DNA of 33,428 bases, taken from positions 602,059 to 635,486 of the forward strand of contig CP070836.1 in the NCBI GenBank assembly GCA_020341795.1, written 5' to 3'. The translations under genes were made by a program, and so were the position numbers. Positions within the stretch are counted from its first letter, which is position 1, and every line of letters begins with the position of its first letter. Positions 1 to 33,428 of the stretch are shown here, one piece after another. This DNA comes from Thermoplasmatales archaeon (GTDB lineage Archaea; Thermoplasmatota; E2; DHVEG-1). A model generated the notes under the pieces. It was not told the origin of the DNA. It ran no database searches and was given only the letters and a program-made list of their open reading frames with translations.

Positions 1-239
1 ACAATAGGCTCGCTCATAGCAAAAAAAGATTTTTCCAAATATTCCCTCCTCGGGTGGGTATATTTCAACATATCTTCTTGTATTAAAACTATCTTCGTTT
101 GATCCAACAAGAACTTTATTATCATCAGATGCAGTAAAACCTGTGCAAGCGATTCCAATACCAACTGAATTCAAAATAAATACAATTCCTATTACAGCTA
201 CGACTTCTATTTTCGTATTTTTTTCCCCCTTTTAAACAT
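1..239 (-). pseudogene. Secreted Ntn hydrolase (choloylglycine hydrolase/C45-like), 5' end only, apparent frameshift
   Basis: The gene runs off the left edge, so only about 78 residues are visible. Reading leftward from 217 gives a hydrophobic stretch ending in GIGIA, followed by CTGFTASDDNKVLVGSNED, closely matching CTGFTASNENQVLAGNNED of the intact paralogue at 12583-13812. The Cys after the hydrophobic segment would be the N-terminal nucleophile of this Ntn-hydrolase family once the signal peptide is removed. No start codon lies in this frame before an upstream stop. The natural start (ATG at 239-237, giving MFKRGKK) is in another frame and meets a stop after 10 codons. One extra A in the A7 run (T7 on + at 218-224) would join the two into a normal signal peptide. 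This may be a real decay event, a homopolymer sequencing error or frameshifting. The family assignment is good; substrate is unknown. Confidence 0.6.
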
Positions 240-330
240 TAAATAAAAGTATTATATATTTAAAATTTACAACTAAAAATTTGTACATGTGGGAAAAAAT
301 ATTAATATTAATTCTCATATGATTAATATT

Positions 331-489
331 ATGGCAGATATTGTTAAAATAGATAAGAAAATATTATATCATTTAGACTTAAACTCAAGGTAATCTTATT
401 CCCAAATCAGTAAAAAAATTAATCAACCAAAGACAAAAGTTGTGTATAGAATCAACCAACTTCAAAAAAAAGAATTTAAAATTATATGA
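331..489 (+). pseudogene. Remnant of Lrp/AsnC-type HTH regulator N-terminus
   Basis: Starting at ATG 331 the frame reads MADIVKIDKKILYHLDLNSR, then TAA (391-393), then SYSQISKKINQ...KVVYRINQLQKKEF up to TGA (487-489). This lines up residue by residue with the first HTH of the intact tandem Lrp protein at 23300-24283 (KDRKILYELDLDSRQSFRSI and onward). The TAA sits where the intact protein has a Gln, so a CAA to TAA change explains it. No ligand-binding domain follows. The two internal stops and missing C-terminus mark it as a decayed copy. It lies between two other damaged genes. Confidence 0.55.
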
Positions 490-541
490 TACAAAATGTT
501 TTATTTATTGAAAAAAAAGGAAAAGTTAGAAAAGTTAAGTT

Positions 542-1875
542 CTAAGTTAATAGTAGTTCTATTAGCTCCCTGTATTTTCTTATTACCTTTGATGGTGTTC
601 CATTTCTGATTTTTTCACTTAATATATTTTCTGCATTATTTCTAAGTTTAATGTATTTATTTGTTATTTCATTTGTAGTCAAATTTCTATCGGGGTAGTG
701 TTCTGCTATTACAACTGGTTCTAATGTTTCTGGGTCTACTTCAATTTTTTCATACGTTTCTGATTTATCGTTTAACATGTATTTTCCAAACTGTGAGTTT
801 AATGCTTTGTTCATGATGTTCATGCGTTCCATTACTTGTTCCATTTTGTTTTTTAATTCATCCATTTCTTTCTTGTGTTGGCTTTCAAGTTGTTCTTTTT
901 GTTTTTGGGGTACATAATAACTTGGTGGCTTGTTTACATTTACCTGTATTTTCTTTAATAGGTCGTCATAGTTGGATAAATCATAATATCGTCGTCTTTG
1001 GGGAACACTTTCAACTTCCCAACCAAAATACATTGCCATAGTTCCATCGTCATTCTCTGGAAACATTATAGTAGCTCTTGTTTTTCTAAAACATTTTGGA
1101 GTAAAAGGTTTGTCTATTTTTGCCTTTTTTAAAATATCAATTAGTTTTGCTCTTAAACCCATATAAATAAGTCTCTTTCCAAAATCTCCATCTTTATGGT
1201 CAGGTCTATGAGAATTGTTAATCCATACTGGATTGTCTGGTTGATTTTTATACGGGTGATTTTCAATCCATCTCATAAGGTGTTCTGGATATTCTGATAA
1301 AGGTATTTTTCTTGGTTTTGTTTTTGATTCCAAAACTGTTATTTCTATACTAACTCCATTATCGTTAACTCCACCAATATTCATAGTCAATATTTCCGAG
1401 GGTCTTGCACCACTTAAATACATAATTTCCCATAATGCTTTTTCTTGAAAGTTTAAACTATATTTTATAAGTTTTTCATAGTCTTCTGGTAAAACAAAGT
1501 ATTTTTCTTTTGCGTTGGGGTCCTTACTTTTGTTTTTTTGTTGTTTGGTTTGATATTCATAACATTCCATAATTGCGGGTCTTTGCCTTTTTTTAGTTTA
1601 AACAGCCATTTATAAAAGTTTACAATTCTTACTGCATAAAGATCAGCAGTTAATCTATTTAATATATTTTCTTTGCTAAAAAATTCCTGTAAATCTTGTT
1701 CTGTTACATCTTTTAATGGTTTCTTTATAAATCTTGCAAGTGTAACAAGTGTCGTGGTGTCTCCATTGGTTGTCTGTTTTGCTTTATTAAGATTATTTTT
1801 TCCAAAATTAATGTATTCAAGTATTAATTCTTTATTTTCATCGTCAACATCTTTAAACTGTGGAGGTCTAGTCAT
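542..1875 (-). pseudogene. Tyrosine recombinase (site-specific integrase), split by an apparent -1 frameshift
   Basis: Two overlapping frames together make one integrase of about 444 residues. The first (from ATG 1875, preceded by GGGAGGT) encodes an N-terminal SAM-like DNA-binding domain ending in RIVNFYKWLF. The second (to 542) encodes the catalytic domain: box I Arg in YLSGARPSEIL, box II region TPKCFRKTRATIMF (the usual HxxR histidine is replaced by Lys), FGWE, and a likely nucleophile in RRRYYDLSNYDD, followed by a coiled-coil-like Gln/Glu/Lys-rich tail. The frames join at an A7 run on the minus strand (T7 at 1533-1539): an eighth A, or a -1 slip, gives a continuous product. Such enzymes integrate plasmids or viruses. 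No attachment repeats or other mobile-element genes were seen nearby. It could be inactive, mis-sequenced, or expressed by slippage. Confidence 0.75.
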
Positions 1876-1945
1876 TTTAGTACCTCCCAGATTCATATAA
1901 TGTTCTATTACTTAATACATACGAATTCTCCTTAACAAAACAAAA

Positions 1946-1964
1946 ATTATAATATATATATATG
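1946..1964 (-). promoter_or_regulatory. TATA-like promoter of the integrase gene
   Basis: On the minus strand a run TATATATATATTATAAT lies about 70 bases before the integrase start at 1875. An AGGAG followed by a two-codon ATG-TAT-TAA mini-frame (around 1919-1932) lies in the leader before the true GGGAGGT site. Assigned by composition only. Confidence 0.35.
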
Positions 1965-1984
1965 AAGGAAGAGAAAAAAATTAT

Positions 1985-3097
1985 TTATTTTATTTTTTTG
2001 AATCTTGTACCAAGTTTTTTCATTACTTTTGGAAGTGTTGTATATTCCATATCTTCCATTGGGAGTCTATGTGGTTCAAATGGTCCATGACGTCTCAGGT
2101 AGTCCATTATATCTTGTGCTTTTCTTCGTGTTAGATCAAAAGCTGGGTCGTCAAATAAGTCAACTGGTTCTGTTATATGACCATTTTTTAGTTGAAATCC
2201 AAGTGCAACTACTCTTGGAGGTCCATCGAAACGAGTACATTGTGCATCTTTTAAGCCAACTGGCATAAGTGGTCCATTATGGCTACCTCGCATCCAACCA
2301 CTTACAAGATGACCTAGTGAGAATGCTTCAAGCACCTCTCCTAGTGCTGGAAGCCCAGATTGTGCACGTACTATACCCACTGGATCATCTTTTCCAACGT
2401 ATTCACCTGCGATTTGGTAGAGTTTTTCGGTAGATATTGCACTTACTGGTTCATCTTTTGGAAGCTTTGAGCTTGGTTTTGGAAATACACGTTTTATTAC
2501 AAAACGAGATTTAGCACCAATTATTGCTAGTAGATCATACATCTCCTCAGGTGATTTTAGCATAACATTTTTATGCTCATGTATGTCCCATACTTCGAAT
2601 ATGAATCCATCATGGCACGATGGATCAATAATTAGACCAGCGGTGTTGAATGGATCTGCAAACATTTTAAAGATTGGAAAGTTAAAAGCTCCTGGTTCAG
2701 TTTTATCCATTAGAAAAGCAACAATTGGTTCTGCTTTTCTTTCTGTAAACTCCATTTCAGCAATGCCTGGTCCCATACCTTTAATGTTTCCTGAGAACGC
2801 ATCACATAACAAATCTTGACCTGCACCATATAATCCAAGATCACGTGCTCGCTCTGTTGCTTCACAAAAAGTATCCCATGCAAGACTATGGATTTCCTTT
2901 GCATCAACACCATTAGTATGAGTCATAATCAGTTCAAGGTCGTCGCCACAATGTGCAATGTTAAAATCAAGAATTAGGTTATTACGCTTCGCATCTGTCA
3001 GTTTTGTTCGAGCTATTTCTTTTAAATCAGGATGTACTAGTGCATGTCCTGGCCATCCACCAACATCTGCTTTAATTATACTAAAAGTAGTTTTCAT
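1985..3097 (-). CDS. fbp: Fructose-1,6-bisphosphate aldolase/phosphatase (archaeal type)
   Basis: This is the bifunctional gluconeogenic enzyme that condenses dihydroxyacetone phosphate with glyceraldehyde 3-phosphate and dephosphorylates the product to fructose 6-phosphate in the cytoplasm. The 370-residue length is usual for the family. The metal-binding residues are visible: Asp11 in IIKADVGGWPGH with His18, and Asp52-Asp53 in HCGDDLEL. The YVGKDDP segment places Tyr233 and Lys236 where the family has its catalytic Tyr and Schiff-base Lys (Lys232 in the Thermoproteus enzyme, assigned by my own alignment from memory). GAFNFPIF and DPFNTAGLIIDPSCHDGF are also typical. The start is supported by AGGAGGCTT about 10 bases upstream. 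It is divergent from cysS. Its presence implies gluconeogenesis, fitting a peptide-degrading lifestyle. Confidence 0.96.
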   Translation of the reverse strand: MKTTFSIIKADVGGWPGHALVHPDLKEIARTKLTDAKRNNLILDFNIAHCGDDLELIMTHTNGVDAKEIHSLAWDTFCEATERARDLGLYGAGQDLLCDAFSGNIKGMGPGIAEMEFTERKAEPIVAFLMDKTEPGAFNFPIFKMFADPFNTAGLIIDPSCHDGFIFEVWDIHEHKNVMLKSPEEMYDLLAIIGAKSRFVIKRVFPKPSSKLPKDEPVSAISTEKLYQIAGEYVGKDDPVGIVRAQSGLPALGEVLEAFSLGHLVSGWMRGSHNGPLMPVGLKDAQCTRFDGPPRVVALGFQLKNGHITEPVDLFDDPAFDLTRRKAQDIMDYLRRHGPFEPHRLPMEDMEYTTLPKVMKKLGTRFKKIK

Positions 3098-3148
3098 AAT
3101 TCTTTAAGCCTCCTAAAGATATTTCACCGATTTCATGGTATACTTATA

Positions 3149-3161
3149 TTATTTATAAATT
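3149..3161 (-). promoter_or_regulatory. fbp: TATA-like box in the fbp/cysS divergent region
   Basis: The sequence TTATTTATAAATT between fbp (start 3097) and cysS (start 3233) contains a near-palindromic TATA element. On the minus strand it would start transcription around 3120-3125 and leave a short leader containing AGGAGG. It might also serve cysS. Confidence 0.4.
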
Positions 3162-3232
3162 ATTTGGAAACATAGCTTTCTAGTAAAATATTTATTCTTA
3201 TCCCTATTTGCGAAATATCGCAGTGAAATAAA

Positions 3233-4744
3233 ATGACAATAAAAATTTACAATACTCTTTCAAGAAAAAAAGAAGAATTTAAACCCATTGAAAACGGTAA
3301 AGTGAAAATGTATGTCTGTGGTATGACAGTATACAGTGATGCTCATATTGGTCATGCTCGTACTTATTTTGCATTTGATGTAATAAGAAGATATTTTGAA
3401 TATAAGGGATTAAATGTGACCTATGTTCAAAACATTACAGATGTAGATGATAAAATAATAAACGCTGCAAACATGGAAGGTGTTGATGCACTTGAATACT
3501 CACGAAGGTTCTCAGATAGATGTCTTGAGGATCTTGATGCGCTTGGAATACGACGTGCAGATATCTATCCAAAAGCATCAGAAACGATTCCTGATATGAT
3601 TAAATTCATCCAAGAAATCGTTAATCAAGGTTATGGATATGAAGCAGATGGTGATGTTTATTTCTCTGTTGAAAAATTCCCTAATTATGGTAAGCTTTCA
3701 GGTCAACGTCTTGATGATCTTATGAGTGATTCTCGTATTGATCCTGGTGAAAAAAAACAAAATCCTTTTGATTTTGCTCTTTGGAAGAAATCAAAACCAG
3801 AGGAACCATCATGGGATAGTCCATGGGGAGCAGGTAGACCAGGTTGGCATATTGAATGTTCAACTATGAGTGGAAAATATCTAGGTTTACCATTTGATAT
3901 ACATGGTGGTGGAATGGATCTACGTTTTCCACATCATGAAAATGAAATCGCTCAAGCTGAAGCTGCAAAAGGTAAAGATTTTGCTCATTACTGGATACAT
4001 ATCGGTCTCTTAACAGTTGAAGGCGAAAAGATGTCTAAGTCTATTGGAAATATTGTAAATATTAAAGATCTAATAAAAAAATGGGATCCTGAAGTTGTTA
4101 GATTCTTCTTTGCACAGACACATTATCGAAGTCCTCCAGATTTTAGCGAAAATGCATTAAAGAATGCAGAAAAAGGCCTAATTAGAATTCACCGTGTGAA
4201 AGAAAAGTTAGAAACTTTTGCTAGTAATATAAAAAGAGAGCTAAATGAGAAAAAAATAAACTTAGAAGAAAAAGATTATCTTAAAGCTATCAAAGCTTTT
4301 AAAAAGAATTTTGAGTCTGCAATGGATGATGATTTTAATACACCACAAGCAGTTAGTATAATTTTTGATTTCGTAAATAATAGTAATCGTTTTTTTGAAA
4401 AAGTGCCAAATCCAAATCCTGTTTTATGTCGTATAGCTCTTGAAACATTATTATCACTTAGTAATATTTTGACGTTATTTCAAGAGTCAAAAGGAGATAC
4501 AAAAAGATTTGAAAATAATTTGCTTGAAAAAATTTTAAAAATTGCGGATAAGTATACAACTGATGTTAAAAGAAAATCTCTTGAAGATATATTAAATATT
4601 CTTCTAAACATCAGAGAGGAAGCAAGAAAGAATAAAGATTGGAATACTGCTGATGGAATACGTTATGATCTGGACAAGTTAGGTTTTGAGATTCAAGATA
4701 CAGATCGTGGACCCATTTGGAGAAAAAAAATAGGAATAATATGA
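3233..4744 (+). CDS. cysS: Cysteinyl-tRNA synthetase
   Basis: Class I aminoacyl-tRNA synthetase that charges tRNA-Cys with cysteine using ATP. The 503-residue protein shows the HIGH motif in AHIGHARTYFAFD, the KMSKS loop in GEKMSKSIGN, and the zinc-site pieces YVCGMTVY, WHIECSTMSG and FPHHENEIAQ. The C-terminal part (from about residue 345) contains the helical DALR-type domain with MDDDFNTPQAV. Length is typical or slightly long. No strong ribosome binding site precedes the ATG. Its stop codon overlaps the start of the downstream UspA gene (ATGA at 4741-4744), so the two are likely co-translated. Direct charging with CysS rather than the SepRS/SepCysS route is implied. Confidence 0.97.
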   Translation: MTIKIYNTLSRKKEEFKPIENGKVKMYVCGMTVYSDAHIGHARTYFAFDVIRRYFEYKGLNVTYVQNITDVDDKIINAANMEGVDALEYSRRFSDRCLEDLDALGIRRADIYPKASETIPDMIKFIQEIVNQGYGYEADGDVYFSVEKFPNYGKLSGQRLDDLMSDSRIDPGEKKQNPFDFALWKKSKPEEPSWDSPWGAGRPGWHIECSTMSGKYLGLPFDIHGGGMDLRFPHHENEIAQAEAAKGKDFAHYWIHIGLLTVEGEKMSKSIGNIVNIKDLIKKWDPEVVRFFFAQTHYRSPPDFSENALKNAEKGLIRIHRVKEKLETFASNIKRELNEKKINLEEKDYLKAIKAFKKNFESAMDDDFNTPQAVSIIFDFVNNSNRFFEKVPNPNPVLCRIALETLLSLSNILTLFQESKGDTKRFENNLLEKILKIADKYTTDVKRKSLEDILNILLNIREEARKNKDWNTADGIRYDLDKLGFEIQDTDRGPIWRKKIGII

Positions 4745-5148
4745 ATAAGATACTAGTAGGATTTGATGGTTCAGAAGGTTCTGAACATGCTTTGAATAGG
4801 GCGATGATGCTTATTTATGAATTTGGGGAACTTATTTTACTTGCAGTTGTACCAAGTCCTGATAATAAATTATTTGTTGATGAAAATTCAAGTAAAAAAT
4901 TAAAGAAAAAGGCAAAAAATCTTATTGATAATACAATAAATGAACTCGGTGAGCAGAGTTTTACTATCACAGGCATGATAGAACAAGGTGATGCAGCTGC
5001 AACAATTATCGATATTTCAAATAGACTTAATGTTGATTTGATAGTATTAGGTAGTAAAGGTCAAAGTGAGCTAGGTCGGTATCTTATTGGAAGTGTTGCA
5101 AATAAAGTTGTACAATATGCAGCGAAACCTGTAATGGTTGTAAGATAA
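4741..5148 (+). CDS. Universal stress protein (UspA family)
   Basis: A small soluble protein of 135 residues with the Usp fold. It begins MNKILVGFDGSEGSEHALNRA and ends with GSKGQSELGRYLIGSVANKV followed by KPVMVVR. The G-x2-G-x9-GS pattern is the ATP-binding signature, so it probably belongs to the nucleotide-binding Usp subclass. I choose ATG 4741 rather than an in-frame ATG at 4717 inside cysS because 4741 aligns with the usual Usp N-terminus and forms an ATGA overlap with the cysS stop. Its cellular role is not evident; Usp proteins are often linked to stress or energy status. Confidence 0.9.
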   Translation: MNKILVGFDGSEGSEHALNRAMMLIYEFGELILLAVVPSPDNKLFVDENSSKKLKKKAKNLIDNTINELGEQSFTITGMIEQGDAAATIIDISNRLNVDLIVLGSKGQSELGRYLIGSVANKVVQYAAKPVMVVR

Positions 5149-5609
5149 ATATTTGTTTTAATATAAACAGAATACTCATTTTTGTAAATTAATAAAAAGA
5201 TATCTTAATATAGTTAAAAATTTTTTTTATTATTACTATAACATTATTTTTAATTATATATTGGAAATTGTTTATAGTAAATAATTTCTTTTATAATAAA
5301 ATTAGAGGAGAGTAAATGAATGATGATTATCGGAAAAAAAATTCTAATATTTGTACTTAAGTTATTTTTCATAAGTATAATAATTTCTCCAATTATTAAA
5401 GCAAGTGTTACAAAAAAACAATAAAATTTTAAGAAAAAGTGTATAAATATAGAAAAACTCCTGGTACTTTGTTTATACTCTGATCACTCCATCAACATTT
5501 GATGTAAAAAGGATATGACATATTTACCGATATGGTCAATCTTACAGAAAATCGTCCTAATGAACAGGTTTTCATTTGGAATCAAATGATATTAAATATT
5601 GAAAAAAAA
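5149..5609. other. Long intergenic stretch, mostly non-coding, with a possible decayed gene
   Basis: About 460 bases between the UspA gene and rpl15e (which reads from the other strand). The first 150 bases are extremely AT-rich with no open frame. From 5304 there is a good AGAGGAGAG ribosome binding site followed by a short signal-peptide-like frame and then frame-shifted coding-like sequence, listed separately. No tRNA or clear hairpin was recognised. Confidence 0.5.
5320..5600 (+). pseudogene. Possible decayed secreted or membrane protein gene
   Basis: A frame at 5320-5424 preceded by AGAGGAGAG encodes 34 residues (MMIIGKKILIFVLK then a hydrophobic stretch ISIIISPIIKASV) and stops. Further on, WYFVYTLITPSTFDV and, after a one-base frame change near 5506-5512, GYDIFTDMVNLTENRPNEQ and VFIWNQMI read like ordinary protein sequence. 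The pattern of signal peptide, stops and frame changes suggests a broken secreted-protein gene. I do not recognise a family. It may instead be a genuine small membrane peptide at 5320-5424. Confidence 0.25.
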
Positions 5610-6197
5610 CTACTTTCCTCTGTTTTGATTCGCACGAATACTTGGTCTGACTTTTTCAGCACCAATTCCTTTATGACGTAGTCCTCGTCCTTTTTTCCCA
5701 GCACTAGTTTTACCACGAAGAACTCTACGCTTGTGAGAAGTGTCTGTAATCCAGTTGATCTTAGGATCTTTCATAATACATGGATGAACAGGGTCTACAA
5801 GTATTACCTCATAGTAATGATTTTTTCCGTCATTTCCAATCCAGTAAGAATTAAGGACTTCCAAATTTGGAAAATGTTTAGATGTTCTTTCTTCAGCTAT
5901 ACGCTTTGTGCTTTTTCCAGCTGAAATCTTTCTAATACCTTTTGCAGATGGTTTACGTCCACCTTTAATTGTTGGTTTTCTAAGATTTCCTTTACGAACT
6001 TTAGCTCTTACAATGATATAACCAGGTTTAGCTTTATATCCTAAAGATCTTGCTCGATCCACTCTCAAGGGTTTTTCTACTCGTGTAAAATTTTCTTCTC
6101 GTCTCCACTGTATCATTCGTTGTTGTTTTGGTGATAGATATGAAAGATCAGGTTTTCTCCATTGATCTCCAACATAATCATACATGCTTTTTGTCAT
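5610..6197 (-). CDS. rpl15e: Large-subunit ribosomal protein L15e
   Basis: Structural protein of the archaeal/eukaryotic 50S/60S subunit, absent from bacteria. The 195 residues start [19 protein letters not shown] and include [36 protein letters not shown] and many Lys/Arg, all typical of L15e; length matches archaeal orthologues. GGTGA seven bases before ATG supports the start at 6197. It is transcribed alone here, convergent with the sequence after the UspA gene and divergent from the phenylacetate-CoA ligase gene. Confidence 0.97.
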
Positions 6198-6328
6198 AGT
6201 TATTCACCAGTTTCTATAGGATTGATAGAGGCATAGGATGTTACCTTGTTATTTAAAACTTTTTATCATATAACATTAAAAAACTATTTTAATAAAAATC
6301 TTTATTCACCGGGTTTGGGAAAAACCTC

Positions 6329-7633
6329 ATGGATTATATGTTTAATAAAAAAATTGAAACGATTTCTAGAAATAAAATTCTTGAAATTCAACTTAAAAAT
6401 CTTAAACAAATTGTCCATCTTGTCTATGAAAATGTATCCTTTTATAAAAAGAAATTCAAAGAGTTAAAAATAATTCCTGAAGATATTAAAACACTTAAAG
6501 ATATTCGCAAACTTCCACTGACTACCAAAGATGATCTAAGAGATAATGCGCCTTTTGGTATGATAGCAACATCTATGGATAACTGTGTTGAACTTCATGC
6601 ATCATCTGGTACAACAGGTATTCCTGTTACAGCTTGTTATACTCCTAATGATTTGGAGATTTGGTCTGAGGTTATGGCTCGGTGTCTTTCAATGTCTGGT
6701 CTTACAAATAAAGATGTTTTTCAAAATCCTATTCCTTATGGTACGTTTACTGGTGCTTTTGGTTTTCATTATGGTGCTCAGAAAGTTGGTGCATTGGTTA
6801 TCCCTAGTGGGATGGGGCAGTCTGAACGTCAGTTGAAGCTGATGGAGTATTATAGTGCAACTTTTATCAGTGGTGTTGCGTCTTATGCTATGCGTCTTGC
6901 TCAAGTTGCACAGAGTCTCGGTATTGATCTTCATAGGCTTAAAGTGTGTAATGGTTTGTTTGGTGCTGAAATGTTTACTCCTGGTTTGAAAAAACGTATT
7001 CAGGATGCTTGGAATATGGATGTTCATGATAGCTATGGTCTGACTGAAATGTGTGGACCAGGTGTTAGTACTGATTGTGATGTGCATGATGGGCTGCATT
7101 TATGGGAGGATCATTTTCTTGCGGAGATTCTTGACCCTAATACACTTGAGCCAGTTGGTCCTGAAGAGGAAGGTGAACTTGTGCTTACTACTCTTACAAA
7201 AGAGGGTATGCCACTTCTTCGTTATCGTACTCGTGATATTACTAAGTTTTATGATCAAAAAGTTTGTGATTGTGGTCGTACACATATCAAGCATACTCCT
7301 ATCAAGGGTCGATCTGATGATATGATTATAATACGTGGAACTAATATTTACCCTGGGCAGATAGAATCTGTTTTAATGAAAAACAAGGCTGTTGGTAGTA
7401 ACTGGCGGATGTTCCTTACAACTGATGATAATAATGTTGATCAGTTGACAGTTGAAGTTGAAAGTAAAAGCCTTCTAAGTCAGATTGAGCAAATTGCTCT
7501 TGAGAAAAAACTTATAGATGATATTAAATCAGTGATTGTATTCAACCCAAACGTTACTGTACTACCTCCTAATAGCATTGCTCAGGAAGGTTTAAAAGCG
7601 AAACGTGTTGTAGATAATAGAAAAAAGGATTAG
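6329..7633 (+). CDS. paaK: Phenylacetate-CoA ligase (AMP-forming), PaaK family
   Basis: Activates an aryl or related acid to its CoA thioester with ATP to AMP. The 434-residue protein has the family length and core motifs: ATP-binding HASSGTTGIPVTACY (about residues 90-104), YGLTEMCGPG, LRYRTRDI, the Cys pair CDCGRTH, hinge-region GRSDDMIIIRGTNIYPGQIE, and the C-terminal LKAKRVVDNR. It starts at ATG 6329 or 6338; neither has a strong ribosome site. Its stop lies two bases before the next gene, the beta subunit of an ADP-forming acyl-CoA synthetase. In peptide-fermenting archaea such pairs handle aryl acids made from aromatic amino acids. The exact substrate cannot be read from the sequence. 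Confidence 0.92.
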   Translation: MDYMFNKKIETISRNKILEIQLKNLKQIVHLVYENVSFYKKKFKELKIIPEDIKTLKDIRKLPLTTKDDLRDNAPFGMIATSMDNCVELHASSGTTGIPVTACYTPNDLEIWSEVMARCLSMSGLTNKDVFQNPIPYGTFTGAFGFHYGAQKVGALVIPSGMGQSERQLKLMEYYSATFISGVASYAMRLAQVAQSLGIDLHRLKVCNGLFGAEMFTPGLKKRIQDAWNMDVHDSYGLTEMCGPGVSTDCDVHDGLHLWEDHFLAEILDPNTLEPVGPEEEGELVLTTLTKEGMPLLRYRTRDITKFYDQKVCDCGRTHIKHTPIKGRSDDMIIIRGTNIYPGQIESVLMKNKAVGSNWRMFLTTDDNNVDQLTVEVESKSLLSQIEQIALEKKLIDDIKSVIVFNPNVTVLPPNSIAQEGLKAKRVVDNRKKD

Positions 7634-7635
7634 TA

Positions 7636-8292
7636 ATGAAACAAAATATTGAACAACTATTATTAAAAAAAGGTCCTCTTGCTGAAAATGAAGTAAAAGA
7701 TTTGTTGAAAGCATTTAAAATTCGAACTACGAAATATAAACTAATAAACAAAGAAAGTGACCTAGAAAATCTTGGTCTTAAATTACCTGTAGCTTTAAAA
7801 GTATGTTCAAGTAAAATTCTTCATAAAACAGATATAGGTGGAGTTAAACTTGGAATTAAAGATATGGATGAACTTATAAAAACTTTTAAGGAATTTAAAA
7901 AGAAGTTTCCGAAAAAAAACCTCCTTGTTGATCAAATGGAGGATAAAGGTGTTGAGATTATTATCGGTCTTATTCAAGATCCAACATTTGGTCTTTCAAT
8001 TATGGCGGGTATCGGTGGAATTTACACTGAGCTCTACAAAGATGTAACATTCAGGGTTGTACCAGTTGAAAAATATGATGCTGAGCAAATGGTTGAAGAA
8101 ATAAAAGGAAAAGAACTTCTTGAAGGATTTAGAAACATACAGGCAAACAAAGCACTGGTAGTAGAGTTAATTCATAAGGTATCTAAAATTGGAGAAGAAC
8201 TTTTGGATCATATTAAAGAAATGGATCTTAACCCAGTTTTCGTGTACAAAGATGATTATTGTGTTGTTGATGCAAAGCTTATATTAAAATAA
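7636..8292 (+). CDS. ADP-forming acyl-CoA synthetase, beta subunit (ATP-grasp)
   Basis: The 218-residue protein is the ATP-grasp beta subunit of ADP-forming acetyl/acyl-CoA synthetase, which makes ATP from acyl-CoA, ADP and phosphate in fermenting archaea. Visible signatures are LPVALKVCSSKILHKTDIGG, VDQMEDKGVEIIIGL, DPTFGLSIMAGIGGIYTE, and the terminal MDLNPVFVYKDDYCVVDAKLIL. Length matches the separate beta subunit rather than the fused alpha-beta form, yet no alpha subunit gene is in this window, so it must be elsewhere. AGGA precedes the ATG by about 6 bases. It follows paaK with a 2-base gap and is likely co-transcribed. Confidence 0.9.
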   Translation: MKQNIEQLLLKKGPLAENEVKDLLKAFKIRTTKYKLINKESDLENLGLKLPVALKVCSSKILHKTDIGGVKLGIKDMDELIKTFKEFKKKFPKKNLLVDQMEDKGVEIIIGLIQDPTFGLSIMAGIGGIYTELYKDVTFRVVPVEKYDAEQMVEEIKGKELLEGFRNIQANKALVVELIHKVSKIGEELLDHIKEMDLNPVFVYKDDYCVVDAKLILK

Positions 8293-8325
8293 ATAAAAAA
8301 AATGTTTTAATAGGATGAATTGAAA

Positions 8326-9729
8326 ATGGATGATTATAAAATCAAGGATATTAATCTTGCTGATTTTGGTCGTAAAGAAATTGAAATTGCTGAAAAAGAA
8401 ATGCCCGGACTTATGGCTGTCCGTAAGAAATATGGACCTAGTAAGCCATTAAAAGCTGCAAGGGTGATGGGTAGTCTTCATATGACTATTCAGACCGCGG
8501 TTCTCATTGAAACTCTAAGGGAGCTTGGTGCTGATGTTAGATGGGCTAGTTGTAATATTTTTTCAACACAGGATCATGCAGCTGCAAGTATCGCCAAGAC
8601 TGATGTTCCAGTTTTTGCTTGGAAGGGTGAATCTCTAAAAGATTACTGGAGGTGTACTCAAAAAGCACTTGATTTCGGAGATGGTAAGGGCCCGACTCTT
8701 ATTGTTGATGATGGTGGTGATGCTACTCTAATGGTTCATAAGGGATACGAAGTTGAAAACGATCCAAGTCTCTTTGATAAAGATTATAGCGATGAAAGTG
8801 AGGATTTGATAGAGCTTATAAATTGTTTGAAAGAAGTCTATGATAAAGATCCAGATAGGTGGCATAGGATAGTAAAAGATATCAAAGGTGTTTCTGAGGA
8901 AACAACAACAGGTGTGCATAGACTTTATCATATGATGGAGAAAAAAACACTATTGTTTCCAGCGTTTAATGTTAATGATTCAGTTACAAAATCCAAGTTT
9001 GATAATCTTTATGGCTGCCGTGAAAGTCTTGCAGATGGTATAAAACGTGCAACTGATGTAATGGTTGCTGGTAAAACAGTTGTTGTCTGTGGATATGGTG
9101 ATGTTGGAAAAGGCTGTTGTCAGAGTATGCGTGGTTTTGGTGCACGAGTTATTGTTACAGAGATTGATCCTATTTGTGCTCTACAAGCTGCTATGGAAGG
9201 TTATGAGGTTAAAACAGTTGAAGATACATTTGGTGAAGGAGATATCTATGTTACAGCTACAGGTAACTGTGATGTAATCACAGCTGATCATATGAAAAAT
9301 ATGAAGGATCAAGCAATTGTTTGTAACATTGGTCATTTCGATAATGAAATACAAGTATCTGATCTTGAAAAAATACCTGGTATTAAAAAAATTAATATTA
9401 AACCTCAAGTCGACAAGTATGTTTTCCAAGATGGTCATGAGATATTCTTACTTGCAGAGGGACGTCTGGTAAATCTTGGTTGTGCAACTGGACATCCAAG
9501 TTTTGTTATGAGTAATAGTTTTACAAATCAGTGTCTTGCACAGATTGAGCTTTGGTCAAAAGATTATGATATAGGAGTTTATATGCTTCCGAAGATTCTA
9601 GATGAAGAGGTAGCAAGACTTCATCTTGGTAAACTTGGAGTAAAACTTACTAAACTATCAAAGAAACAAGCTGATTATATTGGTGTAAAAACAGAGGGGC
9701 CTTTTAAACCCGAGCATTACAGATATTAG
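8326..9729 (+). CDS. ahcY: S-adenosylhomocysteine hydrolase
   Basis: Reversibly splits S-adenosylhomocysteine into adenosine and homocysteine, keeping methyltransferases running. I choose ATG 8326 (467 residues) with GGATGA upstream; a TTG two codons earlier is possible. Motifs: [34 protein letters not shown]-binding [26 protein letters not shown], and the C-terminal KPEHYRY that contacts NAD of the neighbouring subunit. The protein carries an insertion of roughly 40 residues (about 142-185, from [12 protein letters not shown] to [10 protein letters not shown]). Such an insertion is common in bacterial and some eukaryotic enzymes; archaeal ones are usually about 420 residues. This suggests a bacterial-type gene acquired by transfer. 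Confidence 0.96.
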
Positions 9730-9741
9730 GAAAAAAAGAAT

Positions 9742-10473
9742 ATGATTACATTAATTGGTACCGGTCATGTTTTTAATCTATCTCAGGCACTTTTAAGTAT
9801 TTTTGATGAAAAACAACCAGATATTTTATGCGTAGAGCTTGATAAGCAGAGATTCAATGCACTTATGCTTAAGCAAACTGATCCTGAGAAATATAAGGAA
9901 TCTACAAAAAACCAGCCTGTAATATATAAGATGCTTGCAAGATTTCAAGATGGCATGGCCCAAGAATATGGTGTTCAAGCGGGTGAGGAGATGCTTACCA
10001 CTGTAAACTATGCACAGAGCCATCATCTGCCCATTGCTTTTATTGATATGAATGCTCAGAATTTATTTAGAAAAATGCTACGTCAGATGACATTTAGAGA
10101 GAAAATTAGGCTCATGTTTTCAGGTCTAGGAGGTTTTTTTGTAAGTAAAAAACGTGTTGAAAAAGAGCTTTCTAACATAGAGAAAGACTTTGATAAATAT
10201 ATTGAGAAGATTGGTGAGAAGTTTCCAACAATTAAGCGTGTACTTATCGATGAACGTAATCAATATATGGTTCATCAGCTATCAAAGGCCAATGAGAAAT
10301 TCGAAAAGATTGTCGCAGTTGTCGGTGATGGACATATCCCTGGTTTTACTGAGCTTTTAAAAAAGAAAGAAATTGATTTTGAATCAATTAGGCTTAGTGA
10401 ACTTCGTAAAAAAAGCTCTCAAGATATTGATTCTACTTCTGCTTCATTTACAATTGAGCATAAAGAGCTATAA
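9742..10473 (+). CDS. TraB/PrgY/GumN-family protein
   Basis: A 243-residue soluble protein of the TraB family, named after the enterococcal pheromone-shutdown protein and widespread in archaea with no settled function. The sequence shows the paired family motifs: N-terminal ITLIGTGHVFNLS, CVELDKQRFNAL, EYGVQAGEEM, and the later LIDERNQYMVHQL and VAVVGDGHIPG (GxxH motifs that suggest a metal-dependent hydrolase-like fold). It lacks the C-terminal membrane helices of longer archaeal versions. AGGAAA lies before the ATG, 12 bases after ahcY, so it probably belongs to the same transcript. Confidence 0.8.
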   Translation: MITLIGTGHVFNLSQALLSIFDEKQPDILCVELDKQRFNALMLKQTDPEKYKESTKNQPVIYKMLARFQDGMAQEYGVQAGEEMLTTVNYAQSHHLPIAFIDMNAQNLFRKMLRQMTFREKIRLMFSGLGGFFVSKKRVEKELSNIEKDFDKYIEKIGEKFPTIKRVLIDERNQYMVHQLSKANEKFEKIVAVVGDGHIPGFTELLKKKEIDFESIRLSELRKKSSQDIDSTSASFTIEHKEL

Positions 10474-10511
10474 TTTTAAAAAAAAAAGTTGTATGTCTTT
10501 TTTTGTAAATT

Positions 10512-10586
10512 GGGCCTGTAGCCTAGCCTGGATTGGGCGATAGCCTCCTAAGCTATAGATCGCGGGTTCGAATCCCGCCAGGTCCG
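10512..10586 (+). tRNA. tRNA-Arg(CCT)
   Basis: A full cloverleaf can be drawn: acceptor GGGCCTG pairs with CAGGTCC (one G-U), D-arm GCCT/GGGC, anticodon stem ATAGC/GCTAT with loop CTCCTAA, T-arm GCGGG/CCCGC around TTCGAAT, discriminator G. The anticodon is CCT, decoding AGG arginine codons. No CCA is encoded. It lies just after the TraB gene on the same strand. Confidence 0.95.
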
Positions 10587-10588
10587 CT

Positions 10589-10837
10589 TTACTTTTCTCC
10601 TGGTAAAACAACAATCAAATAAAATCTATATTTTACTTCTCCAACATGACTCAATAAACCTTTTACTCTTTTTTTTATCTTATAACAAGTTAGACACCAA
10701 CTTTTAGAATTTTTAATCTGACCAGGAGTAGTATCCCAAATATGTCCCTCACCACATTGCCACCATAACTTAGTTTTACTATCTGAATAATCTGGTGATA
10801 AACACCAACCACCTCGCTCATATGCAATGTTTTGCAT
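10589..10837 (-). CDS. Small treble-clef zinc-ribbon protein or fragment
   Basis: The 82-residue frame contains ERGGWCLSPDYSDSKTKLWW, QCGEGHIWDTTPGQI and WCLTC, the pattern of repeated zinc-binding domains (GGxCLSxxY...WxCxxGHxW...WCxxC) found alone or in arrays with nuclease domains. Coding-like sequence continues upstream without a stop to 10918 (reading KIKYVDFRELDVYSPERLKKM), so the ATG at 10837 is probably not the true N-terminus and a start codon is not obvious. It ends 3 bases from the 3' end of tRNA-Arg and reads toward it. It may be a fragment of a larger, possibly mobile, protein. The domain is fairly clear; function is unknown. Confidence 0.55.
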   Translation of the reverse strand: MQNIAYERGGWCLSPDYSDSKTKLWWQCGEGHIWDTTPGQIKNSKSWCLTCYKIKKRVKGLLSHVGEVKYRFYLIVVLPGEK

Positions 10838-11016
10838 TTTTTTGAGTCTTTCAGGAGAGTATACATCGAGCTCCCTAAAATCAACATATTTTATTTTCTC
10901 AGGTAAAATAACATTATTTTATTACATATTTTTACAATAAATCTTTGCATGTCTTTAAGTTCAATATTATATATGACAATAATTAGTTTTACACCATGCT
11001 GATTTTATAATTTTTT

Positions 11017-12102
11017 TTAATTTAATTCTTTAAGCATTTGTTGAACCAAATCACGTTTAGCCCAAAGTCCACAACTACCATCTGAGCTGTGTAATTGTGC
11101 ATGATTTTCACGGATTCTTTTAAGAAAATCGGAGTTTAAAGCTTCTTTTAAATTAACATTTTTTAAGTTCATATCAGAATATGGTGCAAATGGACAAGGT
11201 TCTACATCTCCTTCCGCGCTTATATGAATAAAACCTTTACCTGCACCTAGACAGCCACCAATTTCGTCTTCATCACCTGGTACTTCGATAAATAATGCTG
11301 GCCATTTTGTTCTGAAATTTTTTATTATACCCATTATTTTTTTTCTTTGACCCGCTGTTACCATAAATTTTTCTGTGCCTGGTTTAATCGGGTTATATTC
11401 CACAAAAAGGAAGAATTTGCATCCTGTGTTTATTAGTTTTTGTATAAATTTTTCATCTGTAAGAGTATCATAATTTCTGTTTGTTAAGGTTAATGATGTT
11501 CCAAAAAACAAGGTCTGCTTTTTTAACTTGTTCATTATCTTTTCAAGCCGAGTATATACTCCTATTCCTCGTATGTTGTCTGTTTCTTCTTCACACCCCT
11601 CAAGGCTTATTAATGGCACAATATTTTTTTGATTTCTAATATTTTTAATCATTTCTTTATTGAGTAGTAGTCCATTTGTAAATATTAAAAAAATTATATC
11701 TGGATAGTCTTTTGTGATTTCAAAAAATTTTTTTCTCATAAAAGGTTCGCCTCCAGCAATTACTGCAAAAGATATTCCAAGTTCATGGGCTTGTTTTACG
11801 ACATCTTTTAGTTCTTCATCTGTAAGCTCTTTTTTTGCAACTGGTCTTATTGCTTTTTCATAGCATCCTTTACAGTTAAGATTGCATTTATGAGTAATGC
11901 TGAAAAGCATAATTGGAGGAACATGTGTGCCTTGTTTTTCCCATTTTTCTCTTGTTTTTACAGCTTTTTTCTGCCATCTGTATGTTTTAAAAAAGAATAA
12001 TGCCTGAGATGGATGTCTGATGCTTACTTTAATGAAATCTCTAAAGAAAATCTTTAAAGCATCATTTAAGACAAATCGGAATTCAGAGTTTTCTTCTGTC
12101 AT
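11017..12102 (-). CDS. Radical SAM protein with SPASM-like C-terminus
   Basis: A 361-residue radical SAM enzyme. The 4Fe-4S site CNLNCKGC uses Cys73, Cys77 and Cys80, followed by AGGEPF (SAM binding). The C-terminal part has GGCLGAGKGFIHISAEGDVEPCPF and a later Cys in SSDGSCGLW, as in SPASM/twitch domains that hold an extra iron-sulfur cluster. The N-terminal 60 residues are basic and may form an additional helix-rich segment. Relatives modify peptides, cofactors or haem, but nothing in the neighbourhood identifies the substrate. It is a single gene with a TATA-like AATATATAATC near 12147-12157. Confidence 0.85.
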   Translation of the reverse strand: MTEENSEFRFVLNDALKIFFRDFIKVSIRHPSQALFFFKTYRWQKKAVKTREKWEKQGTHVPPIMLFSITHKCNLNCKGCYEKAIRPVAKKELTDEELKDVVKQAHELGISFAVIAGGEPFMRKKFFEITKDYPDIIFLIFTNGLLLNKEMIKNIRNQKNIVPLISLEGCEEETDNIRGIGVYTRLEKIMNKLKKQTLFFGTSLTLTNRNYDTLTDEKFIQKLINTGCKFFLFVEYNPIKPGTEKFMVTAGQRKKIMGIIKNFRTKWPALFIEVPGDEDEIGGCLGAGKGFIHISAEGDVEPCPFAPYSDMNLKNVNLKEALNSDFLKRIRENHAQLHSSDGSCGLWAKRDLVQQMLKELN

Positions 12103-12582
12103 TATTGTTGGGACAATTATAGTTCCTTCTTAAAGATTTGCAACATAGATTATATATTACTTCTACAAATTGATGAAGGAAAAAACCTTGGTTAAAAACC
12201 AAAATAAAAAAAGATATTAGTGAGAAAAGCTTGCTTAAATCAAAATTCGATAATATTTTAAAAGTTCGAAAAGAATTTCTCCTGTTGGTTAGTTCACAAC
12301 CTCCTAGGCTTGTTGATATTTAAAAAATATAAGAAAAGATTTTTACAGAAAAATTTAAATAATATTAAGTATTATAAAAATATTTATTGGAGTTGACATG
12401 CGATAGTCGGGACAAAGGGAGGGCAGAAAAAAATAAAGAGAAAAAGGTTTAGTATAATGAATGTGCAATAAAACTAAACTATGCATTTTTTATAAAATTT
12501 CGGTTGAAACTCTTCCTGTTGGGGTGTTCAAAATTCGCTAGATACCTTATTAAAGAAAGATAAGAAAGATATTTTTTTAAAA
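12103..12582. other. Long intergenic region without a confident gene
   Basis: Contains a TATA-like element (about 12147-12157) probably serving the radical SAM gene on the minus strand. A + strand frame from ATG 12173 reads MKEKTLVKNQNKK and would continue for about 49 residues if the A7 run at 12206-12212 lost one base. A hairpin TTGGTT-AAA-AACCAA lies at 12188-12202. A comparatively G-rich patch, GGAGTTGACATGCGATAG to GGGAGGGCAG, lies at about 12389-12427. None is convincing alone; the G-rich patch could be a small RNA or just chance. Confidence 0.3.
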
Positions 12583-13812
12583 TCATAAGAATTTTTGAAA
12601 AAGGCGATATATAGAAGGAAATCTTCCAGATAAAATATCAAGAATATTGAAACGTAAATATTTATTCTTTGGCATTGCTACACTCAATGGATCTGACCAT
12701 TCACTTTCATTACCATATAAATCCTTGGTTTTTACTTTAATTTCATAATTTCCTTCTTCTAACCAAACATGTGAAGCTGTGCATTCCTCTCCTGAATCGT
12801 GATAACCAATCCAGCCACTATTTGTTCCATCTCCCCAATCAAAAAAATAAAACAATAGATCACCATCATCATCAGTACCAATAGTGGAATACATGTATTC
12901 ATTGTTTATCCTTCCAGATACTTTTCCAGTTACAGTCTCTGGTTTATTTGGTGAATGATTTGAATTATTCATAAATAAGGATGCTAGATCAATGCTTTGA
13001 TATCCTTGTTCAAATATTTCTGGAAGGTGATAATCAACAACTTGTTGATAATTATGAAAAAAGTAAATATACATTATACCTTGTTTTAAATCACAAACAT
13101 TGGAATAAATTGTATCAAGAATAAATGTTTGGAGGTTAATTCTTTCCATTTGTACAGCCTCACAGATATCTCTAAAGTTATCAACTGAGTAATCTGTTAA
13201 AACTTCAAGCATTGATGTCGCTGTTTCATATCGCCAGCATGGATATCCTCCAAGCTCAGGATGTGTCTGTAAAAAATTTGTAACTACTTGGTAACTACCA
13301 GTTTTATAAATTACATCATCACCTTCTATTATCGCTGAATTCCCTGTTTTGTCGACAAAAAAACCTTGGATATCATCCATATAAGGAATATAGTATCTGT
13401 CGAAAACCTCTACTACTTCATTTACTGTTGCACAGGTTCGGATGCAATATGCAAAAATATCATTGTTAAATGTTGGTTTATCTAATGGATTTGTTGGCTC
13501 TAAGGTTGGTGTTGAGAAAATATCAAAAAACAGGCCTTGATCATTCATACCTCCAAAAGCAGAATATCCTGCAGTGTCAAAAGGATATGGCCATTTACAA
13601 TAAAATACTACCCGACCATAACTATTACCTGAAGGAGGAGAAATTATCAAACGAGGTTCGGCTAACATTGAAAGATCTTCATTATTACCAGCTAAAACCT
13701 GATTCTCATTTGATGCAGTAAACCCAGTACATGCAGTAGCAAAATTACAACTAACAAATAAAACTATAATAACTACTATAATTATGAATATTTTTTTCAT
13801 ATTTCTTTTCAT
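12583..13812 (-). CDS. Secreted Ntn hydrolase (choloylglycine hydrolase/C45-like) with PKD-like domain
   Basis: A 409-residue exported amidase-like protein. Residues 1-27 form a signal peptide (MKRNMKKIF then a long hydrophobic run) ending in ATA; the next residue, Cys28 in CTGFTASNENQVLAGNNED, is the predicted N-terminal nucleophile, so signal-peptide removal would itself expose the active Cys. The catalytic domain runs to about 285 (GYSAFGGMNDQGLFFDI, then CIRTCATVNEV). A PKD-like domain follows at about 293-377 (DWGDGTNSGWIGYHDSGE, NYEIKVKTKDLYGNESEW) and a C-terminal tail with PKNK, then GRFPSIYRLF. GAGGT five to six bases before ATG 13812 supports the start. A paralogue starts at 239. 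Substrate is unknown; family members cleave linear amides such as bile-salt or penicillin conjugates. Confidence 0.8.
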   Translation of the reverse strand: MKRNMKKIFIIIVVIIVLFVSCNFATACTGFTASNENQVLAGNNEDLSMLAEPRLIISPPSGNSYGRVVFYCKWPYPFDTAGYSAFGGMNDQGLFFDIFSTPTLEPTNPLDKPTFNNDIFAYCIRTCATVNEVVEVFDRYYIPYMDDIQGFFVDKTGNSAIIEGDDVIYKTGSYQVVTNFLQTHPELGGYPCWRYETATSMLEVLTDYSVDNFRDICEAVQMERINLQTFILDTIYSNVCDLKQGIMYIYFFHNYQQVVDYHLPEIFEQGYQSIDLASLFMNNSNHSPNKPETVTGKVSGRINNEYMYSTIGTDDDGDLLFYFFDWGDGTNSGWIGYHDSGEECTASHVWLEEGNYEIKVKTKDLYGNESEWSDPLSVAMPKNKYLRFNILDILSGRFPSIYRLFQKFL

Positions 13813-14028
13813 ATTTCTACCTCATATACTATTAAGTATTAATTATTTGAATTTAGATTTTTTGTATTAAAATAAAAAAAATTAATAAAAAAAATAATAT
13901 AAAATTGTATTAAAACTCCCTACTCAGATTATTAATCATGTATCAATCCTTAGAAATAATCAAGAAATTTACTTAATAAAATATGTTCATTATGACCAAT
14001 TTTTACCTGTTTTGAAAATAACAATTAA

Positions 14029-14739
14029 TCATTCTATTGTAAAGTACACTCTTTTAAAGTTTTTGCCTTTGTTTATAAAATCCTTGAAGATAATGGTTCC
14101 AATTTCCTTAAGATTTTTAACATGACACCCACCATCTGCCTGCTTATCAAATCCCTTTATATCAACAATTCGTAAGTTATCAATATCGTGTGGAAATCCT
14201 ATTGCTAATTTAAATAAATCAGGTTCTTTTTCAGCTTCTTCTCTTGATTTATAGAATATATCAACAGGGAGTTTTTTTTCAATTATCTCATTTGATTTTT
14301 CAATAGATTTTATTATTATATTAACATCCATTTCAGCCATATTCAAATCAACACGTGCTTTATCTGTAGTAAGTTGATTACCAGTTACCTTTAGGTTATA
14401 ATCCTTAAATAAAACACCACTTAACACATGTGTGGCGGTATGATATCTCATCAATAGATAACGTCTCTCCCAATCTAGTAGACAATGTACTTTGTCTCCT
14501 TCTTGTAAACCTGCTTTTTCAACTTCATGGCTTATTTTCCCTGAAAACTTACCTGTATATACAACATTGAATACTTGTTTATCCTCTGTAGTAATAGTAC
14601 CTATATCGTATTCAACTCCTCCACCTTTAGGAAAAAACGCGGTTTTATCCAAAATAATAAACTTTTTTTGAGAAACAGATTCAACAACTGCATCCCATTC
14701 TCTAAGATATGAATCATCCATATAAAGTGCTTTTACCAT
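14029..14739 (-). CDS. alaX: Alanyl-tRNA editing protein AlaX
   Basis: Stand-alone editing domain that hydrolyses mischarged Ser-tRNA(Ala) or Gly-tRNA(Ala). The 236-residue length and N-terminal glycine-rich motif (TAFFPKGGGVEYDIG, residues 33-47) fit the AlaX-M type. Zinc ligands are visible in HTATH (His100, His104) and the C-terminal ADGGCHV (about 201-207), which stands in for CGGxH of alanyl-tRNA synthetase. CGTGAT lies a few bases before the start. It is divergent from the glycyl radical enzyme operon. Confidence 0.93.
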   Translation of the reverse strand: MVKALYMDDSYLREWDAVVESVSQKKFIILDKTAFFPKGGGVEYDIGTITTEDKQVFNVVYTGKFSGKISHEVEKAGLQEGDKVHCLLDWERRYLLMRYHTATHVLSGVLFKDYNLKVTGNQLTTDKARVDLNMAEMDVNIIIKSIEKSNEIIEKKLPVDIFYKSREEAEKEPDLFKLAIGFPHDIDNLRIVDIKGFDKQADGGCHVKNLKEIGTIIFKDFINKGKNFKRVYFTIE

Positions 14740-14835
14740 AATATCACGTAGATATAATGGAAATAGTATATTAGCATATAATTCTTTATGGAATCAATAT
14801 CTCAAAATTCATTTAATACATCTTTACAAATAAAA

Positions 14836-14850
14836 AATTTATAAATAAAA
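14836..14850 (+). promoter_or_regulatory. TATA box of the glycyl radical enzyme operon
   Basis: AATTTATAAATAAAA lies about 40 bases before ATG 14888. Transcription would begin near 14870, leaving a short leader that carries GAGGCGAT as ribosome binding site. Placement follows archaeal TATA spacing. Confidence 0.5.
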
Positions 14851-14887
14851 AAGTATTATAATCAACAAGTTTGAGGCGATATCAATT

Positions 14888-15796
14888 ATGTCAAATATCA
14901 ATGGATTAATCTTTGATATCAAACGATTCGCAGTCCATGATGGACCAGGTATACGTACCACTATTTTTCTAAAAGGATGTCCTCTATCTTGCTGGTGGTG
15001 TCATAATCCTGAAGGTCTATCTAATTCTCAAGAAATCATATATTATGATTATAAATGCATGAATTGTGATAAATGCATCAACATATGTCAACAAAACGCA
15101 TTAGAAGAGAAAAATAATAAAATTGTTAGAAATCATAAGATTTGCACGTCATGTGGAAATTGTGTTGAAATATGTCCAACAGCAAGTCAGCAGATAATAG
15201 GTCAGAAAATATCAGCAGAAAACACCATCAAGGAAATAGAAAAAGACCGCATATTTTTTGAAACATCAAATGGTGGTGTCACCTTCTCAGGGGGTGAACC
15301 ACTCATGCAACATGAGTTTTTAAAAGAAACACTAAAACTATGTAAAAAAAGAAGTATCCACACTGCTTTAGATACTTCAGGTTTTTGCCATTCAGATGTG
15401 TTTAACACATTAATTAAATTTAATGACCTTTTTCTTTATGACCTTAAAATAATTGATGATCAACAGCATAAAAAATATACAGGTGTATCAAACAAAAAAA
15501 TCATAAAAAACCTTGACATACTTCAGGAAAAAGAAAAAGACATCATAATTCGATTTACCATAGTAAAAGGAATTACAGATACAAAAGAAAACCTAAGAGA
15601 TATTATAAATCTTGTCTCATCATTTGAAAAAATTAAAGGAATTGATTTACTTCCTTTTCATAATGTAAATGAAAAATATCAAAGGATTGGTAAACAAAAT
15701 AAGTTAAAAGATATTAAACCACCATCTAGCAATGATATTAAAAGGATAAAAAAACAATTTGAACAAAAGGATTTAAATGTCAGAATCAGCGGCTAA
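14888..15796 (+). CDS. Glycyl radical enzyme activating enzyme (radical SAM, two ferredoxin clusters)
   Basis: Uses SAM and a reduced 4Fe-4S cluster to install the glycyl radical on its partner. The 302-residue protein has the radical SAM site CPLSCWWC (Cys31, 35, 38) right after VHDGPGIRTTIFLKG, then two ferredoxin-type cluster motifs, CMNCDKCINIC and CTSCGNCVEIC, and GGVTFSGGEPLMQ and LYDLKIID. The extra clusters mark activases of eliminase/dehydratase-type glycyl radical enzymes rather than the simple PflA form. It overlaps the downstream enzyme gene by 20 bases, a strong sign that they work as a pair. Confidence 0.95.
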   Translation: MSNINGLIFDIKRFAVHDGPGIRTTIFLKGCPLSCWWCHNPEGLSNSQEIIYYDYKCMNCDKCINICQQNALEEKNNKIVRNHKICTSCGNCVEICPTASQQIIGQKISAENTIKEIEKDRIFFETSNGGVTFSGGEPLMQHEFLKETLKLCKKRSIHTALDTSGFCHSDVFNTLIKFNDLFLYDLKIIDDQQHKKYTGVSNKKIIKNLDILQEKEKDIIIRFTIVKGITDTKENLRDIINLVSSFEKIKGIDLLPFHNVNEKYQRIGKQNKLKDIKPPSSNDIKRIKKQFEQKDLNVRISG

Positions 15797-18227
15797 TATC
15801 AAACTAACAAACATAAATAAAAAAAACTCTTTAAAACTAGAGTTAAAAGAGAGAAAGACAAGTATTAAACCTATAAATAAAAGAGTTCAAAAACTAAGAG
15901 ATGAAAGCCTGAAAAGCAAGGTCAGTATCTCTTCCGAAAGAGCAAGACTTATTACAAAATTTTACAAAACAAATAAGATAGAAAATCTATCAACTCCAAT
16001 AAAACGTGCAATGGCTTTTAAATACATAATGGAAAACACCAGTCTTCCAATTGAAAAAAACCAGTTAATAGTTGGAATAAGAGGAACAAATGTAAAGGAA
16101 GTACCAACTTACCCTGAGATATGCTGCCACAGCCTATATGATTTAGAAGTTTTATCAAAACGTGAGAAAAACCCATATAATGTAACCAAAGAATTAAAAA
16201 ATTTGTATGAAAAAGAAATAATTCCATTCTGGAAAGAAAAAAACATTAGAAAAAAAATATTTAAAAACATGTCAAAAGAATGGAAACATGCATACGAATC
16301 AGGAATTTTCACAGAATTTATGGAACAAAGAAACCCAGGCCACACAGCTGGTGACAAAAAAATATTTAATACAGGACTACTTGAAATTAAAAAAAAGATA
16401 CAGACAAAAATAAAACAAATAAAACCAGATGATAAAAAAAAGATAAATGAACTCAAAGCAATGGAAATAGCCGCAGATGCAATGATATCATATAGTAATC
16501 GATATGCTGACAAATTAGAAACATTATTCAAATCAGAAAAAAATCCTGATAGAAAAAAAGAATTAAAACAAATGATTCAGATTTCCAGAAGAGTACCAGC
16601 AAATGCTCCTAGGACATTCTGGGAATCACTTCAACATTACTGGTATGTACACGTAGGAGTAGTAACTGAGGTAAATCCTTGGGATGCTTTTACACCAGGC
16701 AGGCTCGACATACATCTTTACCCATTTTATAACCAAGAAATCAACAATAAAAGCTTAACTAGAGAAAAAGCAAAAGAACTACTCGAGTTGTTCTGGTTGA
16801 AATTCAATAATCAACCAGCTCCACCAAAGGTAGGCATAACAGCAGTAGAGAGCAATACTTATAATGATTTTGCAAAAATAAACATCGGAGGTTTAACCAA
16901 AGATGGAGATGATGCTGTAAATGAGCTTTCATATCTCATTTTAGAAGTTCTTGATGAAATGCGAACACTCCAGCCAAATACTGCTGCTTTAATTAGTGAA
17001 AAAACATCTGAAGAGTTTCTTCAACGTTGCCTAGATGTTATAAAACCTGGTTTTGGTGAACCTCCTTTGTTTAATTTTGATGGAGTTATCAAACTATTAC
17101 AAAGACAAAATAAAACACTACAGGATGCATATGAAAGCGGATGCAGCGGATGTGTTGAAACTGGGGCTTTTGGAAAGGAAAGCTACATTTTAACAGGATA
17201 TTTTAACCTCCCAAAGGTTTTGGAGATAACACTAAATAATGGATTTGACAAGCACACTGATAAAAACATAGGATTGAAAACTGGAAATCTTGATAGTTTT
17301 AAAAACTTTGATGATTTCTATAATGCTTTTAAAAAACAATTGAGATATTTTATAGATATAAAAATGAAAGGAAATGATGTAATCGAAGAGATTTATGCAA
17401 ATGATTTACCTGTTCCATTCCTTTCACTTTGGATTGATGATTGTATAGAAAATGCCAAAGATTATAACAACGGTGGAGCAAGATATAATACACAATATAT
17501 CCAATTTGTCGGACTTGGGACGATTACTGATTCTATGGCCTCAATTAAGTATAATGTATTTGATAAAAATAACTATAGCCTAAACCAGATTAATAAGTTT
17601 TTACAGGATGACTTTCAATATAAGGAAGAAACTAGACAAATCTTTTTAAATAAAACTCCAAAGTTTGGTAACGATGATGATTATGTTGACAGTATTGCTC
17701 AGAATATTTTAAACACATGTGTAGAAATTGTTGAAAGCTATAAAAATAGCCCTGTAAGAAATGCATCAAGACACGCTTATTTTTTACCTACTACAGCTCA
17801 TGTTTATTTCGGTGAAGTATGTAATGCCACGCCTGACGGCCGTAAAGCTACTATTCCTGTTTCTGAAGGTATATCACCAGTTCAAGGAGCAGATAAAAAA
17901 GGAGTCACTGCAGTTTTAAAATCAATTGGTAAACTTAATCATATAAAAACTGGAGGGACTCTTCTTAATCAACGATTATCACCTGATCTTTTACATAGTA
18001 AGGATGTAAAAATAAAATTTGGCCAATTAATAAGAGCTCATTTTAAAATGGGCAGTCATCATATACAATTCAATGTAGTCAGTACAGAGCTTCTACGTCA
18101 GGCACAAAAAAATCCAATGGAATATCAGGATCTAATGATTAGAGTTGCAGGATATAGTGATTATTTTGTTAATTTACCTAAAGGCTTACAAGATGAAATA
18201 ATATCAAGAACAGAACAAACCACATAG
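15777..18227 (+). CDS. Glycyl radical enzyme, probable HypD-like dehydratase
   Basis: An 816-residue glycyl radical enzyme. The thiyl Cys is Cys459 in SGCVETGAFGKESYILTGYF with the general base Glu461; the radical Gly is Gly792 in RVAGYSDYF. PFL is excluded because it has adjacent Cys-Cys. The NPGHTAGDKKI and EVNPWDAFTPGRLDIHLYPF segments supply His and Asp where trans-4-hydroxyproline dehydratase (HypD) has substrate-contacting residues, and SGCVETGAFGKE resembles HypD more than choline lyase or glycerol dehydratase, which I recall with GCVEPQ. That subfamily call rests on recalled motifs. No proline-forming reductase (ProC) is adjacent, so the substrate stays open. Start ATG 15777 has AAGGAT before it. 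The enzyme would be oxygen-sensitive, implying anaerobic life. Confidence 0.88.
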   Translation: MSESAANIKLTNINKKNSLKLELKERKTSIKPINKRVQKLRDESLKSKVSISSERARLITKFYKTNKIENLSTPIKRAMAFKYIMENTSLPIEKNQLIVGIRGTNVKEVPTYPEICCHSLYDLEVLSKREKNPYNVTKELKNLYEKEIIPFWKEKNIRKKIFKNMSKEWKHAYESGIFTEFMEQRNPGHTAGDKKIFNTGLLEIKKKIQTKIKQIKPDDKKKINELKAMEIAADAMISYSNRYADKLETLFKSEKNPDRKKELKQMIQISRRVPANAPRTFWESLQHYWYVHVGVVTEVNPWDAFTPGRLDIHLYPFYNQEINNKSLTREKAKELLELFWLKFNNQPAPPKVGITAVESNTYNDFAKINIGGLTKDGDDAVNELSYLILEVLDEMRTLQPNTAALISEKTSEEFLQRCLDVIKPGFGEPPLFNFDGVIKLLQRQNKTLQDAYESGCSGCVETGAFGKESYILTGYFNLPKVLEITLNNGFDKHTDKNIGLKTGNLDSFKNFDDFYNAFKKQLRYFIDIKMKGNDVIEEIYANDLPVPFLSLWIDDCIENAKDYNNGGARYNTQYIQFVGLGTITDSMASIKYNVFDKNNYSLNQINKFLQDDFQYKEETRQIFLNKTPKFGNDDDYVDSIAQNILNTCVEIVESYKNSPVRNASRHAYFLPTTAHVYFGEVCNATPDGRKATIPVSEGISPVQGADKKGVTAVLKSIGKLNHIKTGGTLLNQRLSPDLLHSKDVKIKFGQLIRAHFKMGSHHIQFNVVSTELLRQAQKNPMEYQDLMIRVAGYSDYFVNLPKGLQDEIISRTEQTT

Positions 18228-18238
18228 CTGAACTAATT

Positions 18239-20764
18239 TTAATCATATGTAAAGGATATTGTAAGAGGTAATTTTCTTAATAAAAAATAAAAAGATTTAT
18301 TAAGCTGAGTTGTTGAAACGGAAACTTTAAGAGTTTCCCAGTCACTTTCTGCACCATTAATATCTTTTGCTTTTGCACGAATTGTATAACTTCCTTTTTC
18401 GTCCCATGTATGGTTTATAGTTATTTGTTCACCAGAATCATATGATCCAATCCATTTCTCTGTTTCACCATTTCCCCATTCTATGAAGTAAAACAAATCA
18501 TCCCTATTTGGATCAACTGTAAAAAATGTAAAGCTCATTTCTTTCCCTGAATCGCCTTTTATTGTGCCTGATATTTCAGGTGTATATGGTGGATTATTCT
18601 CTTTAGGAATAGTAATTATTCTAGGATTGGGATTAACAGGGTCAAGATTTGCTAAAACCTCTTGTTTCGTGAACCATGCTGGTTTGTATTCATCCCTACT
18701 ATACAATTCTGAAATATCATAATAATGTGGACTGGTAGGATCATTACTCTCAGAAAGTGGAAATTGACTCCAAGCTTTAATTGGTTCAGAGAGTTGAACA
18801 AGCATCATATATGAAGAACCGCCATCACAATACATGATGCCATTATCATCTACTGGACCATGTGACATATGTAAAGGTGTAAAAACATGTCCTCCTCCAC
18901 TCAAAGGATAAATGTTATTACCTCTTTGTAAAACATGAATTTCACCCCAGGTAATATTTAATTTTCCATATAATTCATCCATTTTTTTTGAAGCTTGAAT
19001 AAGCAGTTCTAATGCACCTCTCATTTCTTGAACTGAAAGATCACTTGGCTGAGTTGGATTTAATAAATCAACACCACCAAAATTTTTATAAACTTCTTCT
19101 GTCCAAATACGAGCGAGAGCAACTTCTTCAGAATCAACATTTAGATTATAATCCCAATTTTCTAACACATTTATTGATTTTGGAAGCCAGCCATTAGGGT
19201 CAGAAACATTTTCTGACTCTTTTTCATAAGAATAAAGAAGTAAAGGAATTAAAATTTCTGCGTTAAGTGCAAAATTATCAAGTGAATAAGCCATCATTTC
19301 ATCAAGTTCTATATCCCAGTCAGCATCCAAAAGATTTGTAGATCTTATCCCTCGAGCATTAAAACCACCATTTGCAATATAACTTGGATAGTCTTCTTCT
19401 TTAATAGTTGTAAGAGGATTTACATACCAGGGAGCAATGTTACAATTCTGAAAGAATTTACTTTCTGGATTTGTTTCCTGTGGTAATTCACTCATCTGAA
19501 CTAGTTTTCCCCACTCTGTTTTTGAAGTAGTTCCATCCACAGGTTTTGTATAATCATAGTTTCCTCGTCTATGAAAAATGCGCCCATTCCAAATATAAAA
19601 TATATTTCCATCAACATCCCCATAAACATGATTCCATCGTACTAGTTGCATTTTTGAAATTGCTTGTTTAAATTCATCAAGGTTACTAGCAAGATTATAA
19701 GCAAGTATCTGATCGGTAAAACCTACATCCTCCCAAGTACTTAATTTACCTGATATCGCTATTGTTCCTAATTCATAAACAATTGGACCATGATGTGTAT
19801 ATTTCAATTCAATATCAACAGGTTCTTGTCCTACAACAGGGATTTGCTCTTTTATAATTTCCAGCTCAAGCCATCTACCATCATATCTGTATTGATTTTT
19901 ATTAAAAAGATTTAGTTTTTCAATATATGCATCTGCAGTATCTGGACTATTTGCTGTAAATGCCCATGCTATGCGATCGTTATGACCAAGTATTACTCCA
20001 GGTATTCCCCAGAGGGTATTTCCCGATACATGGAAATCATCACTTTCAAGATGAACTTCATACCATGCATTTGTACCAAACCAAGATAGATGAGGATCAA
20101 TTTGAAGGATAACATGGCCATCAGTTGTTTTTTCAGGTGCAACAACCCATTCATTTGATTCATATATTTCATGTTCAAATCCTATGTTAATATTGCTTCC
20201 AAAACCATTTGAAATTTCCTGGACGAGTCTACCAACAGGTCTTGATAACATTATCATTTTACCCCACGAAATTACTTCCTGTGGTGTAACATCTGTAGCC
20301 CATTCTGGAACCTTTACTGGATTGATCTCCATGAAATAGTTTATTCCTTCAGCAAATGCTTCAACTGCTTCTTTTACCTCAGGTGAAATATCTGAGTATT
20401 TTTCTTTGACAATTTCAATAACACGAAGAAGACGCATTTGTGTATCAGAAAAAATATAATCACTTCCAAAAACCTCACTTAATCTGCCTTGTACCATTCG
20501 ATAATTAATCAACATTTGTTCAAGATGATCCTCCGCATGAGCATATCCCTCCCCGAAAAACAATGCATAATTAGACCCCGCATAAATATGCGGAACTCCA
20601 TAGACATCACGATAAATATATGCTTCATCAGGAGATAATTCAACATTTAAATCCTTAAAATAACTTCTTTTTACTTGCCAATTCATTCCATTTACAGTTA
20701 AAATAATAAATTGACTTGATATAAGCAAGAGATTAATCAATACTATTGAAATTATTTTTCTCAT
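18239..20764 (-). CDS. Secreted penicillin-acylase-like Ntn hydrolase with PKD-like domain
   Basis: An 841-residue exported amidase. After a signal peptide (residues 1-26) come the alpha-subunit motifs VYGVPHIYAGS and GEGYAHAEDHLEQM, a linker, and the predicted beta-subunit start SNEWVVAP with Ser203 as nucleophile after self-cleavage. DPHLSWFG, TNAWYEVHLE, YTHHGPIVYE and RWNHVYGDVDGNIFY are typical of the family (penicillin, cephalosporin and acyl-homoserine-lactone acylases). The residue before Ser203 is Glu instead of the usual Gly. The catalytic region ends near 730; a PKD-like domain (about 735-818, FIEWGNGETEKW, SYTIRAKAKDINGAESDW) and a short tail with LLRKLPLTISF follow. Converges with the glycyl radical enzyme gene, 11 bases away. 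Natural substrate unknown. Confidence 0.88.
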   Translation of the reverse strand: MRKIISIVLINLLLISSQFIILTVNGMNWQVKRSYFKDLNVELSPDEAYIYRDVYGVPHIYAGSNYALFFGEGYAHAEDHLEQMLINYRMVQGRLSEVFGSDYIFSDTQMRLLRVIEIVKEKYSDISPEVKEAVEAFAEGINYFMEINPVKVPEWATDVTPQEVISWGKMIMLSRPVGRLVQEISNGFGSNINIGFEHEIYESNEWVVAPEKTTDGHVILQIDPHLSWFGTNAWYEVHLESDDFHVSGNTLWGIPGVILGHNDRIAWAFTANSPDTADAYIEKLNLFNKNQYRYDGRWLELEIIKEQIPVVGQEPVDIELKYTHHGPIVYELGTIAISGKLSTWEDVGFTDQILAYNLASNLDEFKQAISKMQLVRWNHVYGDVDGNIFYIWNGRIFHRRGNYDYTKPVDGTTSKTEWGKLVQMSELPQETNPESKFFQNCNIAPWYVNPLTTIKEEDYPSYIANGGFNARGIRSTNLLDADWDIELDEMMAYSLDNFALNAEILIPLLLYSYEKESENVSDPNGWLPKSINVLENWDYNLNVDSEEVALARIWTEEVYKNFGGVDLLNPTQPSDLSVQEMRGALELLIQASKKMDELYGKLNITWGEIHVLQRGNNIYPLSGGGHVFTPLHMSHGPVDDNGIMYCDGGSSYMMLVQLSEPIKAWSQFPLSESNDPTSPHYYDISELYSRDEYKPAWFTKQEVLANLDPVNPNPRIITIPKENNPPYTPEISGTIKGDSGKEMSFTFFTVDPNRDDLFYFIEWGNGETEKWIGSYDSGEQITINHTWDEKGSYTIRAKAKDINGAESDWETLKVSVSTTQLNKSFYFLLRKLPLTISFTYD

Positions 20765-20887
20765 CTAATAATACCTCCAAAAAAATATATTATTAGAATA
20801 TTTATATCACTATTCCTAGTCATACTCTATAATTGTCGATAATTTTACATTATTTTTATAAAAAATGCATAAAAAAAGAATAATGGG

Positions 20888-22291
20888 TTATTCGTAACCG
20901 CCAATTTTTAAAGTCGGATCTCCAAAAAGAGTCCATACTTCAAGAGTCATAATACTAACATTATATATCTTCCAGTTTAAAGGAGTTAAATCCCATGCAT
21001 TCTGATCATTCATATAATTTACAATTGTCTCCTTCCAAAGATCGCCGATAATGTCTATACCATTTGCATATGACTCATAAAAAGTCATAGTTAAATGTCC
21101 ATTGACTGTGTCTGTACATAGAGTACTAGGTATCAGATAAGAAGGATTTGTATTTGCAATACAAGCAATTGCTCCTCCATTTTCTTTTTTCATAAATTCC
21201 CATGCTAAAGGAGATGATATGTAATCAAAATCTCCACAAGAACATGCACAAAAAATAACAACCGGGAGTTTTTCACCATTATTAAGATGCTTAACTTCTT
21301 CTATTGTATAACCAGAAGGATATGGAAATCGTCGATCCATCTTAGCATCAAATGGTAAATGACTCCAAATTTTATCAGGACTTCCATGACCAGATAATAA
21401 TACAAAACCTGCACCATCATTTATAGCATCATTAACATTTTCATTTGTAAGCATTTCAATATTTGGCTTAAAAAAACCTGATGCATATACTTTTTTGGCG
21501 TTAAAATCAGAAAGTTTTCGACTGATTTTATTCCCAATATACTCTCCTTCAAATGCAATTGAGCCAATTCTAAAACCAAATAATGGATAGATAAACTCTA
21601 AAAAAGATGGTTGAGAATCTCCTCCAAAAATTACTATGTTTTTAAACCAATCAGCATCATATGCATTTTCTTCATAATCAATTATTTTACTAACAACTAA
21701 TTGTAACTCTGAAATATCATTACAAAGAAGCCGTCCAATACAAATATCTGGATACAAATCAATTTTATCTATTGGATAAGATGCATTTACCTCACCAAAT
21801 ATATCATTTTGATTTGAATCCCAACTGCAAAAACTACTATCTTTATCATATATATCAGCATAATATAGATCAGAAATGAAAAAATTATAATGTCGTCCAT
21901 AAACATTTTCTACAAATCTCACGGGCATGTCTTCTTTTCCACCGACTAACATAACATAGTCAATCTGCCAATTTTCTTTTGCAGACTTTAGGAAATATTT
22001 AATCATTTCAGCATTATCTCGTCCTTCAACAGGAAAGTAAAAACCATTATAGATTTCATCAAGCGTGACTATTTTTGTTATAATTTCATGTTGTTCTTTA
22101 TGTTCTTTAAGTCTTTTTAACTCGGGTGAAAAAACTTTAGGAGTTATAATTAAAAAATCATTTTCAATATTTATTAAATCTGTATTTTCGGAAAAATTGT
22201 TAATAATTAATCTACCACTGACAAAAAAAGTCCCAAAAAAAGTCCCAATTAATAAACACAATACAAAAATACAAATTATTTTCCTTATCAT
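20888..22291 (-). CDS. C25 (gingipain-like) cysteine peptidase, secreted or membrane-anchored
   Basis: A 467-residue protein with an N-terminal hydrophobic signal or anchor (MIRKIICIFVLCLLIG), then a caspase-like fold. Catalytic His is in VLLSGHGSPDKIW (His302) and Cys in VIFCACSCGDFD (Cys350, matching the ACxxGDF pattern of gingipains). FLIITPKVF, YVMLVGGKEDMP, YPDICIGRL and WTLFGDPTLKIGG are also characteristic. I choose ATG 22291 because GGGGAG precedes it; an in-frame ATG 24 bases upstream lacks a site. It has no PKD domain or C-terminal tail, unlike neighbouring secreted proteins, and no visible propeptide of gingipain size. Such peptidases were reported in sediment archaea that degrade protein detritus. 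Confidence 0.87.
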   Translation of the reverse strand: MIRKIICIFVLCLLIGTFFGTFFVSGRLIINNFSENTDLINIENDFLIITPKVFSPELKRLKEHKEQHEIITKIVTLDEIYNGFYFPVEGRDNAEMIKYFLKSAKENWQIDYVMLVGGKEDMPVRFVENVYGRHYNFFISDLYYADIYDKDSSFCSWDSNQNDIFGEVNASYPIDKIDLYPDICIGRLLCNDISELQLVVSKIIDYEENAYDADWFKNIVIFGGDSQPSFLEFIYPLFGFRIGSIAFEGEYIGNKISRKLSDFNAKKVYASGFFKPNIEMLTNENVNDAINDGAGFVLLSGHGSPDKIWSHLPFDAKMDRRFPYPSGYTIEEVKHLNNGEKLPVVIFCACSCGDFDYISSPLAWEFMKKENGGAIACIANTNPSYLIPSTLCTDTVNGHLTMTFYESYANGIDIIGDLWKETIVNYMNDQNAWDLTPLNWKIYNVSIMTLEVWTLFGDPTLKIGGYE

Positions 22292-22365
22292 TTTTTTATT
22301 TTCTCCCCTATACAAATAAAATAAATAAATATTCGATATTTAAATATATCAATTCAAATGTTAAT

Positions 22366-23268
22366 TTAACTTGAATTTCCATAAAAATTTTTGATAATTT
22401 TATCTTTAATTTGAATTGAAGATTCAATATGTTCTTTTGTTATTTTACTTCTTTCTAGAAGTGCTAATGCATATGCAATTCTCAAAATTGAAAACTCAAG
22501 GCTTCTATAAGATAATCCTTCAATTTTTTCATCAGAGTTTAAAATATAATCTTTAATGGCCTTTTTTATTGCAGGTTCATCATCTGGATCGATACGTGTT
22601 TTTGCATTTTGAGCCCAATCAAGATATGCTTTTACAACAAGTGAATAATCTTTTGAGTTTTTGCCCATAAAACTATCAATTATATCAGATACATATTCTG
22701 CTCTTTGAATTTTTGATATTTTTGAAACTTTAAAAGGAAAATCAAATCTATCAAAAAGTGGTCTTTGGATTTTTATAATGTCGTTACATGTAGCAATAAC
22801 GCGAACTTCAGCTTTGAAAGCTTGACGGTTTTTTCCCTTAGTAATAATATACTCGCCTTCTTCCATAGCCTGTAACAGACCATTTTGGTCTTGAACTGAC
22901 ATTTTATCAAGCTCGTCAACTAGCAGAATTGATCCACTGGTTTGTGCTAGTAAACCTGGATGAATTGTTTTACCTCGAGCATCACCGACCAGACCAGTTT
23001 TTGATGTTAGTTCAGAGTTGACAAGAACCCCATCCATTTTTTGCTGATACCAATTTAAAAACTCTGATTTACCTGTACCCGGTCCTCCCCATAATAAAAT
23101 ATGAAGTCTCATTCTCATATTTGGACGATCTTTTGTAACACCCATCAAAAGAGCGCATTTACGAATAATATCCCATTGTGTTCCAACCAAATATGGACAA
23201 ATATGCTTGGAAAGAAATATCAACGGATTTTCCTTGGCAATTATCTGAAAATATTCCTCCGATTTCAT
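22366..23268 (-). CDS. Stand-alone MCM-like AAA+ ATPase
   Basis: A 300-residue AAA+ protein equivalent to the ATPase module of the MCM replicative helicase, without its N-terminal DNA-binding domain. Walker A GGPGTGKS is at 61-68, Walker B ILLVDELDKM has Asp118-Glu119, sensor 1 is ATCN (Asn162), and the arginine finger region is RPLFDRFDF. The stretch TGLVGDARGKTIHPGLLAQT and a C-terminal winged-helix-like part (SYRSLEFSILRIAYALALL) favour MCM over MoxR or magnesium chelatase. The MCM helicase is usually about 650-700 residues, so this is less than half. It lies 31 bases after a tandem Lrp regulator on the same strand. Whether it unwinds DNA or remodels proteins is unknown. Confidence 0.75.
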   Translation of the reverse strand: MKSEEYFQIIAKENPLIFLSKHICPYLVGTQWDIIRKCALLMGVTKDRPNMRMRLHILLWGGPGTGKSEFLNWYQQKMDGVLVNSELTSKTGLVGDARGKTIHPGLLAQTSGSILLVDELDKMSVQDQNGLLQAMEEGEYIITKGKNRQAFKAEVRVIATCNDIIKIQRPLFDRFDFPFKVSKISKIQRAEYVSDIIDSFMGKNSKDYSLVVKAYLDWAQNAKTRIDPDDEPAIKKAIKDYILNSDEKIEGLSYRSLEFSILRIAYALALLERSKITKEHIESSIQIKDKIIKNFYGNSS

Positions 23269-23299
23269 TTTAAACCTATTTTTTCCATGATTATCAATA

Positions 23300-24283
23300 T
23301 TATATTTTTTTTACAGGTTTTGTATCAAATTTATGAATATCAACATGATAAAAATATGTGTAATCCTTTATCAAATTAGGTAATTTAGTTGATAATTCTT
23401 CCATTATTTTTAATAATTGATCTGCATTTTTTAATATAAATGAAAACTCAACATCAACATAACCAATTGCCTTTTGAATAGTTATCAAATTAGGATTTTT
23501 TTCAATAATCTTTATTAAATCTGGTAATTTCTTTGGATCCTTTAAAACAACATCTGCTTTAAAATAATGATACCCTATTTTTGAATAATCAATACAAATA
23601 CTAAACCCTTGAATAACTCCTTGTTTTATAAGATTCTTAATTCTATTATTAATTGTTTTTGCAGTGGAATTCATTTTTTTTACAATTTCAACCATTGGCA
23701 TTCTAGCATTTGTAGCAATTAATTGCAATAATTGAAGGTCAAAGTTATCAATTTCTACTCTCTTTCCACTTCCTCCAAAATTGTATTTAAATCTTTCACT
23801 ATTTTTACTTTTATTAACTTCAATTAAAAATGTAGATTTATAAAGTTTTACTAAGGTGATAATTGAAAATAATTGCTTTGCAAAATAATCTCTATATTTA
23901 TTTAAATAAGTTTCACCCCATGTATTATAAAATTCTGATAAATTTTTAACACTATAGATAACACATAAATCATTACTTCCATGATTTGAAGAAACAGTTC
24001 GTACATGTTTATAATTTGTATAACAATCAATAATTTCTTTTTTGATTTCTGGCGTGATAAATTGTAATTTATAATAATATCTAGGATATGAGTAACCTAA
24101 TTTATCCCAATCTATTTCAGCACTAATAAACTTAATTATTCCTTTTTCTTGAAGTTTTTTTACTCTTGAAGCTATAACATCCTTTGATAAACCTACTTTT
24201 CTACCAATAGAACGAAAAGACTGCCTAGAGTCCAGGTCAAGCTCATATAGAATTTTTCTATCTTTTAAATCAAGTTTTTCCAT
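23300..24283 (-). CDS. Tandem Lrp/AsnC-type transcription regulator
   Basis: A 327-residue protein made of two Lrp-like units. Unit one has an HTH at about residues 5-50 (LDLKDRKILYELDLDSRQSF) and a beta-rich region with FISAEIDWDKLGY. Unit two has a second HTH at about 175-225 (IDNFDLQLLQLIATNARMPM) and a RAM-like region (FKADVVLKDP, IQKAIGYVDVEFSF). Ordinary Lrp proteins are about 150 residues with one HTH. The DNA site and ligand are unknown. It shares its strand and probably its transcript with the MCM-like ATPase, and is divergent from the secreted PKD protein. A decayed copy of its first HTH lies at 331-489. Confidence 0.8.
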   Translation of the reverse strand: MEKLDLKDRKILYELDLDSRQSFRSIGRKVGLSKDVIASRVKKLQEKGIIKFISAEIDWDKLGYSYPRYYYKLQFITPEIKKEIIDCYTNYKHVRTVSSNHGSNDLCVIYSVKNLSEFYNTWGETYLNKYRDYFAKQLFSIITLVKLYKSTFLIEVNKSKNSERFKYNFGGSGKRVEIDNFDLQLLQLIATNARMPMVEIVKKMNSTAKTINNRIKNLIKQGVIQGFSICIDYSKIGYHYFKADVVLKDPKKLPDLIKIIEKNPNLITIQKAIGYVDVEFSFILKNADQLLKIMEELSTKLPNLIKDYTYFYHVDIHKFDTKPVKKI

Positions 24284-24392
24284 AAATTCAAGACAATTTG
24301 ATATTTTGTTGCGACTATTTTACAGTTTTGTCGAGTTTTTTCAAAAGGCATTTCATATTTACAAAACAAATTTAGTATTTTAGGTGAAAAAA

Positions 24393-24875
24393 ATGAATAA
24401 AAAAATAGTAAACATTTGTGTTTTGATGCTGGTGACCATACCTATAATTGCAACCGCTAGTGCAGATGAATTAAATCTAAAAACAGAGTCAACTGCACCT
24501 ATAATCACTGGTCCTACAAAAGGGACATTTGGCAATGTTTATGAATATAGTATCACCTATACAGATCCAGAAGGAGAAGATGTATATTATAAGATCAGAT
24601 GGGGAGACTGCATTATTATTTACAATGATGGTCCACATAAATCAGGAGAAACAATAAAACGTTCACATGCTTGGTGTGATTTATGCTGTGGACCAGGAGA
24701 ATTTACAATCAGTGTTCGAGCAAGAAATGATAACGGAGATTTAAGTGACTGGGGAGAACTAAGAGTAAAAATGGAAGAAAAAGAAGACAAACCATTATAC
24801 AAACCAGTCTTTTCTACACTATTTGAAAAGCTTCTACAACGCTTTCCAATACTAGGAAAAATTTCTATTTTTTAA
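24393..24875 (+). CDS. Small secreted PKD-like domain protein with C-terminal tail
   Basis: A 160-residue exported protein: signal peptide (about 1-26, ending ATASA), one PKD-like domain (APIITGPTKGTFG, ITYTDPEGEDVYYKIRWGD, FTISVRARNDNGDLSDWGEL) and a tail with FEKLLQRFPILGKISIF. Four Cys (in WGDCIII and AWCDLCCG) may form disulfides or bind metal, unusual for this domain. AGGTGA directly before ATG 24393 decides the start over a GTG nine bases earlier. It has no catalytic domain, so it may be a binding or surface-structure protein. The domain and tail are shared with the two secreted hydrolases at 12583-13812 and 18239-20764. Confidence 0.7.
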   Translation: MNKKIVNICVLMLVTIPIIATASADELNLKTESTAPIITGPTKGTFGNVYEYSITYTDPEGEDVYYKIRWGDCIIIYNDGPHKSGETIKRSHAWCDLCCGPGEFTISVRARNDNGDLSDWGELRVKMEEKEDKPLYKPVFSTLFEKLLQRFPILGKISIF

Positions 24876-24893
24876 AACAAATTTTTCTCTTTT

Positions 24894-25616
24894 TTATTTA
24901 TATACTAAAACTACAGAAGGTGGAAAATGTAAAAATGAAAATGGAAAAGAAAGTCTTCTAAAAGAATCAGTCGCTATTGCTTTTTTAAAAACATCTAACT
25001 CAACTTGATAGTTTTTCTTTGAAACATCCCTGAAATAAGACATATCAGGATCATTAAAATAGAATTTATTATTTTTTATACCAGTTAAAACAATCCAATG
25101 AAATACATTCTCACCGGTTATAGGTTCAAGGTTAACAAAAATAATAGGTGGAATTTTTTTTGCTAATGCACCATTGATAACTTGTATTATATCAATGCCA
25201 TAATGTATAGGAATTCTTGCATTGCGAACTTTTGAAGATAAAACATTTTCAAAGAAGTTATACGTTTTTTTCCAATGTGTATGATAATCTGAAAACTTTT
25301 TTTTCTGATATATTTCAGCGTTAAAATCCATTATTTTTGCAGTATATGCCATACCAAACTGAAGTGTTCCACCTCTAAAAGCAATTGATCTAGTTTTTCT
25401 CCATAGCTTATATTCAAAATCTTTGGATAACTCAACATTAACATCATAATATTTCATAACCATCATTAAAGCTGCAGGTCCACAAGTTGCATAATGAGTT
25501 TGCTGATAATATGGAACATCTAATAACTCAGATGAAACTATTTTTGAATCCTTCATTGTTATATCCAGTATAGCCATTGTTTTAAAAAAACATCTCTTTA
25601 AACTGTTTTTACCCAT
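24894..25616 (-). CDS. C39-like papain-fold peptidase domain protein
   Basis: A 240-residue protein with the papain-like C39 fold. VPYYQQTHYATCGPAALMMV gives the oxyanion Gln and nucleophile Cys45, HWIVLTGI the catalytic His, and FYFNDPDMSYF the Asp. C39 peptidases cut leader peptides at double-glycine sites in exporters, but stand-alone members such as this are mostly uncharacterised. No signal peptide or transporter domain is seen. The start at 25616 overlaps the upstream radical SAM gene by 19 bases but has no clear ribosome site; ATG 25577 (MAILDITMK) is an alternative. The overlap suggests it acts with the radical SAM protein. Confidence 0.72.
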   Translation of the reverse strand: MGKNSLKRCFFKTMAILDITMKDSKIVSSELLDVPYYQQTHYATCGPAALMMVMKYYDVNVELSKDFEYKLWRKTRSIAFRGGTLQFGMAYTAKIMDFNAEIYQKKKFSDYHTHWKKTYNFFENVLSSKVRNARIPIHYGIDIIQVINGALAKKIPPIIFVNLEPITGENVFHWIVLTGIKNNKFYFNDPDMSYFRDVSKKNYQVELDVFKKAIATDSFRRLSFPFSFLHFPPSVVLVYK

Positions 25617-26905
25617 TTTTTTGGTCTGTTTAGATAATTCTCAAGGTTTCTACTGACACAATTTATAAAAGGAAAAAAACCACGCTTTAAACATCTAACA
25701 TCTCGATAGATAACATTTGGTAAAGAATTAAAACTACTAGTTATTTTAAAAAAACCCGTTTGAAGCTCATCCGGCGTCATTTTTTTCGGTTTAAAAACAA
25801 CGGTTTTACGATTGTATTTTGACCAATCCTTTGTAAGAATTCTTCCCTCTTCCTTAAGCTTATTAAACATTGGTGTTCCTGGATAAGGCGTCAATATTGC
25901 AAAACGTGCTGAATCCAATTTGATCTGTTTGATTTTATTAAGTGTTACATTAAATACTTCATTTGTATCATGTTCAAATCCAAACATAAAAGTTCCAAGA
26001 ATCGCCATTTTATGTTTGTGAACATTTTTTACAACTGAATCAAAATCAGAAGCTGTATTTGTTTTTTTATGTACATCTTCTAGTGTTTGTTGAAAAAAAG
26101 ACTCAAAACCAACAGTCCACTCTGTACATCCTGCTTCATGTGATAGACGACATAATTCATCATCTCTTGCAAGAACATCTGCATTTCCTTCACATACAAA
26201 TTTTTTTTTCAAACCTTTCATAGCTCTAAAAAGATCCTTGGTGAAAGATGGATCAATTGTTAATGAAGCATCACAGAAAAACAAAAACTTCTGAGGAAAA
26301 GTTTTGATTTCATTGATTATTTCATCAATTGGTCTTGGGCGAAAGACCGAACCATGAAGCACATTTGAATCCTGACAAAAATCGCATTTATAAGGACATC
26401 CCCTTGACGCTTCAATTACTCCAACCATTGGAATATTTGAACCTGCATCAATTTTTGATGCACCAAATGAAACATCAAATTTTTCTGCTTTTGACCGATA
26501 AACAGATTTTAATGAATCATTTTCAAGATCATCCAATACAGTAAACCACAGGTTTTCAACATTACCCACTAAAACACTATCTGCATGTCCTCCTGCCTCT
26601 TCTGGAAGCGCAGAAGGATGGCCACCGCTTAATATTACCATTTTTCCTTCATTTCTAAAACAATCTGCAACCTTATATGCCTGAATAGCAGTACCTGTTC
26701 TAAAATGAATAAATACTCCATCACAATCTTCATCATAGTTAATTTCTTCATTGCTTACTAAAACTTTGACAGTATGTTTTTTTGGAGTTATTGCTGCTAG
26801 CTGACGAGCATGAATAGATGATATAAACGAAAAATTCGAATAAATCGTCCTGTAGAAATACGTTAGTTTAATTAACGCATTTTCCCCTAGCAACAGTATT
26901 TTCAT
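25598..26905 (-). CDS. B12-binding-type radical SAM protein
   Basis: A 435-residue protein with an N-terminal cobalamin-binding-like Rossmann region (about 1-140, including VILSGGHPSALPEEAGGHAD) and a radical SAM core with CPYKCDFC after GVIEASRG. WTVGFESFFQQTLEDV, FMFGFEHDT and TPYPGTPMFNKL are typical of the BchE/hopanoid-modifying and methyltransferase group. The substrate cannot be deduced. A TATA-like CTTTTAAATAG about 25 bases before ATG 26905 suggests a leaderless transcript. It overlaps the C39-like peptidase gene and diverges from the polymerase operon. Confidence 0.87.
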   Translation of the reverse strand: MKILLLGENALIKLTYFYRTIYSNFSFISSIHARQLAAITPKKHTVKVLVSNEEINYDEDCDGVFIHFRTGTAIQAYKVADCFRNEGKMVILSGGHPSALPEEAGGHADSVLVGNVENLWFTVLDDLENDSLKSVYRSKAEKFDVSFGASKIDAGSNIPMVGVIEASRGCPYKCDFCQDSNVLHGSVFRPRPIDEIINEIKTFPQKFLFFCDASLTIDPSFTKDLFRAMKGLKKKFVCEGNADVLARDDELCRLSHEAGCTEWTVGFESFFQQTLEDVHKKTNTASDFDSVVKNVHKHKMAILGTFMFGFEHDTNEVFNVTLNKIKQIKLDSARFAILTPYPGTPMFNKLKEEGRILTKDWSKYNRKTVVFKPKKMTPDELQTGFFKITSSFNSLPNVIYRDVRCLKRGFFPFINCVSRNLENYLNRPKKWVKTV

Positions 26906-26979
26906 CTTACTGTTTTATTTCCACACTATTTAAAAGATTTTTGAATAAAAAAAATAAAATTTTACTTTATAGTTTTATT

Positions 26980-26995
26980 TTTCAATACTTTCAAT
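26980..26995 (+). repeat. Direct repeat TTTCAAT (9-base period) before the polymerase operon
   Basis: TTTCAAT occurs at 26980-26986 and 26989-26995, between the divergent radical SAM and RadA-like genes, just upstream of a TATA-like CTTATTAAAA (27007-27017). The position would suit an operator or activator site; in AT-rich DNA such a repeat can also arise by chance. Confidence 0.3.
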
Positions 26996-27071
26996 GCTCT
27001 CCTGTTTACCTTATTAAAACAAGACGTGTATGCAAACATTCCATATATTTTTTGTAGGGAGGCTTAAAAAA

Positions 27072-27818
27072 ATGAAAAAAATTAATCTTTCAACCCATGC
27101 CATCGAAAAATCTGATTTCTTAATTGCAAAAGAGATAATAAAACCAGATATAGTAGTAGAATCCGGTATAAAAGAACTAGATCTTATTCTTGGTGGTTTT
27201 AAATCTGGAGAGATAACATATATCGACGGAGATAGTAGTCTGATTTCAAGTATACCAGATCAACTTTGTGTAAACACCTATAGAACCTTTCATAGTGATA
27301 TTATCTACATTGATGCTGGAATGTGTGCAGATCCCTATAAAATCAGCAAATACGCGCTTAAACTGGAGATAAGCCCGCGAGAAATTCTTGAACATGTGCA
27401 TATAAGCAGAGCGTTTACAGTCTATCAACTTGCAACACTGATACAAGACAGACTTGAACAGGCAATAAAAAGATACAAACCACAGACTCTTATAATAGGC
27501 AGACTTCCAATTTTTTATCTAGACTCAGACGTTGAATCAAAAGAAGCCCAGGTTCTTTTAAGAACCAATCTGTATAAAATCCGTGAACTTACCACAAAAT
27601 ATGATCTTATCACTGTTTTTACAAATCTTGATAGGAAAATGCTGACAAACAACATAGATGTTCGTAAAATCTTACATAAAGAAGTAGATGAAGTTGTCAT
27701 GATGAAACAAACAGAGATTTCAACTAAAGTAGAGCTTGTAAAAAGACAAGAAAACACAGTAATTCTGCAACTTGCAAAAGGGCAACTAAGACTTCAGGAA
27801 TTTGGAATGGTGATATAA
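27072..27818 (+). CDS. RadA/RecA-fold protein with degraded ATPase motifs
   Basis: A 248-residue protein of the RadA/Rad55/KaiC class by layout: SGIKELDLILGGFKSGEITYIDG matches the entry into the RecA core, followed by DIIYIDAG, QLATLIQDRLEQAIKRY, LIIGRLP and a C-terminal strand region. The Walker A loop, usually GxxxxGKT, reads DGDSSLISSIPDQLC with no Lys, and the Walker B Asp is replaced by Gly in LIIGRL. It is therefore probably not an ATPase but a structural or adaptor paralogue. ATG 27072 is chosen because GGGAGG lies just before it; an in-frame ATG at 27030 lacks one. The next gene starts one base after the stop, and the polymerase follows. Confidence 0.7.
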   Translation: MKKINLSTHAIEKSDFLIAKEIIKPDIVVESGIKELDLILGGFKSGEITYIDGDSSLISSIPDQLCVNTYRTFHSDIIYIDAGMCADPYKISKYALKLEISPREILEHVHISRAFTVYQLATLIQDRLEQAIKRYKPQTLIIGRLPIFYLDSDVESKEAQVLLRTNLYKIRELTTKYDLITVFTNLDRKMLTNNIDVRKILHKEVDEVVMMKQTEISTKVELVKRQENTVILQLAKGQLRLQEFGMVI

Positions 27819-27819
27819 G

Positions 27820-28074
27820 ATGGGGCGTACAGTTCCCACGTTTAGAAACATAATAGAGTCCTTCGGATGGGAATGGAACGATTTCAAAAGAGCACTTAGA
27901 AGCATTGACCGTGAAGCTTTTGAAGAACTTATGAACCATGCACGTCGCCATGCAGTAGCCGGTAGTAACATGAGCAACCCGAATCCATTTGAGCCAGTTG
28001 TTATGAGTATATTGGTAGAACATGAAAAAACCCTGCGGAAGTTACGCGAACATGTTGAAGGGAAACATACTTGA
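27820..28074 (+). CDS. Small conserved-looking protein in the PolB2 operon
   Basis: An 84-residue helical, charged protein starting MGRTVPTFRNIIESFGWEWN, with FKRALRSIDREAFEELMNHARRH and a C-terminal ILVEHEKTLRKLREHVEG helix. I recall similar short proteins beginning MGRT with the same FRRAL-R-D pattern in other archaea, but know no function. The tight packing, one base after the RadA-like gene and overlapping the start of the polymerase gene, makes a shared complex likely. No zinc or catalytic motif is visible. Confidence 0.65.
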   Translation: MGRTVPTFRNIIESFGWEWNDFKRALRSIDREAFEELMNHARRHAVAGSNMSNPNPFEPVVMSILVEHEKTLRKLREHVEGKHT

Positions 28075-30325
28075 TGTCTATGCTGAAAATAAAAAAAATG
28101 TGATGGTCACATGGATTGCAGATAACGGTAAATCAACAAAGATAGAAGACAAATACAGTCCAAGTTTTTTTGTATATTCAAATCAGGATGATCTTTTAAA
28201 TGTTGCATCGCTTTTAAGAGATATGTCACAATTAGACTCTCTTAATCTTACATATAAAAAACTCATTTTGGGATCTGACAAAAAAAAGCTTGTTCTAGAG
28301 GTTGTTCCAAAAAAAATAGAATATCTCCGAAGTCTTTCTGAGATGATTGACTCTTGGGGAGGATATTATCGTTATCAACTTTTTGATGTAGATACACGTC
28401 TATCAAGTAGATACCTACAAGACAGGGGTGTTTTCTGTAATGCAAAAATATGCTGGGATGGTAAAAAGTTTACATCTAATGACATACAATGGGCTGTTGA
28501 CTATGACAAGCCGTTTTATACGAGTACAACTTTTGAAATCACCAGAAAATCAAAAAGTAAAATAATATCATTTAACGACCCTATAAATCATATCAAAATA
28601 GGTAAAAACATTATTTGCGAAAGAAATGAAACAGATACTATCCTATTAGCAATTAAGCAGCTAAAACATATCGACCCAGATATAGTTTACACTCATAAGG
28701 GTGATAGCGTTGTTTTTCCATATCTTTATCATAGAGCAAAACTTTGCGGCATACAAAACTCATTAAACCTTGGTAGAGACTCATATCATCACTTGCATCC
28801 TTCAAAACAAGCAAAATCATATTTCAGCTACGGTCAAATAGTTTATCGCCCTGCTTTTTATACGCTGCGAGGTCGCGTGCATATTGACAGGCATAACTCG
28901 TTTATGTACGGTGAAAGCGGACTTCATGGACTTCTTGACATTTCACGTTGTTCAAACATACCACTTCAGGTTTTATCACGTGTCGGACCTGGTACAGGTA
29001 TCAGTCAAATACAAGTAAACAAGGCACGTGAAAAAGGATATCTAATACCTTGGAAGAAAAACATGCCAGAAGACTGGAAGACTGCAATGGATCTTTTAGT
29101 ATCAGATCGTGGAGGACTCATACTTGACCCAGCAGTTGGTCTACATGAGGACGTAGTCGAACTTGACTTTGCATCCCTTTATCCAAATGTTATGCTACGT
29201 TTTAACATAAGCCCTGAGACCATGCTTTGCAACTGCTGCAGAGATATTCCAAGTATTATAGTTCCACAGCTTAGTTATCATATATGCAACCGCCAAATGG
29301 GGCTACTTCCAGAGGTTTTAAAACCCATATTGTTCCGTCGGTTCTGCTATAAAGCCCGCTCAAGAAACAAAAAATATGATCAAGCATTGTATAAAGAACT
29401 GCAACAGGCATGGAAATGGGTGCTATTGGTATGCTTTGGCTACACTGGTTATCGTAATGCTCGTTATGGTCGTATCGAGTGCTATGAAAGCATTACTGCA
29501 TATAGTCGTGATATTTTATTATCTGCGGTTGAAACAGTTGAAAAAGCAGGATACAAGGTGCTTCATGGGATTATTGATTCATTATGGGTAAAGCCAAAAA
29601 AAGGCTGTGTAAACCCTACACATCTATCACGCATTATAGGAAGACAAACCGGTGTACGAATGGATTTAGAAGGAAGATACAGATGGATTGTTTTTCTACC
29701 TAGCAAAATCACAGGTGTTGGTGCATTAAACAGGTATTACGGCATGTTTGAGGATAAAGAGATCAAGGTTAGAGGAGTCGAGCTACGACAGAGAAACTCA
29801 CCTGTCTTTTTAAAAAACATGCAAAATGATATAATCAATGTTTTTTCAAAAGCAGAAAAAAAATCCGAGTTCCTAGAGCTCATCCCTAAAGCAGTTGATG
29901 TGATAAGAGAATATGGACTAAAAATAATAAAAAATGAAGTAGCTCAAGATACACTAGTTATCAAAAGCTGTGTATCAAGAGATATTTCTGAGTATAAGGT
30001 GAACACGCTTGTTAAATCTGCAATGTTTCAGCTTAGAAAAGAAGGAGTTGAGCCTGAACCCGGTCAATCCGTGAGATACGTTGTATGCAATGAAAAAACA
30101 CGTAATCCACTAAAACGTGTATGTATAGCTGAAAAATTATATGGAAATGATACAATAGATATCGATTTTTATCTTAGACAGATTGCACAATATGCTGAAA
30201 GCATACTTGTACCATTTGGTTTCAACCTTGAAAAAATTTATGACATGCTTCAGAAAATTAAGTATAGGGAGAAATACTATGTATCCGTATTACCTAGAGT
30301 TGGAACTCATCAAACCTGTATCTGA
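28052..30325 (+). CDS. polB2: Family B DNA polymerase, PolB2 type with altered catalytic motif
   Basis: A 757-residue family B polymerase. Motif A is intact, VELDFASLYPNVM (Asp372); the motif B region reads WKWVLLVCFGYTGYRNARYG; motif C, normally YxDTDS, reads HGIIDSLWV, so the first metal-binding Asp is Ile507 while Asp509 remains. Exonuclease motifs are degraded: exo I DxE appears as TTFEIT and exo II lacks NxxxFD (YTHKGDSVVFPYL). A Cys cluster (MLCNCCRD, HICNRQMG) lies between A and B. These are hallmarks of the archaeal PolB2 family, once thought inactive; the Sulfolobus member Dpo2 has been implicated in lesion bypass. ATG 28052 (MLKGNILDVYA) is preferred over 28022, which lies deeper in the preceding gene. 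It overlaps genes on both sides. Confidence 0.88.
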   Translation: MLKGNILDVYAENKKNVMVTWIADNGKSTKIEDKYSPSFFVYSNQDDLLNVASLLRDMSQLDSLNLTYKKLILGSDKKKLVLEVVPKKIEYLRSLSEMIDSWGGYYRYQLFDVDTRLSSRYLQDRGVFCNAKICWDGKKFTSNDIQWAVDYDKPFYTSTTFEITRKSKSKIISFNDPINHIKIGKNIICERNETDTILLAIKQLKHIDPDIVYTHKGDSVVFPYLYHRAKLCGIQNSLNLGRDSYHHLHPSKQAKSYFSYGQIVYRPAFYTLRGRVHIDRHNSFMYGESGLHGLLDISRCSNIPLQVLSRVGPGTGISQIQVNKAREKGYLIPWKKNMPEDWKTAMDLLVSDRGGLILDPAVGLHEDVVELDFASLYPNVMLRFNISPETMLCNCCRDIPSIIVPQLSYHICNRQMGLLPEVLKPILFRRFCYKARSRNKKYDQALYKELQQAWKWVLLVCFGYTGYRNARYGRIECYESITAYSRDILLSAVETVEKAGYKVLHGIIDSLWVKPKKGCVNPTHLSRIIGRQTGVRMDLEGRYRWIVFLPSKITGVGALNRYYGMFEDKEIKVRGVELRQRNSPVFLKNMQNDIINVFSKAEKKSEFLELIPKAVDVIREYGLKIIKNEVAQDTLVIKSCVSRDISEYKVNTLVKSAMFQLRKEGVEPEPGQSVRYVVCNEKTRNPLKRVCIAEKLYGNDTIDIDFYLRQIAQYAESILVPFGFNLEKIYDMLQKIKYREKYYVSVLPRVGTHQTCI

Positions 30326-30713
30326 TTATTTAAAAAAACAAGGATACAAGGTGCATGATGAGATTAAAATAGGATTCCACCGTGCAGACTTAGTGGGTTT
30401 TAAAGAAAGTGATGTTGTAGCAGTAGAACTAAAACTATCTGATTGGAAAAAAGCAATAATTCAAGCTAAAAACTATATGCTAGGTGCAGACTATGTATAT
30501 CTTGCAGTACCATTATTTAAATCGTATAATATTTTAAGAAAAGCAGAATATTATTTTAAAAAAGAAGGAATCGGTCTTTTAGTTATAAATGAAAAAACAA
30601 GTAAAGTATCAGAAATTATCAAACCAAAAAAATCAAAGAAAAGAATAGCATCAATAAATAAAAAAGAAAATAAACAAAACGTAAAAGGAGTGGGGTTAAG
30701 GTTTTATAAGTAA
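30279..30713 (+). CDS. Small PD-(D/E)XK-like nuclease
   Basis: A 144-residue protein. The pattern HRADLVGF (Asp37), VVAVELKLSD (Glu50, Lys52) and IIQAKNYMLGADYVYLAVP (Gln62) is that of the PD-(D/E)XK restriction-endonuclease/Holliday-resolvase fold. The C-terminus is Lys-rich (KPKKSKKRIASINKKENKQ), suited to nucleic-acid binding. ATG 30279 is chosen because AGGGAG lies just before it; an earlier in-frame ATG sits inside the polymerase gene. It overlaps the polymerase by 47 bases, so it is almost surely translated with it. It might replace the exonuclease function that the polymerase has lost, but that is conjecture. Confidence 0.7.
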   Translation: MYPYYLELELIKPVSDYLKKQGYKVHDEIKIGFHRADLVGFKESDVVAVELKLSDWKKAIIQAKNYMLGADYVYLAVPLFKSYNILRKAEYYFKKEGIGLLVINEKTSKVSEIIKPKKSKKRIASINKKENKQNVKGVGLRFYK

Positions 30714-30747
30714 ATAATATTGTTATTAACCATATGGAGATAAAGTT

Positions 30748-31482
30748 ATGTGCTATCGTTATAGCGTTCCTGGTCCTGATGCAGTTAAAAAAACATTTCA
30801 GGTAAAACTTGGAACTAGTTTTGAAAGACATTACCATGTTGGTGCTTTTGACAAACCAAAGCTACCAGTTATAACTAACATAAAACCTGAACAGGTTGAT
30901 TTATTTTACTGGGGATTAATACCCTTTTGGGTAAAAGATGAAAAAACTGCAAATGACATTAGCGATAGGACTGCAAACGCACGATGTGAAACAATTTTTG
31001 AAAAACCATCTTTTCGACATCTTGCAGGGAAAAAACATTGTCTAGTCATTGCTGATGGTTTTTTTGAATGGCGATGGTACAATGGAATCAATTATCCCTA
31101 TTATATAAGATTGAAAAATCATGAACCATTTGCAATGGCAGGATTATGGGATATATGGACTAATAAAGCAACTGGTGAAGAAATACCATCTTATACAATA
31201 ATTACTACCGATGCAAATCCCTTAATGGCTATGATTCATAACAAGAAGAAAAGAATGCCTGTGATTCTAAAAAAACAAGATTACCCACATTGGATAGCAA
31301 GTGATATAACAAAAGATCAAACAATGGAAGTCCTTCAAGCTTATGATCAAAATAAAATGGAAGCATATACTATTTCAAAACTAATCACTGCAAAGGATCA
31401 AAATACTAATGTTCCACAGGTACTCGAGCCGTTTCAATATAATACCTTAGAGCCACTTCCAAGTCAAAAAAGCTTGTTTTGA
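30748..31482 (+). CDS. SRAP-domain protein (HMCES/YedK family), abasic-site shield
   Basis: A 244-residue SRAP protein, which links covalently to abasic sites in single-stranded DNA through its Cys2 and so protects them. The sequence starts MCYRYS, so Met removal exposes Cys2. Other active-site residues are Asn77 in RTANAR, Glu107 in GFFEW and His164 in MIHNKKKRMPVIL. The length is usual. The extreme C-terminus, PSQKSLF, looks like a sliding-clamp-binding peptide. GGAGAT precedes the ATG and the gene lies 34 bases after the nuclease gene, so it probably shares the damage-tolerance operon. It converges with msrA, overlapping its 3' end by 19 bases. Confidence 0.93.
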   Translation: MCYRYSVPGPDAVKKTFQVKLGTSFERHYHVGAFDKPKLPVITNIKPEQVDLFYWGLIPFWVKDEKTANDISDRTANARCETIFEKPSFRHLAGKKHCLVIADGFFEWRWYNGINYPYYIRLKNHEPFAMAGLWDIWTNKATGEEIPSYTIITTDANPLMAMIHNKKKRMPVILKKQDYPHWIASDITKDQTMEVLQAYDQNKMEAYTISKLITAKDQNTNVPQVLEPFQYNTLEPLPSQKSLF

Positions 31483-31934
31483 CATTGACCTCTCAAATAA
31501 TATTTCTGATGATAATCTTCTGCAGGATAAAACGTTTCAACTTTTCTAATTTCTGTTACAATTGGATTTTGGTATTTATTTGACTCCCCAAGTTTGTTTT
31601 TTGACATAATTGCAGTTTGTTTCTGATCTTCATCATAGTAAAAAATCACTGATTTATATTGTGTCCCAACATCCACTCCTTGTCTGTTCAACTGTGTTGG
31701 ATCATGTATCTCCCAGAATATATCAAGAAGTTTTTCATAAGTAATAATTGTTGGATCATACTCAATTTCTATAACTTCAATATGTCCTGTTATATCAGTA
31801 CAAACATCATTATATGTTGGATTTTTAAGTGTTCCTCCCATGTATCCAACAGTTGTTTTTATAATCCCTTTTACTTTACTAAATGCTTCTTCCACACCCC
31901 AGAAACATCCAGCTCCAAATGTTGCTTTTTTCAT
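31464..31934 (-). CDS. msrA: Peptide methionine sulfoxide reductase A
   Basis: Reduces methionine-S-sulfoxide in proteins. The 156-residue protein has the active-site GCFWG (Cys10) near the N-terminus, then GYMGGTLKNPTYNDVCTDITGH, DPTQLNRQGVDVGTQYKS and AEDYHQKYY, all characteristic. AGGAGT precedes the ATG. Possible recycling Cys residues are Cys45 and the Cys near the C-terminus (RGQCQNKLF). The 3' end overlaps the SRAP gene. It lies 36 bases downstream of the membrane-kinase gene on the same strand. Confidence 0.96.
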   Translation of the reverse strand: MKKATFGAGCFWGVEEAFSKVKGIIKTTVGYMGGTLKNPTYNDVCTDITGHIEVIEIEYDPTIITYEKLLDIFWEIHDPTQLNRQGVDVGTQYKSVIFYYDEDQKQTAIMSKNKLGESNKYQNPIVTEIRKVETFYPAEDYHQKYYLRGQCQNKLF

Positions 31935-31970
31935 AAAATACTCCTAATTTTACTAATAAAATTTATATTA

Positions 31971-32666
31971 TTAAAAAATTGGTCCGATTATACCCCCAAT
32001 ATAAAGTGTAATTGTTGCACTTACAGTAATTAATATATTATCATCAATTGGTCCAATTTCATAACGTTCAAATATTGAAGCTATAATTGCAGCTATTACC
32101 CCCCAAAAAGCTAAACCTGGTAAATTTGATGTTGCACCAAGATAATAACCAATAGGAATGCAAACACCAGCCATATAGATGTTACCAATTGGATGTTTTT
32201 TTCTTTCCTTGAATGCAAGATTTCTGACAACACCAGTTATTCCATCTCCAAACGCTATAAACGCTGGAGGTATAACTGCTATCCATTTGTCACCAAGTAA
32301 TGTCCATAAAACAAATATGGCAAGCCCCCACATCAAACAAAAACTTACATCATTGACATCTTTATCTGTTTGAAACCAGTAAAGAATACGGCCTGATTTA
32401 TGAAATATATACATAATAATAGAGATGAGAATTGCAGCAAATAAAGGATAGAGAGGGCTATTAAATAAAAATGGAACTGCAAGAACTACAAGTCCACCTG
32501 CTAAGATATGAATGATTTTTCGATTATAGTATACTGCAGAGTCTTTTTTAAATCTTTTTTTTAGTAGATACTCATATATTCGTCTAGTAAATAAAATAAC
32601 TCCTACTGCATAAAACGCTAATAGGATCATTCGGAATATTTCACTGTTGATCAGAATATCAAACAT
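31971..32666 (-). CDS. Dolichol-kinase/CTP-transferase-like membrane protein (SEC59 family)
   Basis: A 231-residue integral membrane protein with about seven hydrophobic helices. NRKIIHILAGGLVVLAVPF (about 48-66) and IAFGDGITGVVRNLAFKERK (about 137-156) are the conserved parts of the dolichol/phytol kinase and phosphatidate-cytidylyltransferase-like group, with the GDG motif likely binding the nucleotide. The archaeal substrate is probably a polyprenol or other isoprenoid alcohol, by family only. A GGGGG run precedes the ATG. It is divergent from the cold-shock gene. Confidence 0.78.
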   Translation of the reverse strand: MFDILINSEIFRMILLAFYAVGVILFTRRIYEYLLKKRFKKDSAVYYNRKIIHILAGGLVVLAVPFLFNSPLYPLFAAILISIIMYIFHKSGRILYWFQTDKDVNDVSFCLMWGLAIFVLWTLLGDKWIAVIPPAFIAFGDGITGVVRNLAFKERKKHPIGNIYMAGVCIPIGYYLGATSNLPGLAFWGVIAAIIASIFERYEIGPIDDNILITVSATITLYIGGIIGPIF

Positions 32667-32733
32667 TTGCCCCCTTTATCAATTCATCTTATTTAAAACT
32701 AGCAGAATAAATGAAAAAAATGACAATAGAAAC

Positions 32734-32743
32734 TTATATAAAA
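32734..32743 (+). promoter_or_regulatory. TATA box of the cold-shock gene
   Basis: TTATATAAAA lies 58 bases before ATG 32801. A start about 25 bases downstream leaves a leader of about 35 bases that contains a strong AAGGAGG at 32784-32790. Confidence 0.5.
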
Positions 32744-32800
32744 CAAAGGATAATGCAGAAAGCAATAAAAAGACTCCAAATTTAAGGAGGAATATAGTAA

Positions 32801-32992
32801 ATGAATGGAAAAGTAAAATGGTATAATGCAAGAAAAGGGTATGGCTTTATAGAAGGCGAAGATGGAAAAGACATTTTTGTTCACAGAACTTCCGTACCCC
32901 AAGGAACCTTCCTCAATGAGGGAGATAATGTAGAATATGAAACCGAAGAAACTGACAAAGGAGTTAAAGCAGTTAATATTAAAAAATTATAA
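32801..32992 (+). CDS. Cold-shock-domain protein (CspA family)
   Basis: A 63-residue single cold-shock domain that binds single-stranded RNA and DNA. MNGKVKWYNARKGYGFIEGE contains RNP1 (KGYGFIE) and DIFVHRTSV is RNP2. The AAGGAGG site is the strongest in the area, suggesting high expression. Csp proteins are typical of bacteria and found in some mesophilic or cold-adapted archaea, absent from most hyperthermophiles. It stands alone between divergent and convergent neighbours. Confidence 0.95.
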   Translation: MNGKVKWYNARKGYGFIEGEDGKDIFVHRTSVPQGTFLNEGDNVEYETEETDKGVKAVNIKKL

Positions 32993-33085
32993 AATTCCTA
33001 ATAATATTTATGATTTATCATATTAACTAAGATTTATCACTCTAATATTAGTTAAACAGTAAAAATCTCAACAAAATCTCTTTTT

Positions 33086-33265
33086 TTATTTTTTACTAAT
33101 CTTTTTTTCTTTTTCAAAACAAATATCACATATATTGTTTCCCGTAGGTATTCTTTTTCCGCAAACACTACATTTACCATGTCCTACACGTTTAAAACCA
33201 ACAATAATATGATAATCTTTAGTAATCCATTTAAACAGAAGTCCTTCCCTATGAATTTCACTCAT
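33086..33265 (-). CDS. Small zinc-ribbon protein, 59 residues
   Basis: A short frame from ATG 33265 reads MSEIHREGLLFKWITKDYHI and continues through FKRVGHGKCSVCGKRIPTG, then NNICDICFEKEKKISKK. Two CxxC pairs 9 residues apart (CSVC, CDIC) would bind one zinc ion, as in small archaeal zinc ribbons. The upstream site (GAGATGG) is weak, with an AT-rich TATA-like element near 33285-33295. It converges with the cold-shock gene. The family is unknown. Confidence 0.6.
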   Translation of the reverse strand: MSEIHREGLLFKWITKDYHIIVGFKRVGHGKCSVCGKRIPTGNNICDICFEKEKKISKK

Positions 33266-33398
33266 GTTTTTCCATCTCTTAATGTATATATTAGTATAAT
33301 CTAAGAGCGCTATAAAATGTTTTTCAAAACAATAAATTATAAAAGAAAAAATACTTAAAGAAATCGAATATAAGCCGAAACAAAGGAGAAATTGTGTA

Positions 33399-33428
33399 AT
33401 GAGAGCTTTTGTAACTGGAGGTGCTGGA
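33399..33428 (+). CDS. NAD(P)-binding Rossmann protein, N-terminus only (NDP-sugar epimerase/SDR-like)
   Basis: Only ten codons are in the window: MRAFVTGGAG. The hydrophobic strand followed by TGGAG is the start of the GxxGxxG nucleotide-binding loop of extended short-chain dehydrogenases such as UDP-glucose 4-epimerase. AAAGGAGAA precedes the ATG at a good distance. The rest lies beyond the right edge, so the exact enzyme cannot be named. Confidence 0.6.
   Translation, partial: MRAFVTGGAG

Follow-up and report, generated by a model that had tools for sequence, protein, structure and literature searches.

The PolB2 gene and its motif C

The window (the whole 33,428-nucleotide stretch of Thermoplasmatales DNA analysed here) carries a B-family DNA polymerase in which motif C reads Ile-Ile-Asp where Asp-Thr-Asp is canonical, and the question raised by the locus is whether such an enzyme has a deficient metal site or works with the residues that it has. 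The substitution is real, but it is expected for PolB2 and already known, and we are confident that the gene encodes an ordinary archaeal PolB2 (Dpo2-type) translesion DNA polymerase, with HGIID as the normal motif C of its family. The relevant features are:

28052..30325, forward strand: PolB2, B-family DNA polymerase, 757 amino acids from the Met at 28052
29105..29110, forward strand: Asp352-Arg353, the PolB2-specific D(K/R) motif (Asp in 58 of 58 proteins; Arg in 54, Lys in 3)
29165..29167, forward strand: GAC codon of motif A Asp372, a metal ligand by homology, invariant in 58 of 58
29564..29578, forward strand: motif C core, His505-Gly-Ile507-Ile508-Asp509 (canonical Y-G-D-T-D), from alignment and conservation

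The longest open reading frame at the gene spans 28022–30325 on the forward strand (767 amino acids), and the Met at 28052 is its residue 11. Because most homologues begin their alignment at residues 9–13, this Met is a plausible start, and the residue numbering (Asp372, Ile507) is counted from it. The product matches Pfam DNA_pol_B (2.1e-33), and an AlphaFold2 model based on a 58-sequence alignment has a mean pLDDT of 92.3 and a pTM of 0.89; a Foldseek search of the PDB with this model returns archaeal PolBs (best E 8e-43, TM 0.76). Domain match, fold and conservation of Asp372 together define a B-family polymerase domain with an intact motif A, as the initial annotation had it. Among solved structures, the best sequence match is PolB3 from Pyrobaculum calidifontis (PDB code 5mdn; 2.4e-43), which has the polymerase domain in common with the window protein, but retains YGDTD and an exonuclease site, both of which are absent here.

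Motif A of the window PolB2 reads ELDFASLYPN; in motif C, VLHGIIDSLWV, His505 (CAT, 29564), Ile507 (ATT, 29570), Ile508 (ATT) and Asp509 (GAT, 29576) are followed by Ser510. In phmmer alignments, HGIIDSLWV pairs without gaps with YGDTDSLFV in Pyrobaculum PolB3 (5mdn) and with YIDTDGLYA in Pyrococcus abyssi PolB (4fm2), which confirms that Ile507 occupies the position of the first Asp. In the model, motif C lies on a β hairpin as expected (strands 501–507 and 510–515). The other PolB of the same genome (952 amino acids) has canonical YGDTD and DIE motifs.

Conservation across the family was assessed in a main alignment of 58 Thermoplasmatota PolB2 proteins with 28–71% identity to the window protein. 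Position 507 is Ile in 56 of these, and Leu and Val in one each; in a wider set of 76 open reading frames, the column of the first Asp holds Ile in 70, Leu in three, Met in one and Val in one, the last entry being a fragment. The position is consistently hydrophobic in both sets. Seven residues, His505, Asp509, Asp372, Asp352, Glu340, Glu479 and Trp512, are invariant in all 58 proteins, and the window protein conforms to the PolB2 change from YxDTD to HxxxD in which the second Asp alone is kept (HGIID; His and Asp each in 58/58). In one relative (G034), PolB2 appears split over two loci 64 kb apart (L016 and L022); the locus with the N-terminal part continues into a run of N, and we discarded this case as an assembly or scaffolding artefact.

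The exonuclease site has also been lost. At Exo I, FEIT replaces FDIE in a column that is variable across the 58 PolB2 proteins, the aligned Exo II region of the window protein (THKGDSVVFPYL) lacks the N..FD pattern, and a clear YxxxD could not be seen by eye at Exo III. The exonuclease active site is non-conserved, as in PolB2 generally, and the erosion of Exo I and Exo II described earlier holds.

The catalytic metal site

From the loss of the first motif C Asp, the initial annotation had concluded that one carboxylate is missing from the two-metal site. This is misleading, since the ligating positions, Asp372 and Asp509, are both kept. Metal coordination in B-family structures is reported to fall to the second motif C Asp, the first one facing away from the centre (PMC8764526). 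In RB69 polymerase, D411 and D623 are the key active-site residues, with D411 coordinating metal directly (PMC3792054, PMC3799440); the former study also describes a catalytic triad including D621 that binds metal “directly or indirectly”. Conservation and the B-family structures suggest that Asp372 and Asp509 hold the two catalytic metals in the window PolB2, in which case Ile507 would sit where an Asp has been reported as non-ligating in productive complexes; His505, which is invariant, would take the place of Tyr. The first Asp of motif C does matter in human Pol alpha and in viral enzymes, and B-family enzymes other than PolB2 are crippled when it is mutated. The leading candidate for a residue that lets PolB2 tolerate the loss is His505.

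It had further been proposed that another acidic residue or a partner completes the site. A replacement carboxylate was put forward in the literature on the basis of a homology model by Kazlauskas and others (2020; PMC7544198), who noted the conserved His and the D(K/R) motif, and proposed the Asp of the latter as a substitute for the missing one. Asp352 of this motif is a possible donor in the window protein, and the invariance of Asp352, Glu340 and Glu479 is compatible with such a role. From its place before motif A, we infer that Asp352-Arg353 is equivalent to 253-DK-254 of Sulfolobus islandicus PolB2 (hereafter S. islandicus). Later work by the same group no longer places the D(K/R) motif at the active site and gives it a role in binding PPB2, with AlphaFold complexes setting it against the PPB2 N-terminal arm (PMC11791011); this speaks against Asp352 as the completing residue. 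Moreover, no substitute is needed if the lost Asp points away from the metals, as has been described (PMC8764526), and primer-independent PolBs, which also lack this Asp, are efficient (PMC7544198). A substitute ligand, whether from another acidic residue or from a partner protein, is on these grounds improbable. The expectation of a partner survives in another form: models have PolB2 working together with PPB2 and iRadA, though neither of these as a donor of a metal ligand.

Polymerase activity

The two Asp residues retained in PolB2 bear on an older reading, in which the polymerase is catalytically dead and serves the replisome only as a structural subunit. Rogozin and others (2008; PMC2527604) called the family “inactivated” for exactly this motif, and pointed out that its distal Asp is retained. 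In favour of such a reading, motif C has lost both its first Asp and its Tyr, and the exonuclease residues have gone as well. However, Asp372 and Asp509 remain invariant over deep divergence while the exonuclease residues vary, a pattern that fits retained polymerase chemistry, and the PolB2 enzymes of S. islandicus and S. solfataricus are active. We therefore regard a dead polymerase as very unlikely. Least credible of all is a misassigned or shifted motif C, or a decayed or wrongly assembled gene, for which no supporting point was found: the gapless alignments to solved polymerases rule out a shifted motif with two carboxylates, and the occurrence of the same residues in independent genomes, the full-length open frame and the confident model rule out a pseudogene or sequencing error.

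For an active PolB2, the S. islandicus enzyme is the most informative comparison, as a characterised, error-tolerant member of the family that bears the same residues as the window protein. Its motif is 401-IID-403, and the first Asp is absent from most PolB2 proteins (Timinskas and others, 2025; PMC11791011). Dpo2 obtained from the native S. islandicus host incorporates nucleotides robustly, at a level similar to that of the replicase. It is poorly processive, has no exonuclease activity and serves translesion synthesis as an extender (PMC8764526), and genetic evidence makes it the driver of damage-induced mutagenesis (PMC7390963). The two proteins have in common H-x-I-I-D, the motif A Asp, loss of the exonuclease site, the D(K/R) motif and an operon with iRadA and PPB2. 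They differ in size, Sulfolobus Dpo2 having been called the smallest known PolB2 (PMC8764526) and the window protein having 757 amino acids. DNA synthesis, mismatch extension and lack of 3'-5' exonuclease activity have been demonstrated only with Sulfolobus enzymes, which belong to another phylum than the window PolB2.

Since S. islandicus PolB2 is active with the same IID, weak polymerisation does not follow for the window protein. The earlier description of its polymerisation as “weak and specialised” can be kept in its second half; the first half does not agree with the nearest tested enzyme, which is robust but distributive (PMC8764526). The best-supported reading is that the window PolB2 would be active, lack proofreading and be specialised in extension. 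By analogy with S. islandicus Dpo2, and given the loss of the exonuclease site, it would extend mispaired or lesion-opposed primer ends in a distributive and unproofread manner. What looked like a broken motif is thereby removed as a false lead: it is the regular form, kept by selection, of this motif in a translesion polymerase family.

The mutasome operon

PolB2 is preceded and followed by genes on the same strand:

27030..27818, forward strand: iRadA, inactive RadA/Rad51 homologue (Pfam Rad51 1.2e-7; Walker A/B residues lost)
27783..27803, forward strand: QLRLQEF, a PCNA-binding-like QxxLxxF motif at the iRadA C-terminus (pattern in 19 of 22 iRadA C-termini)
27820..28074, forward strand: PPB2 (arCOG07300-type), 84 amino acids, N-terminus MGRTVPTFR, with the MGRT arm as in PMC11791011
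30279..30713, forward strand: PD-(D/E)XK-like small protein, 144 amino acids, between PolB2 and SRAP (conservation, model, sub-threshold Pfam match)
30748..31482, forward strand: SRAP (HMCES/YedK family), 244 amino acids (Pfam SRAP 8e-54), a neighbour in relatives too

To judge by gene content and order (iRadA-PPB2-PolB2), 27030–30325 is the published mutasome operon. Aligned with the intact RadA encoded elsewhere in the genome, iRadA has GD-SSLIS in place of the Walker A sequence GEFGSGKT, and TLIIGR in place of the Walker B sequence LLVVDS, and thus lacks the ATPase residues; a shorter form of iRadA may start at 27072. Of 23 loci with flanking sequence, a few of them near-duplicates, 20 have the three genes together; a nearby PPB2 is missing in two of the exceptions and a recognisable iRadA in one.

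The mutasome described by Timinskas and others (2025; PMC11791011) consists of PolB2, a PPB2 trimer and iRadA. Gene order, MGRT arm, lost Walker motifs, clamp-binding-like iRadA motif and SRAP neighbour are all shared with the window, which differs in having the extra PD-(D/E)XK-like gene downstream. The window PolB2 probably acts as a PolB2-PPB2(3)-iRadA mutasome, which might reach PCNA via the iRadA C-terminus.

A small nuclease-like gene next to PolB2

In the PD-(D/E)XK-like protein, E7, D37, E50-x-K52 and Q62 are invariant across 25 relatives. The Pfam restriction-endonuclease family REase_MTES_1575 matches below the cut-off (0.0021), and the model (pLDDT 89.3) shows moderate similarity to XisH and further small proteins (E about 1e-4, TM about 0.5–0.6), with weaker matches to nucleases such as HindIII. 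Among genomes of the window's own family, PolB2 or PPB2 lies within about 1.5 kb of the gene in nine of the ten genomes with a match in the phylum sample, and the tenth match is near a contig end. A detectable operon gene within about 1.5 kb was found for none of 19 more distant relatives. The arrangement varies: one relative (L093) has the gene between PPB2 and PolB2, and another (L116) has it beside a separate PPB2. The main texts of the cited PolB2 papers do not mention it.

Tentatively, and with rather more doubt than belief, we suggest that the mutasome of this Thermoplasmatota family includes one more functional component: a PD-(D/E)XK nuclease-fold protein, encoded within or beside the operon, that would process ends or junctions of damaged DNA, either ahead of extension by PolB2 or following it, alongside SRAP at abasic sites. 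The small gene is a modest lead toward a further operon component.

Other genes in the window

A stand-alone short AAA+ protein of 300 amino acids with an MCM P-loop match is encoded at 22366–23268 on the reverse strand, and is far smaller than replicative MCM. The segment 14888–18227 on the forward strand encodes a radical-SAM activase followed by a glycyl-radical enzyme (PFL-like, with a Gly_radical domain). Three predicted secreted proteins, at 12583–13812 and 18239–20764 on the reverse strand and at 24384–24875 on the forward strand, have a similar PKD-like C-terminal stretch, and one of them has a penicillin-amidase domain.
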